From the NCBI GenBank assembly GCA_947581795.1, contig CANPVS010000008.1, positions 1-64,000 of the forward strand: 64,000 bases of DNA. Direction: 5' to 3'. Positions within the stretch are counted from its first letter, which is position 1, and every line of letters begins with the position of its first letter. This document shows, one piece after another, positions 1-64,000 of the stretch. The notes under the pieces were generated by a model. It did no database searches and had not been told where the DNA came from. It saw nothing but the letters and a program-made list of their open reading frames with translations. This DNA comes from an uncultured Oscillospiraceae bacterium. GTDB taxonomy: Bacteria > Bacillota > Clostridia > Oscillospirales > Oscillospiraceae. A program made the translations under genes and the position numbers.

Positions 1-44
1 AGAGAAAGCACATATGAGGCGTATTCGGAGGGAGGGAAAACAGA

Positions 45-230
45 ATGTCGGAAATCTACGTCAAAGAGAACGAATCTCTCGATAACGCGCTCAAACGGTT
101 CAAGCGCAGCTGCGCAAAGGCTGGCGTCATGAATGACCTCCGCCGGAAGGAGTACTACCAGAGCCCCAGCGTGAAGCGCCGCAAGAAGTCCGAAGCGGCC
201 CGCAAGAACAAACATAAGCGGTATTATTGA
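45..230 (+). CDS. rpsU: 30S ribosomal protein bS21
   Basis: Small-subunit ribosomal protein S21, 61 residues, which joins the 30S subunit near the anti-Shine-Dalgarno end of 16S rRNA. The sequence is typical: an acidic, hydrophobic start ([20 protein letters not shown]) and a strongly basic tail ending in KHKRYY. A strong GGAGGGAGG ribosome binding site lies just upstream of ATG 45. A terminator follows directly, so it appears to be the end of a transcription unit that begins before the window. Identification is secure from length and sequence. Confidence 0.97.
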
Positions 231-240
231 TCGAAACGAA

Positions 241-270
241 GACCTCACAGCCCCGGCTGTGAGGTCTTTT
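241..270 (+). terminator. rho-independent terminator after rpsU
   Basis: The arms GACCTCACAGCC and GGCTGTGAGGTC pair perfectly and are followed by TTTT. It lies 10 bases after the rpsU stop and just before the next ribosome binding site. Confidence 0.8.
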
Positions 271-286
271 GCAAAGGAGCGGCGAT

Positions 287-1168
287 ATGTACGAACTGAA
301 CCAAGTCTCGGAGCGGTGCTATTATATCCAGTCCCCGGCCAAGATCGGCCTGGTGCGGTTGGAGGGCGGGGAGGACGTGTGCCTCATCGACAGCGGCAAC
401 GACAAGGACGCGGGCCGGAAGGTCCGGCAGCTTCTGGACGCCAACGGCTGGCGCCTCACCGCCATCTACAATACCCACTCCAACGCCGACCACATCGGCG
501 GCAACAAGTACCTCCAGGCCCAGACGGGGTGTAAGGTATACGCCCCCGGCATCGAGTGCGATATGACCCGCCACACGGTGCTGGAGCCGGCGTTTCTCTA
601 TGGCGGCTATCCCTGTAAGGACCTGCGGCACAAGTTCCTCATGGCCCAGGAGAGCGACGCGCTGCCCCTGACGGCGGAGGTGCTGCCGGAGGGGTTCGAG
701 ATGATCCCCCTGCCGGGCCACTTCTTCGATATGGTGGGCTTCCGGGCCCCGGGGGACGTGGTGTATCTGGCGGACTGCCTGTCCAGCCGGGAGACGCTGG
801 ACAAATACCAGATCGGCTTCATCTATGACGTGGGGGCCTATTTGGATACGCTGGAGAAGGTGAAGGGGATGGAGGCGGCCATGTTCGTGCCCGCCCACGC
901 CCCGGCGGCGGAGAGCGTTCGGGACCTGGCCCAGTACAACATGGACAAGGTCAGCGAGATCGCGGGGCGCATCACGGACATGTGCAACCAGCCTATGAAC
1001 TTTGAGCGCATCTTGCAGAAGCTGTTCAAAGACTACGGCCTTGCCATGAACTTTGAGCAGTACGCCCTGGTGGGCAGCACGGTCCGGTCCTATCTCTCCT
1101 GGCTGAAGGACACCGGCCGCCTCACCGTCCGGTTCGAGGACAGCATGCTCCTGTGGGAGCGGGCATAA
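287..1168 (+). CDS. MBL-fold metallo-hydrolase
   Basis: Predicted cytoplasmic metallo-beta-lactamase-fold hydrolase, 293 residues; the substrate cannot be told. The metal-binding HxxxDH motif is visible as THSNADHIGG (H64, D68, H69). Further ligands are likely in PGHFFDM, YLADCL and VPAHAP, in the order expected of the fold. ATG 287 is chosen because AAAGGAG sits about 8 bases upstream; the in-frame TTG 18 bases earlier overlaps the rpsU terminator. The C-terminal 70 residues look like a helical or winged accessory domain. The gene stands alone between two terminators. It could be a glyoxalase II-like or a generic Zn-dependent hydrolase. Confidence 0.85.
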   Translation: MYELNQVSERCYYIQSPAKIGLVRLEGGEDVCLIDSGNDKDAGRKVRQLLDANGWRLTAIYNTHSNADHIGGNKYLQAQTGCKVYAPGIECDMTRHTVLEPAFLYGGYPCKDLRHKFLMAQESDALPLTAEVLPEGFEMIPLPGHFFDMVGFRAPGDVVYLADCLSSRETLDKYQIGFIYDVGAYLDTLEKVKGMEAAMFVPAHAPAAESVRDLAQYNMDKVSEIAGRITDMCNQPMNFERILQKLFKDYGLAMNFEQYALVGSTVRSYLSWLKDTGRLTVRFEDSMLLWERA

Positions 1169-1180
1169 GACAAAATAAAA

Positions 1181-1210
1181 GCGGCGCGCTCAATTGAGCG
1201 CGCCGCTTTC
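1181..1210. terminator. bidirectional terminator between convergent genes
   Basis: The perfect stem GCGGCGCGCTCAA/TTGAGCGCGCCGC is flanked by AAAATAAAA on the left and TTTC on the right. It sits between the convergent MBL hydrolase and DUF362 genes and can serve both strands. Confidence 0.8.
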
Positions 1211-1220
1211 TCAGATTGCG

Positions 1221-2105
1221 TCAATCCACAACGATGAGCTCGTAGTCCTCAGTACCGAAGCCCAGGGCCGCGGCGGCGTCGATGGTGTGGGTGCCCTTGC
1301 GGGACTCCACCCGCTCCAGGAAGTGGTCCCGGCCCGGGTCCTTGGAGGCGTAGATCAGGTCCATGCAGGCCTTGTCCAGCGCCACCGGGTCCAGAGAGGA
1401 GAGGGTGCCGATGTCCGCCATGCAGGGGTCCTCCGCCACGGCGCAGCAGTCGCAGTCCACGGACAGATTGCACATCATGCTCACGAAGGCGCACTTGCCC
1501 TTGAACATCTCCACCACGCTGGAGGCCGCGTCGGCCATGGCCTCGCAGAAAGCAAGCTTATCGGCGTGGTTGTCCCAGCAGGTGGCCTGGTTGGCGTCTT
1601 TGCCGGCGGAATGGATGAGGCTCTTGCCCGCGCTGGAGGCGCAGCCGATGGACAGCTGCTTCAGCGCCCCGCCGTAGCCGCCCATGGGGTGGCCCTTGAA
1701 GTGACTCAGGACCAGCAGGGAGTCATAGTTGGCCAGGTCCTTGCCCACCCGGTTCTCCTTTAGAATCTTGCCGCCCGGCACAGGCAGGATCAAGTCCGGG
1801 CCCTCCGCGTCCAGCAGGTCCACGTCGAAATACTTGATCCAGCCGTGGCCGGCCAGGAGTTTGCGGTGCTTCTCGGTGGTGTTGCGCTCGCCGTCATAGG
1901 CGGTGTTGCACTCCACGATGGTGCCGTGGACATGCTCCACCATGGGCTTCATGAACTCGGGGCGCAGATAGTTCTGGTTGCCCTCTTCGCCGGAGTGGAC
2001 CTTCACGGCCACCTTGCCGGGCAGCTGGATACCAAGCCGCTCGTACATCTCCACCACGGTCTCGGGGCTGAGTTTCTTCGTGAAATAGACCTTCGCTTTT
2101 GCCAT
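1221..2105 (-). CDS. DUF362 domain-containing protein
   Basis: A 294-residue DUF362 family protein of unknown biochemical role. Recognisable features are the KVHSGEEGNQNYLRP segment, the LSHFKGHPMGGYGGALKQLSIGC core and the cysteine-rich stretch MCNLSVDCDCCAVAEDPCMAD. The last is a possible metal or Fe-S site, although it is not a canonical 2x4Cys ferredoxin. Many DUF362 proteins carry a ferredoxin domain; this one does not show a full one. Start ATG 2105 is preceded by GAGGTGAT, and the track upstream of it is not supported by a ribosome binding site. The gene lies 42 bases downstream of the permease gene at 2148-3266 on the same strand, so the two may be co-transcribed. Confidence 0.82.
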   Translation of the reverse strand: MAKAKVYFTKKLSPETVVEMYERLGIQLPGKVAVKVHSGEEGNQNYLRPEFMKPMVEHVHGTIVECNTAYDGERNTTEKHRKLLAGHGWIKYFDVDLLDAEGPDLILPVPGGKILKENRVGKDLANYDSLLVLSHFKGHPMGGYGGALKQLSIGCASSAGKSLIHSAGKDANQATCWDNHADKLAFCEAMADAASSVVEMFKGKCAFVSMMCNLSVDCDCCAVAEDPCMADIGTLSSLDPVALDKACMDLIYASKDPGRDHFLERVESRKGTHTIDAAAALGFGTEDYELIVVD

Positions 2106-2147
2106 AATTATCACCTCAAGTATAATATCGCCGCAGGGCGGCACAGT

Positions 2148-3266
2148 TTATTCCTCGTCCCGCATGGGCACGGCGCGGCCCTCCCGGAGGGCCAGATCGT
2201 CCCGGAGCGCCTGATAGGCCGCCGCCGTCAGCGGCACGCCCACCAGCATCCCCAGCACGCCGAACATGGCCCCGCCGATGGTCACGGCGGCCAGCACGAA
2301 GATGCCGGGCAGACCGATGGAGGAGCCCACCACCCGGGGATAGATGATGTTGCCCTCCAGCTGTTGCAGGACCACGATGAATATCAGAAACCAGATGGCC
2401 TTGACGGGGGCCACGGACAGTATCATAAACGCGCCCACGCCCGCGCCGATGTAGGCTCCGGCCACGGGGATCAGGGCCGTCACGCCCACCAGGGTGCCCA
2501 CCATGGTGGCGTAGGGGAAGCGGAAGAGCATCATCCCGCCGATGCAGAGGCTGCCCAGGATGACCGCCTCAGTGCACTGGCCCACCACGTACTTGCGGAA
2601 GCAGCTGTCCAGCAACCGCAGGATATACATGGCCCGGCGCTCCCACTTCTCGGGCAGGTAGGTGGTGATGACCCGGCGGCACTGGCGGCCCAGGGTGTCC
2701 TTGCCCAGAAGCAGATAGATGGCGAAGATGAGGCCGAACAGGACCGTCACCGCCCCGGAGAAGATGGTGCTCACCGCCCCGGCGGCGCCGCTGACCCCGG
2801 ACAGGAGCACGCCCCGGATCTTGCCCACCAGGCCGGGCCAGTCCATGGCCGCCAGCTTTTCCTCGATATCCGGGGGGATGAGCTTCAGGACGTAGGGGTT
2901 CTGCAGCAGCTTGTTCACCGCCGCCGGCGCCTGCTTGATGAGGGCGTTGATGCAGGAGAGGAACTCCGGCACCACCAGCCGTATCACGAAAAACAGCACG
3001 AGTATCACCGTCAGCACCGCCGCCAGCATGCACACCGGCCGCCGCAGCTTTGCCGCCGTGCCCGTGGCTTTGCGCAGGAAGTGGCGCTCATAAAAGCTCA
3101 TAAGGATGTTGACCGTGTAGGCGATGGCCGCGCCCAGGATGAGGGGCAGCATGGCCCCCAGGAGCACGCCGAACAGATGGGACACCGCGCCCCAGTAATA
3201 TATGGCCAGGTACAGCAGGAATGCCGTAAGGCCGATGCGCCAGCACGTCTTTTTCGTCAGCTTCAT
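2148..3266 (-). CDS. AI-2E family transporter (UPF0118 permease)
   Basis: Integral membrane protein of 372 residues in the AI-2E/UPF0118 family, whose members include sodium/proton antiporters and putative autoinducer-2 exporters. An N-terminal hydrophobic pair is followed by a soluble loop (residues about 60-150) and then five or more membrane segments. The conserved C-terminal region is visible as QLEGNIIYPRVVGSSIGLPGI and GGAMFGVLGMLVGVPLTAA. Length is usual. Substrate cannot be assigned; no other quorum-sensing gene adjoins it. It starts 12 bases from the stop of the LexA-like repressor on the same strand, so the minus-strand genes from 3953 down may be one unit. Confidence 0.88.
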   Translation of the reverse strand: MKLTKKTCWRIGLTAFLLYLAIYYWGAVSHLFGVLLGAMLPLILGAAIAYTVNILMSFYERHFLRKATGTAAKLRRPVCMLAAVLTVILVLFFVIRLVVPEFLSCINALIKQAPAAVNKLLQNPYVLKLIPPDIEEKLAAMDWPGLVGKIRGVLLSGVSGAAGAVSTIFSGAVTVLFGLIFAIYLLLGKDTLGRQCRRVITTYLPEKWERRAMYILRLLDSCFRKYVVGQCTEAVILGSLCIGGMMLFRFPYATMVGTLVGVTALIPVAGAYIGAGVGAFMILSVAPVKAIWFLIFIVVLQQLEGNIIYPRVVGSSIGLPGIFVLAAVTIGGAMFGVLGMLVGVPLTAAAYQALRDDLALREGRAVPMRDEE

Positions 3267-3278
3267 AGGATGATCTCC

Positions 3279-3953
3279 TTATAAAACTTTTCCGAACACC
3301 CGCAGCTGGGCGGGGTCGGAGATGGGGATGTCCTCATACTCCGGGTTCAGGCTGTGCAGGTATACCCCGTCGGGCCGGTCGTGGAGGACCTTGATATAGC
3401 CGCTGCCCTGCCAGGAGAACAGGCCCGTCTCCCCGTGGCCCACGGAGGGGACCGCCTTCACGTATACCGTGTCGCCGTCATGGAAACGGGGCTCCATGCT
3501 GTCCCCGGCCACCCGGACGGCGAAATCCGCCTGCCGGGGCGCCCCGGCGGCGTCGATCCACTGGTAGTCGCTGTCGTCCAGGAACTGGCCCGGCCCCGCG
3601 CTGGCGGCCAGGGTGTAGAGCCGGATCGCCCGGCCCCGCTCCAGATGGGGCTCGTAGAGCCCGCTGCGGCGCAGAAGGTCCGCGTACTCCGTGAGCTTTC
3701 GCCGCCCGGCGGCGTTCAGACCCTTGGCCAGACCCTCGCCCATGAACTCCCCGGACACGTCGGACACGTCCAGGGCCAGGCACACCAGCAAAAACTGCCG
3801 GGCGGAGGGGAGGGTGGCGCCTTTCTCCCATTTGGAGAGCGCCTTGTCGGAGATAGGCTCGCCCAGGGCCGTCAGCTTGTGGGCCACTTCCTTCTGGGAC
3901 AGGCCCGCCGCCCGCCGCAGAGACGCGATATGGGCGCCGATATCCTCGAACAT
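3279..3953 (-). CDS. XRE/S24 LexA-like repressor
   Basis: Cytoplasmic DNA-binding repressor of 224 residues with the layout of self-cleaving phage-type repressors. Residues 1-65 form a Cro/CI helix-turn-helix (SLRRAAGLSQKEVAHKL, DKALSKWEKG). Residues 140-224 form an S24 peptidase domain with the serine in AGDSMEPRF (S152) and the lysine in GYIKVL (K188). An Ala-Gly pair at 119-120 (AASAGPG) is a candidate autocleavage site. It is divergent from a Y-family polymerase across about 120 bases of AT-rich DNA containing repeated GAGAA/TTCTC half sites. This suggests a local SOS-type switch for the polymerase and for itself. RecA dependence is inferred from the family. Confidence 0.88.
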   Translation of the reverse strand: MFEDIGAHIASLRRAAGLSQKEVAHKLTALGEPISDKALSKWEKGATLPSARQFLLVCLALDVSDVSGEFMGEGLAKGLNAAGRRKLTEYADLLRRSGLYEPHLERGRAIRLYTLAASAGPGQFLDDSDYQWIDAAGAPRQADFAVRVAGDSMEPRFHDGDTVYVKAVPSVGHGETGLFSWQGSGYIKVLHDRPDGVYLHSLNPEYEDIPISDPAQLRVFGKVL

Positions 3954-4005
3954 AGCCAGTCCTCCTCTCCGAGTATTATTGCTCGCTTACAGTATATAGC
4001 AGAAA

Positions 4006-4072
4006 GAGAACTATTGCAAGATATTTCTCGTGTTGAGAGAAAATTACTCTTTACTTCTCCAAATAAGAGATA
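4006..4072. promoter_or_regulatory. candidate operators of the LexA-like repressor
   Basis: The divergent intergenic region holds GAGAA-N14-TTCTC (about 4006-4029), GAGAA-N13-TTCTC (about 4036-4058) and CTCTT-N13-AAGAG (about 4047-4069). These are overlapping dyads with matching half sites. Positions are good to a base or two. The AT content is far above the surroundings, consistent with promoters for both divergent genes. Binding is inferred. Confidence 0.5.
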
Positions 4073-4076
4073 TATA

Positions 4077-5306
4077 ATGGGGCCCATGGAGAGGGTCATC
4101 TTACATTCGGATATCAACAGCTGCTATGTGAGCATTGAGCTGCTCACCCGGCCTGAGCTGCGGGGACTGCCGGTGGCGGTGGGGGGAGACGAGGAGGCCC
4201 GCCACGGCATCATCCTGGCCAAGAGCCAGGAGGCAAAGCGCTGCGGCGTGAAGACGGGCATGGTCCTGTGGCAGGCCCGGCAGCTGTGCCCGGAGCTCAT
4301 CGTGCTCCGGCCCCATTACGATAAATATGAGGCGGTGTCCCACGCCGCCCGGACGATCTACGCCGATTTCACGGACCGGCAGGAGCCATTCGGCCTGGAC
4401 GAGAGCTGGCTGGACATCACCGGCTGTCACGCCTGGAAGGACGGATACCTGGCGGCCCAGGAGGTGCGCCGGCGCATCCGCTCGGAGCTGGGCGTCACGG
4501 TGAGCGTGGGGGTGAGCTGGAACAAGGCCTTCGCCAAGCTGGGCTCGGACTACCGGAAGCCCGACGCGGTCACCGTCCTGGGAAAGGACAACTTCCGGGA
4601 GGTGGTGTGGCCGCTGCCGGTGGGCGCGCTTCTGTTTGCCGGGCCCGCCTCCGTCAGGACCCTGGGGGCCATGGGCGTGCGCACCATCGGACAGCTGGCC
4701 GCGGCGGACCCGGAGACGCTGCGCCTTCGGATGGGAAAGGCGGGCATTACCCTCTACCGCTACGCCAACGGCTGGGACGACAGCCCCGTCCGCCGGTTCG
4801 ACTGCCTGCCGCCGGTGAAGAGCATCGGAAACTCCACCACGCCGCCCCGGGACCTGGTCTGCGAGGGGGACGTGCGGGCGGTGATGCTGGCCCTGGCGGA
4901 GGAAGTGGGGGCCCGGCTCCGGGGCGCGGGGATGCGTACCCGGCTCATCGAGGTGGCTGTCCGGGACGGGGAGACCCTCCATTGGACCGAGCATCAGGCG
5001 GCCCTGTCCCGGCCCACGGATGTGACGAAGGAGCTCTATGAGCGGGCCATGGGCCTTTTTCGGGAGCTGCACCAGTGGCCCGGGGCCCTGCGGGGCCTGG
5101 GTCTGCGCACCGGGGCTCTCAGCCCCGCGGATGCCCCGGAGCAGACGGATATGTTCACCGACTATGGGCGGCTGGACAGACTGCGCAGCCTGGACCGGGC
5201 TGTGGACGGCCTGTGCGCCCGATATGGCGCCCGGACGGTCCGCCGCCTGGGCGCGGCCCTGCCCGAGGATATGCCTCGGGAGAAATGCTCCTTCGCGGAC
5301 AGATAA
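4077..5306 (+). CDS. Y-family DNA polymerase (DinB/UmuC-like)
   Basis: Translesion DNA polymerase of about 409 residues. Counting from ATG 4086, the catalytic acids are D9 in LHSDINSCYVS and D105-E106 in GLDESWLD, the usual DxN and (S/L)DE motifs. SVGVSWNKAFAKLGSDYRKP is the conserved palm/fingers segment, and FAGPASVRTLGAMGVRTIGQLA is the thumb helix-hairpin-helix. A little-finger domain follows from about residue 230 (KSIGNSTTPPRDL). ATG 4077 has AAGAGA six bases upstream; ATG 4086 is the alternative. It is divergently paired with the LexA-like repressor and is probably damage-induced. It lacks a clear C-terminal clamp-binding QxxLF motif, though QTDMF near residue 370 may serve. Confidence 0.92.
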   Translation: MGPMERVILHSDINSCYVSIELLTRPELRGLPVAVGGDEEARHGIILAKSQEAKRCGVKTGMVLWQARQLCPELIVLRPHYDKYEAVSHAARTIYADFTDRQEPFGLDESWLDITGCHAWKDGYLAAQEVRRRIRSELGVTVSVGVSWNKAFAKLGSDYRKPDAVTVLGKDNFREVVWPLPVGALLFAGPASVRTLGAMGVRTIGQLAAADPETLRLRMGKAGITLYRYANGWDDSPVRRFDCLPPVKSIGNSTTPPRDLVCEGDVRAVMLALAEEVGARLRGAGMRTRLIEVAVRDGETLHWTEHQAALSRPTDVTKELYERAMGLFRELHQWPGALRGLGLRTGALSPADAPEQTDMFTDYGRLDRLRSLDRAVDGLCARYGARTVRRLGAALPEDMPREKCSFADR

Positions 5307-5318
5307 GGCGGGTGGCAT

Positions 5319-5388
5319 TGCAATTCAGGTCGTGTTTTTGGGGATTCGGGACAAAAGTATTGACAAATGCCCCGGATGTTTCAATAAT
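5319..5388 (+). promoter_or_regulatory. promoter with LytTR/ComE-like direct repeats
   Basis: TTGACA (5360-5365), a 17-base spacer and AATAAT (5383-5388) form a sigma-A promoter. Upstream are two 9-base direct repeats, GCAATTCAG (5320-5328) and GGGATTCGG (5341-5349), separated by exactly 12 bases and ending 10 bases before the -35. Forty of the 47 bases in 5319-5365 recur at 63527-63573 with the same geometry. This is the layout known for ComE/BlpR-type response regulators; the regulator itself is not in the window. Confidence 0.7.
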
Positions 5389-5431
5389 GGGATCAGGATC
5401 GCAGGCATAAATCATAAGGAGGAATATAACT

Positions 5432-5629
5432 ATGAGCGAGGATAAGATCATCAACGAGCAGGAACTGGAAAACGTCTCCGGCGGCAGCGCCGGCTTGGAC
5501 GTGCTGTTCGTCAAGGCCAATTGCGCGGGCTGCGCCAATGACAAGGGCGGGAAATGCCCCCACAAGGCGGCCATGGCCGCCCAGGCGCTGAAGCAGGGGA
5601 ATGTCACCATGTGCACGTTCAGATCGTGA
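5432..5629 (+). CDS. Gly-Gly-leader peptide with four cysteines
   Basis: A 65-residue small peptide with a bacteriocin/pheromone-type leader. Residues 1-18 (MSEDKIINEQELENVSGG) carry the ExELExVSGG pattern recognised by PCAT/ComA-type peptidase-transporters, with cleavage expected after G18. The predicted 47-residue mature part has four cysteines (C31, C34, C42, C61) in a CxxC...C...C arrangement, a hydrophobic start (LDVLFV) and a basic middle. It could be a disulfide- or metal-containing bacteriocin, a signal or a RiPP precursor; no modifying enzyme or transporter is nearby. Its ribosome binding site is AAGGAGG. The promoter resembles that of the peptide locus at 63.6 kb. The secreted dipeptidase gene starts 38 bases after its stop and is probably co-transcribed. 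Confidence 0.75.
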   Translation: MSEDKIINEQELENVSGGSAGLDVLFVKANCAGCANDKGGKCPHKAAMAAQALKQGNVTMCTFRS

Positions 5630-5666
5630 AAACGGCCGGACGAAGGTCAGGAAAGGAAGGATCGCG

Positions 5667-6404
5667 ATGAAAAAACTGTCCAAACGGCTTGGGGCGCTGG
5701 CGCTGACGGCGCTCATGCTCCTGGGCGCGTGCCCCGCGCTGGGGCTGGCGGCGGAGAGCGTGTCCCCGGATGACGCGTCGGGGTTCGTCTCCCTGGCGGA
5801 GGCGGTACCCGACGTGATACTGGAGATACGATACTACTCTACATACAACTTCGTGGGCGACAGAATCGACGGCTACGAGGAGCCCTGCGCCCTTCTCACC
5901 AAGGAGGCCGCGGAGGCCCTGCAGGCGGCGGCCGCCGACGCGGAGGAGCAGGGCTACCGCCTGAAGGTCTACGATGCCTACCGGCCTCAGATGGCCGTGG
6001 ACAATTTTGTGGAGTGGGCGGAGGACGTGGACGACATCCGCATGAAGGAATACTTCTACCCGGAGCTGGATAAGTCCGTCCTGTTCGACCAGGGATACAT
6101 CGACGCCAAGTCCGGTCACAGCCGGGGCAGCACCCTGGACCTGACCCTCTTTGACATGGACACGGGCAAGGAGCTGGACATGGGCGGCACCTTCGACTAC
6201 TTCGGCGAGCTGTCCCACCCGGACTACGTGGGGGACCTGACGGAGAAGCAGATCGAAAACCGCAATACCCTGCGGGACATCATGGTGGATAACGGCTTCC
6301 GGCCGCTGGACACGGAGTGGTGGCACTTCACCCTGGAGGAGGAGCCCTATCCGGATACATACTTCACTTTCCCGGTCACCAGCGACTCCGTCGCTGCCGG
6401 CTGA
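5667..6404 (+). CDS. secreted M15 D-Ala-D-Ala dipeptidase (VanX-like)
   Basis: Secreted zinc dipeptidase of 245 residues, expected to cut D-Ala-D-Ala or related wall peptides. Residues 1-29 are a signal peptide (KKLSKR, then LGALALTALMLLGACPALGLA). A lipobox reading LLGAC is imperfect, so lipid attachment is uncertain. The VanX motifs are all present and correctly spaced: R106 in DAYRP, H151 and D158 in SGHSRGSTLDL, E217 and H220 in EWWH. Start ATG 5667 has GGAAAGGAAGG upstream. VanX itself is cytoplasmic; the signal peptide here suggests a wall-remodelling or defensive role outside the cell. It lies downstream of the Gly-Gly peptide and its quorum-type promoter, so it may belong to that regulon. 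Confidence 0.88.
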   Translation: MKKLSKRLGALALTALMLLGACPALGLAAESVSPDDASGFVSLAEAVPDVILEIRYYSTYNFVGDRIDGYEEPCALLTKEAAEALQAAAADAEEQGYRLKVYDAYRPQMAVDNFVEWAEDVDDIRMKEYFYPELDKSVLFDQGYIDAKSGHSRGSTLDLTLFDMDTGKELDMGGTFDYFGELSHPDYVGDLTEKQIENRNTLRDIMVDNGFRPLDTEWWHFTLEEEPYPDTYFTFPVTSDSVAAG

Positions 6405-6425
6405 CGATCTGAAGGGAGATCAAAG

Positions 6426-6455
6426 AGGAGCACACGGTTCGTGTGCTCCTTCTTA
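6426..6455 (+). terminator. rho-independent terminator
   Basis: The stem AGGAGCACAC/GTGTGCTCCT with a short loop is followed by TCTT. It ends the peptide-dipeptidase unit before the GH43 gene. Confidence 0.6.
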
Positions 6456-6495
6456 GACAGAGTGCTTCCGATGTACGATTGAGGAGGATGAGACC

Positions 6496-7974
6496 ATGCG
6501 CTATACAAACCCGGTGATCACCGGGTTTTACCCCGACCCCAGCGTATGCCAGGCGGAGGGGAAGTACTATCTGGTGTCCAGCTCCTTTCAGTATTTTCCC
6601 GGCGTGCCGCTGTTCGAGAGCGCCGACCTGGTGAACTGGAAGCAGATCGGCCATGTGCTGACCCGCCCCAGCCAGGTGGAGCTGGCGCATGTGCCCAGCT
6701 CCGGGGGCGTGTTCGCGCCCGCCATCCGGTATTACCGGGGCCGGTTCTATATGGTCACCACCAACGCCACCACCCAGCGGAACTTTTACGTGTGGACGGA
6801 TGACATCCGTAGCCCCTGGTCCGAGCCGGTGACCGTGGAGCAGGGGGGCATCGACCCGTCCCTGCTGTTCGACGGGGACCGGGTCTACTTCATCAGCAAT
6901 GGCGAGGACGACCAGGGCCGTTCCGGCATCACCCAGTGCGAGATCGACATTGCCACCGGCCGAAAGCTCACCCCCAGCCGCCGCATCTGGCAGGGCACCG
7001 GCGGCCGCTATCTGGAGGCGCCCCACATGTACCGCATCGGCGAATGGTATTACCTGCTGGCCGCGGAGGGCGGCACGGAGTACGGCCATATGGTGGTCTG
7101 CGCCCGGTCCAGGGACCCCTGGGGCCCCTTCGAGAGCTGCCCCCATAACCCCATCCTGACCAACCGGAACAAGGCCCCGGGCGTCATCCAGGGCATCGGC
7201 CACGGGGACCTGGTGCAGGGGCCGGACGGCGGCTGGCACATCCTGACCCTGGGCTTCCGGCAGATCGGCCTTTGGGAGCCCTACCACACCCTGGGCCGGG
7301 AGGTGTTCCTCACCCCCGTGCGCTTCGGGGAGGACGGCTGGCCCTATTGCGGGAACGACGGCACCACCGAGGAGGCCTACGAGATGGCGGGGGACTTTGC
7401 CCAGGAGCGGAAGCGGGTCTATACCTTTGAGAACACCGACGCCGCGCTGGACTGGTGCTTCCTCCGCCGGCCGGATATGGAAAACTACGACTTTTTCCCC
7501 GGCGGCCTCGCCCTGCGGGGAAGCGCCGTGCCACTGGACGAGGCCGGGTCGCCCACCTTCGCGGCCCTGCGGCAGAAGGGCTTCGATTTTGTGCTCTCTG
7601 TGGACGTGGACGCGGAGGGCGGCGAGGCCGGGGTAACGGCCTATATGTGTGAGAACGAGCACTACGACCTGGCGCTGCGGCAGAGGCCCGACGGCTGGGA
7701 GGCGGCGCTGAAGCTGAACATCGGCGGCGTCCGCCATACCCAGGCGGCGCTCCCGCTCCCCGCAGGCCGGGCGCGGCTCATCATCCGGGCGGACAGCATG
7801 ACGTATAAGTTTTATGTAAATCAAGACGGCACAGAGCGGCCACTGGGCGTGGGGCGGGCCAAGTACCTGTCCAGCGAGGTGGCCGGCGGCTTTACCGGCG
7901 TGATGCTGGGGCTGTACGCCGTGGGGGAGGACCGGGCGGTGTTCCGGGACCTGCGGATAGAGTATTTCTCTTAA
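6496..7974 (+). CDS. glycoside hydrolase family 43
   Basis: Cytoplasmic five-bladed beta-propeller glycosidase of 492 residues, of the beta-xylosidase/alpha-L-arabinofuranosidase type. The three catalytic acids are visible: general base D14 in FYPDPS, pKa modulator D120 in GGIDPSLL and general acid E174 in RYLEAPH. A beta-sandwich domain occupies residues about 310-492 (YTFENTD, GVTAYMCENEHYDL, YKFYVNQDG), as in family 43 xylosidases with a GH43_C2 domain. There is no signal peptide, so it acts on imported oligosaccharides. GAGGAGG precedes ATG 6496. It is the first gene of the carbohydrate locus and converges on the GH95 gene. Xylosidase and arabinofuranosidase activity cannot be separated by eye. 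Confidence 0.92.
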   Translation: MRYTNPVITGFYPDPSVCQAEGKYYLVSSSFQYFPGVPLFESADLVNWKQIGHVLTRPSQVELAHVPSSGGVFAPAIRYYRGRFYMVTTNATTQRNFYVWTDDIRSPWSEPVTVEQGGIDPSLLFDGDRVYFISNGEDDQGRSGITQCEIDIATGRKLTPSRRIWQGTGGRYLEAPHMYRIGEWYYLLAAEGGTEYGHMVVCARSRDPWGPFESCPHNPILTNRNKAPGVIQGIGHGDLVQGPDGGWHILTLGFRQIGLWEPYHTLGREVFLTPVRFGEDGWPYCGNDGTTEEAYEMAGDFAQERKRVYTFENTDAALDWCFLRRPDMENYDFFPGGLALRGSAVPLDEAGSPTFAALRQKGFDFVLSVDVDAEGGEAGVTAYMCENEHYDLALRQRPDGWEAALKLNIGGVRHTQAALPLPAGRARLIIRADSMTYKFYVNQDGTERPLGVGRAKYLSSEVAGGFTGVMLGLYAVGEDRAVFRDLRIEYFS

Positions 7975-7984
7975 AAGGCGCAAA

Positions 7985-8013
7985 GCGGCGCGGACTTCGG
8001 TCCGCGCCGCGCT
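7985..8013. terminator. bidirectional terminator between GH43 and GH95
   Basis: The perfect stem GCGGCGCGGAC-ttcg-GTCCGCGCCGC with a TTCG tetraloop lies between the two convergent genes. The flanking bases hold only short T runs. Confidence 0.7.
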
Positions 8014-8027
8014 GTTTCATGTATTTG

Positions 8028-10241
8028 TCATACCGGCAGGGGGAGGCTCTGGCCCGGCTCGGTCTCCAGGCGGAAGCTCTGTCCGTTGACCCGCAGCTCC
8101 GCCGTGCCGCCCAGGCGGGATGTGATCGTGCCCTCCGTCACGCGCCCGTCCTTCCAGGCGAAGGAGAGGAGGAAACCGCCCCGGACGCGCACGCCCTCCA
8201 ATCTACCTTCGGACCAGTCCGGGGGCAGGGCTGGCAGCAGCCGGATCAGCCCATCGTGGCTCTGCACCAGCATCTCAAAAACGCCCGCCGTGCCGCCGAA
8301 GTTCCCGTCAATCTGAAAGGGGGGATGGTAGTCGAAGAGGTTGGGGAGGGTGCTCTTTGCCAGCAACGCCTGCAGATGCTCCCTGGCGGCCGCGCCGTCC
8401 CCCAGGCGGGCGTAGAAGTTGATGATCCAGGCTCGGCTCCAGCCGGTGTGGCCGCCGCCGTTGGAGAGCCGCCGCTCCAATGTCTTCCGGGCGGCCGCCG
8501 CCAGTTCCGGCGTCTTTTCCGGGTCTATCTGCCAGCCGGGATACAGCCCGTAGAGTGGGGAGATGTGCCGGTGGCCCGGCTCCCATTCCTCATAGTCCTC
8601 CATCCACTCCTGGATGCCGCCCGCCTTTCCGATCTTGTAAGGTGGCAGCCGCTCCATGAGCCCCGGAAGGGCGGCGGTCAGGTCGTCCTCCTGGCCCAGG
8701 ATGGACGCGCACCGGAGGGTGACGCCGAACAGCTCCCGGATGATGGCGGTGTCCATGGTGGGCCCGGCGCACACCGAGGTCTTCTGGCCGGAGGCCGGGT
8801 CTATGTAGCTGTTCTCCGGAGAGCTGGAGGGGGCAGTCACCAGATAGCCCGTGGCCGGGTCCTCCACCAGCAGGTCCGCGAAAAAGCGGGCGCTGCCCCG
8901 TATCACCGGCCAGTATCGGCGGAGGAAGTCCGCGTCGCCGGTGTACAGATAGTGCTCGTACAAATGGCGGCAGCACCAGGCCCCGCCGCAGAGGAAGCCG
9001 CCCCAGAGCGGGTCCTGCCCCGGCGCGGTGAAGCCCCAGGGATTGGCCAGCACGTGGGCCACCCAGCCCCGGCAGCCGTACATGACCCGGGCAGTCCGGG
9101 CTCCGTGTTCCGCCAGAAAGGCGATATAGCGGTACAGCGCCTCGCCGTATTCCTCCAGGCCCGCCGCGTCCACGAACCAGTAGTTCATCTGCAGGTTGAT
9201 GTTGATATGGTAGTCCCCCGTCCAGGGGGCCATCATGTCCTGGCACCAGACGCCCTGGAGGTTGGCCGGCAGCCGGCCCCAGGCGGAGCCGATGAAGAGA
9301 TACCGGCCGAAGTCGAAGTACAGCCGGATGAGACCCAGGTCCCGCCCGCCTTGGCGCACCCGCTCCAGCCGCTCGTCCGTGGGCAGCGCCTCCAGGGCGG
9401 GGTCGGCGGGGAGGGCGAGGGTACAGCGGCCCATGGCCTCCTCCATCCAGGCGGCCTCCTCCGCCAGCACGGCCTCAAAGCCCATGGACCGTGCCGCGTT
9501 GAGCCTGGCCCTGCAGAGGGTCTCCGGGTCCTCCTCCCGCCGGTAGGTGGTGGCGGTGGTGGTCCAGATGATGAACGCATCTGCGCCGGTGATGGTGAGA
9601 CAGCCGTCTCCCGGGGTGACACGCCCGTCCGTCTCCACGGATACGAGGGTACAGAAGGCCATGGCGCCGGGGCCCTGCTGCTGCCCCAGGACGAGGATCT
9701 GCCCGTCCTCATAGGAGACAGAGCATCCCTCCCGGACAAAGCGCAGGGTGTACGGCCCGCCGCCCTGGACGCGGCTCGCGGTCACCTCCCGCCGGTGGGA
9801 GACGGTGTGCACCCGCCGGACGGGGCCGAAGCGGGTCCCGGCCGCGCCCCGGTCCATGTCCAGCTCCCGCACATAGCCGCCCGTATCCGGCGCGGGGCCC
9901 TCCAGGATAAGGGACCCGGCGGTCTGGTAGCTGCCGTAATAGGGATCGTTGCTGCCGCCGCCCAGGCAGACCTGGTACTTCCTGCACAGCGCCTCCGCCT
10001 CCTGGGGCCGGCCGGCGAACAGGAGATTCCGTATCTCCGGCAGATGCTCCCGGCAGGCGGGCTCGTCCCACTGAGCGGGGTAGCCGCTCCAGAGGCTCTC
10101 CTCGTTGAGCTGCAGCTCCTCCCGCTCCGTGCCGCCGAAGACCATCATACCCAGGGAGCCGCCCCCCAGGGGCAGCGCCGTATTCCAGTCCTCCGCCGGG
10201 CTCATGTACCACAGCCGGCGCTCCTGCCGTATTTTTTCCAT
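8028..10241 (-). CDS. glycoside hydrolase family 95 (alpha-L-fucosidase)
   Basis: Inverting alpha-L-fucosidase family enzyme, 737 residues. The family signature is near the N terminus (LWYMSPAEDWNTALPLGGGSLG, then LQLNEESLWSG). The asparagine pair that assists catalysis is in HININLQMNYW (N347, N349), and the acid is E476 in PSSSPENSY. The N-terminal beta-sandwich, helical barrel and C-terminal sandwich are complete. No signal peptide is present, so it acts inside the cell. AAAGGAGG precedes the start, and a plausible promoter lies at 10294-10322. It is divergent from the LacI regulator. GH95 typically removes alpha-1,2-fucose from xyloglucan or host glycans; some members act on galactose. 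The deoxysugar pathway at 22-27 kb supports fucose. Confidence 0.93.
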   Translation of the reverse strand: MEKIRQERRLWYMSPAEDWNTALPLGGGSLGMMVFGGTEREELQLNEESLWSGYPAQWDEPACREHLPEIRNLLFAGRPQEAEALCRKYQVCLGGGSNDPYYGSYQTAGSLILEGPAPDTGGYVRELDMDRGAAGTRFGPVRRVHTVSHRREVTASRVQGGGPYTLRFVREGCSVSYEDGQILVLGQQQGPGAMAFCTLVSVETDGRVTPGDGCLTITGADAFIIWTTTATTYRREEDPETLCRARLNAARSMGFEAVLAEEAAWMEEAMGRCTLALPADPALEALPTDERLERVRQGGRDLGLIRLYFDFGRYLFIGSAWGRLPANLQGVWCQDMMAPWTGDYHININLQMNYWFVDAAGLEEYGEALYRYIAFLAEHGARTARVMYGCRGWVAHVLANPWGFTAPGQDPLWGGFLCGGAWCCRHLYEHYLYTGDADFLRRYWPVIRGSARFFADLLVEDPATGYLVTAPSSSPENSYIDPASGQKTSVCAGPTMDTAIIRELFGVTLRCASILGQEDDLTAALPGLMERLPPYKIGKAGGIQEWMEDYEEWEPGHRHISPLYGLYPGWQIDPEKTPELAAAARKTLERRLSNGGGHTGWSRAWIINFYARLGDGAAAREHLQALLAKSTLPNLFDYHPPFQIDGNFGGTAGVFEMLVQSHDGLIRLLPALPPDWSEGRLEGVRVRGGFLLSFAWKDGRVTEGTITSRLGGTAELRVNGQSFRLETEPGQSLPLPV

Positions 10242-10293
10242 TGCCGCGCCCTCCTTTGGGTCCAGTCATCGATGGTTTTTCTGTGATGCCGCT

Positions 10294-10322
10294 ATTATCA
10301 GCTCATTTCCGAAGAAAAGCAA
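10294..10322 (-). promoter_or_regulatory. promoter for the GH95 gene
   Basis: On the minus strand TTGCTT, a 17-base spacer and GATAAT lie about 55 bases upstream of the GH95 start. The -35 is weak and no clear operator dyad was found here. Confidence 0.45.
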
Positions 10323-10414
10323 CCGCTGAAAGATGCTTTTTGGATAGTTCCACGAAGAACGCATGGGAAATGTGTGCAACCTGACAAAAATATAAATAGA
10401 AAGTGCATATTTTA

Positions 10415-10443
10415 TTGACGGATTCGTGAAAATTCACTATAAT
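10415..10443 (+). promoter_or_regulatory. promoter of the LacI-family regulator
   Basis: TTGACG (10415-10420), 17 bases, TATAAT (10438-10443). It is a near-consensus sigma-A promoter placed 52 bases before the regulator start. Confidence 0.75.
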
Positions 10444-10450
10444 CAATGAG

Positions 10451-10464
10451 AGAAAACGTTTTCT
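10451..10464 (+). promoter_or_regulatory. LacI-type operator palindrome
   Basis: The perfect 14-base palindrome AGAAAACGTTTTCT is centred on CG, as is usual for LacI/CcpA-family operators. It begins 7 bases after the -10 of the regulator promoter and thus overlaps the transcription start. Autoregulation is the natural reading. CcpA binding is an alternative, but the fit to a cre site is no better than to a specific operator. Confidence 0.65.
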
Positions 10465-10495
10465 TTTTGTGGACCTGTGGGGAGGAGGCGGGCAG

Positions 10496-11503
10496 ATGGT
10501 GACGCTGCGGGAACTGTCGGAGCGCTGCGGCGTGTCTGTGGCCGCCGCGTCCAAGGCCCTTAACGGCCAGCAGGGCATCGGCGCGGAAAAGGCGGAGCTG
10601 GTGCGCCGGACGGCCCGGGAGCTGGGGTATTATCCCAACGCCGCGGCCCAGACCCTGAAGACCCGGCGGAGCCTCAACATCGGCATCCTGTTCAAGAACG
10701 TGATGGCCAACGAGTATTTCTCCGCCATCCTGGAGGGCGTCCGGGACACGGCGGAGACCCGGGGCTACGACATCACCTTTCTCAGCAACCTCTCGGGGGA
10801 ACGCGGGTACTATGAGCACGCCATGCGCCGGCAGTGCGACGGGGTGCTCATCGTCCAGCCCGGCTACAGCGAGGCGGAAAAGGCCGAGGCGCTGAAGCTG
10901 GCGGAGAGCGATCTGCCCGTGGTGTCCATCGATCTCATCTATCAGGGCCGTTCCTCCGTCACCGGGGACAACCTGGGCGGGCTGGAGGAGGTCGTGAACT
11001 ACCTTTACGGCCTGGGCCACCGGCGCATCGCCTTTATCCACGGGGAGATGGGGGATGTGACCCGCCAGCGCCTGGAGGGCTTTACCAGGGCCTGTGCGGC
11101 CAGGGGCATCCGGGTGCCCGACGAGTACGTGGTACAGGGACAGTATCAGGAACCGGACGCGGCGGCGGAGGCCACCCGGCGGCTGCTCCAGTGCAAGACT
11201 TTGCCCACCTGTATCCTCTATCCCGACGACACATGCTGCCTGGGGGGCATCGGGGCGCTGGCGGAGGAGGGCTTGCGTGTGCCGGAGGATATGAGCTGCT
11301 TCGGCTATGACGGCAGCCACATCGCCTTCCTGGTGCGGCCCACTCTGGCCACCCACGACCAGAATTGTCACGGCATCGGCGAGCAGGCCGTGCTGGAGCT
11401 CATCCGGGCCATCGAGGACCCCAACGGCTTCGAGCCGCGGAATATCACCGTCACGGGCAGCGTCCATCCCGGCGGGAGCGTGAGGGACCTGACGGGAAAG
11501 TAA
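10496..11503 (+). CDS. LacI-family transcriptional regulator
   Basis: Sugar-responsive repressor of 335 residues. Residues 1-50 are the LacI helix-turn-helix and hinge (TLRELSERCGVSVAAASKALNG, then YYPNAAAQTLKT). The rest is the periplasmic-binding-like effector domain (LNIGILF, GVLIVQPG, VVSIDLIYQGRSSVTGDN, GHRRIAFIHGEMGD). ATG 10496 follows GGAGGAGG. A perfect palindrome sits in its own promoter. It lies between the GH95 gene and the ABC importer operon and is the likely local regulator of the glycan genes. The inducer is unknown; a xylose-, fucose- or galactose-containing sugar fits the context. Confidence 0.92.
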   Translation: MVTLRELSERCGVSVAAASKALNGQQGIGAEKAELVRRTARELGYYPNAAAQTLKTRRSLNIGILFKNVMANEYFSAILEGVRDTAETRGYDITFLSNLSGERGYYEHAMRRQCDGVLIVQPGYSEAEKAEALKLAESDLPVVSIDLIYQGRSSVTGDNLGGLEEVVNYLYGLGHRRIAFIHGEMGDVTRQRLEGFTRACAARGIRVPDEYVVQGQYQEPDAAAEATRRLLQCKTLPTCILYPDDTCCLGGIGALAEEGLRVPEDMSCFGYDGSHIAFLVRPTLATHDQNCHGIGEQAVLELIRAIEDPNGFEPRNITVTGSVHPGGSVRDLTGK

Positions 11504-11509
11504 CCCATG

Positions 11510-11620
11510 CCGGAGAGAACGTCTCCGGAAAAACGCGATGCCCCGGGGCATCGTCTGTACGGCGTAGCCGTACAGAATAAACCTTATAGGTACATAACAG
11601 GCCGGGCGGCGGCCGGCCTG
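11510..11620. repeat. four adjacent perfect hairpins
   Basis: Four inverted repeats stand back to back: CCGGAGA/TCTCCGG (11510-11528), the 18-base palindrome at 11536-11553 centred on CCGG, TGTACGGC/GCCGTACA (11556-11574) and CAGGCCGG/CCGGCCTG (11598-11620). None is followed by a T run. They fill the gap between the LacI gene and the first permease gene. Confidence 0.7.
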
Positions 11621-11661
11621 ACACCGCGTCATGCCGCCAATCTTGCTTTGGAGGGATGCTC

Positions 11662-13104
11662 ATGCCATTGGAGAAGAAGAAAACCAGAGCGGACGCGCTG
11701 TACATACTGCACCGGGTCGCGATCCTGCTGGCCTGCGCCGCCGTGTTCTACCCGGGCTTCAACCCGGGCCGTATCACGACGCAGATCAGCCGCTATACCT
11801 CGCTTTTGACGTCCTGTGTGTCCTATCACGCGCTGGTGGGGAACCTGGGCCGGGTGCTGTCCAAGGGCATCGTGCAGGCCGGCACGTTCTATCTGCTCAT
11901 GGGCGCCAGCATCATGATGGTGGTAGGCATTATCCTGGCGGCGGTGGGCGGCTGCATGTCCGTGGGCAATAACCTAATGCGCCGCAAGGGCCTGCGCTAC
12001 CCCCTCATCGGCTCCATGCTTATGGCGGGGGGCCTGGTGGGCATCCGCGTGGCCTACACCCAGATCGTGGCGGCCGACTCCAACCGGGTCCCGCCCAACG
12101 TCTCCATGGGCTTTTACCTCTTCATCGTCCTCACCGCACTCATCCTGCTGACCAGCCTGGCGCTGTCCATGCGGAAACAGGACGAGCCGCTGGAGGAAAA
12201 GCTGGGGATGCAGGAGGAATACCACCTGTTTTTGCTGTTCCTGCCGTTTCTGGCGCTGGCATTCGTGTTCTCCTATCTGCCCCTGTGGGGCTGGCGGTAC
12301 GCCTTCTTCGATTACACCGCCGGCGGCACGCTGAGCGCAGAGAACTTCGTGGGCTTCAAGTGGTTCACGTACCTGTTCCGAAACGCCGCCACCCGCCGGG
12401 ACCTGTTCCGGGTGCTGCGCAACACCCTGGCCATGAGCAGCCTGGGCATCATCACCAGCTGGCTGCCCATGCTCTTCGCCATCCTGCTCACCCAGGTCAA
12501 CAGCAGGCGGTTCCGCCGCATCGTGCAGACCTTTACCACGGTGCCCAACTTCCTGGGCTGGGTCATCGTGTATGCCGTCGCCCTGGCGATATTCTCCACC
12601 GACGGCTTCATCAACAGCTTCCTCAACAATTTCCTGCACATCGACGCCCACACCAACTACCTGATGAGCAACAGCCATATGTGGATCAAGATGCTGCTGT
12701 GGGGCCTTTGGAAGGGCCTGGGCTGGAGCGCCATCATCTATATCTCCTCCATCTCCGGCATCGACCCGGCCCTGTACGAGGCGGCCACCATGGACGGCGC
12801 GGGCCGGTTCCGCAAGATATGGAACGTGACCATCCCCCAGCTGATGCCCACCTTCTTCGTGCTGCTGCTCATGAGCATCGCGGGCATCCTGTCCAACGGC
12901 CTGGACCAGTACCTGGTGTTCTCCAACGCCATCAACCAGAACGCCATCGAGGTGCTGGACCTGTACGTGTACAACCTGGGCATCGGCAGCGGCCAGATCC
13001 CCATGTCCACCGTGGTCGGCATGGCCAAGTCCATCATCAGCGTGGTCCTGCTCTTCGGCGCCAACCAGGCCTCCAAGGCCCTGCGCGGCGAGAGCATCAT
13101 TTAA
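11662..13104 (+). CDS. sugar ABC transporter permease (LplB/MalF type)
   Basis: Inner-membrane permease, 480 residues, of the CUT1 class that pairs with the next gene. The C-terminal 300 residues are the usual binding-protein-dependent permease, with the EAA loop reading YEAATMDGAGRFRKIWNVTIPQL. The N terminus is odd. About 170 extra residues carry three or four more membrane segments (AILLACAAVFYPG, FYLLMGASIMMVVGIILA, YPLIGSMLMAGGLVGI, FYLFIVLTALILLTSLAL), whereas LplB-type proteins are near 300 residues. ATG 11662 is chosen because GGAGGG lies six bases upstream; ATG 11656 touches it. No ATPase gene is nearby, so a shared MsmK-type ATPase is likely. Confidence 0.9.
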   Translation: MPLEKKKTRADALYILHRVAILLACAAVFYPGFNPGRITTQISRYTSLLTSCVSYHALVGNLGRVLSKGIVQAGTFYLLMGASIMMVVGIILAAVGGCMSVGNNLMRRKGLRYPLIGSMLMAGGLVGIRVAYTQIVAADSNRVPPNVSMGFYLFIVLTALILLTSLALSMRKQDEPLEEKLGMQEEYHLFLLFLPFLALAFVFSYLPLWGWRYAFFDYTAGGTLSAENFVGFKWFTYLFRNAATRRDLFRVLRNTLAMSSLGIITSWLPMLFAILLTQVNSRRFRRIVQTFTTVPNFLGWVIVYAVALAIFSTDGFINSFLNNFLHIDAHTNYLMSNSHMWIKMLLWGLWKGLGWSAIIYISSISGIDPALYEAATMDGAGRFRKIWNVTIPQLMPTFFVLLLMSIAGILSNGLDQYLVFSNAINQNAIEVLDLYVYNLGIGSGQIPMSTVVGMAKSIISVVLLFGANQASKALRGESII

Positions 13105-13117
13105 GGAGGTGCCGGAC

Positions 13118-14056
13118 ATGAGCGACAAAGCGAAAAAGATGACGAAGGTGCGCCACACATCCACCGGCCCCCGGTATAAGTCCTCCGTGGGCGACAAGGT
13201 GTTCATGACGTTGAACATCACGTTTTTCGTGGTATTCACGTTCCTGTGCATCTTCCCGTTCTATTATCTCTTCATCAACACCATCTCCGACAACGACCTG
13301 GTGAACCGGGGCGTGATAACCCTGCTTCCCAAGGGCATCCACATCAAGAACTACCTGGCCCTGCAGAACGTGTCGGACTTCGGAAACTCCGTCCTCATCA
13401 CCGTCTCCCGCACCATCCTGGGCACGGCCCTGATGGTGATCGCCTCCGGCTTCGCCGGGTATCTCACCACCAAGCGGAAAATGTGGCACCGGAGCATGTG
13501 GTACCGGCTGCTGGTCATCACCATGTACTTTAACGCCGGCCTGGTTCCCTGGTACCTGAACATGCTGGGCTTGGGTCTCACGGACAACTACTGGGGCTAT
13601 ATCATACCGGGCATCGTGGCGCCCTACAACATCATCCTGGTCAAGACGTACATCGAGTCCATCCCGGCGGAATTGGAGGAGAGCGCCACCATAGACGGCG
13701 CCACCAACATCCAGGTGTTCACCAAGATCATTTTACCCCTGTCCAAGCCCATCCTGGCCACCATCGCCGTGTTCGGCGCGGTGGGCAACTGGAACTCCTT
13801 CCAGGACTCGCTGATCCTGATGGCCAACTCCCCGAACCTGTACACGCTGCAGCACCGGCTGTACGTGTACCTGAACAGCTCCTCCAACCTGGCGAACGTC
13901 ATGCAGTCCGGCGGCCAGGTCACGGCGGCCATGCTCAACACCAAGGTCATCCAGTACACCATCTCCATGGTGACCATCATCCCCATCATGCTGGTCTATC
14001 CCTTCATGCAGCGCTACTTTGAGGAGGGCATCATGCTCGGCGCGGTGAAGGGCTGA
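13118..14056 (+). CDS. sugar ABC transporter permease (LplC/MalG type)
   Basis: Second CUT1 permease of the importer, 312 residues with about six membrane segments. The N-terminal region reads KVFMTLNITFFVVFTFLCIFP. The EAA loop is LEESATIDGATNIQVFTKIILPLSKPI, followed by the conserved GNWNSFQDSLILM. It starts 13 bases after the partner permease gene with AAGGAGG at 13103-13109, favouring ATG 13118 over an upstream GTG. Its closest general types are YtcP/LplC permeases for complex oligosaccharides. Together with its neighbours it forms one operon with the binding protein. Confidence 0.92.
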   Translation: MSDKAKKMTKVRHTSTGPRYKSSVGDKVFMTLNITFFVVFTFLCIFPFYYLFINTISDNDLVNRGVITLLPKGIHIKNYLALQNVSDFGNSVLITVSRTILGTALMVIASGFAGYLTTKRKMWHRSMWYRLLVITMYFNAGLVPWYLNMLGLGLTDNYWGYIIPGIVAPYNIILVKTYIESIPAELEESATIDGATNIQVFTKIILPLSKPILATIAVFGAVGNWNSFQDSLILMANSPNLYTLQHRLYVYLNSSSNLANVMQSGGQVTAAMLNTKVIQYTISMVTIIPIMLVYPFMQRYFEEGIMLGAVKG

Positions 14057-14107
14057 TCGAATAACGAAAACGAAATAATAATTTTAAGAAAGGAAGGAAC
14101 ACAAAAA

Positions 14108-15841
14108 ATGCGCACCAAGAAACTCATCGCCATGCTGCTCACCCTGGTCATGACGGTCAGCCTGCTGGCCGGCATGGGCGGCAGCGCCCTCGCCGACGAC
14201 GAGGTCATCCCCCTGACGGTCTACAGCCAGCTGGCCAACTTCTCCGGCACCCAGGGCGGCTGGAGCTCCGTCCTGCTGAAGGACATGCTGGGCATCGAGC
14301 TGGTGATCGTGCCCGAGTCCGACGGCACCTACCAGACCCGTATGGAGAGCGGCGACCTGGGCGACATCGTGGTCTGGGGTTCCAACGACAAGGACTACCA
14401 GGACGCGGTGGCGCAGGGCCTGCTGTTCGACTGGGAGGAAGAGGACCTGCTGGACAACTACGGCCCCTACATCAAGGAGACCTTCGGCGAGGCGCTGGAC
14501 GCCAACCGTGAGATAAACAACGACGGCCTGCTCCACGGCTTCGGCCACAACCTGGCCCTGTCCGCCGACAACCACGAGAACTTCTTCTACACCTGGGATA
14601 TCCGCTGGGATCTGTATAAAGAGCTGGGCTATCCCGAGGTCAAGACCCTGGACGACCTGGTGGACGTGCTGGCTCAGATGAAGGAGCTGGAGCCCACCGA
14701 CGACAACGGCAACCCCACCTATGCCGCCAGCCCCTGGCCTGACTGGGACGGCGACATGGTCATGTATGTGAAGAGCACCGCCCAGAACATCACCGGCTAC
14801 GACGAGATGGGCCTGGGCCTGTACGACGCTGTGAACGGCGAGTATCACGGCGTGCTGGAGGAGAACGGCCCCTATCTGCAGGCGCTGAAGTTCTATAACA
14901 AGCTCTATCAGCGGGGCCTGCTGGATCCTGACTCCATGACCCAGAACTACAGCCAGATGCAGGCGAAGGTCACCAGCGGCGGCGTCATGTTCTCCATCTT
15001 TGACTACGCCGGCTCCACCCTGTTCAACACCGACTCCCATCTGGCCGCCGGCAAGTACATGACCAGCCTGCAGCCCACCGATACCACCAACATCGCCTAC
15101 GGCCTGAGCTTGGCCGGCGGCATCCGCGTCTGGTCCATCGGCAACTACACCGACTATCCCGAGAAGTGCATGGAGTTCATCAACTGGATGGCCACCCCCG
15201 AGGGAGCCATGACCGGCTGGTATGGCCTGAAGGGCCTGATGTGGGATTACGATGAAGAGGGCCACACCTACTTCACCGAACTGGGCCTGAAGTGCCACAA
15301 CGACCCCACTACCGACCTGACCGGCGTGGAGTGGACCAGCCCCTACACCGGCGAGACCTACACCCTGGACGGCACCTTCAACGATGGCATGATCCAGATC
15401 AACAACACCACCTGGTCCCAGTCCGCTGAGAACCCCGACTCCATCGAGGGCGAGACCTTCCACTACTCCTCCTGGGAGAGCATGAAGGGCGAGGCCGTGA
15501 ACGAGGCCGAGCAGGATTGGCGCGACCACAACGGCGGCGTGAGCACCAACCAGGAGTATCTGGAGCAGCAGAGCTACAGCATCATCCCTGGCGTGAACTA
15601 CTCCGCCAGCGAGCGCTCCACCGAGCTGCAGCTGACCTGGTCCCAGGTGACCACCGCTGTGAAGCAGGGTTCCTGGAACGCCATCTATGCTGACAGCGAC
15701 GAGGAGTTCGACTCCATCGTGGCCGACATGATCGAGCAGTGCGAGGCCTACGGCTATGAAGACTGCCTGGCCTGGGGCGAGAACGAAGCCGCGCTGAAGT
15801 ATCAGTTGCAGGTGGACGCCGGCCTGAGCCCTGCCAAGTAA
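14108..15841 (+). CDS. extracellular sugar-binding protein
   Basis: Family 1 (LipO/YtcQ-like) solute-binding protein of 577 residues, which captures the oligosaccharide for the two upstream permeases. The first 29 residues form a signal peptide (RTKKLIAMLLTLVMTVSLLAGMGGSALA) with an ALA-D cleavage site and no lipobox cysteine. That is unusual for a Gram-positive binding protein, which is normally a lipoprotein. The mature part is acidic and aromatic-rich, typical for sugar binding, and its size suits long oligosaccharides. GGAAGGA precedes ATG 14108. Codon use is strongly biased toward C-ending codons, suggesting high expression. A strong terminator follows. Confidence 0.9.
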   Translation: MRTKKLIAMLLTLVMTVSLLAGMGGSALADDEVIPLTVYSQLANFSGTQGGWSSVLLKDMLGIELVIVPESDGTYQTRMESGDLGDIVVWGSNDKDYQDAVAQGLLFDWEEEDLLDNYGPYIKETFGEALDANREINNDGLLHGFGHNLALSADNHENFFYTWDIRWDLYKELGYPEVKTLDDLVDVLAQMKELEPTDDNGNPTYAASPWPDWDGDMVMYVKSTAQNITGYDEMGLGLYDAVNGEYHGVLEENGPYLQALKFYNKLYQRGLLDPDSMTQNYSQMQAKVTSGGVMFSIFDYAGSTLFNTDSHLAAGKYMTSLQPTDTTNIAYGLSLAGGIRVWSIGNYTDYPEKCMEFINWMATPEGAMTGWYGLKGLMWDYDEEGHTYFTELGLKCHNDPTTDLTGVEWTSPYTGETYTLDGTFNDGMIQINNTTWSQSAENPDSIEGETFHYSSWESMKGEAVNEAEQDWRDHNGGVSTNQEYLEQQSYSIIPGVNYSASERSTELQLTWSQVTTAVKQGSWNAIYADSDEEFDSIVADMIEQCEAYGYEDCLAWGENEAALKYQLQVDAGLSPAK

Positions 15842-15879
15842 AAGACTGACCTTTTGATAGCGTAAACTTATCTCCCGCG

Positions 15880-15925
15880 GGGAGCGGAGCCGCCCCTTGT
15901 GCCCGGCTCCGCTTCCCGCTATTTT
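15880..15925 (+). terminator. rho-independent terminator after the binding protein
   Basis: A long stem, GGGAGCGGAGCCG against CGGCTCCGCTTCCC with one bulge, is followed by GCTATTTTATT. It would reduce read-through into yesL and the glycosidases. Confidence 0.75.
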
Positions 15926-15952
15926 ATTCTGAGCCGAGGGGAGGGAGCGCCT

Positions 15953-16615
15953 GTGAATTTAAAAGTGGATTCTCCCGTCATCCAGGCGGGCATCCGTCTG
16001 GTGGACTTGCTTATCCTGAATCTGCTGTGGGCCGTCGGCTGCCTTCCGGTGGTCACCGCCGGCGCGTCCACCATCGCGGCGTTTACCGTCACCCTGAAGA
16101 TGGCGGAGCAGCGGGAGTCCTCCGGCGTGTTCGCCGCCTTCTGGACGGCCTACGGGAAAAACCTGAAGCACGGCATCCCCCTGACGCTGATCTTCGCCGT
16201 GGTGGCCTACGGTATCTGGCTGGACTTACAGCTTTTCCGGAACTTGGAGGGGAACACCATAGGGTTCCTCATCGTGGCCATCCTGGCCGGGTTCTTCCTG
16301 CTGATGCATTACATCTATGTGTTTCCCCTGGAGGCCCGGTACGCCAATACGATGCTGCGGAGCCTCGCCAATTCCCGGCGCATCTTCGTGCGCTTTTTCG
16401 TCCGCACCCTGGGGCTCATGGGCATCCTGGTCATCCAGGTGCTGCTGTTCACCCAGATCAACACCGTGCTTTTGTATATCGGCCTGTTCTGCCTGCCGAT
16501 TTTGATGATCTACACCACCAGCCAGGTCATCATGCCCATCTTCCGGAAGATTGAGAAGGACGGTGCCGCCAGCGACGGCTTCTCTATCGACCGGGAGGGC
16601 TATTCCATCCATTGA
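15953..16615 (+). CDS. YesL family membrane protein (DUF624)
   Basis: Predicted membrane protein of 220 residues with five hydrophobic segments. The YesL pattern is clear: LVDLLILNLLWAVGCLPVVTAGASTIAAF near the start and LPILMIYTTSQVIMPIF near the end. DUF624 proteins commonly accompany oligosaccharide ABC importers and glycosidases in Firmicutes, but their function is unknown. GTG 15953 is chosen because GGGGAGGGA precedes it and the longer reading frame would start inside the upstream terminator. It is followed by the GH31 gene on the same strand. Confidence 0.85.
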   Translation: MNLKVDSPVIQAGIRLVDLLILNLLWAVGCLPVVTAGASTIAAFTVTLKMAEQRESSGVFAAFWTAYGKNLKHGIPLTLIFAVVAYGIWLDLQLFRNLEGNTIGFLIVAILAGFFLLMHYIYVFPLEARYANTMLRSLANSRRIFVRFFVRTLGLMGILVIQVLLFTQINTVLLYIGLFCLPILMIYTTSQVIMPIFRKIEKDGAASDGFSIDREGYSIH

Positions 16616-16622
16616 ATGATAC

Positions 16623-16638
16623 GGCGGGTCCGCCCGCC
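16623..16638 (+). other. short intraoperonic hairpin
   Basis: GGCGGG-tccg-CCCGCC lies between yesL and the GH31 gene with no T run after it. It may be an mRNA-stabilising or processing element rather than a terminator. Confidence 0.4.
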
Positions 16639-16674
16639 TGAGAATATACGGCGATATGTCCGAAGGAGGACGTT

Positions 16675-18933
16675 ATGAAATTCCATGCCGGCGAATGGCT
16701 CCTGCGCCCGGGCGTCAGGACGTACAACTGCGAACAGATACGCCAGGCGCGCCTATCGGAGGACGGGCGGGAGGTCTGCCTGTTCGCGGTGCCCTACCGC
16801 CACGACGGCCGGAGCCTGGACGGCCCGGCCCAGGAGATCACCATCTCCTCGCCCCAGCCGGACATGCTGCGGCTGCGGTCGGTGCACTTCAAGGGCGTCC
16901 GGCGCAAAATGCCCCGGTTCGACCTGGCGGACGAGCGCCGCCCCCTGGAGGTGCGCGAGGACGGGGACACTCTGACGGTGGCCTCCGGAAAGCTGCGGCT
17001 GGTGATACACAAAAAGCCGCCCTGCACCCTCACCTATTACTACGGTGAGCGGAAGCTCACCAACGTGGGGGAGCGGTTCGGCTCCGCCATGCTCAGCTTC
17101 GTGGAGACCCCCGAGGGGCCCTTTATGAGCTGCCAGCTCCAGGTGGACGTGGGGGAGAAGATCTACGGCATGGGCGAGCGGTTCACCCCCTTCGTGCGCA
17201 ACGGCCAGACCGTGGATATCTGGAACGAGGACGGGGGCACCTCCAGCGAGCTGGCCTATAAAAACGTCCCCTTTTATCTCAGCTCCAACAGCTACGGCGT
17301 GCTGGTGGACGACACCGGCCCGGTGTCCTTCGAGGTGTGCTCCGAGGCGGTGACCAAGGTGCAGTTCAGCGTGCCCGGCCACGCCCTGGACTTCGTCCTC
17401 ATCGGCGCGCCGGACCGGAAGGGCGTGCTGGAGCGGTACACCGCCCTCGCGGGCCGTCCGGCGCTGCCCCCGGCCTGGACCTTCGGTCTGTGGCTTTCCT
17501 CCTCCTTCACCACCGACTACGACGAGAAGACCGTCATGGGCTTCGTGGACGGCATGAAGGAGCGGGACATCCCCCTGCGGGTGTTCCACTTCGACTGTTT
17601 CTGGATGCGGGAGAACGAGTGGTGCGGCTTCGAGTGGGACCGGGACATGTTCCCCGACGTGGAGGGGATGCTGGCCCGGCTGCACGAGAAGGGCCTGAAG
17701 GTATGCGTGTGGATCAATCCCTACCTGGCCCAGCACAGCGCCGCCTTCGACGAGGCGGCGGAGAAGGGCTACCTGCTCAAACGGCCGGATGGCGACATCT
17801 GGCAGTGGGATCTGTGGCAGGCAGGCCTCGCGGTGGTTGATTTCACCAACCCAGACGCGGTAAAATGGTACCAGGGAAAGCTGCGCCGGCTCATGGAGCA
17901 GGGCGTGGATTGCTTCAAGACCGACTTCGGCGAGCGCATACCCACCGACGTGGTATACTTTGACGGCAGCGATCCCCAGCGGATGCACAACTACTACACG
18001 TTCCTTTATAATAAGGCTGTGTTCGACGTCATCCGTGAGGTGAAGGGTGAGGGAGAGGCGGTGCTCTTTGCCCGCAGCGCCACCGTGGGCGGCCAGCGGT
18101 TCCCGGTCCACTGGGGCGGGGACTGCAACAGTACCTATGTATCCATGGCCGAGTCTTTGCGGGCGGGCTTGAGCCTGTGCCTCAGCGGGTTCGGCTACTG
18201 GAGCCACGACATCGGCGGCTTTGAGGGCACCGCCCCGGCGGACGTGTATAAGCGCTGGCTGGCCTTCGGCCTTTTGAGCACCCACTCCCGGCTCCACGGC
18301 TCCGGCTCCTACCGGGTGCCCTGGCTGTTCGGGGAGGAGGCGGTGGACGTGTGCCGCCAGTTTACCAAGCTGAAAAACCGCCTGATGCCCTATCTCTACG
18401 GCCTGGCGGCGGAGAACAGCCGCACCGGCGTGCCGGTGATGCGGGCCATGGTGCTGGAGTTCGACGACCCCGGCTGCGAGGACCTGGACCGGCAGTACAT
18501 GCTGGGCGACGCTCTGCTGGTGGCCCCGGTGATGCGGGAAGACGGCGCGGTGGATTACTACCTGCCCCGGGGGACGTGGACCCATCTGCTCACCGGCGAG
18601 AGGTTGAAAGGAACCGGCTGGCGGCGGGACAGCTTCGACTTCTTCTCCCTGCCCCTCTACGTGCGGGAGGACACCATCCTGCCCATGGGAGGACGGGACG
18701 ACCGGCCGGACTATGACTATACCGAAGACCTGACGGTGCGGCTCTACGCCCTGGCCGACGGCCATGAGGCCGCGCGGGTGGTCTGCGATATGACCGGGAA
18801 GCCGGTCCTTCACCTGTCCGCGGTACGGTCGGGAGACGAGATCACCCTGACCGTCCGGGGCCGTGCGCCGGGACTGCGGGTGGAGCAGGTGGGCACGGAC
18901 TGCCGCCTCACTGTGAATGATCTGGAAGGATAG
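16675..18933 (+). CDS. yicI: glycoside hydrolase family 31 (alpha-xylosidase)
   Basis: Retaining alpha-xylosidase-type enzyme, 752 residues, no signal peptide. The nucleophile is D417 in CFKTDFGE and the acid/base is D483 in HWGGDCNSTY. These match the positions of D416 and D482 in E. coli YicI, and FDCFWMRENEWCGFEWD is the YicI-like substrate-binding stretch. A beta-sandwich precedes the barrel and two small C-terminal beta domains follow. AGGAGG precedes ATG 16675. In the cell it would release alpha-1,6-xylose from xyloglucan-type or isoprimeverose-like oligosaccharides. It is followed 18 bases later by GH42. Alpha-glucosidase activity is less likely from the motif. Confidence 0.93.
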   Translation: MKFHAGEWLLRPGVRTYNCEQIRQARLSEDGREVCLFAVPYRHDGRSLDGPAQEITISSPQPDMLRLRSVHFKGVRRKMPRFDLADERRPLEVREDGDTLTVASGKLRLVIHKKPPCTLTYYYGERKLTNVGERFGSAMLSFVETPEGPFMSCQLQVDVGEKIYGMGERFTPFVRNGQTVDIWNEDGGTSSELAYKNVPFYLSSNSYGVLVDDTGPVSFEVCSEAVTKVQFSVPGHALDFVLIGAPDRKGVLERYTALAGRPALPPAWTFGLWLSSSFTTDYDEKTVMGFVDGMKERDIPLRVFHFDCFWMRENEWCGFEWDRDMFPDVEGMLARLHEKGLKVCVWINPYLAQHSAAFDEAAEKGYLLKRPDGDIWQWDLWQAGLAVVDFTNPDAVKWYQGKLRRLMEQGVDCFKTDFGERIPTDVVYFDGSDPQRMHNYYTFLYNKAVFDVIREVKGEGEAVLFARSATVGGQRFPVHWGGDCNSTYVSMAESLRAGLSLCLSGFGYWSHDIGGFEGTAPADVYKRWLAFGLLSTHSRLHGSGSYRVPWLFGEEAVDVCRQFTKLKNRLMPYLYGLAAENSRTGVPVMRAMVLEFDDPGCEDLDRQYMLGDALLVAPVMREDGAVDYYLPRGTWTHLLTGERLKGTGWRRDSFDFFSLPLYVREDTILPMGGRDDRPDYDYTEDLTVRLYALADGHEAARVVCDMTGKPVLHLSAVRSGDEITLTVRGRAPGLRVEQVGTDCRLTVNDLEG

Positions 18934-18951
18934 ACCGGAGGAGAGACCGAC

Positions 18952-20916
18952 GTGATAAAGATAGGAATGGCCTATTACCCCGAGCACTGGGACAGCTCCC
19001 TGTGGGAGGAGGACGCCGCAAGAATGGCGAAGCTGGGCGTACACGTGGTGCGCCTGGCGGAATTCGCCTGGAGCCGGATGGAGCCTCAGGAGGGGCGCTT
19101 CGACTTCGGCTGGCTGGACGACGCCATCGGCGTCATCGCCCGCCACGGGATGCGGGTGATCCTCTGCACGCCCACCAACAGCGCGCCGGTGTGGCTCTAT
19201 ACCCAGCACCCGGAGACGGTCCAGTGGGGCCGGAACGGCCGGCCCACGGACATCGGCATTCGGGGCCACCGGTGCATCCAGAGCCCGGTGTTCCGCCGCT
19301 ACGCCGAGCGCATTACCGGGGAAATGGCCAAGAGGTACGCCGGGCGGCCGGAGATATACGCCTGGCAGCTGGACAACGAGCTGGAGAGCAACCACTGCAC
19401 CTGCCCCTCCTGCCGGGCGGCCTTCCGCCGCTGGCTGGAGGAGAAGTACGGGACGGTGGAGGCCCTGAACAGGGCCTGGGGCAACGAGGTCTGGAGCGGC
19501 GAGTTCACGGACTGGGAGCAGATACAGCCCCTGCTGGCCCCGGACTGCCTGCCGGACTGGCACAACCCCGCCTTCATGCTGGACTATGAGCGCTTCGGCG
19601 CCTGGTGCACGGCGGACTTTGTCCGCTCCCAGCGGGCGGTCATCCGCAGCGTGGACCCGGACGCCGTCGTCACCACCAACAGCTGCTTCTGCGCCAACCT
19701 GCCGGACTTCCACCAGGAATTTGCCCAGCTGGATGTGGCGGCCTACGACAACTACCCGCCCATGGATCTGCCGGAGGACCCGGAGACGCTCTATTCCAAC
19801 GGCTTTGCCTTGGACTTCATCCGGGGCTTCAAGGGGAAGAACTTCTGGATACTGGAGCAGCTGGGCGGGGCCGGGGGCTGCTGGAGCCCCATGGGCGTCA
19901 CGCCCGAGCCGGGGATGATCGAGGGGTACGCCCTGCAGGCGGTGGCCCACGGGGCGGACCTGGTGAGCTTCTTCCGGTGGCGGTCCTCCTGCTCCGGGGC
20001 GGAGCAGCTGGGCCACGGAGTGCTGGATCACGACAACCGGGACAACCGGCGTTTGAAAGAGATAGAGAACTTCTGCCGCCGGCTGGAAAAACTGCCGGAC
20101 CTGGACAAGACTGACATCCACAGCGACGTGGCGATCCTGTACGGCGCGGACCAGGAGTTCGCCCTCAAGAACCAGCGCCAGTCCCGGAATTTCGCCTACT
20201 GGAAACAGCTCAAGCTGTTTCAGGACGCCTGCATGGGCCTGGGGGTCAACGTGGACGTGGCGGCCCAGGACGCGCCGCTGGAGGGCTACCGGGTGGTGGT
20301 GGTCCCCACCCACTACGTGACGGACCCGGACCTGACGGCCCGGCTGGAAAGCTTCGCCGCCGCGGGGGGCACGGTGGTGCTCACGAATCGCAGCGGCGTG
20401 AAGGACGAGCATAACAACTGCATTTTCGGCGAGCCCCTGCCCACGGTGTTCCGAAAGCTTTGCGGCTGCCGGGTGGAGGAGTACGACGCCGTCGGCGAAA
20501 AGCGGGTCCATATCGCACGGGACAACGGGGACAGTTTCGCCGTCACCGGCTGGTGCGATGTGCTGGAACCGGAAGGGGCCCAGGTCTGGGCCCGGTACAC
20601 GGAGAAGTTCTACGCCGGCTCGGCGGCGGTGACGAGAAATCCCTTCGGCGCGGGTTGCGCCTACTATGTGGGGACTGTCGGCGAGCGGGCGCTGTACCGG
20701 GCGCTGATGGGACAGATCCTCCGGGAGCGGGGCGTCCCCCTGGTGGACGGCTTGCCCGCCGGGGTGGAGGTCACCACCCGAACCGGCGAGGGCGGCAGCT
20801 ACCGCTTCATCTTCAATAACACCCTGCAGGAGAAGAGTTTCGTCCTGGAGGGGGAGACGGTGCTGCTGCGGCCCATGGAGATGAAGATACGGACCGGAGA
20901 AGGGGAATGGGTATGA
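18952..20916 (+). CDS. glycoside hydrolase family 42 beta-galactosidase
   Basis: Cytoplasmic retaining beta-galactosidase, 654 residues. The acid/base is E143 in WQLDNELE and the nucleophile is E302 in FWILEQLGG. The cysteines C149, C151 and C154 (HCTCPSC), with a later one, form the zinc cluster usual in GH42. A glutamine-amidotransferase-like trimerisation domain lies at about residues 390-590 (VAILYGADQEFAL, VVVVPTHYVTD). The start is GTG 18952, supported by GGAGGAG. It overlaps the next gene by four bases. In this locus it would remove beta-galactose from xyloglucan side chains or other galacto-oligosaccharides. Confidence 0.94.
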   Translation: MIKIGMAYYPEHWDSSLWEEDAARMAKLGVHVVRLAEFAWSRMEPQEGRFDFGWLDDAIGVIARHGMRVILCTPTNSAPVWLYTQHPETVQWGRNGRPTDIGIRGHRCIQSPVFRRYAERITGEMAKRYAGRPEIYAWQLDNELESNHCTCPSCRAAFRRWLEEKYGTVEALNRAWGNEVWSGEFTDWEQIQPLLAPDCLPDWHNPAFMLDYERFGAWCTADFVRSQRAVIRSVDPDAVVTTNSCFCANLPDFHQEFAQLDVAAYDNYPPMDLPEDPETLYSNGFALDFIRGFKGKNFWILEQLGGAGGCWSPMGVTPEPGMIEGYALQAVAHGADLVSFFRWRSSCSGAEQLGHGVLDHDNRDNRRLKEIENFCRRLEKLPDLDKTDIHSDVAILYGADQEFALKNQRQSRNFAYWKQLKLFQDACMGLGVNVDVAAQDAPLEGYRVVVVPTHYVTDPDLTARLESFAAAGGTVVLTNRSGVKDEHNNCIFGEPLPTVFRKLCGCRVEEYDAVGEKRVHIARDNGDSFAVTGWCDVLEPEGAQVWARYTEKFYAGSAAVTRNPFGAGCAYYVGTVGERALYRALMGQILRERGVPLVDGLPAGVEVTTRTGEGGSYRFIFNNTLQEKSFVLEGETVLLRPMEMKIRTGEGEWV

Positions 20917-22037
20917 ATTTTCTGCCGGTCACGGAATTTCTGGACGGGGTGGACGCCCGCTGGGGCGTGCCCGCCTGCGAGTGCATCGTGGCCCGGGACC
21001 ACCGGGTCCTGTACCGCCACTGGGCGGGGCACATGGGCTGGGGGACGGAGAGCGCTCCCTTACAGGGCGGGGAGTGGTACTGGATATACTCCTGCACCAA
21101 GCTCATGACCATGACCGCCGCCCTCCAGCTATGGGAACAGGGCAAGCTGGGCCTGGACGACCCGGCGGAGAAGTATATCCCGGAGCTGGGCGCGCTCACG
21201 GTCCGGGACGGGGATACTGTCCGGCCCGCCCGGACGACGCTGACTCTCCGCCATCTCATGACCATGACCGGCGGCTTTACCTACGACCAGACTTTGCCCG
21301 CCATCCAAGAGGCAAAAGCCCGGGGCGCGGGGACGCTGGAGCTCATACGGGCGCTGGCCCGGGAGCCTTTGGCCTTCGACCCGGGGACCCATTTTTGCTA
21401 CAGCATGTGCCACGACGTGATGGCCGCGGTGATCGAGGTGGTATCCGGGGAGCGGTTCTCCGATTACATCGCCCGGCACATCGCCGGGCCCCTGGGGATC
21501 GGGGGCGTCACCTTCCGCCCCGAGGCGCGGGAACTGGCGCGCATGCCGGCGCAGATATGCTGGCACGACCAGCGGCGGGAGTTCTTCCTGGCGGACAAGG
21601 ACAACTCCCACCAGCTCACGCCGGACTACGACTCCGGCGGGGCGGGCGTCTGCTGCCGGGCGGAGGATTACCTCCCCTTCTTGGACGCGCTGGCCTGCGG
21701 CGGCATGGGGGCCAACGGCGCCCGTATCCTGGCCCCGGAGACCATCGAACTGATGCGCACGAACCAGCTCTCCGGCCAGACCCTGAAGGATTACAACGAT
21801 ACCATGAAGCCCGCGCCGGAGGGGTACGCCTTAGGGTTGCGGGTGCACCTGGTGGAGGACCGCTTCCCCCGGGGGGAATTCGGCTGGGACGGCGCGGCGG
21901 GTGCGCTGGCGGTGATGGAGCCCACAAGGCGGCTGAGCGTGTTTTACGTGCAGCATGTGCTCAACTACCTGCCCAACTATTCCGAGCTGCACCCCGCGCT
22001 GATGGAACGTATCTACGCGGCGGTGGACAGAAGATAA
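20913..22037 (+). CDS. serine hydrolase, beta-lactamase/CubicO family
   Basis: Class C beta-lactamase-like serine hydrolase of 374 residues without a signal peptide. The SxxK motif is SCTK in WIYSCTKLMTMTAAL, and the tyrosine motif is probably YSMCHD. An HxG-like segment near the C terminus is FGWDGAAG. ATG 20913 overlaps the GH42 stop as ATGA, and AGGGG lies 7 bases upstream; ATG 20907 is possible. Members include esterases, D-aminopeptidases and penicillin-binding-like enzymes. Translational coupling to GH42 suggests a role in processing imported glycans, for example removing acyl groups, but that is conjecture. Confidence 0.85.
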   Translation: MNFLPVTEFLDGVDARWGVPACECIVARDHRVLYRHWAGHMGWGTESAPLQGGEWYWIYSCTKLMTMTAALQLWEQGKLGLDDPAEKYIPELGALTVRDGDTVRPARTTLTLRHLMTMTGGFTYDQTLPAIQEAKARGAGTLELIRALAREPLAFDPGTHFCYSMCHDVMAAVIEVVSGERFSDYIARHIAGPLGIGGVTFRPEARELARMPAQICWHDQRREFFLADKDNSHQLTPDYDSGGAGVCCRAEDYLPFLDALACGGMGANGARILAPETIELMRTNQLSGQTLKDYNDTMKPAPEGYALGLRVHLVEDRFPRGEFGWDGAAGALAVMEPTRRLSVFYVQHVLNYLPNYSELHPALMERIYAAVDRR

Positions 22038-22049
22038 GAACAAAAAAAT

Positions 22050-22088
22050 CCCCGCCCTGGGATGGAATCTCCCAGAGCGGGGTCGTTT
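22050..22088 (+). terminator. rho-independent terminator
   Basis: The arms CCCCGC-CCTGGGA and TCCCAG-A-GCGGGG pair, preceded by AAAAAAA and followed by TCGTTTT. It closes the yesL to serine hydrolase unit. Confidence 0.75.
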
Positions 22089-22109
22089 TCCACGCGCTGT
22101 TTATAGCAC

Positions 22110-22138
22110 TTGGAAAACGGCTGCTTTTATGATATGCT
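22110..22138 (+). promoter_or_regulatory. possible promoter of the deoxysugar operon
   Basis: TTGGAA, 17 bases, TATGCT lie just after the terminator and before the kinase frame. The match is moderate, but position and AT content fit. Confidence 0.4.
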
Positions 22139-22173
22139 ATTATAAGTAAATGATGTCAACAGCGGGTGATGAT

Positions 22174-23525
22174 ATGCTACACCATGTCGCACGGTTTCGC
22201 GCAGGCGGGAGCGCGGCCGGTATTTTTGGGTATAACAGCGCGCAGCGTCTGTTATGCCATCTGGCCATCGACATCGGCGCGTCGTCAGGCCGGCACATCG
22301 TGGGCTGGCGGGAGGACGGCGAGCTGAGGACAAAAGAGGTCCACCGCTTTCCCAACGGGGTGCAGGAACGGGACGGCCACCTGACCTGGGACATAGCCGC
22401 TCTGCTAGCGGAGATTCGAGCAGGCATTGAAAGGGCCCAGGCCGAGTTTGGTGCTATCGAGAGCCTGGCCATCGACACCTGGGGCGTGGACTATGTGTTG
22501 CTCCGGGGGGAGGAAGAGGTCCTCCCATGCTATGCCTACCGTGACGGGCGCACGGAGGCGGTGATCGAAAAGGTCCACGCGCTCATGCCCTTCCCGGAAC
22601 TCTATCGCCGGACCGGCTGCCAGTTCCAGCCTTTCAACACCATCTACCAGCTTTACGCCGACAAACTGGCCGGCCGGCTGGAGGGCGTAACGGACATGTT
22701 GATGCTGCCGGAGTATCTTCTCTGGAAGCTCTGCGGCGTCAAGGCCCGGGAGTATACCAACGCCACCACCACCGGCATGGTAAGTGCCGCGACCGGGGAA
22801 TTCGACCTGGAGATAGCGGATGCCCTGGGCCTGCCCCGGGCGCTGTTTCCCAAGCTCACCCGGCCGGGGACGGTCATCGGCGAGTATGAGGGGATAAAAT
22901 GCGTCCTCTGCGCCACCCATGACACCGGCTCGGCGGTGGAGGGCATCCCTATGGAGGGGAATGAGCCCTATATTTCCTCCGGCACGTGGTCACTGCTGGG
23001 CGTGAAGACCCCAAAGCCCATTACGGACGAGGCCAGCGGCGCCGCCAACTATTCCAACGAGGGCGGCGTGGGGTACAACCGCTACCAGAAGAACATCATG
23101 GGCATGTGGCTGGTGAACCAGCTCCAAAAGGAGCTGTGCCCGGACACGCCATTCCCGGAGATCGTGAAGATGGCAGAGGCAAGCCATTTTGACCACACGG
23201 TGGACGCCAACGCCCCCGCGTTCCTGGCCCCGGAGAGCATGAAAGCGGCCTTTGACCAGGCAGCGGGCGGGGCGCTCAAAACCCCCGGCGACTATTTCCG
23301 CTGCGCCTATGAGAGCTGGCCTTCAGCTACCGGGACGCCGTCCGGGAGCTGGAACGCAACACGGGAAAGGCATACGAGAAGCTCTATATCGTGGGCGGTG
23401 GGGCGAAAAACGCCTTTCTGAACCGCCTGACGGAGGAGGCCACGGGCCTGGAAGTGGTGGCTCTGCCCATCGAGGCCACGGCCTTGGGCAATCTGAAAGT
23501 ACAAATGGAGGCAGTGTCATGTTAG
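22174..23525 (+). pseudogene. rhaB: rhamnulokinase with a one-base frameshift
   Basis: FGGY-family kinase closest to RhaB, phosphorylating L-rhamnulose (or L-fuculose). The ATP-binding start HLAIDIGASSGRHIVGW, IDTWGVDYVLL, the sugar-binding QFQPFNTIYQL and SSGTWSLLG are all present. The frame breaks near 23316. After YES, one missing C moves the expected LAFSYRDAVRELE...LYIVGGGAKNAFLNRL...EATALGN into the next frame, which runs to TAG 23525. Without correction the protein stops at 23421. Even when repaired it ends soon after ALGN, roughly 50 residues short of E. coli RhaB. The N terminus before HLAIDIG (22174-22257) is not RhaB-like and coincides with a repeated hairpin element, so the start is uncertain. 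It is either a real inactivation or a sequencing error. Confidence 0.8.
22181..22256 (+). repeat. hairpin element similar to 57024-57116
   Basis: About 42 of 53 bases of 22182-22234 match 57027-57080 (CCATGTCG..CGGTT..C.GCG.CAG.CGGGAGC.CG.CCGG.ATTTT). In both copies a second inverted repeat follows, here ATAACAG/CTGTTAT (22232-22255). This copy overlaps the apparent start of the kinase frame. Confidence 0.5.
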
Positions 23526-24940
23526 TCGAGACCAAAGCGAGAGTGGGTGTGTTCGCCATCGCCCTGGGGGCGTACCTGCCCCAGTTTCCCTCCCTGGTGC
23601 CCGAGTTTGAGGGACAATATGCCGACTTCAAAAAGCGCATCCCGGACTCTGTGGAGCTCATAGACGGCGGCCTCGTCACCACCAAGGAGCTGGCCATGGC
23701 CGCCGGGGACAAATTCCGGGCCGCGGACGTAGATCTGGTGATCTTGCAGCTTCTCACCTACGCCACCAGCTACAACATGCTCCCCGTCGTGCGGGACCTG
23801 GACGTGCCCGTGGTGCTGGTGAATCTGCAGAAAAAACGGGCCCCCGACTACGAGCACACCGACACAGCCACCTGGCTGGGCACGCTGTACGCCTGCGGGG
23901 CCGTGGGGGAGATGGTGGCGGACCTGGAGCGGGCCGGCAAGCGCCACGCGGTGATCACAGGCGTGGTGGAGGGCGGCGACGATCACGCCCAGGCGGAGAT
24001 CGAGGACTGGTGTAAAGCCGCCCAGGTGCGTAGGCGTTTTCGGGACACCAACCTGGCCCAGATCGGCCGGCCCTATCCCGGCATGATGGATCTCTACATC
24101 GACGAGACCAACCTCTACCACCGGATGAGCCTTTACACCAAGCAGTTCGACTGGGAGAAGATGTGGGCCATCGCGGACGACGTGACCGACGAGGCCGCCA
24201 TTCGGGCCAAAGCCCAGGACATCCTGGACACCTTCGAGATAGAGGGCGGCGGGACCATGGAGAAGGTCTGGGATATGGCCAAATACGTGGTGGCCTTCGA
24301 GCAGTGGGTGAAGGATGAGCAGCTGGCCCTCGTGGCCTCCCACTACGACGGTTTTGCCCAAGGCGTGGCCGGAAAGTTGGACAGCATGCTCATCCCCGCC
24401 TTCTCCATGCTGATAAAGCAGGGCACGGCCTGCGCCGTGGAGGGGGACATCAAGGTGGCCATGGCCATGAGCATCTTAAAGACCATCGCCGGGACGGGGC
24501 AGCTTTCTGAGATGTACTCCATCGATTTCGACGAGGACATCTGCATCATCGGCCACAGCGGTTCCGGGGACGCGGACATCTCCCAGGCGCGAAAGCCCAC
24601 CATGAAGATCGTGCCCGTGTTCCACGGAAAGACCGGCGGCGGGTATCTGACTCAGTTCTATCCCCCCACCGGGCCGGTGACGTATCTCGGCATCACCCAG
24701 GACAGGGACGGCCACTTCAAATTTGTGGTTGCCGAGGGCGTCAACGAGCCGGGGCCCATCTTCACCTTTGGCGACACCAACATGCGCACCCGTTTTGCCT
24801 GCGGGGCGAGAGAGTTCTGCGACAGGTGGAGTGAGGCCGGTCCCACCCACCACATGGCCGCCGCTGTGGGACGGCATATCGACACCATCCTGAAAGTTGC
24901 TAAAATATTCAACGTGCCGGTCGATATCATAACAAGATAA
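23519..24940 (+). CDS. L-fucose/L-arabinose isomerase family protein
   Basis: Cytoplasmic ketol isomerase of 473 residues in the L-fucose/L-arabinose isomerase superfamily, expected to convert an aldose such as L-fucose or L-rhamnose to the ketose. Visible family features are VDLVILQLLTYATSYNMLPVVRDLDVPVV, a central VEGDIKVAMAMSIL segment with the metal-ligand glutamate, DFDEDICIIGHSG, and a C-terminal THHMAAAVGRHIDTI histidine region. It is not related to classical RhaA. ATG 23519 has TGGAGG upstream and overlaps the end of the repaired kinase frame by seven bases. The aldolase gene follows 12 bases later. The context supports a deoxysugar, but substrate cannot be fixed. Confidence 0.85.
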   Translation: MLVETKARVGVFAIALGAYLPQFPSLVPEFEGQYADFKKRIPDSVELIDGGLVTTKELAMAAGDKFRAADVDLVILQLLTYATSYNMLPVVRDLDVPVVLVNLQKKRAPDYEHTDTATWLGTLYACGAVGEMVADLERAGKRHAVITGVVEGGDDHAQAEIEDWCKAAQVRRRFRDTNLAQIGRPYPGMMDLYIDETNLYHRMSLYTKQFDWEKMWAIADDVTDEAAIRAKAQDILDTFEIEGGGTMEKVWDMAKYVVAFEQWVKDEQLALVASHYDGFAQGVAGKLDSMLIPAFSMLIKQGTACAVEGDIKVAMAMSILKTIAGTGQLSEMYSIDFDEDICIIGHSGSGDADISQARKPTMKIVPVFHGKTGGGYLTQFYPPTGPVTYLGITQDRDGHFKFVVAEGVNEPGPIFTFGDTNMRTRFACGAREFCDRWSEAGPTHHMAAAVGRHIDTILKVAKIFNVPVDIITR

Positions 24941-24952
24941 GGAGAACGAACC

Positions 24953-25765
24953 ATGAAAGACATCCTCACCGCGCCGTTTATGACGGAGATGATCCGCACC
25001 GCGACCAATATGTACGCCCACACCTGGGATGAGCGCAACGGCGGCAATATAAGCCTGCTGCTGGACGAGGCGGAAGTAATAGATTATGTAAACCTAAACG
25101 TTGTCATCCGCACGCTGCCCACGGGCTTTGAGGCCCCGGCTTTGGACGGGAGGTACTTTCTCGTCACCGGCACGGGCAAGTACTTCAAAAATGTGCAGTA
25201 CGCCCCGGACGTGAACCTGGGTCTGGTGCGCCTCACGGATAAGGGGGCCACGGCGGAGCTTCTCTGGGGCTTCACGGACGGGGGAAAGTTCACCAGCGAG
25301 TTCCCCGCCCACATGATGAGCCACGCGACGCGCCTGGCCGTGGACCCAGAAAACCGTGTGATCATGCACTGCCACCCGGCAAACCTTCTGGCCATGACCT
25401 ACGTCCACGACCTGGACGAGCGCTCCTTCACCCGGACGCTGTGGCAGATGTGCACCGAGTGCATTGTGGTGTTCCCGGACGGGGTGAACGTGCTGCCCTG
25501 GATGCTCTGCGGCACGAACGAGATAGGCGAGGCGACTGCCGGGAAGATGGCCACCGCCCGTCTGGTGGTCTGGGCCCAGCACGGCATCTACGGCGCCGGG
25601 AAGGACCTGGACGAGACCTTCGGCCTCATTGAGACGGCGGAGAAGGCGGCGAAGATTTGGATGAAGATCGCCCATCTGCCCATCAAGCAGACGCTTACGG
25701 ACGACCAGCTGCGCCTGCTGGCGGAGCATTTCCACGTGACCCCCCGGGAGGGGTATCTGGCGTAA
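24953..25765 (+). CDS. rhaD: rhamnulose-1-phosphate aldolase
   Basis: Class II zinc aldolase, 270 residues, splitting L-rhamnulose-1-phosphate (and possibly fuculose-1-phosphate) into dihydroxyacetone phosphate and L-lactaldehyde. It aligns by eye along its whole length with E. coli RhaD: TWDERNGGN, VTGTGKYFKNVQ, SEFPAH, IMHCHPANLLAMTYV, TECIVVFPDGV, LDETFGLIDTAEK-like. Zinc ligands are H139, H141 and H210, with E116 as the catalytic acid. Length is that of RhaD (about 274), longer than FucA (about 215), which decides the name. AAGGAG precedes the start. It lies between isomerase and lactaldehyde reductase in the operon. Confidence 0.95.
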   Translation: MKDILTAPFMTEMIRTATNMYAHTWDERNGGNISLLLDEAEVIDYVNLNVVIRTLPTGFEAPALDGRYFLVTGTGKYFKNVQYAPDVNLGLVRLTDKGATAELLWGFTDGGKFTSEFPAHMMSHATRLAVDPENRVIMHCHPANLLAMTYVHDLDERSFTRTLWQMCTECIVVFPDGVNVLPWMLCGTNEIGEATAGKMATARLVVWAQHGIYGAGKDLDETFGLIETAEKAAKIWMKIAHLPIKQTLTDDQLRLLAEHFHVTPREGYLA

Positions 25766-25807
25766 GAGCGGAAAAAACTATTTATCATATATCAAGGAGG
25801 AAACATC

Positions 25808-26953
25808 ATGGCAAATCGCATCGTACTGAACAACGTATCCTATCACGGCGCAGGGGCCGTGGCCGAGATCGGCAATGAGCTGGCCGCCCGCGGCTGCAAA
25901 AAGGTCTTCATCGCTTCCGGCAACCATGTGGTCAAGTCCGGCCAGATCGACAGCATTCTGAACGCCCTGAAGGAAAAGGGCATGGAGTACACCATCTTCA
26001 CGGACATCAAGCCCAACCCCACCATCGAGAATGTCCAGGCCGGCGTGGCCGCCTTCCAGGCCTTCGGCGCGGACAGCATCGTTTGCGTGGGCGGCGGCTC
26101 CGTCATGGATACCGCCAAGGCCATCGGCATCATCATCACCAACCCCGAGTTCGCCGACGTGCGCTCCCTGGAGGGCGTGGCCCCCACGAAGAACCACGCG
26201 GTGTTCACCATCGCCGTGCCCACCACCGCCGGCACCGCCGCCGAGGTCACCATCAACTACGTTATCACCGACGTGGAGCGCAAGCGCAAGTTCGTCTGCG
26301 TGGACGTGCACGACATCCCCGACGTGGCCATCGTGGACCCGGACATGATGCTGTCCATGCCCGAGAGCCTCACCGCCGCCACCGGCATGGACGCGCTGAC
26401 CCACGCCATCGAGGGCTACACCACCGCCGCGGCCTGGCAGATGACCGACATGTTCCACCTGGAGGCCATTCGGCTCATCTCCGCCAACCTGCGCGCCGCC
26501 CAGAAGAACGACCCCGAGGGCCGCAAGGGCATGGCCCTGGGCCAGTATATCGCCGGCATGGGCTTTTCCAACGTGGGCCTGGGCATCGCCCACTCCATGG
26601 CCCACACCCTGGGCGCGGTGTACGACACGCCCCACGGCGTGGCCTGCGCTATGATGCTGCCCATCGTGATGGAGTATAACGCCGACGCCACCGGCGAGAA
26701 GTATCGGGAGATCGCCCGGGCCATGGGCGTGAAGGGCGTGGACGATATGAGCCAGGCCGAGTACCGCGCCGCCGCCATCGAGGCGGTGAAGAAGCTGTCT
26801 GCCGACGTGGGCATCCCCGCGAAGCTGGACAAGCTGAAGGAGGAGGACCTGGACTTCCTGGCCCAGTCCGCCGCCGCGGACGCCTGTGCTCCCGGCAACC
26901 CCAAGCCCGCCTCCGTGGAGGACTTCAAGACCTTGTTCCGCAAGATCATGTGA
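25808..26953 (+). CDS. fucO: lactaldehyde reductase (1,2-propanediol oxidoreductase)
   Basis: Iron-dependent group III alcohol dehydrogenase, 381 residues, reducing L-lactaldehyde to L-1,2-propanediol with NADH and so regenerating NAD during anaerobic deoxysugar use. Identity to E. coli FucO is obvious: MANRIVLN start, PNPTIENV, the cofactor loop VCVGGGSVMDTAKAIG, NPEFADVRSLEG, PTTAGTAAEVTINYVITD and KFVCVDVHDIPDVA. Iron ligands are in DALTHAIEG and HSMAHTLGAVYDTPHG. AAGGAGG precedes ATG 25808. It is the last gene of the operon, followed by a strong terminator. Confidence 0.96.
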   Translation: MANRIVLNNVSYHGAGAVAEIGNELAARGCKKVFIASGNHVVKSGQIDSILNALKEKGMEYTIFTDIKPNPTIENVQAGVAAFQAFGADSIVCVGGGSVMDTAKAIGIIITNPEFADVRSLEGVAPTKNHAVFTIAVPTTAGTAAEVTINYVITDVERKRKFVCVDVHDIPDVAIVDPDMMLSMPESLTAATGMDALTHAIEGYTTAAAWQMTDMFHLEAIRLISANLRAAQKNDPEGRKGMALGQYIAGMGFSNVGLGIAHSMAHTLGAVYDTPHGVACAMMLPIVMEYNADATGEKYREIARAMGVKGVDDMSQAEYRAAAIEAVKKLSADVGIPAKLDKLKEEDLDFLAQSAAADACAPGNPKPASVEDFKTLFRKIM

Positions 26954-26975
26954 GACAAAGCAAATGACACAAAGC

Positions 26976-27012
26976 GCCGCCCGGCGGGACCTCCCGCCGG
27001 GCGGCTTCTTCG
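26976..27012. terminator. terminator between fucO and the BMP permease
   Basis: The arms GCCGCCCGGCGGGA/TCCCGCCGGGCGGC are followed by TTCTTC. It lies between convergent transcription units. Confidence 0.8.
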
Positions 27013-27022
27013 CTATACGTTT

Positions 27023-27961
27023 TTACCCTTGTTTTGCCGGAAGTCTTTTTCCCGCATATCTCTTTTTCCGCTGGGAGCGGACCACCACGTAGACCATCAT
27101 AACGATGGTGATGATGTAGGGGATGGTGTTGGTGAGGTCGGAGCTGATATAGTCCTGCAATCGCAGGCCGATGGCGTCGAAGAAGCCAAACATCAGCGCG
27201 GCAATGTAGGCCATGGCGGGGTTCGCCTTGCTGAAGATGACGCAGGCGAAGGCGATATAGCCCCGGGAGTTGGCCATGTTCTCGGCGAAGGTGCCCTGGA
27301 GCTGGCCCAGGGACAGATGGGCGCCGGCCAGGCCGCAGAGCAGGCCGCACAGGATGCTGGCAAGCCACTTCATCTTCTCCGGGGCGATGCCCGCGGTGCG
27401 GAGGGTCTCCGGCTTTTCGCCGCTGGCCCGCAGCCAGAAGCCATAGGGGGTCTTGTACACGAACAGCCACATCACCAGCACCAGAAGCCAGGTGAGGTAG
27501 ATGAACAGGGAGTTGTCGTTCAGGACCTGGCCCAGGAAAGGAATGCTGTCCAGGCCGGGGATGTGGACCGTGGGCAGGGCGGGGTTGCCCTTTGTGCCGG
27601 AGGCGCCGAAAATGGCCCGGCTCAGGAAGCTGGTGAGGCCCAGAGCGAAGGTGTTGAGGGCGGTGCCGATGATGAACTCGTCGGATTTGAACTTCACCAC
27701 GAACAGGGCGAAGAACAGCCCCACGACCACGCCCATCAAAAGCACCAGGCCGACGCCCGCGGCGGCGGAGCCGAAGAGGTAGCTTCCCAGCACGCCGAAG
27801 AAGGCGCCCATCAATATCATGCCGTCCATGCCGATGTTCATGATGCCGGCGTGCTCCGTCATGGCGCCGCCCAGGGCGGCCAGGGCCACGGGTGTGGCCG
27901 AGCGGAGCATCTGGTTGAAGGTACCGGCGGAGAAGATGGCCGCGAGGATAGTCTTAAGCAT
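27023..27961 (-). CDS. nucleoside ABC transporter permease (NupQ/YufQ-like)
   Basis: Membrane permease of 312 residues in the BMP-type (branched-chain/ribose-like) ABC class, with eight or more membrane segments. Typical features are ALGGAMTEHAGIMNIGMDGMILMGAFF near the N terminus and SKANPAMAYIAALMFGFFDAIGLRLQ near the C terminus. It is the last gene of a four-gene nucleoside importer and overlaps the preceding permease gene by eight bases. BMP importers of this kind bring in purine or pyrimidine nucleosides; deoC at 62.6 kb would use deoxyribose from them. Confidence 0.9.
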   Translation of the reverse strand: MLKTILAAIFSAGTFNQMLRSATPVALAALGGAMTEHAGIMNIGMDGMILMGAFFGVLGSYLFGSAAAGVGLVLLMGVVVGLFFALFVVKFKSDEFIIGTALNTFALGLTSFLSRAIFGASGTKGNPALPTVHIPGLDSIPFLGQVLNDNSLFIYLTWLLVLVMWLFVYKTPYGFWLRASGEKPETLRTAGIAPEKMKWLASILCGLLCGLAGAHLSLGQLQGTFAENMANSRGYIAFACVIFSKANPAMAYIAALMFGFFDAIGLRLQDYISSDLTNTIPYIITIVMMVYVVVRSQRKKRYAGKRLPAKQG

Positions 27962-29038
27962 GGCCCTCGCCCTCCTTTCGGCGGATGTCCGCCCGGGCCT
28001 TCCGGCGCTGGGACCCGGCCCGCAGGGAGGCGAAGATGCCGCTTTCGGCGGCCATAAAGAAGATAATGACCGTCTGGATGATGAGGTAGATCTGGTTGGG
28101 CACCCCGGCGGACAGCTCCATGCCCTGGGCGCCTATTTTCAGCACCGCGAAGAAGAAGGAGAGGAAGATGACCGTCACCGGGTCGTAATGGGCGATCATG
28201 GCCACGGTCAGGCCCTCGAAATAGTACTGGTTGCTGATGCTGGAGCGGTAGAGGTGCTCCACGCCGTAGACCCGGAACATGCCCACCAGGCCGCACATGG
28301 CGCCGGAGATGACCATGCAGACGATGACGATCTTGTCCGTCTTGATGCCGGAGAAAAAGGCGAAGCGGGGGTTCTGGCCGGTGAGCTTCATCTCGTAGCC
28401 CACGGAGGTCTTCTGCATGACATACCAGGTCAGGAAGGTGATGACTATGGCGGCGACGATGGCGGTGGAGAGCCCGGAGCCGGGGATGAGAGTCTTGAAC
28501 CAGAACCGGGGGTCCAGCTTTTCCGTGGCGGCCACCATGTTCTTGTTGGCGTTTTTCCAGGGGCCCTTGGCCAGGTACTGGCAGATGCTGGCGGCGATGG
28601 TGTTGAGCATGATGGTGGTGATGACCTCGTTCACCTTCACTTTCACCTTCAGCCAGCCAGGGATGAGGGCGTAGAACCCGCCCACGGCCATGGCCGCGAG
28701 AGCCGCCGCCGGGATGGCGATCCAGGCGGAATAGCCAGCCAGCCACACGCCCACCTGGCAGGACACCACCGCGCCGAGAAGCAGCTGGCCCTCGCCGCCC
28801 ACATTGAAGATGCCAACCCGGGAGCCCAGCACGCAGGCAAGGCCCGTGAGACACAGCACCATGGCGTATTCCAGAAAGTCGCCGATGTGCCGGGCGTTGG
28901 AGAAGGCCCCGTCCACCATGGCGGCGTAGGCCTCCAAGGGGTTGAATCCCGCTATCACCAGAATGACCGCGCCGATGGCGAAGGCCAGCAGCACGCTGAT
29001 AAGAAGGCTCACCAGATAGCCCCAGTTGAATCTCTTTT

Positions 29039-29042
<4 letters not shown>
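27954..29042 (-). CDS. nucleoside ABC transporter permease (NupP/YufP-like)
   Basis: Partner permease of 362 residues. It starts at MKKRFNWGYLVSLLISVLLAF after AAGGAGG, so the longer open frame upstream is rejected because it lies in the ATPase gene. The conserved GLACVLGSRVGIFNVGGEGQLLLGAVVS is visible, as are VNEVITTIMLNTIA and a C-terminal DPVTVIFLSFFFAVLKIGA. It overlaps the ATPase gene by four bases and the second permease by eight, showing tight translational coupling. Confidence 0.9.
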
Positions 29043-30577
<1,535 letters not shown>

Positions 30578-30604
30578 GAAGATCACCTCGCTTATCTAAG
30601 GCTT

Positions 30605-30634
30605 AAGAAAGGGCGCGGCAAAAGCCGCGCCCTT
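30605..30634 (-). terminator. intercistronic attenuator/terminator
   Basis: AAGGGCGCGGC-aaaa-GCCGCGCCCTT lies between the binding-protein stop and the ATPase start, with TTCTTAAG after it on the minus strand. It probably lets some transcripts stop after the binding protein, giving higher expression of that subunit. Confidence 0.65.
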
Positions 30635-30649
30635 ATGCATGGGCGGATA

Positions 30650-31645
30650 TTACCGGGTGGTCTCCACCACGATCTCGCCGTTGGTGATGGCCTCCTCCAG
30701 GTCGGCCACCTCGGCCTTCAGGTCGTCGCTGATCTGCTGCTCGGAGCCCTCCTCGCCGTAGCCGATGCCGATGTAGCCGGAGGACATGTCTGCCACCCAA
30801 GTGGTGCCCCAGCGGGAGTCGTCACCGTCCAGGAGTTCGGAAACGGCGGCGTAGATAGAGTCGCCCACTTCCTTCTTCATGGAGCAGATGATGACATCCT
30901 CGTTGATGTACTTCTGGTCGGAGTCCACGCCGATGGCGTAGACGCCCTTCTCCTCGGCGGCCTCGAACACGCCGTCACCGGCGGCGGAGGCGATCTGGAA
31001 GATCACGTCCGCGCCCTTGTCAATGAGGGCCAGGGCGCACTCCTTGCCCGCGGCGGGGTCGTCATAGGTGTTGGAGTAGTTGTGCACCACCTCGGTGGTG
31101 GTCTCGTACTTGTCGGCGAAGTACTGGGCGCCCTGCTCGTAGCCTACGATGAAGTCGTTGATGGTGTCGGAGTCCTCGCCGCCCACGGCGCCCACGATGC
31201 CGCTCTCGCTCATGTACGCGGCGATGTAGCCGGCCAGGAAGGAGCCCTCGTTCTGGGCGTAGGTGATGTTCAGAACGTTCTCGACGGGCTCGCTGGTGGC
31301 GTTGTCGATCCAGATGAACTTCACGTCGGGATACTCCGGCGCGATGGTCTCCACATCGTAGAACTCCCAGCCCACGCAGATGACCACGTCCGCCTCGTCG
31401 GCGGCGTTGCGGATCTGGGGGGCGTGGTTCTCGTTGTTGCACTCGATGGTGATGGGCTCCACGCCGCACTCCTCGGCCAGCTTGTCAAGGCCCTCCTTGG
31501 AGGAGTCGTAGAAGGCCCGGTCGCCGAAGGTGCCGGCCACGACCAGGGCCACCTTCAGGGGCTCCGTGTCGGCCAGGACGGGGACGGACAGCAGGCCGGC
31601 GATCATCAGCACGGCCAGCAGGAGGGAAATGATCCTTTTTTTCAT
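30650..31645 (-). CDS. BMP family nucleoside-binding protein
   Basis: Extracellular substrate-binding protein, 331 residues, Med/BmpA type (PF02608 family). The signal peptide is KKRIISLLLAVLMIAGLLSVPVLA, with cleavage before DTEP and no lipobox cysteine. The fold is marked by KVALVVAGTFGDRAFYDSSKEGLDKL, VVICVGWEF, DVKFIWIDN, EGSFLAGYIAAYMSE and YAIGVDSDQKYI. It would deliver nucleosides to the downstream ATPase and permeases. Start ATG 31645 follows GAGGTAC. A consensus promoter lies at 31698-31726. Codon bias is strong, as for the other binding proteins here. Confidence 0.92.
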   Translation of the reverse strand: MKKRIISLLLAVLMIAGLLSVPVLADTEPLKVALVVAGTFGDRAFYDSSKEGLDKLAEECGVEPITIECNNENHAPQIRNAADEADVVICVGWEFYDVETIAPEYPDVKFIWIDNATSEPVENVLNITYAQNEGSFLAGYIAAYMSESGIVGAVGGEDSDTINDFIVGYEQGAQYFADKYETTTEVVHNYSNTYDDPAAGKECALALIDKGADVIFQIASAAGDGVFEAAEEKGVYAIGVDSDQKYINEDVIICSMKKEVGDSIYAAVSELLDGDDSRWGTTWVADMSSGYIGIGYGEEGSEQQISDDLKAEVADLEEAITNGEIVVETTR

Positions 31646-31697
31646 GGATATGTACCTCACGATAAATTTAATTGATGGATGGCGGAACGCCAAGACC

Positions 31698-31726
31698 ATT
31701 ATAATGACCCAGCGGGGAGATTTCAA
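31698..31726 (-). promoter_or_regulatory. promoter of the nucleoside importer operon
   Basis: On the minus strand TTGAAA, 17 bases, TATAAT, about 52 bases upstream of the binding-protein start. Confidence 0.75.
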
Positions 31727-31768
31727 GGCTTTTTGTCAGAAAATTTGGATATTATTTTATAATTTTTG

Positions 31769-31798
31769 TTGAAAATATCCAGTGTGTTGGTGTATAAT
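31769..31798 (+). promoter_or_regulatory. promoter of the flavodoxin-fold reductase
   Basis: TTGAAA, 18 bases, TATAAT, about 32 bases before the start at 31830, in an AT-rich stretch. Confidence 0.7.
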
Positions 31799-31829
31799 TG
31801 GTGCATCAAGTACAAGGAGGGGACCCGTT

Positions 31830-32414
31830 ATGAGAGAAGTTCTTCTGGTGGACTGCTGTGTAAGACGGGAACAGTCCAGGACGGCGCGGCTGGCGCGGGC
31901 CTTCGTGCAGGGTCTGGACCCGGACCGGTGGTCCGTCAGCGTGGTGCGGCCCGACGAGGAGCGGATGCGGCCGTTCGACGGGGCGCTCCTCCGGGAGCGG
32001 GACCGGCTGCTGGAAGAGGGGGCCCTGGAACGGCCCCGGTTCGACTATGCCCGCCAGTTCGCCTCCGCCGACATCGTGGTGGTGGCCGCGCCCTTCTGGG
32101 ACATGAGCTTCCCGGCGTTCTTCAAGGTCTACATCGAGAACATCAGCGTGGAGGGCATCACCTTCCGCACCTCGGAAAAGGGCCTGGAGGGCCTGTGCAA
32201 AGGCAAAAAGCTCATCCTTCTGACCACCCGAGGCGGCCCCTACGGCGGCACGGACATGGACCAGGGCGTCGCCTATTGCGAGACCCTGCAGAAGTTCTTC
32301 GGCTTCGATGGATTCGTCTGCGTGGCCGCCGAGGGTCTGGACCTGGGCGGAGACCCGGAGCCCCTGGTGCGAAAGGCGGAGGAAGAGGCCAAAGCTCTGG
32401 CCGCGTCGCTGTAA
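31830..32414 (+). CDS. NAD(P)H-dependent oxidoreductase, flavodoxin-like fold
   Basis: Small cytoplasmic FMN protein, 194 residues, of the azoreductase/NAD(P)H dehydrogenase (quinone) group. The N-terminal phosphate-binding strand is REVLLVDCCVRREQSRTARLARAF. ADIVVVAAPFWDMSFPAFFKVYIEN and KKLILLTTRGGPYGG form the flavin-contact regions typical of AzoR. ATG 31830 has AAGGAGG upstream. It forms its own unit with a promoter and a terminator. Physiological substrate is unknown; quinones or azo/nitro compounds are usual for the family. Confidence 0.87.
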   Translation: MREVLLVDCCVRREQSRTARLARAFVQGLDPDRWSVSVVRPDEERMRPFDGALLRERDRLLEEGALERPRFDYARQFASADIVVVAAPFWDMSFPAFFKVYIENISVEGITFRTSEKGLEGLCKGKKLILLTTRGGPYGGTDMDQGVAYCETLQKFFGFDGFVCVAAEGLDLGGDPEPLVRKAEEEAKALAASL

Positions 32415-32435
32415 GAAGCTGCATACATACCGAAC

Positions 32436-32470
32436 GCCCCGGAAGGCTCGACCTTCCGGGGCGGTATTTT
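32436..32470. terminator. terminator between the reductase and the DUF4838 gene
   Basis: The perfect stem GCCCCGGAAGG-ctcga-CCTTCCGGGGC is followed by GGTATTTTAT. It lies between convergent genes and overlaps the end of the DUF4838 frame. Confidence 0.75.
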
Positions 32471-34289
32471 ATCCTTCTGTTCCCAGGCCGGCGTAGTTCT
32501 TCGTCACGTCGATGACCCGGTACACGTCCAGCCAGGGGCGATAGGCAAGCTCGTTCTCCCGGATGAAAGCGCACATGTCCTCCCAATGCTTGTTGGCTTC
32601 CGCCTGCTCTCCCCGGGCCAGCGCGGCCAGGGCCTGGGCAAGGTATCCGGCGTACCGGGCGTGGTATCCCAGGCGGCCCGGGAAGCTGTCGGGGCCGGCA
32701 TCGTGTCCCTCGGCGAACCGCCGGCACAGTTCGGCGGCGCCGTCCATCCGGGCGGCCATGTCCGGGTCGGTGCGGGGCCCCTTGCCGTTCACGTAGTCGC
32801 AGCGGCTCAGATAGGAGAGAGCGGAGAGGAAGTCCAGCGCCTCCATGGCGTGAGGGCCGTAGGCGGCGGCGAAATACTCGCCGATGAGACTGTCGGCGCT
32901 GACAGAGCCGTCCAGCAGGGCCCGGCCCATGACGTAACCCGGCAGGGTGTTGGGCATCCCCGCCCGCAGCTCCTGGCAGCTTATGTAGCCGTTGAGACCC
33001 ATGGCGGCCAGCCGCCGGATGTCCCCGTGGATCACCCGGGCCATGTGGACGTAGCCCAGGTCACCGTAATGGGCCCGGCCCAGGGGGTAGTCGTAGACGA
33101 AGCTGTCCCCGTCAAACACTCCCTGCCAGGCCCGGAGAAAGTCCATGTTCCGGCCCAGGTCCTCCGGCAGGGCGATGCGGTTGCGCTGGTAGAGGGGGAT
33201 GGCCCGCCGGGGCAGGCGCAGGTCGTAGGACCGCTCAAAGGTCCGGCTGATGGGGGCGAACATAAGCACGAACCGGCCGGGGTTTGAAAGCCGCGCCTTT
33301 ATGGGCGGCCAGAGAAGCTCCTGGTAGAGGAGAAAGACGATCTTCGTGCCCAGGCCCTTTTCCGTGAGCCGCCGGTCTATCTCATTCAAAAGCGCCACGT
33401 ACTGGTCCGTGGGGGTGTTCTTTTGGCATTCGGGGCACTCGCAGACGTTGTTATAGTCGTCCGCCAGCCACACGTGCAGGTAGTCCACATTGGGGTGGGC
33501 GGCGGCATAGTCCGTTACCGCATCGGCAAAGCGGGAGACGGCCTCCCTGTTGGCCAGGCAGAGGTTGGTGTTGGCCGGGACGCCCTTGTGGAGTTCCCGG
33601 ACGCCATTTACCTGGGCGGCATAGGAACGCTTGTCCTCCGCCAGAGGCCGGGGGTCAGCGTCCCAGCTGAGGGACTCGTAGCCCAGCACCTGGCCGGTCC
33701 AGCCGTGGCCCACCTTGTGGAGCAGAAGCCCCCGGCGTCGGATGGCCGCCTCCGCCCGGAGCATGATATCTTCCACGTCGAAATCCTCCGGGGGAAGGAG
33801 AGGGTCGTTGAGATGCCGGTACCACCGGGCCAGGAAGGCGTAGGGGGTCTTGAACTGGAGAAAGAAGGCGTTGAAGCCCACCTTGGGCAGCCAGTCGATG
33901 AAGTGCAGGATGTCCTCCCCGCTGTCCGCCCCCTCCAGGCACACCCCCCGGTGAAAGAGGGCCGCGGTGCGCTCATAGCGCAGCGTCAGGGCCCGGAGGG
34001 GCGTCTGGGGCACCACTTCGTTCTCCCGGCCGGGGGCCAGGAATCGGCAGCCCATGGCCCGCAGGGCGTCGTATACCCCCAGCAGCACCGCCCGGTCGGA
34101 ATTGCCCCGGATGGTCCCCCCGGCGGGGGACAGGTCAACCGAGAAGGCGTCGTTGCCGGGGGCGGGCTCTGTGACCAGGTCGATGGCAAGAGCCGTGTCC
34201 GCCGGGAGCATGCGGCCCAGATAGGCGCGCAGCTCCTCCCCGGCGAAGGCCAGGGTCTCGCGTTGGGCGTGGGTGACGGTGATATACAT
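32469..34289 (-). CDS. DUF4838 domain-containing protein
   Basis: Large cytoplasmic protein, 606 residues, of the DUF4838 group seen in bacterial carbohydrate loci. Residues 1-110 resemble the alpha/beta N-terminal domain of family 20/67-type glycosidases (EELRAYLGRMLPADTALAI, GGTIRGNSDRAVLLGVYDALRAMGCRFLAPG). The centre looks like a TIM barrel (FIDWLPKVGFNAFFLQF, LHVWLADDYNNVCECPECQKNTPTDQYV), with a possible CxCxxC metal site. The C-terminal 150 residues are helical. No enzyme activity is established for the group; hydrolysis of an acidic or amino sugar is a guess. Start ATG 34289 has GAGGACA upstream. No signal peptide. Confidence 0.8.
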   Translation of the reverse strand: MYITVTHAQRETLAFAGEELRAYLGRMLPADTALAIDLVTEPAPGNDAFSVDLSPAGGTIRGNSDRAVLLGVYDALRAMGCRFLAPGRENEVVPQTPLRALTLRYERTAALFHRGVCLEGADSGEDILHFIDWLPKVGFNAFFLQFKTPYAFLARWYRHLNDPLLPPEDFDVEDIMLRAEAAIRRRGLLLHKVGHGWTGQVLGYESLSWDADPRPLAEDKRSYAAQVNGVRELHKGVPANTNLCLANREAVSRFADAVTDYAAAHPNVDYLHVWLADDYNNVCECPECQKNTPTDQYVALLNEIDRRLTEKGLGTKIVFLLYQELLWPPIKARLSNPGRFVLMFAPISRTFERSYDLRLPRRAIPLYQRNRIALPEDLGRNMDFLRAWQGVFDGDSFVYDYPLGRAHYGDLGYVHMARVIHGDIRRLAAMGLNGYISCQELRAGMPNTLPGYVMGRALLDGSVSADSLIGEYFAAAYGPHAMEALDFLSALSYLSRCDYVNGKGPRTDPDMAARMDGAAELCRRFAEGHDAGPDSFPGRLGYHARYAGYLAQALAALARGEQAEANKHWEDMCAFIRENELAYRPWLDVYRVIDVTKNYAGLGTEG

Positions 34290-34330
34290 GGCGTGTCCTC
34301 TCGGATGTTCGGAAATACGCAAGGGGGAGC

Positions 34331-34430
34331 TCGAGGGGGACGGGGGTCCCGCCTCGAATGGGATCTGACGCCCCGCGCGAAGCGCGGTGAGCAGCGCGAG
34401 GACTTTTGCGGAGCAAAAGTAACGGCGTCA
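34331..34430. repeat. nested multi-hairpin intergenic element
   Basis: A first hairpin at 34331-34357 (TCGAGG-GGGAC / GTCCC-CCTCGA) is followed by an outer stem TGACGCC (34366-34372) / GGCGTCA (34424-34430). That stem encloses two inner hairpins, CCGCGC-gaa-GCGCGG and ACTTTTGC-gga-GCAAAAGT. The layout is a three-way junction. It lies in the 209-base gap between the DUF4838 and SsuA-like genes. Confidence 0.7.
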
Positions 34431-34433
34431 TTT

Positions 34434-34459
34434 AAAAGGCCCTGGGTTACCCCAGGGCC
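34434..34459 (-). terminator. terminator of the SsuABC-like operon
   Basis: On the minus strand GGCCCTGGG / CCCAGGGCC is followed by TTTTAAA. It lies 40 bases after the stop of the binding-protein gene. Confidence 0.75.
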
Positions 34460-34498
34460 CGCGCTTATTTTACAGGATACAAGTCGGACGGTCAAGCC

Positions 34499-35497
34499 TT
34501 ATTCGGCGATCTGGTCCAGGGCCTCCTGCATCACGTCGAACAGCACCCAGTCGCCCACGTCCTCGGCGGCCTCTTCCTCGGTGATGTTGCCGCCGGCGAT
34601 CATGTCGTTCTGCACGCCTTCATAGTAGCCCTTCATGGTGCCGTCGGCCAGGGCGGTCTCCATGTCCTCGATGTTGAACCAGTGAGCGTCGCCCCACTGC
34701 AGGAGGTTGATCTCCTTGTCGGTAGCGGTCTGCTCGGCGCACCACTGAGCGACCTCATCGGCGTTGTCGGGGTTCGCGCCGTAATCCATGGCCTTGAACA
34801 GGGCGCGGCTGAAGCGGACCAGGGTGTCATGGTTCTCCTCCGCGTAAGCGGGCAGGCAGATCCAGCTGGACATGTTGGTGGAGCCGTCGGCGAACTCGAT
34901 CTCATAGGAGCCCTCGCTCTGCTCCAGGCACATGGTGGTGTAGGGGTTCCAGGTCACGGCCACGTCGATGTCGCCGGAGATCATGGCGGGGACGATGTAG
35001 CCGGGATCCAGGGCGTTCAGGGTCACGTCGTCACGGGTCAGGCCCGCCACCTTCAGGGCGTTGTCCAGGGTGGTCTCGGAGGAGGAACCGGCGCTGTAGC
35101 CGATCTTCTTCCCGGCCAGGTCTTCCACGGTCTCGATGCCGGACTCGGCGGAGCAGACCAGCTTGTCGGTGGTGTGCACGGAGCTGGGGGCAAAGATGAT
35201 GGCGTTGCCCAGGATGCACAGCCGGTGAGCGCCCTTGCCGATGTAGGCCAGGTCGATGGAGCCGCCTTCCATAGCGGCGATCTCAGAGGGGCCGTCGCCG
35301 AACTCGGTGAGCTCCACGGTGATGCCCTCGTCCTCAAAGAAGCCGCCGTTGATGCCGGTCATGACGGCCCAGAGGGAGGCGTAGTTGGCCATGTAGCCGA
35401 CGCGCAGGGTGATGGGCTCCTCCTCCGCGGCGAAGGCCACCGCGCCCAGGCTCAGGACCATGGCCAGAGCCAGAACGATCGCGAGAAACTTTTTCAT
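34499..35497 (-). CDS. ABC substrate-binding protein (NitT/TauT, SsuA-like)
   Basis: Secreted binding protein of 332 residues. The signal peptide is KKFLAIVLALAMVLSLGAVAFA, with cleavage before AEEE and no lipobox cysteine. The mature part follows the SsuA/TauA/ThiY pattern (RVGYMANYASLWAVMTGINGGFFEDEGITVEL, LAGKKIGYSAGSSSETTLDNAL, DVAVTWNPYTT). Ligand cannot be told; aliphatic sulfonates, taurine, nitrate or thiamine-like precursors are known for the group. It is third in a permease-ATPase-binding protein operon, followed by a terminator. Confidence 0.87.
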   Translation of the reverse strand: MKKFLAIVLALAMVLSLGAVAFAAEEEPITLRVGYMANYASLWAVMTGINGGFFEDEGITVELTEFGDGPSEIAAMEGGSIDLAYIGKGAHRLCILGNAIIFAPSSVHTTDKLVCSAESGIETVEDLAGKKIGYSAGSSSETTLDNALKVAGLTRDDVTLNALDPGYIVPAMISGDIDVAVTWNPYTTMCLEQSEGSYEIEFADGSTNMSSWICLPAYAEENHDTLVRFSRALFKAMDYGANPDNADEVAQWCAEQTATDKEINLLQWGDAHWFNIEDMETALADGTMKGYYEGVQNDMIAGGNITEEEAAEDVGDWVLFDVMQEALDQIAE

Positions 35498-35565
35498 AAT
35501 TATCCTCCTAAAATAATAGTTACCTTTATATTTTCCGGCGGGGCCGGTCAGGTACGGTGAGGGAA

Positions 35566-36357
35566 TTACTTGCGGACCTCCAGGTACTCCTGGTAGACCT
35601 CGTTCCAGACCTCGGTCTTCAGTTCCAGGAAGCGGGGGTCGTTCTTGGTGGCCTGGTCCCGGGGGTAAGGGATGTCCACGTCCACGATGCGCTTGATGCG
35701 GCCGGGCCGGGCGGACATGATCACCACCCGCTGGGCCAGCAGGATGGCCTCGTCCACGTCGTGGGTGATGAAGAAGCAGGTCTTCTGCTCCTCCTCCCAG
35801 GTCTTCAGAAGCTCTGTCTGCAGCTGGGCGCGGGTCTGAGCGTCCAGGGCGCCGAAGGGTTCGTCCATCAGCAGCACCTCGGGGTTGTTGGCGTAGGCCC
35901 GGGCGATGGCCACCCGCTGCTTCATGCCGCCGGACAGCTCCTTGGGGTAGGAGTTCTCAAAGCCCTCCAGACCCACCAGCTTTATGTACTTGCGGGCGAT
36001 GGCCTCGCACTCCGCCTTGGGCAGGCGCTTCATCTGGGGGCCGAACATGACGTTCTTCAGCACCGTCTGCCAGGGGAACAGGGCGTACTGCTGGAACACC
36101 ACGCCCCGCTCCACGCCCACGTCGGTGATGGGCTTGCCGTCCAGGTAGCAGGTGCCGCTGGTGGCTTCATGGAGGCCGGCGATGATGTTCAGAAGGGTGG
36201 ACTTGCCGCAGCCGGAGGGGCCCACGACGCACACGAACTCATTTTCCATGATGTCCAGGGTCACGCCGTTCAGGGCCACGGTGGTGCCGTGCTCGCCCTT
36301 GTATTCTTTATAGACATTGTCGATGTGGAGCTTTACTGATCTCTCTTCTCCTGCCAT
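35566..36357 (-). CDS. ABC ATPase (SsuB/TauB-like)
   Basis: ATPase of 263 residues for the NitT/TauT-type importer. Walker A is GPSGCGKST, the Q-loop lies in VFQQYALFPWQTV, the signature is LSGGMKQRVAIARA, Walker B is VLLMDEPFGALDAQTR and the switch histidine lies in CFFITHDVDEA. Length and motifs are standard. It overlaps the permease gene by 25 bases and precedes the binding-protein gene. Confidence 0.92.
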   Translation of the reverse strand: MAGEERSVKLHIDNVYKEYKGEHGTTVALNGVTLDIMENEFVCVVGPSGCGKSTLLNIIAGLHEATSGTCYLDGKPITDVGVERGVVFQQYALFPWQTVLKNVMFGPQMKRLPKAECEAIARKYIKLVGLEGFENSYPKELSGGMKQRVAIARAYANNPEVLLMDEPFGALDAQTRAQLQTELLKTWEEEQKTCFFITHDVDEAILLAQRVVIMSARPGRIKRIVDVDIPYPRDQATKNDPRFLELKTEVWNEVYQEYLEVRK

Positions 36358-37130
36358 GACGTCAGTCTCCTTTCAATGAAATTGACCAGCATATTCAGAA
36401 GCATGCCGATGATGCCGATGATGATGATGTACATCAGCATGGGGGCCGACTCAAAGGTGCCGGACAGGGCCCGGATGCGCATGCCCAGGCCTGCCTGGGC
36501 GCCGGTGGATTCGGCGGCCAGCAGGGTGGTCAGGCCCGCGCCTAGCCCTAAGCGCACGGCGGTGATGATGAAGGGGACCGTGGCGGGCAGGGTGATGCGG
36601 AAGAAGATGTCCATGTCCTTGGCGCCCAGGACCCGCGCCGCCTTCACCAGCGTGGTGTCGATGTTGGCGATGCCGCCGTATATGGTGACGCACATGGTCA
36701 TGAAGGTGCATATCCAGATGAGGATGATGGCGGGGGTCTTGCCCACGCCCACCATGATGACGATCAGGGGCGCGTAGGCCAGGGCGGGGATGTTCCGTAT
36801 GAAGTTGATCCAGGGCATGATGATCTTCTGCACCGGGGTGTACCAGGCCATCAGGAACGCCATGGGGATGGCGGTGACGAAGCCCAGGCCGAAGCCGGCG
36901 GCCACGCAGATCATGCTGCTGCAGAAGTCCTTCCACAGCACCTTCCGCTCAAAAGCCATCTTGGGGAAGGACTCGATGAACGTCTTCTGGATGAAGGGGA
37001 AGCTCCGGCCGGTGGCCTTGCCCAGACTGAGCAGGTACCACACGATGAGGGCCACAATGAGGGAGAGCAGGAGCCAGACCTTGTTGCTCAGAGGTTTTTT
37101 CTTGATCTTCTCGGGCTTCTTCTCGTTCAA
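36333..37130 (-). CDS. ABC permease (SsuC/TauC-like)
   Basis: Permease of 265 residues, first gene of the operon. After a basic N terminus (EKKPEKIKKKPLS) six membrane segments follow. The EAA loop is VKAARVLGAKDMDIFFRITLPATVPFI, as in SsuC. The start is TTG 37130, with only a weak GAGTGAT site; the nearby ATGs are in another frame. A promoter of moderate quality lies at 37201-37229. Confidence 0.9.
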   Translation of the reverse strand: MNEKKPEKIKKKPLSNKVWLLLSLIVALIVWYLLSLGKATGRSFPFIQKTFIESFPKMAFERKVLWKDFCSSMICVAAGFGLGFVTAIPMAFLMAWYTPVQKIIMPWINFIRNIPALAYAPLIVIMVGVGKTPAIILIWICTFMTMCVTIYGGIANIDTTLVKAARVLGAKDMDIFFRITLPATVPFIITAVRLGLGAGLTTLLAAESTGAQAGLGMRIRALSGTFESAPMLMYIIIIGIIGMLLNMLVNFIERRLTSWQEKRDQ

Positions 37131-37200
37131 CGCGCATCACTCTTTTCTATTCAGGATTTAGCCCACGGCGGGCCGCCGCGGCACTATGATTCGTATCTGC

Positions 37201-37229
37201 ATACTATCATAAAAATTACACAGATGCAA
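37201..37229 (-). promoter_or_regulatory. promoter of the SsuABC-like operon
   Basis: On the minus strand TTGCAT, 17 bases, TAGTAT, about 70 bases before the permease start in AT-rich DNA. Confidence 0.5.
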
Positions 37230-37331
37230 GATAATTACCCGGAATTTTTTGTGGAAAATGCTCTAATCGTAGAAACTTTAGCGAAATAAAGCACAAAAGA
37301 GATAGAAACAGAGGCAGTTCTTTAGTCTTTC

Positions 37332-37360
37332 TTGACAAAAGACGGGGCGCTTGCTAGAAT
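37332..37360 (+). promoter_or_regulatory. promoter of the nagB-like/nagA operon
   Basis: TTGACA, 17 bases, TAGAAT, 29 bases before the NagB-like start. No operator dyad was seen beside it. Confidence 0.75.
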
Positions 37361-37389
37361 GGAAAAAAATACCCAAAAAGGAGACCGCC

Positions 37390-38205
37390 ATGGACTTTTT
37401 CAAAATTCCCGCCTCGGAGCTGGGCAAGAACGCGAAGATCCCCGTCTACCCCTTGGGAGACCCCGGCGAGGCCTTTTATGAGCTGGCCCAGCAGATGGTG
37501 GAGGCCATCCGGGCCAACAACGCCGCCGGCAGGCGGACGGTGTTCATCCTCCCCGTGGGCCCCACGGGCCAGTACCCTGTGTTCGTGCGGCTGGTGAACC
37601 GGGAGAGGCTGAGCCTGAAAAACTGCTGGTTCTTCAATATGGACGAGTACCTGAACGACGACGGCACCTATATCGAACGGTCCAGTCCCCTGTCCTTCCG
37701 GGGGTTCATGGACCGGACCGTGTACGACAGGATAGACCCCGATCTTCTCATGCCCGTGGAGCAACGGGTGTTCCCCGACCCGATCGACCCGGAAAAAGGG
37801 GATAAGCTCCTGGAGAGCCTGGGCGGGCCGGACATCTGCTTCGGCGGCATCGGCATCAACGGCCACCTGGCCTTCAACGAGGCCAGCGAGGACCTGACGC
37901 CGGAGGAGTTCGCCCAGCTCAACACCCGGGTACTCACCCTGACCCGGGAGACCCGGACCGCCAACGCCATCACCGAGCGGGGCGGCGCCATCGACGCCAT
38001 GCCCAAAATGGCCGTCACCATCGGCATGCGGCAGATCCTCTCCGCGAAAAAGGTGCGGCTGGGCGTGTTCCGGGACTGGCACCGGGCGGTGGTGCGCCAG
38101 GCGGCCTACGGGCCCGTGACGGCCCGGTTCCCGGTGACCCTCCTGCAGAACCATCCCGACGCGGCCATCTACACCAGTTCGGTGTCCGGGGCCCAGCCCT
38201 TCTGA
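37390..38205 (+). CDS. glucosamine-6-phosphate deaminase-like protein
   Basis: NagB-family sugar-phosphate isomerase/deaminase, 271 residues, expected to turn glucosamine-6-phosphate into fructose-6-phosphate and ammonia. FFNMDEYL (D85) and GGIGINGHLAFNEA (H159, E164) are the active-site stretches. The aspartate that precedes GH in E. coli NagB (D141) is asparagine here (N157), and the phosphate loop GPTGQYPVF differs from the usual GGTP. Activity or substrate may therefore differ. AAGGAG precedes ATG 37390. nagA starts one base after its stop, so the pair forms an amino-sugar-phosphate module. Confidence 0.82.
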   Translation: MDFFKIPASELGKNAKIPVYPLGDPGEAFYELAQQMVEAIRANNAAGRRTVFILPVGPTGQYPVFVRLVNRERLSLKNCWFFNMDEYLNDDGTYIERSSPLSFRGFMDRTVYDRIDPDLLMPVEQRVFPDPIDPEKGDKLLESLGGPDICFGGIGINGHLAFNEASEDLTPEEFAQLNTRVLTLTRETRTANAITERGGAIDAMPKMAVTIGMRQILSAKKVRLGVFRDWHRAVVRQAAYGPVTARFPVTLLQNHPDAAIYTSSVSGAQPF

Positions 38206-38206
38206 T

Positions 38207-39349
38207 ATGGACGCGGCGCTGTTCAAAGACGGCCGGGTCTACGAGAACGGCCGGTTCGTCCGGCGGGACGTGTTGGTCCTGGACGGCCGGATAGCCGCCA
38301 GTGACACGCCGGTCCCGGCGGGATGCCGGGTGGTGGACCTGGGTGGGCACATGCTTGTGCCCGGCTTCATCGACATCCACACTCACGGCGGCGGCGGGGT
38401 GGACGTGAACGCCGCGGACGAAGAGGGCTTCGCCCAAATATCCCGGTTCTTCGCCTCCCACGGCGTCACCGGCTGGCAGTGCAGCATCCTCACGGACACG
38501 GAGGAGGCCACCCTCCGGTCCATCGGATACGCCAAAAAGGCCATGGCGGGCCCCCTCGCCGGCGCGCGGCTGGTGGGCATCCACCTGGAGGGGCCGTTCC
38601 TGGCGAAGGAGTACAAGGGCGCCATGCCCGAGCGGCTGCTGCGGAAGGGGGACACGGCTCTGTTCCGCAAATATCAGGAGGCGGCGGAGGGCGCGGTGCG
38701 CTACATGACCGTGGCCCCCGAGGTGCCCGGCGTGGTGGATATGATAAAGGAGCTGGATGGGGAGGTGACCGTGGCCATCGGCCACTCCGGCGCGGACTAT
38801 GAGACGGCTATTGCGGCCATTGACGCCGGGGCCAGGGCCGCCACCCACACCTTCAACGCCATGGGCCTATTCCACCAGCACCGGCCCGCCATCATGGGCG
38901 CCGTGCTGGAGCGGGACGTGGTCTGCGAGGCCATATGCGACGGCCGGCACCTGCACCCCGGCTCGGTGCGGATGCTCCTGGCCTGCAAGGGCTGGGACAA
39001 GGTGGCGGCCATCACCGACTCCATCCAGGCCGCGGGCCTGCCCGACGGGAAGTACAAGCTGGGCGTGAACGACGTGGTGGTCCGGGACGGGGACGCCGTC
39101 CTGGCGGACACAGGCGTCCGGGCCGGCTCCACCCTTACCATGGACCAGGCCCTGCGGAACCTGGTGGCCTTCACCGGCGAGAGCGTGGAGAAGGTCCTGC
39201 CCCTCATGACGGAGAACCCCGCGAAACTGGTGGGCCTGGAGAAGAAGGGGCGCATAGCCCCCGGTATGGACGCGGACTTTACCGTCCTTGACGACGGCCT
39301 CAATGTGACCGCCACTTACGTGGGCGGCGTGTGCGTCTACGGCGGCTGA
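38207..39349 (+). CDS. nagA: N-acetylglucosamine-6-phosphate deacetylase
   Basis: Cytoplasmic metal-dependent amidohydrolase, 380 residues, removing acetyl from GlcNAc-6-phosphate before the deaminase step. Typical features are PGFIDIHTHGGGGVDVN, GIHLEGPFLAKEYKGAMPE (metal-binding glutamate), AIGHSGADYETA, ATHTFNAMGLFHQHRPAIMGAV and the catalytic aspartate in AAITDSIQAAG. Length is standard. It is translationally coupled to the NagB-like gene, with one base between them, and is followed by a terminator. Confidence 0.95.
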   Translation: MDAALFKDGRVYENGRFVRRDVLVLDGRIAASDTPVPAGCRVVDLGGHMLVPGFIDIHTHGGGGVDVNAADEEGFAQISRFFASHGVTGWQCSILTDTEEATLRSIGYAKKAMAGPLAGARLVGIHLEGPFLAKEYKGAMPERLLRKGDTALFRKYQEAAEGAVRYMTVAPEVPGVVDMIKELDGEVTVAIGHSGADYETAIAAIDAGARAATHTFNAMGLFHQHRPAIMGAVLERDVVCEAICDGRHLHPGSVRMLLACKGWDKVAAITDSIQAAGLPDGKYKLGVNDVVVRDGDAVLADTGVRAGSTLTMDQALRNLVAFTGESVEKVLPLMTENPAKLVGLEKKGRIAPGMDADFTVLDDGLNVTATYVGGVCVYGG

Positions 39350-39359
39350 ACGAGGAAAA

Positions 39360-39400
39360 CAAAATAGAAACGCCCCCGGTCCAAGCGGACCGGGGGCAAA
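39360..39400. terminator. bidirectional terminator after nagA
   Basis: GCCCCCGGTCC-aagc-GGACCGGGGGC. On the minus strand it is followed by GTTTCTATTTTG, so it mainly serves the convergent nucleotidase gene. Confidence 0.75.
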
Positions 39401-39433
39401 CGCTATGTTATGGTCTTGCGGTAAGGGGGAACA

Positions 39434-41164
39434 TCACTCGATGATGATGCGGCCGGCGCCCTCCAGCTCGTCGTAGCCGGTGACGTTGGGCAGGCCGTCG
39501 CCGTCGGAGTCCTCAAAGGACTGGACGTAGTTGGCCAGGACCATGTAGTCCTCCATCACGTAGTCCAGGATGTTGGTCGCGCCCTGGAACATGGAGAAGC
39601 CGTCGCCCAGATCGCGGAGGGTGTAGTTGTAGCCCGCCAGGTTGTAGGTGGCGTTCACGTCCAGAGGCGTGCTCTCGCCGGTGGCGGGATCCACGATCAT
39701 GACGTCCTTCACCCGGTACTCGCCGTCCACGCCGGTGAACACGCCCTTGTCATCCATGGTGCAGGAGGAGGGGATGGAGGTGTCGATGGTGTAGGTGGCG
39801 CCGGAGACGTGCAGGAAGCCGCCGATCTCCTCGCCGGTGCCCACGCCGCGGGCGCCGAACTCCAGAGCGTCAAGGATCTGCTGGCCGGTGACCTGGATGA
39901 GGCACGCCACGTTGCCGAAGGTGTGCATGTTCTTGCAGGTCAGGTAGCTGATCTCGCCGGTGATGGCCTCGTTGCGGATGCCGCCGCCGTTCATGATGGC
40001 CATGTTCACGGGGTAGCCGTCCACAGCGCTGGTCTCAGAGAACAGATAGTACAGCGCGTCAGCCGCGAAGTCGCCGGAGTTGGTCTCCTGGCTGCGGACC
40101 AGACGGGTGCCGTCCTCGGTGTAGTTGTTCAGGACGCAGTCGGTGGTGCCGATGACCTGGCCCAGCTCGTCGTTGACCTGGCCGATCCAGGCGGACTGGA
40201 TCTCATAGACGCCGTCCTCGGAATTGGCCTCCCCGCCGGCGCGGTGAGCGCCGTCCAGGGCGTCGAACAGGGCGACCTTCACGGCCTCCATGTTCAGAAG
40301 CTCGGTGGAGATGGTGCCGTCAGGGGCGATGGTCATGTGGCCAAGGTTGTTGAAGTAGGAACCGGTCTGGGTGAGGATGACGGTGTTGCCGTCCTTATCC
40401 GCGACTTCCTCCATGGGGACCTCGGTGTGGGAGTGGCCGTCGATGAAGGCGTCAAAACCGGTGGTGTTGGCGATGACTTCCTCGCTGGTCCAGGGCTTAG
40501 ACGCGGGGTCCACGCCCAGGTGGCCCAGGCCGATGATCACGTCGGCTTCGGCGGAGGCGGCGTCGATGGCCTCCTGCACGGTGGCGTACAGGTCGGAGCC
40601 GTCCTCGCCGCCGGCGATGCCATAGATGTAGTTGCCGTTCTCATCCTGGAAGTAGGCGGGGGTGGACTTGGTGAAGGACTCGGGGGTGGTCACGCCGATG
40701 AAGGCGATCTTCTGGCCGCCGATCTCGAACACCTTGTAGGCGTCCAGGACGTTCTCGCCCTTCACGCCGTCGGCTTCGTGGTAGAAGTTGCAGGACACAT
40801 AGGGGAACTCGGCCCACTCGATGGCGTTCATGGCGCCTTCCATGCCGTAGTCGAACTCGTGGTTGCCCAGGGTGGCCAGGTCATAGCCCGCGGCGTTCAT
40901 CAGGTCGATGATGGACTTGCCCTTGTCCATGGAGCCGTAAGCGGTGCCCTGGACATGGTCGCCGGCATCCACCATCAGGACATTGTCCAGGGTGTCGCGG
41001 TACATGGCGGCCACGGTGTAGTTCAGATCCTTGTCGATGTAGGTGTGCACGTCGTTGGTGTACAGAACGTTCACGGTCTCGGCCTCCGCCTCGGCGGCGA
41101 GACCGGGAGCGCAAAGGCTCAGCACCATGACGAGGGCCACCAGCAGGGAGATGAGTTTCTTCAA
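39434..41164 (-). CDS. secreted 5'-nucleotidase/UshA-like metallophosphatase
   Basis: Secreted two-domain nucleotidase, 576 residues. The signal peptide is KKLISLLVALVMVLSLCAPGLA; a cysteine is present, but the context is not a good lipobox. The N-terminal metallophosphatase has YTNDVHTYID, VDAGDHVQGT, GNHEFDYG, GLGHLGVD and DGHSHTEVP. The histidine of the usual NDxHG is present, but the glycine is replaced. The C-terminal domain (residues 330-550) has NSGDFAADALYY and NGGGIRNEAITGEISY, the substrate-binding part. No sortase motif. It would release nucleosides outside the cell, which suits the nucleoside importer at 27-31.6 kb. Confidence 0.92.
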   Translation of the reverse strand: MKKLISLLVALVMVLSLCAPGLAAEAEAETVNVLYTNDVHTYIDKDLNYTVAAMYRDTLDNVLMVDAGDHVQGTAYGSMDKGKSIIDLMNAAGYDLATLGNHEFDYGMEGAMNAIEWAEFPYVSCNFYHEADGVKGENVLDAYKVFEIGGQKIAFIGVTTPESFTKSTPAYFQDENGNYIYGIAGGEDGSDLYATVQEAIDAASAEADVIIGLGHLGVDPASKPWTSEEVIANTTGFDAFIDGHSHTEVPMEEVADKDGNTVILTQTGSYFNNLGHMTIAPDGTISTELLNMEAVKVALFDALDGAHRAGGEANSEDGVYEIQSAWIGQVNDELGQVIGTTDCVLNNYTEDGTRLVRSQETNSGDFAADALYYLFSETSAVDGYPVNMAIMNGGGIRNEAITGEISYLTCKNMHTFGNVACLIQVTGQQILDALEFGARGVGTGEEIGGFLHVSGATYTIDTSIPSSCTMDDKGVFTGVDGEYRVKDVMIVDPATGESTPLDVNATYNLAGYNYTLRDLGDGFSMFQGATNILDYVMEDYMVLANYVQSFEDSDGDGLPNVTGYDELEGAGRIIIE

Positions 41165-41212
41165 AGTGATGTCCTCCTTAAAATATAGTGGGTGTTGGGG
41201 TCTTATGACCTA

Positions 41213-41241
41213 ATTATATACAAGTGATTGTATATAGTCAA
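41213..41241 (-). promoter_or_regulatory. nucleotidase promoter with a spacer palindrome
   Basis: On the minus strand TTGACT, 17 bases, TATAAT. The perfect dyad ATATACAA-gtga-TTGTATAT (41216-41235) fills the spacer and reaches into the -10, a good place for a repressor. No regulator gene is adjacent. Confidence 0.65.
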
Positions 41242-41266
41242 AAGGAAAACCATAAAAAGGAAATAT

Positions 41267-42262
41267 TTAGTCCTTTTGTCGTTTTTCTATGGTGTTATGG
41301 AAATCGGGAAAGTATTTTTCCACAAAGGGCACGTCCGGCACGGTGACGACCATCCCCCGGAGGAGGTCAAGTGTTTCGGTGGGAGAGACAAAGTCGAATC
41401 CCAGCCGCCAGGACCACAAAAGCTGCCGGTTCTCTCCGTAACGGCGGTTCAGTTTCTCCCGGCCGTATTTGCCGTCCCCTAAGAGGGGCCATCCGGCGTG
41501 GGCCATCTGGACCCGGATCTGGTGGGTGCGGCCGGTGTGGAGCCGGCAGGTGACGAGACTGAGGCCGTCCCGGCTGGCCAGGACCTGATAGTCCGTGGCG
41601 GCGAAGCTGGTTCCCGGCTCCTGGCGGGGCTTCACATAGACCTGGTTTTTCACCGCGTCCTTGAAAAGCCACCCCTCCAGGCGGCCCTGGGCGGGTTTGG
41701 GGACGCCCACGCACACGCACAGGTACTCCTTTGTCACCTCCCGGGCCCGGATCTTCTCATCCATGTCCCGGAGAGCGGCGGCGGTCTTGGCGGCGATGAC
41801 GATGCCGCCGGTGCCCCGGTCGATGCGGTTGCACAGCGCCGGAGCGAAGCTGTTCTCCGCCGCCGGGTCCCACTGGCCGGACTGGTAGACGTGGGCCTGG
41901 ATATGGGCGATGAGGGTGCCGGCGGACCAGCCGTCCGCCGCGTGGCACAATACTCCCGGCCGCTTGTTCACCAGGATGATGTCATCGTCCTCGTAGAGAA
42001 TGTCCAGGTCGGGCTTCACGGAGACCAGCCAGGCGTTTCCGTCGGTTTTTCTCTCCCCAAAGAACTCGTTGGGGAGAAACAGGCGCACCGTATCGCCCTC
42101 CGCGAGACGGGCGTCCGGCCTGGCCCAGCGGCCGTTGACCTTGATCTCCTTCCGGCGAAAGTATTTTTGCAGCAGGGAGGAGGGCATGTCCGGGACCTGC
42201 CGCGCGGCAAACCGGTCCAGCCGCTGCCCCGCGTCGTTTTTGGTAACGGTGAATTCTTTCAT
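41267..42262 (-). CDS. RluA family pseudouridine synthase
   Basis: RNA pseudouridine synthase, 331 residues. An S4-like RNA-binding domain fills residues 1-65 (QRLDRFAARQVPDMPSSLLQKYFRRKEIKVNG). The catalytic domain has the aspartate D148 in NRIDRGTGG, the usual HRLDxxTSG motif in divergent form, and the C-terminal HTGRTHQIRVQMAHAGWPLLGD stretch. Closest in layout to RluC/RluD, which modify 23S rRNA; the exact target cannot be told. ATG 42262 is the first residue of the typical sequence, but its ribosome binding site is weak. Confidence 0.9.
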   Translation of the reverse strand: MKEFTVTKNDAGQRLDRFAARQVPDMPSSLLQKYFRRKEIKVNGRWARPDARLAEGDTVRLFLPNEFFGERKTDGNAWLVSVKPDLDILYEDDDIILVNKRPGVLCHAADGWSAGTLIAHIQAHVYQSGQWDPAAENSFAPALCNRIDRGTGGIVIAAKTAAALRDMDEKIRAREVTKEYLCVCVGVPKPAQGRLEGWLFKDAVKNQVYVKPRQEPGTSFAATDYQVLASRDGLSLVTCRLHTGRTHQIRVQMAHAGWPLLGDGKYGREKLNRRYGENRQLLWSWRLGFDFVSPTETLDLLRGMVVTVPDVPFVEKYFPDFHNTIEKRQKD

Positions 42263-42294
42263 AACACTGGTAAGTGTAACATGAAAATTTAAGG

Positions 42295-42323
42295 TTGACA
42301 ACGCCCCGCGCATAATTTATAAT
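42295..42323 (+). promoter_or_regulatory. consensus promoter of yceD-rpmF
   Basis: TTGACA-N17-TATAAT, a perfect sigma-A promoter, 27 bases before the YceD start. This also rules out the longer YceD frame that begins at 42327. Confidence 0.88.
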
Positions 42324-42350
42324 ACTTTGGCGACTGTAGAGGTACGTCCA

Positions 42351-42857
42351 ATGATCTTAGACCTGCGCGAGATAATCGAGGTGCCGGGAAAGAGCGTCCC
42401 CTTCCGGTGCGAGCTGGACCGGGACAGGCTGTCCTTCCCCATGCTGGAGTCCTTTGACGGGCCGGTGACGGCCGAGGGCTCCGTGCGGAACAAGGCCGGC
42501 ATCCTGGAGCTGGAGGCAGACGTGACGGCGGATATGACCGTCCGGTGCGACCGGTGCGGAAAGCCCTTCCGCCGGCGGCTCACGCCCCGCTTCACCGCGG
42601 TGCTCCAGGCCGACGCGGAGGACACGGACAGCGAGAACGTCTTCCCCCTCGTGGGGGACGGCGCGGATGTGTCCGACGTGGCGGAGACCCTGTTCATCCT
42701 GGACCTGGACCAGAAATTTCTCTGCCGGCCGGACTGCAAGGGGCTCTGCCCCACCTGCGGGAAGGACCTGAACGACGGACCCTGCGATTGCAAAAAAGAG
42801 ATCGATCCGAGAATGGCGGCCCTCGGGCAGCTGTTGGATGATATACAGGAGGTGTGA
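42351..42857 (+). CDS. yceD: YceD family protein (DUF177)
   Basis: A 168-residue DUF177 protein, the usual partner of rpmF and linked to 23S rRNA or ribosome assembly in other organisms. It begins with the typical MILDLREIIEVPGKSVPF. Cysteine pairs CDRCGK, and then CRPDCKGLCPTCGKDLNDGPCDC, suggest zinc binding. AGAGGT precedes ATG 42351. rpmF follows four bases after its stop; the pair is a conserved operon. Confidence 0.93.
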   Translation: MILDLREIIEVPGKSVPFRCELDRDRLSFPMLESFDGPVTAEGSVRNKAGILELEADVTADMTVRCDRCGKPFRRRLTPRFTAVLQADAEDTDSENVFPLVGDGADVSDVAETLFILDLDQKFLCRPDCKGLCPTCGKDLNDGPCDCKKEIDPRMAALGQLLDDIQEV

Positions 42858-42860
42858 CCC

Positions 42861-43049
42861 ATGGCAGTCCCTAAGAGAAAACAGTCCCATGCCCGAAAGA
42901 GCAAGCGGCGCTCCAGCGTCTGGAAGCTGGGCCTTCCCAAGCTGGTGGCATGCCCCAACTGCGGCGAGTACCACATGCCTCACCGCGTCTGCCCGGCCTG
43001 CGGCCAGTATGACGGACGCACCGTCGTCACGGTAGGCGAGGAGAAGTAA
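42861..43049 (+). CDS. rpmF: 50S ribosomal protein bL32
   Basis: Large-subunit protein L32, 62 residues, zinc-ribbon (C+) form. It begins AVPKRKQSHARKSKRRS and has CPNC and CPAC zinc-binding pairs. AGGAGGTG precedes ATG 42861. Transcribed with yceD and followed by a terminator. Confidence 0.97.
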   Translation: MAVPKRKQSHARKSKRRSSVWKLGLPKLVACPNCGEYHMPHRVCPACGQYDGRTVVTVGEEK

Positions 43050-43062
43050 TTACCGGCAGGAT

Positions 43063-43089
43063 AAGGGGGGCTGCGCGCCTCCCTTTTTT
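43063..43089 (+). terminator. rho-independent terminator after rpmF
   Basis: AAGGGGGGC...GCCTCCCTT followed by TTTTT. The stem has one mismatch but a good T tract. Confidence 0.75.
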
Positions 43090-43199
43090 GCTCGGCAGGA
43101 AGGGATAACGGTATTTTTTCGGGGCGGCGGCTGCCGTCCCTATATCGCTATATAAATTCGTATTTTCGGACACCTTAGAGACAGGAAGGAGGCGGCTGT

Positions 43200-44525
43200 A
43201 TGGCGAGACCCCTGGTGGCCATCGTGGGCCGGCCCAATGTGGGCAAGAGTATGCTCTTCAACCGGCTGGCCGGGCAGCGGCTCTCCATCGTGGAGGACAC
43301 CCCCGGCGTGACCCGGGACAGGCTCTACGCCCCCTGCGAGTGGACGGGCCGGACCTTTGACATCGTGGACACCGGCGGCATCGAGCCCAACACCGCCAAC
43401 GAGATCCTGCTGTTCATGCGGGAGCAGGCCATGATGGCCATCGACAGCGCCGACGTGATCGTCATGGTCACGGAGATCGGCACCGGTATCACCGCCGCCG
43501 ACCAGGAGGTGGCCGGCATGCTCCAGCGCAGCGGCAAGCCCGTGGTGCTGGCGGTGAACAAGATGGACGCCATCGGCCCGGACGACCCGGGCATATACGA
43601 GTTCTATAACTTGGGCCTGGGCGATCCCATCGCCGTCTCCGCCGTCCACGGCCACGGCACCGGCGACCTGCTGGACGCCTGTGTGGCCCACTTCCCGCCC
43701 CCCGAGGAGGAAGAGGAGGACGACGGCCGCATCCGGGTAGCCGTCATCGGCAAGCCCAACGTGGGCAAGTCCTCTCTTATCAATTTCATCCTGGGGGAGA
43801 AGCGGGTCATCGTGGCGGACATGCCCGGCACTACCCGGGACGCGGTGGACACCCCCGTGGACAACGAGTCCGGCAGCTATCTCTTCATCGACACGGCGGG
43901 CATCCGCCGCAAGAGTAAAGTCAACGACCGGGTGGAGAAATTCTCCGTTATGCGGGCGCAGCTGGCCGTGGAGCGGGCGGACGTGTGCCTCATCATGCTG
44001 GACGCCCGTGACGGGGTCACCGAGCAGGACACGAAGATCGCTGGCCTGGCCCATGAGGCCGGGAAGGCCAGCATCATCGTCGTGAATAAGTGGGACCTGG
44101 TGGAAAAAGAGACCAACACCATGGAGGACATGCGCAAGCGCGTCAAGCAGGACCTGTCCTTCATGGATTACGCGCCGGTGGTATTCATCTCCTGCTTGAC
44201 GGGACAGCGAACTGGGCGTATATTTGATATGATAAACGCGGCCAACGAGCAGGCGTCCCTGCGCATCTCCACGGGCAAGCTCAATAACCTGCTGGCGGAC
44301 GCCCAGGCCCGGCAGCAGCCGCCCACGGACAAGGGCCGCCGCCTCAAGGTGTTCTACATGACCCAGACCGGGGTGAAGCCGCCCCATTTTGTCATCTTCT
44401 GCAACAGTAAGGAGCTTTTCCACTTCTCCTATCAGCGATATATAGAGAACCGCATCCGGGCCACCTTCGGACTGGAGGGGACCCCCGTCAGGATCACGAT
44501 CCGACAGAAAGGAGAAAACGAATGA
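43200..44525 (+). CDS. der: ribosome biogenesis GTPase Der (EngA)
   Basis: Tandem GTPase of 441 residues needed for 50S assembly. The first G domain has GRPNVGKS, DTPGVTRD, DTGG and NKMD. The second has GKPNVGKSS, DMPGTTRDAVDTP, DTAG and NKWD. A C-terminal KH-like domain follows (LKVFYMTQTGVKPPHFVIFCN...YQRYIENRIRATFGLEGTPVRI). An acidic linker (PPPEEEEEDDG) separates the domains. AAGGAGG precedes ATG 43200. It overlaps the PlsY-like gene by four bases, an arrangement seen in many Firmicutes. Confidence 0.97.
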   Translation: MARPLVAIVGRPNVGKSMLFNRLAGQRLSIVEDTPGVTRDRLYAPCEWTGRTFDIVDTGGIEPNTANEILLFMREQAMMAIDSADVIVMVTEIGTGITAADQEVAGMLQRSGKPVVLAVNKMDAIGPDDPGIYEFYNLGLGDPIAVSAVHGHGTGDLLDACVAHFPPPEEEEEDDGRIRVAVIGKPNVGKSSLINFILGEKRVIVADMPGTTRDAVDTPVDNESGSYLFIDTAGIRRKSKVNDRVEKFSVMRAQLAVERADVCLIMLDARDGVTEQDTKIAGLAHEAGKASIIVVNKWDLVEKETNTMEDMRKRVKQDLSFMDYAPVVFISCLTGQRTGRIFDMINAANEQASLRISTGKLNNLLADAQARQQPPTDKGRRLKVFYMTQTGVKPPHFVIFCNSKELFHFSYQRYIENRIRATFGLEGTPVRITIRQKGENE

Positions 44526-45190
44526 AAGTCACGCTGCTTCTCATCCTCATCGCCATAGTGAGCTATGGCCTGGGCGCCCTGAACAGCCCCCAGCTTCTCA
44601 GCACCTTCGTCTTCCACAAGGACATCACCAAGCAGGGGAACAAGCGGCCGGATTACAACAATTTCGTCCGCGTCTTTGGCAGCAAGTGGGGCATGGCGGT
44701 CATCGCCGTGGACGTCCTGAAGAGCGCCATCGCGGTGTTCGCGGGCGGGCTTATCATGCTCATCGTGAACCGGGAGGGCAATTACGTGACCGTGGGCAAG
44801 CTGTTCGCTGGCTTCTGCGTGATGCTGGGCGGCATGTATCCGGTTCAGCACCAGTTCCGGGGCAACAAGGGCGTGCTGGCGTGCCTCGTGGCCTACTGGC
44901 TGGCGGACTGGCGCATCGGTCTCATCGCCACGGGCGTATTCGTCATCGTGGTGGCCTTCGCCCAGATGATGTCCCTGGCCGTCATGGCCGCCGCCGTGGC
45001 GGGGCCCATCGCCGCGTGGATCTTCGTGGCGCCCCAGAATCTGAAGGGCCTGTCCGGGGCGGTGGCGCTGTTCATGGCGCTGGCCATCCTGTGGCGCCAT
45101 CGGGGCCACATCATCCGCATCCTCAACAAGCGGGAGCCCAAGGTCAAATGGGGCCGGCCCTCCAGCAAAAAGATGGACGACGATTTTTGA
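44522..45190 (+). CDS. PlsY-like glycerol-3-phosphate acyltransferase
   Basis: Integral membrane protein, 222 residues, of the PlsY (DUF205) family, which makes lysophosphatidic acid from acyl-phosphate. Membrane segments are at about 4-22, 57-80, 95-110, 125-160 and 180-195. The family motifs are altered: the glycine-rich first loop reads QGNKRPDYNNFVRVFG, where SGNPGATN-type is usual, and KGGKG reads RGNKG. GGMYPVQHQF replaces GHxxPxF. It may be a divergent paralogue, with activity uncertain. Position after der is normal for plsY. A terminator follows. Confidence 0.78.
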   Translation: MKVTLLLILIAIVSYGLGALNSPQLLSTFVFHKDITKQGNKRPDYNNFVRVFGSKWGMAVIAVDVLKSAIAVFAGGLIMLIVNREGNYVTVGKLFAGFCVMLGGMYPVQHQFRGNKGVLACLVAYWLADWRIGLIATGVFVIVVAFAQMMSLAVMAAAVAGPIAAWIFVAPQNLKGLSGAVALFMALAILWRHRGHIIRILNKREPKVKWGRPSSKKMDDDF

Positions 45191-45203
45191 TATCCGATGA
45201 CAG

Positions 45204-45234
45204 GACCGCTGCCAGAACGGCAGCGGTCTTTTTA
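45204..45234 (+). terminator. rho-independent terminator
   Basis: GACCGCTGCC-agaac-GGCAGCGGTC followed by TTTTTT. Perfect 10-base stem. Confidence 0.88.
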
Positions 45235-45257
45235 TGCCGGGTCATGAGATTTTCTGG

Positions 45258-45286
45258 TTGACACAGGATACTTTTTTCTATATAAT
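45258..45286 (+). promoter_or_regulatory. consensus promoter of rpmH-rnpA
   Basis: TTGACA-N17-TATAAT, perfect match, followed by a 70-base leader before rpmH. Confidence 0.9.
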
Positions 45287-45359
45287 AATGCAGTTGCCAA
45301 CTGACGGCGGCATTGGATGCCGCCGATGAGTAATACGAAAAGAAAGGACGAGAAAAACC

Positions 45360-45494
45360 ATGCTGAGAACCTATCAGCCCAAGAAGCGCCACGCCCAGAA
45401 GGAGCACGGCTTCCGCAAGCGCATGTCTACCCGCAACGGCCGGAAGGTGCTGTCCGCCCGCCGCGCCAAGGGCCGCAAGAAGCTGAGCTACTGA
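45360..45494 (+). CDS. rpmH: 50S ribosomal protein bL34
   Basis: Large-subunit protein L34, 44 residues, highly basic ([20 protein letters not shown], then [23 protein letters not shown]). It heads the classical rpmH-rnpA-yidD-yidC-jag cluster. AAAGGACG precedes ATG 45360. No dnaA gene lies upstream, unlike in many Firmicutes. Confidence 0.97.
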
Positions 45495-45519
45495 GGGTCT
45501 GAGGGAGAAGAGGCAGACC

Positions 45520-45855
45520 ATGCGCTTCACTTCCTCCCTGAAAACGAATCGTGACTTTCACCGCGTCTACCGAAAAGGGACCAGCGCCGTGCGGCCCTGC
45601 CTCGTGGTATACGCCCGCCGGAACGGCGGGAACGAAAACCACCTGGGCTTCACGGTGACGGCGAAGGTGGGCAAGGCCCACACGCGCAACAAGGTGCGCC
45701 GCCGTCTGCGGGAGATCTACCGCCTGCACGAGGAGGCCATCCGTCCGGGCTATGACCTGGTGGTGGTGGCCCGGACACGGGCGGCCAACGCGGCATACGG
45801 AAGACTGGAGGCGGAATTCATGTCCGCGAGCAAAGAGCTGGGGGCGGCGCAATGA
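45520..45855 (+). CDS. rnpA: ribonuclease P protein component
   Basis: Protein subunit of RNase P, 111 residues, which helps the catalytic RNA cut tRNA 5' leaders. It starts with [15 protein letters not shown] and has the signature [20 protein letters not shown]. It overlaps yidD by four bases and lies 25 bases after rpmH. Confidence 0.96.
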
Positions 45856-46070
45856 AGCGCCTGCTGCTGGCCGCTATCCGTTTTTACAGAGAGCACATCT
45901 CCCCGTATACCAAGCCCAGCTGCCGCTTCATCCCCACCTGCAGCCAGTACGCCATGACCGCCATCGAGCGGTACGGCGCCTGGAAGGGCGGGTGGCTGGC
46001 CCTGAAGCGCATCTGCCGCTGTCACCCCTTCCACCGGGGGGAGCACGATTTTTACGACCCCGTACCGTAA
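45852..46070 (+). CDS. yidD: membrane protein insertion efficiency factor YidD
   Basis: Small amphipathic membrane-associated protein of 72 residues that assists YidC. Recognised by [25 protein letters not shown] and the three conserved cysteines, ending in [19 protein letters not shown] overlap with rnpA. Confidence 0.96.
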
Positions 46071-46086
46071 AATTTAGGAGAAGAAT

Positions 46087-47490
46087 ATGTTACAAGCTAT
46101 TGCGAAGCCATTTGGCGTTCTGATGCTTTGGCTTTACAACCTGGTTGGCAACTACGGCGTGGCCGTCATCTTGTTCGCCCTGGTGGTAAAGCTCATCATG
46201 CTGCCCTTCCAGCTGAAGAGCAAGAAGAGCATGATGCGCATGAGCCGTATGACCCCCAAGCTCAAAGAGCTGGAGAAGAAATACGGCAACGACCAGCAGC
46301 GCTATCAGCAGGAGATGGCCAAGCTCTATAAGGAAGAGGGCGTCAACCCCATGGGCGGCTGCCTGTGGACGCTGATCCCGTTCCCCATCCTGATCGCCCT
46401 GTACAACGCCATCCGCTACCCCCTGACCACCATGATGGGCATCCCGGCGGCGGAGCTGGCCGAGGGCGGTGCCATCTTCCAGAAGCTGGCCGCTCTGGGC
46501 TACCAGACCGCTACCGGCCGGAGCCAGTTCTACGACCAGATCTTCCAGTCCAAGTTCATCACCGAGCACTTTGACGCCTTCGCGGGCCTTTCGGACAAGC
46601 TCCAGGAGCTGAGTTACCGGTTCCTGGGCCTGGACCTGAGCCAGACCCCCAGCTTCGCCTTCTGGCGCTGGGATTTCAGTCAGACGTCCGCGTGGCTGCC
46701 CGCTCTGGGCCTTTTCATGATCCCGGTGCTGTCGGCCCTTCTCAGCTGGCTTTCCATGAAGGCCGCCAACGCCGGCACTCCCCAGACCGAACAGCAGCAG
46801 GGCTCCATGAAGACCATGAACCTGATCATGCCCCTCATGAGCCTTTACATCTGCTTCACCATGCCCGCCGTCATGGGCATCTACTGGATCGCCCAGAGCG
46901 TGTTCGCCATGGCCCAGGATGTCATCCTGAACAAGGTCTACAACAAGCAGCTGGACATCGAGGACGCGGACCGCATCGAGCGGGAGAAGGCACGTGAGGC
47001 CGAGCTGGAGGCAAAGCGCCAGGAGACCGAGCGGCTAAAAGCCGAGGGCGCCACGGTGGAGAACCGCAATACCTCCAAGAAGAACAAGCGCGCCGTGGCC
47101 GCCCAGAAGGAAGTGGAGCGGAAGGCCGCCGAGGTCCGGGCCGCGAAGCTGGCCAAGAAGGGCCTGACCGAGGAGGATATCCCCGCCTCTCAGGTGGGCG
47201 ACCGTCGGTATGCCCGTGGCCGCGCCTATGTGCCCGACCGGTACACCAACCCTGACGAGGCGGAGGCCAAGACCGCCGCGGCCGCGGCGGAGAGCGAGGG
47301 CTACGAGCCCCCCGAGGAGACGGAAGCCGAGGCTCCCGTGGAGGAGACCGCCGCCATCGCCGTGACCGCTGGGGAGCCTGTCCCCGAGGCGGAAACGAAT
47401 ACTGAAACTGAAACTGAAACGGATACTGTGACGCCCGAGGCGGAAAGCGAGCCCGCCGAGGATGAGGATAGTACGGAGGATAAAGCATAA
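46087..47490 (+). CDS. yidC: membrane protein insertase YidC
   Basis: YidC/Oxa1 insertase, 467 residues. Membrane segments include GNYGVAVILFALVVKLIMLPFQL, GCLWTLIPFPILIALYNAI, a third at about 205-230 and TMNLIMPLMSLYICFTMPAVMGIYWI. The catalytic-groove basic residue is in VVKLIMLP. A long cytosolic tail of about 180 residues follows: first lysine-rich (ribosome-binding in other Firmicutes), then strongly acidic with a TETETETDT repeat. There is no N-terminal signal or lipobox, unlike SpoIIIJ. AGGAG precedes ATG 46087. jag begins two bases after its stop. Confidence 0.96.
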   Translation: MLQAIAKPFGVLMLWLYNLVGNYGVAVILFALVVKLIMLPFQLKSKKSMMRMSRMTPKLKELEKKYGNDQQRYQQEMAKLYKEEGVNPMGGCLWTLIPFPILIALYNAIRYPLTTMMGIPAAELAEGGAIFQKLAALGYQTATGRSQFYDQIFQSKFITEHFDAFAGLSDKLQELSYRFLGLDLSQTPSFAFWRWDFSQTSAWLPALGLFMIPVLSALLSWLSMKAANAGTPQTEQQQGSMKTMNLIMPLMSLYICFTMPAVMGIYWIAQSVFAMAQDVILNKVYNKQLDIEDADRIEREKAREAELEAKRQETERLKAEGATVENRNTSKKNKRAVAAQKEVERKAAEVRAAKLAKKGLTEEDIPASQVGDRRYARGRAYVPDRYTNPDEAEAKTAAAAAESEGYEPPEETEAEAPVEETAAIAVTAGEPVPEAETNTETETETDTVTPEAESEPAEDEDSTEDKA

Positions 47491-47492
47491 TC

Positions 47493-48317
47493 ATGCAGAG
47501 ATCTGTGGAATTCCGCGGAAAGACGACGGACGACGCCCTGGCGGCCGGCTTGCAGCAGCTGGGCCTGGAGCGGGACGACGTATCCGTCGAGATCGTAGAG
47601 CGGGGCAAGAAGGGCGTGTTCGGCATCGGCGCCGTGGACGCCGTGGTCCGCATCACCTACGAAGGCCCCGGCGAGGAGCCGAAAGAGAAGCCCGCCCCCA
47701 AAGCGGAGCCGAAGGCAGCCCCTGCCGCGCCCAGGGCGGAGCGCAAACCGGCCCCGGCCCCTGTGAAGCCGGCGCCCGCCCCCGTCCCCAAGACCCCGGT
47801 CCCCAAGGCCGAGGGCAGCCAGGCGGAGCGGACCGAGCAGTTTTTGACCGGCCTTCTGGAGCGCATGGGCGTGGAGGCCGAGATGGAGATCGCCCCCCGT
47901 GAGGGCGGCGGTCTGGACGTACAGCTCACCGGCAGCGGCATCGGCGCCGTGATAGGCCGGCGGGGCGAGACCCTGGACGCTATCCAGCACCTGACCAACT
48001 ACGTGGTCAACCGAGGCGGCGACCGCAAGGACCACATCAACGTGGACGCGGAGCACTACCGGGCCAAGCGGGAGGAGTCTCTGGTCCATCTGGCGGAGAA
48101 GATGGCCGATAAGGCCGTGAAGTACAAGCGGTCCATGGCCCTGGAGCCCATGAACTCCTATGAGCGGCACGTCATCCATACCGCCCTGCAGGACTATGAG
48201 GGCGTCACCACCAGCTCCATCGGCACGGAGCCCAACCGCCGCGTGGTGGTCTCCTATGTCCGGCCCGAGCCGGAGAAAAAAGAATCAGCGTCAAACAGCT
48301 ATAAAGAGTGGTGCTGA
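47493..48317 (+). CDS. jag: RNA-binding protein Jag/KhpB
   Basis: RNA-binding protein of 274 residues with the full Jag layout: Jag_N (SVEFRGKTTDDALAAGLQQLGL, GVFGIG), a proline/alanine/lysine-rich linker (residues about 70-120), KH domain (GAVIGRRGETLDAIQHLTNYVVN) and R3H (MNSYERHVIHTALQDYEGVTTSSIG). It works with KhpA in post-transcriptional control of cell division and wall growth. Directly after yidC, as usual. Confidence 0.95.
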   Translation: MQRSVEFRGKTTDDALAAGLQQLGLERDDVSVEIVERGKKGVFGIGAVDAVVRITYEGPGEEPKEKPAPKAEPKAAPAAPRAERKPAPAPVKPAPAPVPKTPVPKAEGSQAERTEQFLTGLLERMGVEAEMEIAPREGGGLDVQLTGSGIGAVIGRRGETLDAIQHLTNYVVNRGGDRKDHINVDAEHYRAKREESLVHLAEKMADKAVKYKRSMALEPMNSYERHVIHTALQDYEGVTTSSIGTEPNRRVVVSYVRPEPEKKESASNSYKEWC

Positions 48318-48327
48318 CACGATGAAC

Positions 48328-48358
48328 GATGGGACGGTTCCTGCCGTCCCATCACTTT
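48328..48358 (+). terminator. rho-independent terminator after jag
   Basis: GATGGGACGG / CCGTCCCATC followed by ACTTTTG, between jag and the MBOAT gene. Confidence 0.65.
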
Positions 48359-48377
48359 TGAAAGGAGGTCCGGCGAG

Positions 48378-49838
48378 ATGGTCCTGTCCAGCGCCATATT
48401 CCTGTTCGCCTTTTTCCCGGCGGCGTTCGCCATCTATCACGTGACGCCGGGCATCCGGGCGAAGAACGCCGTTTTGGCGGTCATCAGCCTGTTTTTCTAC
48501 TGCTTCGGAAAGCTGACCTATCTGCCCCTGCTGGTGGGGTCCATCCTTCTCAATTGGGGGGCGGGGCGGCTGCTGGGCCGCCTGGAGGATAAGCGGGCCC
48601 GCCGGGCCGTGGGCGTGACGGCGGTGGCCCTGGACGTGGGAATCATGGGGCTATTCAAGTATCTGGATTTCCTCATCGCCAACCTGAACGCCCTGCTGGG
48701 TACCCATATCCCCCCGGCGGGTATCCCTCTGCCCCTGGGCATATCCTTCTTCACTTTCACCGCCATCAGCTATGTGGTGGAGGTGTGGCGCAAGCCCGCC
48801 AATATGGCAAGAAATTTGATTGATGTGACGGTGTACATCTCCTTCTTCCCGGCCATCGTGTCGGGGCCCATCATGCCCTGGAAAAAGGCCGCGCCCCAGC
48901 TCCAAGAACGCGCATGTACGGCGGAGCGGACCGCCAGGGGCATCCGCCGGTTTTTGGTAGGCCTCGCAAAAAAGCTTCTCATCGCGGACATCGTGGGCAA
49001 GGTGGTGGACGGGATCTACGCCGGCGCGGTGCTGGACGCCCGCCTGGCCTGGCTGGGCGCGGCGGGCTACGCCGTGCAGATCTTCTTCGACTTCGCCGGC
49101 TATTCCGACATGGCCATCGGGGCGGGGGAGGTCTTCGGCTTCACATTGCCGGAGAACTTTGACCGGCCCTACCGGGCTCTGGGCCTCACCGATTTTTGGA
49201 AACGGTGGCACATGAGCCTCACCGGCTGGTTCAGAAACTACGTCTACATGCCCCTGGTCATGAGCCGGCCGCTGCAAAAGCTCTATAAGAAGTGGTCAGC
49301 CAGGTACGGCCGGGCTAGGGCCAACAAGCTGTCCATCCTCATCCCCATGGCTGTGGTGTGGCTGCTCACCGGTCTGTGGCACGGCCCGGCGTGGCACTAT
49401 GTCTTTTGGGGCCTGTGGCACGGGCTGTTCTGCGCTCTGGAAGGGCTTGGCCTCATCCGCACCAAAGGCCTGGAGAAGTCTGCGGGCGGGCGATTTGTGC
49501 TGCGGCTCTACACCTGGCTGGTGGTGCTGGTGGGCGTGGTGCTCTTCCGGGCGGACAGCATGGCCCAGGCGGGGCGGATGCTGGCGGCCATGGCTGCCGG
49601 CTGGCGCTTCACCGCCGAAGGGACCTTTGCCCTGCAGCTTCTCTGCACGCCGCTGGCGGTCTTCGTGCTGGTCCTGGGTCTTGCCCTCAGCGTCCTGCCT
49701 GACGGCGGGGTGAAAAAGCTGGGCGCGCAGAAATGGGCGGAGCCGGTGGGCTTCGCGCTGAGCCTGGGACTGGGCGTGCTGTGCGTCATGGCCATGGCTC
49801 AGAGCGGCTTTGCGCCCTTCATCTATCTGCAGTTTTAA
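48378..49838 (+). CDS. MBOAT family O-acyltransferase
   Basis: Polytopic membrane acyltransferase, 486 residues, of the AlgI/DltB type, moving acyl (usually acetyl) groups across the membrane to a polysaccharide. About ten membrane segments. The active-site stretch is FWKRWHMSLTGWFRNYVYMPL, and the invariant histidine lies in LLTGLWHGPAWHYVFWGLWHG. The N-terminal half has FFYCFGKLTYLPLLVGSILLNW and LGISFFTFTAISYVVEVWR, as in AlgI. AAAGGAGG precedes ATG 48378. The downstream DHHW protein would be the extracytoplasmic transferase partner. It sits where mnmE-mnmG often follow jag. Confidence 0.92.
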   Translation: MVLSSAIFLFAFFPAAFAIYHVTPGIRAKNAVLAVISLFFYCFGKLTYLPLLVGSILLNWGAGRLLGRLEDKRARRAVGVTAVALDVGIMGLFKYLDFLIANLNALLGTHIPPAGIPLPLGISFFTFTAISYVVEVWRKPANMARNLIDVTVYISFFPAIVSGPIMPWKKAAPQLQERACTAERTARGIRRFLVGLAKKLLIADIVGKVVDGIYAGAVLDARLAWLGAAGYAVQIFFDFAGYSDMAIGAGEVFGFTLPENFDRPYRALGLTDFWKRWHMSLTGWFRNYVYMPLVMSRPLQKLYKKWSARYGRARANKLSILIPMAVVWLLTGLWHGPAWHYVFWGLWHGLFCALEGLGLIRTKGLEKSAGGRFVLRLYTWLVVLVGVVLFRADSMAQAGRMLAAMAAGWRFTAEGTFALQLLCTPLAVFVLVLGLALSVLPDGGVKKLGAQKWAEPVGFALSLGLGVLCVMAMAQSGFAPFIYLQF

Positions 49839-49853
49839 GGGGGGAGGCGCGAG

Positions 49854-51173
49854 ATGAAAAAATTCTGGTATGGTCTTTTCACGGCGGTCTTCTTCCTGGC
49901 CTGCCTCATCCCCGGCGTGGGCATGCTCATCAAGGGCCCGGCCCCTGCGGCGGCCAACGAGCTGCCCGTGACGAAGCCCCGGCTCACCAACGCGGACGGA
50001 TCCTTCAATACCGCGTACCTCTCCCAGCTGCAGAGCTATATGGCCAACGGCTTTTTCCTGCGCCTGGAGGGCATCACCGCCTGGGACACGCTGGCGGCGA
50101 AGGCGTTCCACACCTCCGCCAACGAGGACGTGCTCCTGGGCCCGGACGGATGGCTCTTTTACGGCGCGTCCGCCTATGACATGGCCGGCGCGGAGCAGAT
50201 GACGGACCGGGAGATCTGGTGCGCCGCCCGGGGCCTCGCCCTCATGCAGGAGTACGCCGAGGGCCAGGGGGCGAAGTTCCTCTTCACCGTCCCCTGCGGC
50301 AAGTACACCCTCTACCCGGAGCACGCCCCGGCCTATGCGACCGTGGCGGAGGGAGGCAACCGCACCCGCCTGGAGGCGGCGATGGCAGAGCAGGGAGTTA
50401 ATTATGTAAACTTATACGACGCCTTCTCCGCTGTGGACGAGGAGCTCTATTGGAAATACGACAGCCACTGGCACAGCCGGGGCGCGGCCCTGGCGGCGGA
50501 CGCCATCCTGGCCGGGGCGGGCGTGGACACGGACTACTTCGCCAGCCCCTTTGCGATCGCGGCGGAGGGCCACAAGGGGGACCTTTACGACATGCTGTTC
50601 CCCACAGGGACGGCGACGGAGGCCGACTACGCCTGGCAGCCGGGGTTCACCTTCTCCTATCTCTCCAGCTTCCACACCGCCGACGACATCTCTATCGAGA
50701 CGGAGAACGCAGGGGCCGAGGGGAGCCTCCTCATGTTCCGGGACTCCTCGGGAAGGAGCCTCTATCCCTACATGGCCCAGAGCTTCGGCCACGCCTTCTT
50801 CTCCCGGCTGAACAATTATAGACTAGATTATGTAAATCAATATGACGCCACCCTCGTGGTAGTGGACCTGGCGGAGCGGACGCTGCCCTACCTGCTGCAG
50901 TACCCGGCGGTGTACCCGGCCCCGGCCCGGGAGGCGTCGGTACTGGAGGGCGCCCTGCCGGTAGAGAGCGAGCTCACCGCCGAGGAGCCGGGCAAGACCA
51001 TGGAGGGCTGTACGAAGCTCACGGGGACCCTGCCGGAGACGGCGGTGGACGCCGCGGTCTATGTGTCCGTGGGCGGGGCGGTATACGAGGCCATCCCCGG
51101 CGAGGGAAGCTTCACCGCCTATATTCCCCAGAACGCGGACGCGGAGAGCGCCCAGGTGTATGTGACGGACTGA
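49854..51173 (+). CDS. DHHW/AlgJ-like SGNH acetyltransferase partner
   Basis: Extracytoplasmic protein, 439 residues, anchored by one N-terminal segment (FWYGLFTAVFFLACLIPGVGMLI). It has the SGNH-like layout of AlgJ/AlgX: GPDGWLFYG, the YDSHWHSRGA motif supplying the Asp-His pair, and a serine in MFRDSSGRSLYPYM. It would accept acetyl from the MBOAT partner and place it on a surface glycan. The C-terminal 80 residues form an extra beta-type domain. GGGGAGG precedes the start and lies 10 bases after the MBOAT stop. The acceptor is unknown. Confidence 0.85.
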   Translation: MKKFWYGLFTAVFFLACLIPGVGMLIKGPAPAAANELPVTKPRLTNADGSFNTAYLSQLQSYMANGFFLRLEGITAWDTLAAKAFHTSANEDVLLGPDGWLFYGASAYDMAGAEQMTDREIWCAARGLALMQEYAEGQGAKFLFTVPCGKYTLYPEHAPAYATVAEGGNRTRLEAAMAEQGVNYVNLYDAFSAVDEELYWKYDSHWHSRGAALAADAILAGAGVDTDYFASPFAIAAEGHKGDLYDMLFPTGTATEADYAWQPGFTFSYLSSFHTADDISIETENAGAEGSLLMFRDSSGRSLYPYMAQSFGHAFFSRLNNYRLDYVNQYDATLVVVDLAERTLPYLLQYPAVYPAPAREASVLEGALPVESELTAEEPGKTMEGCTKLTGTLPETAVDAAVYVSVGGAVYEAIPGEGSFTAYIPQNADAESAQVYVTD

Positions 51174-51186
51174 AAGGAGCATATAA

Positions 51187-52683
51187 ATGGAACTGAACGA
51201 GGCATTGGCGCGGCTGGACGCCGCGGAGAAGAAGCTTTACGCCTACAATACCGCCAGCTCCGCCCTCTATCTGGACGGGGACACGGTGGCCCCCAAGGAC
51301 ACGGCGGAGGGCCGGGGCGTGGCCCTGGGCATCCTAGCCGGAGAGCAGCATAAGCTCATGACCGACCCGGCCCTGGACGAGACCCTCGCGTTCCTGAAAG
51401 AGCATAAGGATGAGCTGGATCTGGCCAAAAACCGGGAGGTGGAGGAGCTCTCCCGGGCGGTGCGCCAGCTGAAGCGCATCCCGGCGGAGGAATACATGGC
51501 CTACGCGGAGCTGACCAACCAGGCCAGCGACGTGTGGCACCGGGCCAAGGAGACCAGCGATTTTGAACTGTTCCGGCCGTGCCTGGAAAAGCTGGTGGCC
51601 TATAACCGGAAGTTCGCCGGATACTATGACCCGGATAAGGCCCCTTACGACGCGCTGCTGAACGAGTATGAACGGGGCGTGGACAGAGCATATCTGGACG
51701 GCTTTTTCGCCGCCCTGCGGGAAAAGCTGGTGCCCCTCATAAAGGCCGTGGGAGAAAAACCCCAGCCGGACGTTTCTTTTCTGCACCGGCACTACCCCGT
51801 GGAGCAGCAGCGGAAGTTTTCCGACTACCTCATGGAGGTGATGGCCCTGGACCGGGCCCACTGCGGCATCGGGGAGACGGAGCACCCCTTCACCCTGAAT
51901 TTCAACAGCCAGGACGTGCGCATCACCACCCACTACTACGAGGACGACCTGGCCAGCTCCATGTACTCGGTGATCCACGAGGGCGGCCACGCCCGCTACG
52001 AGCTGGACGTGGACCCGGCGCGGGACTATACGGTCCTGGCCGGGGGCGTGTCCATGGGCGTGCACGAGAGCCAGAGCCGGTTTTATGAGAATATCGTGGG
52101 CCGGTCCCGGCCCTTCATAGAGGCCATATTCCCCAAAATAAAGGAGTTCTTCCCGGAACAGCTTGCCGGCGTGACGGCGGAGATGTTCTGGCGGGCGGTG
52201 AACAAGGCCGAGCCCAGCCTCATCCGCACGGAGGCGGACGAGCTCACCTACTGCCTGCACATCATGGTCCGGTATGAGATAGAAAAAGCCCTCATCGCCG
52301 GGGACCTGACGGTGAAGGATGTGCCGGGGGAGTGGAACCGGCTTTACAAAGAATACCTGGGCCTGGACGTGCCCGACGACAGGCGGGGGTGCCTCCAGGA
52401 CTCCCACTGGTCCGGCGGCAGCTTCGGCTACTTTCCCTCCTACGCCCTGGGCAGCGCGTACGGCGCCCAGATGCTGCGGAACATGGAGCGGGACATGGAC
52501 GTTTGGGGCCCGGTGGGCAGAGGCGATCTCTCCGGCGTCACCGGCTGGCTCAAAGAGAAGGTCCACAAGTACGGCGGCCTTCTCACCCCCGCCCAGGTGG
52601 TGGCCAATGCCTGCGGCCAGTTCGACCCAACCGCCTATACGGACTATCTTACGAAGAAGTACACGGAGCTCTACGGACTGTGA
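51187..52683 (+). CDS. M32 family metallocarboxypeptidase
   Basis: Cytoplasmic zinc carboxypeptidase, 498 residues, of the Taq carboxypeptidase group, trimming amino acids from C termini of peptides. The zinc site is HEGGH in MYSVIHEGGHARYEL (about residue 264), with the family motifs GVSMGVHESQSRFYEN, IRTEADELTYCLHI and DSHWSGGSFGYFPSYALGS. Length is standard. AAAGGAG precedes ATG 51187. It follows the DHHW gene by 13 bases and overlaps the HAD gene by one base. Confidence 0.95.
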   Translation: MELNEALARLDAAEKKLYAYNTASSALYLDGDTVAPKDTAEGRGVALGILAGEQHKLMTDPALDETLAFLKEHKDELDLAKNREVEELSRAVRQLKRIPAEEYMAYAELTNQASDVWHRAKETSDFELFRPCLEKLVAYNRKFAGYYDPDKAPYDALLNEYERGVDRAYLDGFFAALREKLVPLIKAVGEKPQPDVSFLHRHYPVEQQRKFSDYLMEVMALDRAHCGIGETEHPFTLNFNSQDVRITTHYYEDDLASSMYSVIHEGGHARYELDVDPARDYTVLAGGVSMGVHESQSRFYENIVGRSRPFIEAIFPKIKEFFPEQLAGVTAEMFWRAVNKAEPSLIRTEADELTYCLHIMVRYEIEKALIAGDLTVKDVPGEWNRLYKEYLGLDVPDDRRGCLQDSHWSGGSFGYFPSYALGSAYGAQMLRNMERDMDVWGPVGRGDLSGVTGWLKEKVHKYGGLLTPAQVVANACGQFDPTAYTDYLTKKYTELYGL

Positions 52684-53318
52684 TGGACAAGAAGTACGCC
52701 ATCTTCGATATGGACGGGACCCTGGTGGACTCCATGGGCTACTGGGACCGGCTCACGGAGGAATATCTGCACCGGAAGGGCGTCACTGAAGTGCCCCAGG
52801 AGATACTGGACCGGACGGCGGTGATGCCCGCCCGGGAGACATTGGAGGTATTCAAGCGGGAGCTGGGCGTTCAGGACACGCCCGAGGCCATGGAACAGAC
52901 CCTCTGGTCCGCCATGGAGGCGCATTACCGGGAGCATATCCGGCTGAAGCCGGGGGTGAGGGAGTACCTGGAGGCCCTGCGGGACCGGGGGACGGAGATG
53001 TGCGTGGTGTCCGCCACGCCCATGCCCCTTATGGAGCTGTGTCTCGCCACCGTGGGCGTCCGGGACATGTTCCGGTTCCTCCTCACCTGCAACGACCTGG
53101 GCGTGGGGAAGGACCGGCCGGACATATACCACACCGCGGCCAAGAAGCTGGGGGTGGAGCGCCCGGCGGACGCGGCGGTATTCGAGGATGCCCTGGGGGC
53201 CTGCCGGACCGCCAAAAAGGCGGGTTTCTATGTGGTGGGCGTATGGGACGAATACGCCGCCGCCGGCTGGGAGGAGATCAAGGCCCTGGCCGATGAGATC
53301 ATAGAGAGCTGGGAATAA
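52683..53318 (+). CDS. HAD family hydrolase (phosphatase)
   Basis: Haloacid-dehalogenase-type phosphatase, 211 residues, subfamily IA with a helical cap. The nucleophile and acid are D9 and D11 in IFDMDGTLVDS. Motif II is CVVSATP, the lysine is in LGVGKDRPD and motif IV is AVFEDALGA. Substrate unknown; beta-phosphoglucomutase-like and sugar-phosphatase members share this form. ATG 52683 overlaps the stop of the carboxypeptidase gene by one base (TGATG). The much longer open frame upstream is a shadow of that gene. Confidence 0.9.
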   Translation: MDKKYAIFDMDGTLVDSMGYWDRLTEEYLHRKGVTEVPQEILDRTAVMPARETLEVFKRELGVQDTPEAMEQTLWSAMEAHYREHIRLKPGVREYLEALRDRGTEMCVVSATPMPLMELCLATVGVRDMFRFLLTCNDLGVGKDRPDIYHTAAKKLGVERPADAAVFEDALGACRTAKKAGFYVVGVWDEYAAAGWEEIKALADEIIESWE

Positions 53319-53323
53319 AGGTA

Positions 53324-53354
53324 AAGGGACGCGCTTCACAGCGCGTCCCTTCAG
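53324..53354 (+). terminator. terminator after the HAD gene
   Basis: AAGGGACGCGC-ttcaca-GCGCGTCCCTT, perfect 11-base arms, six bases after the stop. Confidence 0.8.
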
Positions 53355-53360
53355 CATTGA

Positions 53361-53476
53361 AAGCCTCCCTCTGACGAGGGAGGTGTCTCGGCCATTGGGC
53401 CGAGACGGAGGGAGAGATAGATTCTTCTCTCCCCCAGTCGGCTCCGCCGACAGCCCCCTCGGCTGAGGGGGCCTTT
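53361..53476 (+). repeat. multi-hairpin intergenic repeat, copy 1
   Basis: A 116-base element starting with GCCTCCCTC-tga-CGAGGGAGG. It continues with a variable hairpin (TCTCGGCC / GGCCGAGA), a GGGAGAGA / TCTCTCCC pairing, GTCGGC-tcc-GCCGAC and a closing CCCCCTC / GAGGGGG hairpin before CCTTT. The same element, with other bases in the variable stems, is at 58292-58419 on the other strand. It sits between convergent genes. Confidence 0.85.
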
Positions 53477-53482
53477 ATCAGG

Positions 53483-54322
53483 TTATTCCTGTATGGCCTG
53501 GATGAGGCCGGGCAGGCAGGTCTCGAACTTGACCCCGTACCAGTGCTCCTGCTTATCGGGCATGGTGGCCTTGATGGACTCCACGGTGTAGTCCACCGCG
53601 ATGCGCAGGGCGGCCTCCATGGGCTTCCCCAGCACCACCGCGCCGGCGAGGGCGGAGGTGAAGATGTCGCCGGTGCCGTGGAAGGACACGTCGATGTTCT
53701 CCCGGAAGTACTGGAAGAACCGGTCCTCTTTGGCGTCGTAGGCCACGGCGCCCTGGTAACCCTTGTCGTAGACCACGCCGGTGACCACCGTGAGAGGGCA
53801 GCCGAAGGCGGCCAGGCGCTTCAGAACGCCGTGGATATAGTCTTCGTCATAGCCGGAGGCCACGTAGGGCTCTTTCAGCATATAGGACGCCTCGGTCAGG
53901 TTCGGCACGATCACGTCCGCCATGCCGCACAGCTTTGTCATGCCCGCGGCGTATGTCTCGTCAAAACCGGCGTAGAGCTTGCCGTTGTCGGCGAACACCG
54001 GGTCCACGATCTTTTTCGCCCCGGGGAACAGCCGGAAGTAGTCCGCCACCATGTCGATCATCTCGGTCGTGCCCAGATAGCCGGTGGAGATGCCGTCGAA
54101 GGTGAGGCCCTCCTTCTTCCAGTGGGCCGCGATGGCGGGCAGATCCGCCGCCAGGTCCCGGAAGGTCCAGCCGGTGAAGCCCCCCGTGTGGGTGGACAGC
54201 ACCGCCGTGGGGATGGGGCATACCTCCAGCCCCATGGCCGACATGATGGGGTGGGCCACCGTCAGCGAGCACTTGCCGAAACAGGAGAGGTCCTGAATGG
54301 TCATGATGCGCTTTTGTCTCAT
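53483..54322 (-). CDS. pyridoxamine/pyridoxal kinase
   Basis: Ribokinase-fold vitamin B6 kinase, 279 residues, phosphorylating pyridoxamine/pyridoxal for salvage. It begins with the PdxY/PdxK-like TIQDLSCFGKCSLTVAHPIMSAMGLEVCPIPTAVLSTHTGGF. ATP and catalytic parts are VDPVFADNGKLY, VPNLTEASYML and the anion-hole motif HGTGDIFTSALAGAVVLG with the base aspartate. GGGAGG precedes ATG 54322. Single-gene unit with its own promoter. Confidence 0.93.
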   Translation of the reverse strand: MRQKRIMTIQDLSCFGKCSLTVAHPIMSAMGLEVCPIPTAVLSTHTGGFTGWTFRDLAADLPAIAAHWKKEGLTFDGISTGYLGTTEMIDMVADYFRLFPGAKKIVDPVFADNGKLYAGFDETYAAGMTKLCGMADVIVPNLTEASYMLKEPYVASGYDEDYIHGVLKRLAAFGCPLTVVTGVVYDKGYQGAVAYDAKEDRFFQYFRENIDVSFHGTGDIFTSALAGAVVLGKPMEAALRIAVDYTVESIKATMPDKQEHWYGVKFETCLPGLIQAIQE

Positions 54323-54352
54323 AATAGTCGCCTCCCGCGTTGAAGTATGTAC

Positions 54353-54380
54353 ACTATAACACGAACTGGGTATATAGCAA
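54353..54380 (-). promoter_or_regulatory. promoter of the pyridoxamine kinase
   Basis: On the minus strand TTGCTA, 16 bases, TATAGT, about 30 bases before the start. Moderate match in AT-rich DNA. Confidence 0.5.
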
Positions 54381-54419
54381 TACGCAATTTTGAAATTTTT
54401 TATAATACCAAATTAGGCA

Positions 54420-54452
54420 TAAAAGGCCGCGCGGAGCATCGCTCTGCGCGGT
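54420..54452 (-). terminator. terminator after the phosphoesterase gene
   Basis: On the minus strand GACCGCGCAGAG-cgatg-CTCCGCGCGGCC is followed by TTTTAT. It starts two bases after the stop at 54454. Confidence 0.75.
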
Positions 54453-54453
54453 C

Positions 54454-55050
54454 TCACTGGTCATATTCGATGATACACCGCTCGTAGGCGTTGATGACCA
54501 CCGTGTCCCCGTATTGGCACTTCTGGGGGATGTCCCGGCCGTAGGTGAGGTGGATGTGGCCGTGGATGAAGTACTTGGGCTTGTACTGGTCCAAAAGCTC
54601 GTTGAAACACTCGAAGCCCCGGTGGGGGAGGGTGTCGAAGTCGTTGAGGCCCCGGGCGGGGGCGTGGGTCAGGAGGATATCGAAGCCCTTGTTTTTCCGC
54701 AGCTTCCGCCGCAGGCGGAACAGACGATGGCGCATCTGCTTTTCCGTGTACATGGTGTCGCCGGGCTTATAGCGGTAGGAGCCGCCCAGGCCCAGGATGC
54801 GCACGCCCTTGCACACCACGATGTCGTCGTCGGCGCAGATGCACCCCTCCGGGGGCTTATCTATGTACTGCTCGTCGTGATTGCCCCGGACGTAGACAAG
54901 GGGGCAGTGGGCCATGGTGACGAGAAATTCCAGATAGGCCTTTTTCAGGTCCCCGCAGGCCAGGATCAGGTCGAAGCCGTCCAGGCAGCCGGGGGTATAG
55001 TAGTCGTAGTAGGCGGCGCAGGGCACATCGGATATGGCCAGGATCTTCAT
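54454..55050 (-). CDS. metallophosphoesterase
   Basis: Calcineurin-like phosphoesterase, 198 residues, cytoplasmic. Metal motifs are ISDVPCAAYYD, where the DxH histidine is lost or displaced, CGDLKKAYLEF, VRGNHDEQYID, LTHAPARGLNDFD and FIHGHIHLTYG. The first motif is thus atypical while the rest is canonical. Substrate unknown. It overlaps the BMP-domain gene by four bases and is therefore its operon partner. Confidence 0.87.
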   Translation of the reverse strand: MKILAISDVPCAAYYDYYTPGCLDGFDLILACGDLKKAYLEFLVTMAHCPLVYVRGNHDEQYIDKPPEGCICADDDIVVCKGVRILGLGGSYRYKPGDTMYTEKQMRHRLFRLRRKLRKNKGFDILLTHAPARGLNDFDTLPHRGFECFNELLDQYKPKYFIHGHIHLTYGRDIPQKCQYGDTVVINAYERCIIEYDQ

Positions 55051-56975
55051 GCCTCGTCCTCCCGGTGAGTCATTATCCCGGCGATGCCAACGGTCGCTTT
55101 GCCCACGTCGGTCAGGTCCTCGTAGGCGGGGATGGAACCACGGACGTTCTCATTGAGCCAGGTCATGTCGATGATCTGCTCCGGAGTGAGGGCCCCGTCC
55201 CTGTCCACGATCCGGGCGCCGTGCTGGTCATAGAGAGGACCCCGGAAGGGGTCGCACAGGCCCGCCCGCAGCGTGCGCTCCAAAAGGCCCGCCAGCTTTC
55301 TCGTGGCGGCGGGGAGCTTATCCGAGTAACGCATTTCCACCACCCCGGCGCTCATGCCCCAGTAGTAGTTGAGGGCCTTGGGGCTCTCGCTGGACTCGGC
55401 CTGGAAGCTCCTGTCCTGGATGCGCCGCAGGAGGGACTCGTAGTACACGCCCCACTGCCACACGGGCATGGCCAGGTTGGTCTGCCCCGCGTCGGAGATG
55501 ATGGAAAGGCCAAAGGGGGCGTGGCCTTCGTCGGCCAGCCGCGCCAGGTCCTGGGAGGAGATGAGGCGGATGCCCCGGTCTGTGAGGCGTTTGGTGGCGG
55601 CCTCCACGCCGCCCACGCCGGACCACTCCAGGTATACCTTGGCACGGGGATTGGAGCTGGAGGCCCCCAGGGCGAAGGCGTTGATGCCTGCCACCTGGCC
55701 GTAGATGGGGTAGTCGCACACGTAGCCCACGTCGTTCTCTCCGGCGAGGGAGCCGGCGATGGCCCCGGCGATGAACTTGGCCTCATACATCCGGGCGTAG
55801 TAGGTGCGGATATAGCGGTGGGACTGGTTGAGGGAGCAGTTGAGGATGACGGTCTTGGGGTGGTCCACCGCCGCCCGGAGGCTGGCGGGCATGAGCCGGG
55901 GGGAGGTGGTGAACAGGACGGAGCAGCCGTCCCGGATGGCCAGCTCGATGACCTCCCGGGGATCCGCGTCCAGGGCGTTGAAATAGGCCGCCGTCTCGAT
56001 GCGGCCGCCGAAGACCCGCTGGACGTGCTCCCGGCCCAGCTCGTGGCCGTAGGTCCAGCCGGAAAGGGCCGGGTTCTTGTCGTGGATGAAGCCCACCTTC
56101 AGCTTCTTGGGCTCCGCCTTGGGCAGGACCTTGGAGAGGATGCTCTCGGGCTTTTCCTCTTCCGGATCCAGCTTCACGGCGATGGGCTCCCGCTCCTGCA
56201 GGAGAGCGATCTCCTCCCACATCTGGCCCACGGCCTTGTTGAGGTCCGTCTGGCTGGTCCCACGCAGGCTCTGGTAGCCGTACAGCTCCATATACGCCAG
56301 CATGGCGTCGCCCACGGTGATGGCCAGCTTCTCCCCGCCGTTGGCGTTGAAGGCCTGGCGGAAGAAGAAATAGGACGCGTGGAACCGGGACCGGTCCTCG
56401 TCGGTCCAGACCTGGTTCGGGCTCTTGCCCAGAAGCTGCTGGAGCCGGACGTAGCCGCCCGGCCGGGAGAATTCGATATAGTTGACCTTCGCGGCCCGGT
56501 AGAACTCCACGAACTCGAAGTAGAGGGCCGCCTCCCGGTTCTCCCGGTCCGCGGGCATGATGCGGGTGACCCGGGCCTCCACGGCGTCCGCGTCGAAGAA
56601 CTTCAGGACGCTGACCCGCTTGTTGCCCTCCTCGATGTAGAACCGGTTCATGTACTCCCAAGCCTTCACCGGCTCCCGGATGCCCTCCTCCAGATGGGCC
56701 TGGCAGAGGTTCTGCCACTTGGCGGCGAACTCCGAGCCCTCGTCCATGAGGGGCATGAAGTTGCGGGCGAAGGCGTTGGTGCGCCCGGCGGTGCGGGTGC
56801 CCACCACGAACTCCAAAGGGACGGACACCAGTCCCAGGTCGATGCCGCCGGAGAACTGTTCTCCGCTGAGGAACGCGTCCAGGGCCGGCGGATAGGGGTA
56901 TTCGCCCGCCGCGGTGCAGCGGCGGAACTCTTTTTGGGCCAGCTTCAGCGCTTCGGCATATTCAGCAGTCAGCAC
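55047..56975 (-). CDS. cytoplasmic BMP-domain protein with ParB-like N-terminal region
   Basis: A 642-residue protein joining an unusual N-terminal region to a BMP (Med/BmpA) ligand-binding domain. No signal peptide is present. Residues about 1-280 contain NRFYIEEGNKRVSVLKFFDADAVEARVTRIMP, which resembles the ParB/sulfiredoxin fold, followed by helical segments. Residues about 290-560 are BMP-like (KLKVGFIHDKNPALSGWTYGHELGREHVQ, DGCSVLFTTSPRLM, EAKFIAGAIAGSLAGENDVGYVCDYPIYG). GTG 56975 is chosen because AAAGGAG lies eight bases upstream; ATG 56993 and 57002 are alternatives without good sites. It may sense nucleosides inside the cell. It is coupled to a phosphoesterase gene. Confidence 0.75.
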   Translation of the reverse strand: MLTAEYAEALKLAQKEFRRCTAAGEYPYPPALDAFLSGEQFSGGIDLGLVSVPLEFVVGTRTAGRTNAFARNFMPLMDEGSEFAAKWQNLCQAHLEEGIREPVKAWEYMNRFYIEEGNKRVSVLKFFDADAVEARVTRIMPADRENREAALYFEFVEFYRAAKVNYIEFSRPGGYVRLQQLLGKSPNQVWTDEDRSRFHASYFFFRQAFNANGGEKLAITVGDAMLAYMELYGYQSLRGTSQTDLNKAVGQMWEEIALLQEREPIAVKLDPEEEKPESILSKVLPKAEPKKLKVGFIHDKNPALSGWTYGHELGREHVQRVFGGRIETAAYFNALDADPREVIELAIRDGCSVLFTTSPRLMPASLRAAVDHPKTVILNCSLNQSHRYIRTYYARMYEAKFIAGAIAGSLAGENDVGYVCDYPIYGQVAGINAFALGASSSNPRAKVYLEWSGVGGVEAATKRLTDRGIRLISSQDLARLADEGHAPFGLSIISDAGQTNLAMPVWQWGVYYESLLRRIQDRSFQAESSESPKALNYYWGMSAGVVEMRYSDKLPAATRKLAGLLERTLRAGLCDPFRGPLYDQHGARIVDRDGALTPEQIIDMTWLNENVRGSIPAYEDLTDVGKATVGIAGIMTHREDEA

Positions 56976-57023
56976 GGCGGGAGCTCCTTTCATAAAGGTC
57001 ATTGGTCATTCGTTGGAACAGTC

Positions 57024-57116
57024 ATGCCATGTCGTGCGGTTCCGGCGTCAGCCGGGAGCACGACCGGCATTTTAAGGTAATAAGGTAGAATACCGCTCGC
57101 AGGCGGTATTTTACCG
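57024..57116. repeat. two-hairpin element similar to 22181-22256
   Basis: The first imperfect hairpin pairs 57024-57046 with 57051-57070 (ATGCC, TCGTGC, CCGGC against GCCGG, GCACGA, GGCAT). The second is GGTAGAATACCGC / GCGGTATTTTACC (57084-57116). Its first part matches 22182-22234. It fills most of the 278-base gap before the membrane-protein gene. Confidence 0.6.
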
Positions 57117-57179
57117 TATTTGTAGCCAAGGTACAAGGGGGAATATACCCAAAAAGCGGTATGTGTACCTATTTGCCTC

Positions 57180-57231
57180 TTGACAAGTGTGCGTGGCGGT
57201 GCTATATTGTGAACACTCTAAAATATAGAGT
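57180..57231 (+). promoter_or_regulatory. promoter with downstream dyad
   Basis: TTGACA (57180-57185), 17 bases, TATATT (57203-57208). The dyad ACTCTA-aaata-TAGAGT (57215-57231) lies over the expected start of transcription, a candidate operator for the winged-helix regulator encoded in the same operon. Confidence 0.7.
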
Positions 57232-57253
57232 ATTCCTGAAAGGAGAGTATACT

Positions 57254-57982
57254 ATGGACGAACGGCTTTCCTCCGCCAGGGAGGACCTTTCCCTCATCCG
57301 CTCCATGCTGGCCCAGACCATGACGGGACTTCGGGAGCTGGCGGGGTTCTTCACCGCTTACGGCTGGATATGGCTGGGCTACGGGGTCGCCGTCACGGCG
57401 GTGAACGCGGTGACGGCGGTGCTGTACGTCATGGGGACGCCCGAGTACCGGCTGGGGTATCATATCTCGCTCCTGAAAGGGCCGCTGCTGCTGTGCCTCT
57501 ATGGCGGGCTGGGCGTCACCTTTTTCCGCTGGCGCGGCCGCGCCCGGCGGGAGGGCCTCAACGCCCTGGCCCGGAAGCTGCTGGACGTGTGGGGCGTGTG
57601 CCTGGGGGTATTCGTGTGCGTGAGCCTGTTCAGCGACGTGGTGGTGGCGATGATGAACTATGTGTTCGTGACGGACTCGTCGGTGATATCCGGGAGCGTA
57701 TATGTGTCCCGGGTGCTGTGGTGCCTGTTCCCCGCGCTGCCGCTGCTGTTGACGGCGGCGTTCGCGGAAAACAGGGGCATGCTTATCCTGGGCCTCGCGG
57801 CCTTCGCCTTCGGCCTCGCGCGGATGGCCATGCCCTTCCAGTGGCTGAGCATCGGTATCGAACGGCTGGGCCAGCTCCTATGGGCGGTCCCGGTGTGGCT
57901 GATCTTGCAGGGCTTTCCCGGACTGCTCCTGCTGGCCTTCGGATATCTCTTGAAAAAGGACAAGGCCCATGGAGCTGCATGA
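57254..57982 (+). CDS. membrane protein of unknown function
   Basis: Membrane protein of 242 residues with six predicted segments, among them FFTAYGWIWLGYGVAVTAVNAVTAVLYVM, LLLCLYGGLGVTFF, VWGVCLGVFVCVSLFSDVVVAMM, LFPALPLLLTAAFA and GFPGLLLLAFGYLL. The N-terminal 40 residues are soluble and helical. No known family is recognised. AAAGGAG precedes ATG 57254. The regulator gene overlaps its last 14 bases. Such membrane protein plus small regulator pairs occur widely in Clostridia, but the role is unknown. Confidence 0.75.
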   Translation: MDERLSSAREDLSLIRSMLAQTMTGLRELAGFFTAYGWIWLGYGVAVTAVNAVTAVLYVMGTPEYRLGYHISLLKGPLLLCLYGGLGVTFFRWRGRARREGLNALARKLLDVWGVCLGVFVCVSLFSDVVVAMMNYVFVTDSSVISGSVYVSRVLWCLFPALPLLLTAAFAENRGMLILGLAAFAFGLARMAMPFQWLSIGIERLGQLLWAVPVWLILQGFPGLLLLAFGYLLKKDKAHGAA

Positions 57983-58265
57983 GATACCGGCGGCGTTCCA
58001 GTCCAAGCTGCGGCTGGGAGCCGTGGCGGCGCTGATGGCGGGGCCGAGGGATTTCACCACCCTGCAAAAGCTCACGGCCGCCACCGCCGGGAACCTGGGC
58101 AAACAGCTAGAGACGCTGGAGTCGGAGGGGTATATCGCCAGCCGGAAGGAATTTCTCTCCCGGCGGCCCCGGACTACCTATGAGCTGACGGACCTGGGCC
58201 GGGAGACCTTTTTGGCCTACGTGAAGCTCCTGGAGAGCATCGTGTCCGGGACCGGCGATAACTGA
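57969..58265 (+). CDS. winged-helix transcriptional regulator
   Basis: Small DNA-binding protein of 98 residues, MarR/PadR-like (HTH_34 type). The recognition part is DFTTLQKLTAATAGNLGKQLETLESEGYIASRKEFLSRRPRTTYELTDLGRETF, the typical helix-turn-helix plus wing. No effector domain. It overlaps the preceding membrane-protein gene by 14 bases and probably controls their shared promoter through the dyad at 57215-57231. Confidence 0.88.
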   Translation: MELHEIPAAFQSKLRLGAVAALMAGPRDFTTLQKLTAATAGNLGKQLETLESEGYIASRKEFLSRRPRTTYELTDLGRETFLAYVKLLESIVSGTGDN

Positions 58266-58291
58266 GACTATCCATATCCATGAACAGAGAC

Positions 58292-58419
58292 AAAAAAGGC
58301 CCCCTCTGACGAGGGGGCTGTCGCCGCTGAAAGCGGTGACTGGGGGAGAGAAATGAATAATATCTCTCCCTCCGTCACGGCTTCGCCGTGCCACCTCCCT
58401 CGTCAGAGGGAGGCTTTTT
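58292..58419 (-). repeat. multi-hairpin intergenic repeat, copy 2
   Basis: A 128-base copy of the element at 53361-53476, in the opposite orientation. On the minus strand it starts GCCTCCCTC-tga-CGAGGGAGG. The variable hairpin is CACGG-cgaa-CCGTG, the fourth is GTCACCGC / GCGGCGAC, and it ends CCCCCTCGTCAGAGGGGG-CC-TTTTTT. The stems differ from copy 1 but still pair. It lies between convergent genes and can act as a two-way terminator. Confidence 0.85.
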
Positions 58420-58431
58420 CATATTGTATGC

Positions 58432-59909
58432 TTATATCATGCTCAGATAGAGCTGGCCGTACTCATACGCCCAATTGTCGCAGGAGTAGTCCACGGCCAT
58501 GGCGTTCTTGATGAGGCCGTTCATGGCCTCCTTGTTCCCGTAGACCCACAGGGCGCGGCGCACCGCGTCGGCCATGTCGTAGCCGTCCATGCGGGCGAAG
58601 GTAATGCCGGTGCCCTCGCCGGTGTACTGGTTGTAGGGCTGCACCGTGTCCCGCAGGCCGCCGGTCTCCCGGACGATGGGGAGGGTGCCGTAGGCCATGG
58701 CGATGAGCTGGGAGATGCCGCAGGGCTCAAACCGGGAGGGCATCAGGAAGAAGTCGCACCCGGCGTAGATGTGGTGGCTCAAATCGTCGTCGTAGCCGAT
58801 CCAGGCGCAGGCCCGGCCGGGGTGGCGCTCCTCCAGGCCCCGGAGCCAGGACTCATACTTCTTGCTGCCGTCGCCCAGAAGGATGAAGGCGCAGTCGTTG
58901 TCCCAGAGGATCTGGTCCATGGCCGCCATGACCAGCTCCAGGCCCTTCTGCTCGGCCAGGCGGGTGACCATGCCGATGAGGGGCCGCCCCGGGACCACCT
59001 CCAGGCCGGTCTCCTCCATGAGGGCCAGCTTGCAGGCCTTCTTGCCGCTCATTTTGGAGCGGGTGTAGTTGGCGGGGATACGCTTGTCCGTGCCGGGGTT
59101 CCAAACCGCTTTGTCGATACCATTGACGATGCCGTCCACGTCGCCCCGGAGGCTCAGCACCGGGTCCAGGCCCTCGCCGTACTCCCAGGTGCAAATCTCC
59201 CGGGCGTAGGAGGGGCTCACGGTGTTGACCCGGTCCGCCATGACGCAGCCGGCTTTCAAAAAGTCCGCCATGCCGTAGCGCTCCATGAGGCCCAGGCACC
59301 CATCGGGGATGGAGAGGAAGTCCTGCACGAAGTCGAACTGGCAAAGGCCCTGGTAGGCGATGTTGTGGATGGTGAGGAGCGTCCGGGTGCCGCCCATCTC
59401 CGAGTCCACATACTGGGTCTTCAGAAGCAGGGGCAGCATGCCCACATGCCAGTCGTTGCAGTGGATGATGTCGGGGATGAACTGGAGCCTGAACAGCGCC
59501 TCGATCACGGCCCGGGTGAAGTAGGCGTACTGCTCGCCCTCCCGGTCGGGCATGTAGATGGGCCCGCCGAAGTATTCTTCGTTCTCGATGAGCCAGATGG
59601 TGACCCCGTCCAGCTCCAGCTTGTTCACGCCCACGAACTTGGTCCGCCAGCCCAGGGAGACATAGAAGCTGAACAGGTATTCCACCCGGTCGCCGTACTT
59701 CTCCTTGATGATGCGGTGGTAGGGGATCATGACCCGTGCGTCGAAGCCCAGCTTATTGAGGTACTTGGGCAGGGTGCCCACCACGTCGGCCAGGCCGCCG
59801 GTCTTGGCCAGAGGGGCGCACTCGGAAGCGGTGAGAAGGATGCGGGCCGGGCGGTCCAGTCCCTTTTCCGCCGCCATGGCGGCTAGCTGGTCCCTGATCT
59901 CTTTGACAG

Positions 59910-59913
<4 letters not shown>
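58432..59913 (-). CDS. glgA: glycogen synthase
   Basis: ADP-glucose-dependent GT5 glycogen synthase, 493 residues. The ADP-glucose motif KTGGLADVV is near residue 40. CNDWHVGMLPLLL, LTIHNIAYQG and NTVSPSYAREI follow, and the C-terminal half has the catalytic FFLMPSRFEPCGISQLIAMAYGTLPIVRETGGLRDTV. A 20-residue N-terminal extension precedes the usual start. It overlaps glgB by four bases. glgC is not in the window. Confidence 0.96.
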
Positions 59914-61769
<1,856 letters not shown>

Positions 61770-61812
61770 GGCGTTTCCCCCTGATGGTGTTTTGGCAGAT
61801 ATGTCTAGCTAT

Positions 61813-61841
61813 ATCATATACCATCCGGGGATTTTTTTCAA
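61813..61841 (-). promoter_or_regulatory. promoter of the glgBA operon
   Basis: On the minus strand TTGAAA, 17 bases, TATGAT, about 44 bases before the glgB start. Confidence 0.65.
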
Positions 61842-61886
61842 TAATTGACAATAAGCTTTTGATATAATAAAATGAAAAATGTTCCT

Positions 61887-62489
61887 TTACAGGGGAAAAA
61901 TGTCCGCGGCGGACACCTCAAAGGCCAGCCGCTCCTCCGCCCGGCCGTCGATGACCTTGGTGTAAGTCCGGCTCTGGAGCCGGCCCCGGACGGACAGCTT
62001 ATCCCCCACGGCGCACTGGGCGATGTCCCGGGCCTGCTGGCCCCAGGCGATGACGGGTATGTAATCGCTGCGCCGGTAGCGCCTCGCCACGGCCAGGATG
62101 AGGTCGCAGATCTCCCGGCCCATGGGCGTGACCCGCAGGATGGGCGGCTTGCACAGATTCCCGGTGAGGGCGATGTGGTTCTCGTCTGCGCCGCCGGGGC
62201 CCAGTTCCCTTGCCAGGACCGTGAGCACCAGGCGGTTGCCCACGCCGCTTTTGTTGTTGAACGACCGCAGCTCCCCTGTGACGCGCAGGGGCCCCGCTTC
62301 GGTCATGTCATAGTCGGGCAGCATGCTCTCCCGCAGGACGATGTTCACCGTGTCCGGCGTGCCGCTGAGGCGGCAGGTGGTCAGGGGGAACGTGTAGAAC
62401 CGGATGCCCCGGCTCTCGTGGGAATAGCGGGGGAGGGCGGCCGCCGTGCCGCACAGCTCCGCCCGGTTGGCGGCGAATACCTCGTCCAT
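61887..62489 (-). CDS. single-stranded DNA-binding protein-like, two OB folds
   Basis: A 200-residue protein with two OB-type segments. Residues 1-95 (ELCGTAAALPRYSHESRGIRFYTFPL, GPLRVTGELRSFNNKSG) and 100-200 (NHIALTGNLCKPPILRVTPMGREICDLILAVARRY, SDYIPVIAWGQQARDIAQCAVGDKLSVRGRLQSRTYT) each resemble an SSB/PriB fold. The second is closest to SSB. There is no acidic C-terminal SSB tail; it ends in SAADIFPL. ATG 62489 follows GAGGTG. It may be an accessory SSB paralogue rather than the housekeeping one. Confidence 0.8.
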   Translation of the reverse strand: MDEVFAANRAELCGTAAALPRYSHESRGIRFYTFPLTTCRLSGTPDTVNIVLRESMLPDYDMTEAGPLRVTGELRSFNNKSGVGNRLVLTVLARELGPGGADENHIALTGNLCKPPILRVTPMGREICDLILAVARRYRRSDYIPVIAWGQQARDIAQCAVGDKLSVRGRLQSRTYTKVIDGRAEERLAFEVSAADIFPL

Positions 62490-62551
62490 AGCCGGCACCT
62501 CACAAGCGTTGATATTCCAGCTTATGAGGGCCCGTGGGCGGATATGATATC

Positions 62552-62581
62552 AAAAAAATACGCGGGACCATCCTGTCCCGC
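62552..62581 (-). other. hairpin with a minus-strand T tract
   Basis: GCGGGAC / GTCCCGC is followed on the minus strand by GTATTTTTTTG, the form of a terminator pointing from deoC toward the SSB-like gene. On the plus strand it sits just before the deoC ribosome binding site with no T run. Confidence 0.5.
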
Positions 62582-62597
62582 CTGAGGAGGTAGACCC

Positions 62598-63356
62598 ATG
62601 GAACTGAGAGAGATCCTGAGCCGCTGCGACCACACCCTTCTGAAGCCCGAGTGCACCATGCAGCAGATACGCGACCTGTGCGACGAGGGCATCCGCTATG
62701 GCTGCGCCAGCGTGTGCATCCCGCCCAGTCATGTGGCCGGGGCCAAGCGCTATGTGGGCGCCCGGCTGCCCATCTGCACGGTCATCGGCTTCCCCAACGG
62801 CTACGAGACCTCTGCCATCAAGGCCGCCGAGGCCAAGGACGCCATCGCCAACGGCGCGGCGGAGATCGACATGGTGGTGAACCTGGGCATGGTGAAAGAC
62901 GGCTGCTGGGACGACGTGATGCGGGACATCCTGGCCGTCCGGGACGCCACGGCGGGCCATATCCTGAAGGTCATCATCGAGACCTGCCTGCTCACCCAGG
63001 ACGAGAAGATCAAACTCTGCGAGATCGTCTCCTCCTCCGGGGCGGACTACATCAAGACCTCCACCGGCTTTTCCACCGGCGGGGCCACCCGGGAGGACGT
63101 GAAGCTTCTGCGGGACAACTGCGGCCCCCACGTGAAGGTGAAGGCCGCCGGCGGCATCGCCACATTGCAGGACGCGGAGGACATGATCAAGCTGGGCGCG
63201 GACCGGCTGGGCACCAGCCGCATCGTGAAGCTGGCCATCCAGCTGGAGAAGGACGCCGCCAATGCGCCAGCCGAGGCCGCACCTGTGGAGACGCCCGCCC
63301 CCGAGGCGGAAGCGCCCGCGGCGGAGGAAAAGCCCTCCGAACCCCAGGAATACTAA
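62598..63356 (+). CDS. deoC: deoxyribose-phosphate aldolase
   Basis: Class I aldolase, 252 residues, splitting 2-deoxyribose-5-phosphate into glyceraldehyde-3-phosphate and acetaldehyde. The Schiff-base lysine is K153 in DYIKTSTGF, the second lysine is K182 in VKVKAAGGI, and D91 lies in EIDMVVNLG. The family domain ends near residue 222. A 30-residue tail rich in Ala, Pro and Glu (from NAPAEAAPVETP to PQEY) is added and is probably disordered. AGGAGG precedes ATG 62598. It would use deoxyribose from imported deoxynucleosides. Confidence 0.95.
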   Translation: MELREILSRCDHTLLKPECTMQQIRDLCDEGIRYGCASVCIPPSHVAGAKRYVGARLPICTVIGFPNGYETSAIKAAEAKDAIANGAAEIDMVVNLGMVKDGCWDDVMRDILAVRDATAGHILKVIIETCLLTQDEKIKLCEIVSSSGADYIKTSTGFSTGGATREDVKLLRDNCGPHVKVKAAGGIATLQDAEDMIKLGADRLGTSRIVKLAIQLEKDAANAPAEAAPVETPAPEAEAPAAEEKPSEPQEY

Positions 63357-63377
63357 TAGACGGAAATTAACAGAATC

Positions 63378-63401
63378 CGGCCCCCTCGTCAGAGGGAGCC
63401 A
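63378..63401 (+). repeat. fragment of the multi-hairpin repeat
   Basis: CGGCCCCCTCGTCAGAGGGAGCC matches the terminal hairpin of the elements at 53.4 and 58.3 kb. The rest of the element is missing. Confidence 0.6.
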
Positions 63402-63417
63402 TCAACGCTAAAGGGGT

Positions 63418-63522
63418 CCCCATGAAAGCCCAGCGAAGCGGGTTTCATGGGGAAAAGGAAGAACGGCTTTGGCCGATGAATGGGTCTGGCTTGCCAGGGC
63501 CATGAATCTCCAAAGCCGTTCT
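63418..63522. repeat. two large adjacent inverted repeats
   Basis: The first is CCCCATGAAA / TTTCATGGGG (63418-63452). The second has perfect 13-base arms, AGAACGGCTTTGG (63460-63472) and CCAAAGCCGTTCT (63510-63522), enclosing CTGGC-tt-GCCAG. It ends four bases before the direct-repeat promoter at 63527. Confidence 0.8.
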
Positions 63523-63526
63523 GACG

Positions 63527-63596
63527 TGCATTTCAGGTCGTGTTTTCTGCAATTCGGGACAAAGTTATTGACAATGGCCCAAGTTAGGCTGATACT
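63527..63596 (+). promoter_or_regulatory. promoter with LytTR/ComE-like direct repeats
   Basis: The direct repeats GCATTTCAG (63528-63536) and GCAATTCGG (63549-63557) are separated by 12 bases and end 10 bases before TTGACA (63568-63573). A 17-base spacer leads to GATACT (63591-63596), with TATAA just beside it. The layout and 40 of 47 bases match 5319-5365. Confidence 0.7.
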
Positions 63597-63628
63597 ATAA
63601 ACATAACGCTGAAGGAGGAACAACAGCG

Positions 63629-63812
63629 ATGACTGACGAGAAGAAAACCTTGCGGGGGGGGGTTAACCCCGGAACAAAAGAACACCGCCCTGGATGAGGA
63701 CACCCTGGAGGCCGTCTCCGGCGGGATGACGTCGCGCGACTGGGCGGAAAGTTCCTGGGACTGGTTAGAGGAGATGCTCGGCGCGAATTATGATAAGGAG
63801 CAGCAGCCATGA
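63629..63812 (+). pseudogene. Gly-Gly-leader peptide, out of frame at a G9 run
   Basis: Small secreted-peptide gene interrupted by a run of nine G (63654-63662). Read as written from ATG 63629 it stops after 22 codons. With eight G it encodes 60 residues: a leader of 32 residues ending LDEDTLEAVSGG, then a 28-residue acidic, tryptophan-rich core (starting MTSRDWAESSWDW) ending at the TGA that overlaps the next start. AAGGAGG precedes the ATG. The run could be a phase-variation switch, a decayed gene or a sequencing error. Codon pattern and leader on both sides show that the gene is otherwise intact. Confidence 0.72.
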
Positions 63813-64000
63813 GCGAGGAGAAAAAGGCTGCTGCCCTGGACGAGAGCGCCCTGGACGCCGTGACCGGCGGCACCAATGGGTTTGGCCCGCTCAATAGGTT
63901 TTCCGGGAAAAGCCAAGACGAAATAATGCGGCAGCTCGGGGACCAGGCCAATCAGCAGCTGAGGGATATTCTCCAGCGTCAGGGCGAAGAGAACGAGCCA
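63809..64000 (+). CDS. Gly-Gly-leader peptide, runs off the window
   Basis: The first 64 codons of a small peptide gene whose end lies beyond the window. The leader (residues 1-21) ends LDESALDAVTGG, like its neighbour's LDEDTLEAVSGG. The mature part starts TNGFGPLNRFSGK and continues as a polar, Gln-rich helix (QLGDQANQQLRDILQRQG). AAGGAG precedes ATG 63809, which overlaps the previous stop as ATGA. The pair may be a two-peptide bacteriocin or a peptide-signal pair; the precursor type is clear, the function is not. Confidence 0.7.
   Translation, partial: MSEEKKAAALDESALDAVTGGTNGFGPLNRFSGKSQDEIMRQLGDQANQQLRDILQRQGEENEP

Follow-up and report, generated by a model that had tools for sequence, protein, structure and literature searches.

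We propose that a 46-base promoter element (the box), recurring across the genome of an uncultured Oscillospiraceae bacterium, is the target of a LytTR response regulator encoded on contig C16 and that this regulator forms, together with a neighboring membrane kinase, a single regulatory circuit. Judged from the sequence, such a circuit quite probably exists, whatever its inducer may be. In a single genome the box gives a handle on some 27 leader peptides, on their likely regulator and kinase and on a pheromone candidate; with one two-component system assigned to many dispersed small exported peptides, peptide signaling and competition in uncultured Oscillospiraceae become testable in laboratory hosts. 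A description of this regulon was not found in the open-access literature, among the matches listed.

The source genome (2.29 Mb, 84% complete) is split into 62 contigs, and the window, i.e., the whole stretch of 64,000 nucleotides analyzed here, corresponds to contig C8:1–64000. It contains two copies of the box with the following features:

5319–5365, + strand: box A, 9-base repeats GCAATTCAG (5320–5328) and GGGATTCGG (5341–5349), −35 TTGACA (5360–5365)
5383–5388, + strand: −10-like hexamer AATAAT, 17 bases 3′ of the box A −35
5432–5629, + strand: Gly-Gly-leader peptide, 65 aa, four Cys (locus A)
5667–6404, + strand: peptidase M15 (D-Ala-D-Ala dipeptidase family), signal-like N-terminus (Pfam PF01427, E = 1e-42)
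63527–63573, + strand: box B, 9-base repeats GCATTTCAG (63528–63536) and GCAATTCGG (63549–63557), −35 TTGACA (63568–63573)
63591–63596, + strand: −10-like hexamer GATACT, 17 bases 3′ of the box B −35
63629–63697, + strand: 22-aa ORF with an early stop, the first of locus B as assembled here
63809–64000, + strand: Cys-free Gly-Gly-leader peptide of 64 aa, whose stop codon lies shortly beyond the window

The stretches 5319–5365 and 63527–63573 are identical at 40 of 47 positions, and in both the repeats are separated by a 12-base spacer and followed by a 10-base gap to TTGACA. All of this had been described in the initial annotation of this DNA and was reproduced here, as were the Gly-Gly-leader peptides at both loci (5432–5629, and 63809 to past the window end). 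From 16 genomic copies, boxes A and B among them, we derived a 46-column matrix; it scores the two boxes at 70.9 and 69.2, and the runner-up among the 127,910 positions of the two window strands at −17.1. The matches of the peptide at 5432–5629 all stay under cut-off (Pfam Bacteriocin_IIc, 16.2 vs. 27.1 bits; TIGR01847, 15.1 vs. 15.7 bits). The peptidase M15 gene comes directly after it and, going by position, is a probable member of the same operon. At locus B, nine consecutive G (63654–63662) shift the first ORF (63629) into a different frame from the Gly-Gly leader behind it, and it stops early; the peptide starting at 63809 is followed, beyond the window, by another Gly-Gly peptide with four Cys.

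A chromosomal regulon of at least two units had been suggested from the window. Scanning the source genome with a 30-base core (≤3 mismatches) returned 16 sites, against none for the reversed pattern, and we judge that the box does not stand genome-wide ahead of unrelated genes. All 16 sites extend to the 46-base box, with the consensus TGCAATTCRRGTCGTGWTTTTGTCGATTCGGGACAMAGCSRTTGAC and 28 of 46 columns invariant; TGCA on the 5′ side of the search pattern and TTGAC on its 3′ side, neither of them part of the pattern, are invariant throughout. The halves of the box, CAATTCRRGTC and CGATTCGGGAC, are spaced 21 bases apart, and every site shows the same geometry of two ~9-base direct repeats with a 12-base spacer, ~10 bases before the −35. 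In 14 pairs with the related genome G014, mean identity was 43.6/46 in the box, 35.7 upstream and 40.1 downstream, a comparison that is biased, since a pattern selected the boxes and the pairs include paralogs, and that is not proof.

Gly-Gly-leader peptides, named at the outset as the targets, are the first genes after the box at 11 of the 16 sites (counted by eye), but they are not the only ones. Four sites lead larger proteins (an SH3-NlpC/P60 protein, a Sel1-repeat lipoprotein, a GH3-family protein and a secreted-type protein without Pfam match), and at one the first gene encodes a radical SAM enzyme, assigned by Pfam PF04055 and with SPASM-type models among NCBIfam matches that stay far below cut-off; a Gly-Gly peptide bearing CxC motifs comes behind it. 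Our hand list covers 12 box-led runs, of which six contain 2–6 peptides each, and counts 27 Gly-Gly peptides; it excludes three out-of-frame first peptides and one C31 short ORF whose leader start is not clear. At least four Cys, in a CxxC..C..C-like order, occur in 23 of the listed peptides and none in the other four. The six box-led Gly-Gly peptides scanned gave no Pfam or NCBIfam match above cut-off. First peptides are similar at C1, C7 and C8, and several box units look like recent paralogs. Among the relatives, a regular expression placed a Gly-Gly peptide ≤450 bases from 25 of 62 box sites and ≤1.5 kb from 29 of 62, figures that are undercounts (out-of-frame peptides and one at C62 are missed, for example) and that include two sites probably due to chance. 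Many of the remaining sites in relatives lead secreted-type proteins, and in G027 and G031 the box leads the kinase operon itself.

Some individual targets deserve mention. A secreted protein of the SH3-NlpC/P60 type (VTLMPGVTPEM..) is box-led in six genomes (L043, L056, L059, L064, L120 and G014 C2:27253), the resemblance being judged by sequence and the domain scan covering the source-genome copy; it appears to belong to the regulon as a conserved target other than a peptide. At L017:1837–2676 (contig C31), behind the box-led radical SAM enzyme, lies a Gly-Gly precursor with repeated CxC in a glycine-rich sequence, possibly a modified peptide. The box-led 580-aa GH3-family protein at L185:9894–11636 (contig C29) begins with MSEERKIQRGGVNP, as several peptide leaders do.

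The regulator and the kinase had been placed outside the window, and a pair linked to the box was indeed found there. Four LytTR proteins are encoded in the source genome. The one on contig C16 (239 aa) combines a receiver domain (PF00072, 39.1 bits) with a LytTR domain (PF04397, 55.8 bits), both above cut-off, and its gene adjoins, tail-to-tail, that of a 633-aa GHKL membrane kinase; of the other three, those on C10 and C26 are receiver–LytTR proteins as well, and the one on C1 has no receiver domain match in Pfam. A box is located 2.1 kb upstream of the C16 kinase start with all intervening genes on the kinase strand, and upstream of the kinase on that strand are five Gly-Gly peptide genes detected by scan, one more seen by eye and a gene for a CxxC protein. 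PF14501 is present in all 13 aligned kinase orthologs.

This arrangement recurs. Our close-ortholog set comprises 14 loci with a regulator or kinase at ≥70% identity, ten from genus genomes plus L156, L159, L160 and L172, and 12 of them carry a box. Wherever box and kinase are both present (11 loci), the box is upstream and co-oriented, at 0.3–2.4 kb in six cases and 3–9 kb in five. In L112 and L113 the first gene behind it encodes a 61-aa CxxC protein, and the kinase comes next. In L110, L111 and L115 an NlpC/P60-like gene comes first and the kinase lies 4–9 kb further, so the link is one of neighborhood and an operon is not established. Further boxes, divergent or beyond the kinase, occur in L156 and L159; L114 has box and regulator on a contig without the kinase; and no box was found in L160 and L172, where the contigs offer 3.7 and 5.8 kb of upstream sequence. 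For distant kinase loci (51–62% identity), one of six has a matrix-detectable box. In L118 and L119, with 59–62% identical regulators, TTC-N17-TTC-N12-TTGACA stands ~0.1–0.2 kb 5′ of the kinase, the expected place, with a matrix score below 10; this is perhaps a strongly diverged box. The kinase genes of L160 and L167 have an internal stop near residue 142–147.

Across the genus, the box occurs in 9 of 35 genomes (23, 16, 14, 8, 4, 4, 3, 2 and 1 copies), and the C16 regulator (≥70% identity) in eight of these nine versus 2 of the 26 others (Fisher p = 1.6e-5). Both exceptions among the latter, G022 and G018, boxless by the pattern, carry diverged boxes 5′ of the kinase; G033, with one box and no C16 ortholog found, is 73% complete. 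We dropped co-occurrence alone as proof of C16, because the C10 regulator also correlates with the box (7/9 vs. 2/26, p = 1.7e-4); the C26 regulator does so weakly (5/9 vs. 2/26, p = 0.006). The C10 correlation, together with one box 8.4 kb from the C10 regulator in the source genome, would agree with binding by another LytTR regulator of the C10 type, or by several jointly. We consider this improbable: that box is the only one near a C10 regulator in nine loci, the eight loci of its ortholog in relatives (10–16 kb each) being free of it, and in G007, G018 and G022, where the C10 regulator was not found, the box (diverged in G018 and G022) sits with the C16 type. As for C26, none of the five loci inspected, from five of the seven genomes with this regulator, has a box nearby. 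At L021 (contig C26), 98–6514, this second LytTR regulator and a kinase lie by Gly-Gly peptides with the leader ..ADEALDAVAGG and no box. As a separate kinase and differently led Gly-Gly peptides accompany the C26 regulator, the source genome probably has more than one such circuit, the C26 pair being probably a parallel one with its own site.

The box could also be a mobile or duplicated promoter cassette that spread with the peptide genes and is constitutive or sigma-factor driven, with no dedicated regulator. The near-identical −35, the regular −10 and the resemblance of several units to recent paralogs all fit a cassette, but the constraint spans 35 bases 5′ of the −35 with a 21-base period, and the same box stands on unrelated genes (GH3, NlpC/P60, Sel1, radical SAM). 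Moreover, the second repeat changes together across genomes: it reads CAGG at 25 of 26 sites in G009, G012 and G034 versus 0 of 39 in G000 and G014, the outcome to be expected from a single binding protein that dictates the sequence genome by genome. We therefore regard the cassette as very unlikely.

For the C16 circuit, our preferred reading, we envisage the following. An external ligand would activate the 633-aa GHKL kinase, which would phosphorylate the C16 regulator; the phosphorylated regulator would bind both repeats, which at 21 bases apart (two turns) share one DNA face, next to the −35, and would recruit polymerase to housekeeping-type promoters from a fixed position just 5′ of it. 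Given that one box lies upstream of a same-strand gene run ending in the kinase gene, the system should amplify itself, so that kinase operon and peptide units would rise together. The other boxes would switch on dispersed Gly-Gly-leader peptides (mostly with at least four Cys), some larger proteins and the radical SAM enzyme, and a C39-peptidase ABC exporter would cut after Gly-Gly and export the peptides. We read the box, its genomic set, its targets and the regulator–kinase–box linkage from the sequence, and we infer binding, activation, self-amplification, export and the inducer by analogy with LytTR systems of the same geometry (PMC6193735, PMC2766830, PMC4739728).

Export is the weakest link of this mechanism. 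A peptidase-containing exporter had been predicted outside the window, and one C39-peptidase protein was found in the source genome (contig C12), which thus has both a LytTR regulator and such an exporter, but it is not linked to the box. Its cluster, with an ABC subunit matching TIGR03797 (699.1 bits, just under the cut-off of 709.4) and two Gly-Gly peptides, was rejected as a box target, as no box occurs within its 16 kb. The initial annotation had suggested looking for the box upstream of regulator, kinase and exporter; it is found upstream of the kinase but not of the exporter gene. Neither do C39 exporters track the box in the genus (5/9 box genomes vs. 9/26 others), and they were not found in four of the nine box genomes: G007, G009, G012 (93% complete) and G033. 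The C12 cluster is reminiscent of NHLM/NHLP export clusters, with a C39 exporter beside a TIGR03797-type ABC subunit and two Gly-Gly peptides; unlike the units of the box regulon, it carries no box. By eye, it also has a GH3-looking protein. In G022, at C8:26108–26497 and 27971–28684, the strand opposite to the regulator encodes a second C39 peptidase domain at a distance of ~1.5 kb.

The kinase was anticipated to be of the HPK10 type. It is a GHKL kinase with a catalytic domain whose closest solved structure is AgrC, but its sensor half departs from the HPK10 receptor design of ComD/BlpH-type kinases, which consists of membrane helices without a large extracellular domain. In the structure model, residues 36–195 form a confidently predicted beta-sandwich, after a first helix and before about seven further helices. 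Because a fold search with the whole kinase in effect covered the catalytic part, the sensor domain was then folded alone; it is predicted to be a large extracellular beta-sandwich of carbohydrate-binding-like fold, with middling structural scores and with the RetS sensor domain among its Foldseek matches (E = 3.8e-3). In kinases of the 7TMR-DISM type, seven membrane helices come after an extracellular beta-sandwich of the DISMED class, and the topology of our kinase agrees with that layout in a model of moderate quality; no Pfam match to 7TMR-DISM-type domains was found in 13 kinase members at E up to 1.

What the sensor perceives bears on the initial proposal of a quorum-sensing regulon, of which the regulon with its regulator and kinase stands but quorum sensing stays a candidate, sharing the input side with one other good reading. 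The best pheromone candidate is a Cys-patterned Gly-Gly-leader peptide with a conserved core. Eight of the 13 close loci encode it directly 5′ of the kinase, and it is single-copy in the source genome. The residues invariant in nine aligned sequences include two Phe, a CxxC pair, Y-x2-LL and a final RC-x-RR; the third Cys is lost in L156. The peptide is missing upstream of five of the 13 kinases, and the distant locus L171, with a related core that is not preceded by Gly-Gly even from an upstream ATG, argues against a simple pheromone role. We put the chances that the inducer is a peptide at about even, leaning slightly toward an exported one. It may instead be that the same regulator–box circuit answers to a non-peptide ligand, e.g., a dietary or host glycan, sensed by the kinase beta-sandwich, with the peptides as outputs only and no quorum sensing. 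This is a serious possibility, somewhat short of probable: against it, the structural scores are middling and a fold does not show its ligand, and a short peptide of exported type, its core conserved, encoded directly 5′ of the kinase is what one expects of a pheromone gene.

A broader and rather doubtful extension of the C16 circuit is that gut Oscillospiraceae hold a genome-wide, partly phase-variable arsenal of Cys-patterned leader peptides under one LytTR programme, with the kinase reading an extracellular ligand, possibly a glycan. If so, diet or host sugars, besides cell density, would decide the timing of the peptides, and poly-G runs in some leaders would vary the peptides of each cell. 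Several box-led peptides have runs of 7–12 G, often within GGGGTTAACCCC, where their leader is encoded; such runs lie downstream of boxes in the window, in L037, L040, L052, L076, L136, L137, L148, L150 and others. Their length varies among orthologs (nine in the window, ten in G014 L137), and start codon and Gly-Gly leader are in frame in L052 and L148, out of frame in the window copy, L137 and L076. Judging by these differences, the tract looks phase-variable.

The likeness to ComE/BlpR-type LytTR promoters, pointed out initially, is borne out by the repeat geometry and by the presence of a receiver–LytTR regulator. Accounts of the ComE, BlpR and SilA systems describe a LytTR regulator with a membrane kinase, two 9–10-base direct repeats with an 11–12-base spacer, and bacteriocin-type peptide targets, some outside the main cluster, e.g., blpK (PMC4739728, PMC2766830). 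The present system is like pneumococcal ComE and BlpR and streptococcal SilA in its LytTR regulator, membrane kinase, repeat promoter and bacteriocin-type peptides, and differs from them in the predicted large extracellular beta-sandwich of the kinase, in the far greater dispersal of its peptide genes (27 in 12 box-led runs), in the convergent orientation of regulator and kinase genes and in the unlinked exporter. The com/blp peptides also differ from most of those in the source genome, which have at least four Cys. In the LytTR Regulatory Systems HdrRM and BrsRM, the repeats follow a 9-12-9 pattern, in common cases 10 bases ahead of the −35, and the regulatory operon is under positive autoregulation (PMC6193735). 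Our system shares the geometry and, as proposed here, the positive autoregulation; unlike them, its regulator has a receiver domain and is partnered by a histidine kinase rather than a membrane inhibitor. With the staphylococcal agr system (AgrA/AgrC) it has in common a LytTR regulator and an AgrC-like catalytic domain of the kinase, whereas the Gly-Gly leaders point to C39 export, unlike agr.

A family-wide scan of 400 genomes with a longer pattern matched five (reversed control, 0): the source genome, three others of the genus and G476, from another genus, with six sites. Matches in G035 and G039, with three mismatches each, were judged to be chance, the reversed control giving single matches in 3 of 149 genomes. 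A single box without mismatches in G119, of another family, may reflect a binning error or transfer. A search of genome contigs for the kinase with two short peptide patterns gave 18 loci, 14 of them from “uncultured Oscillospiraceae bacterium” and all from “Lapin” MAGs, a name that we take to mean rabbit.
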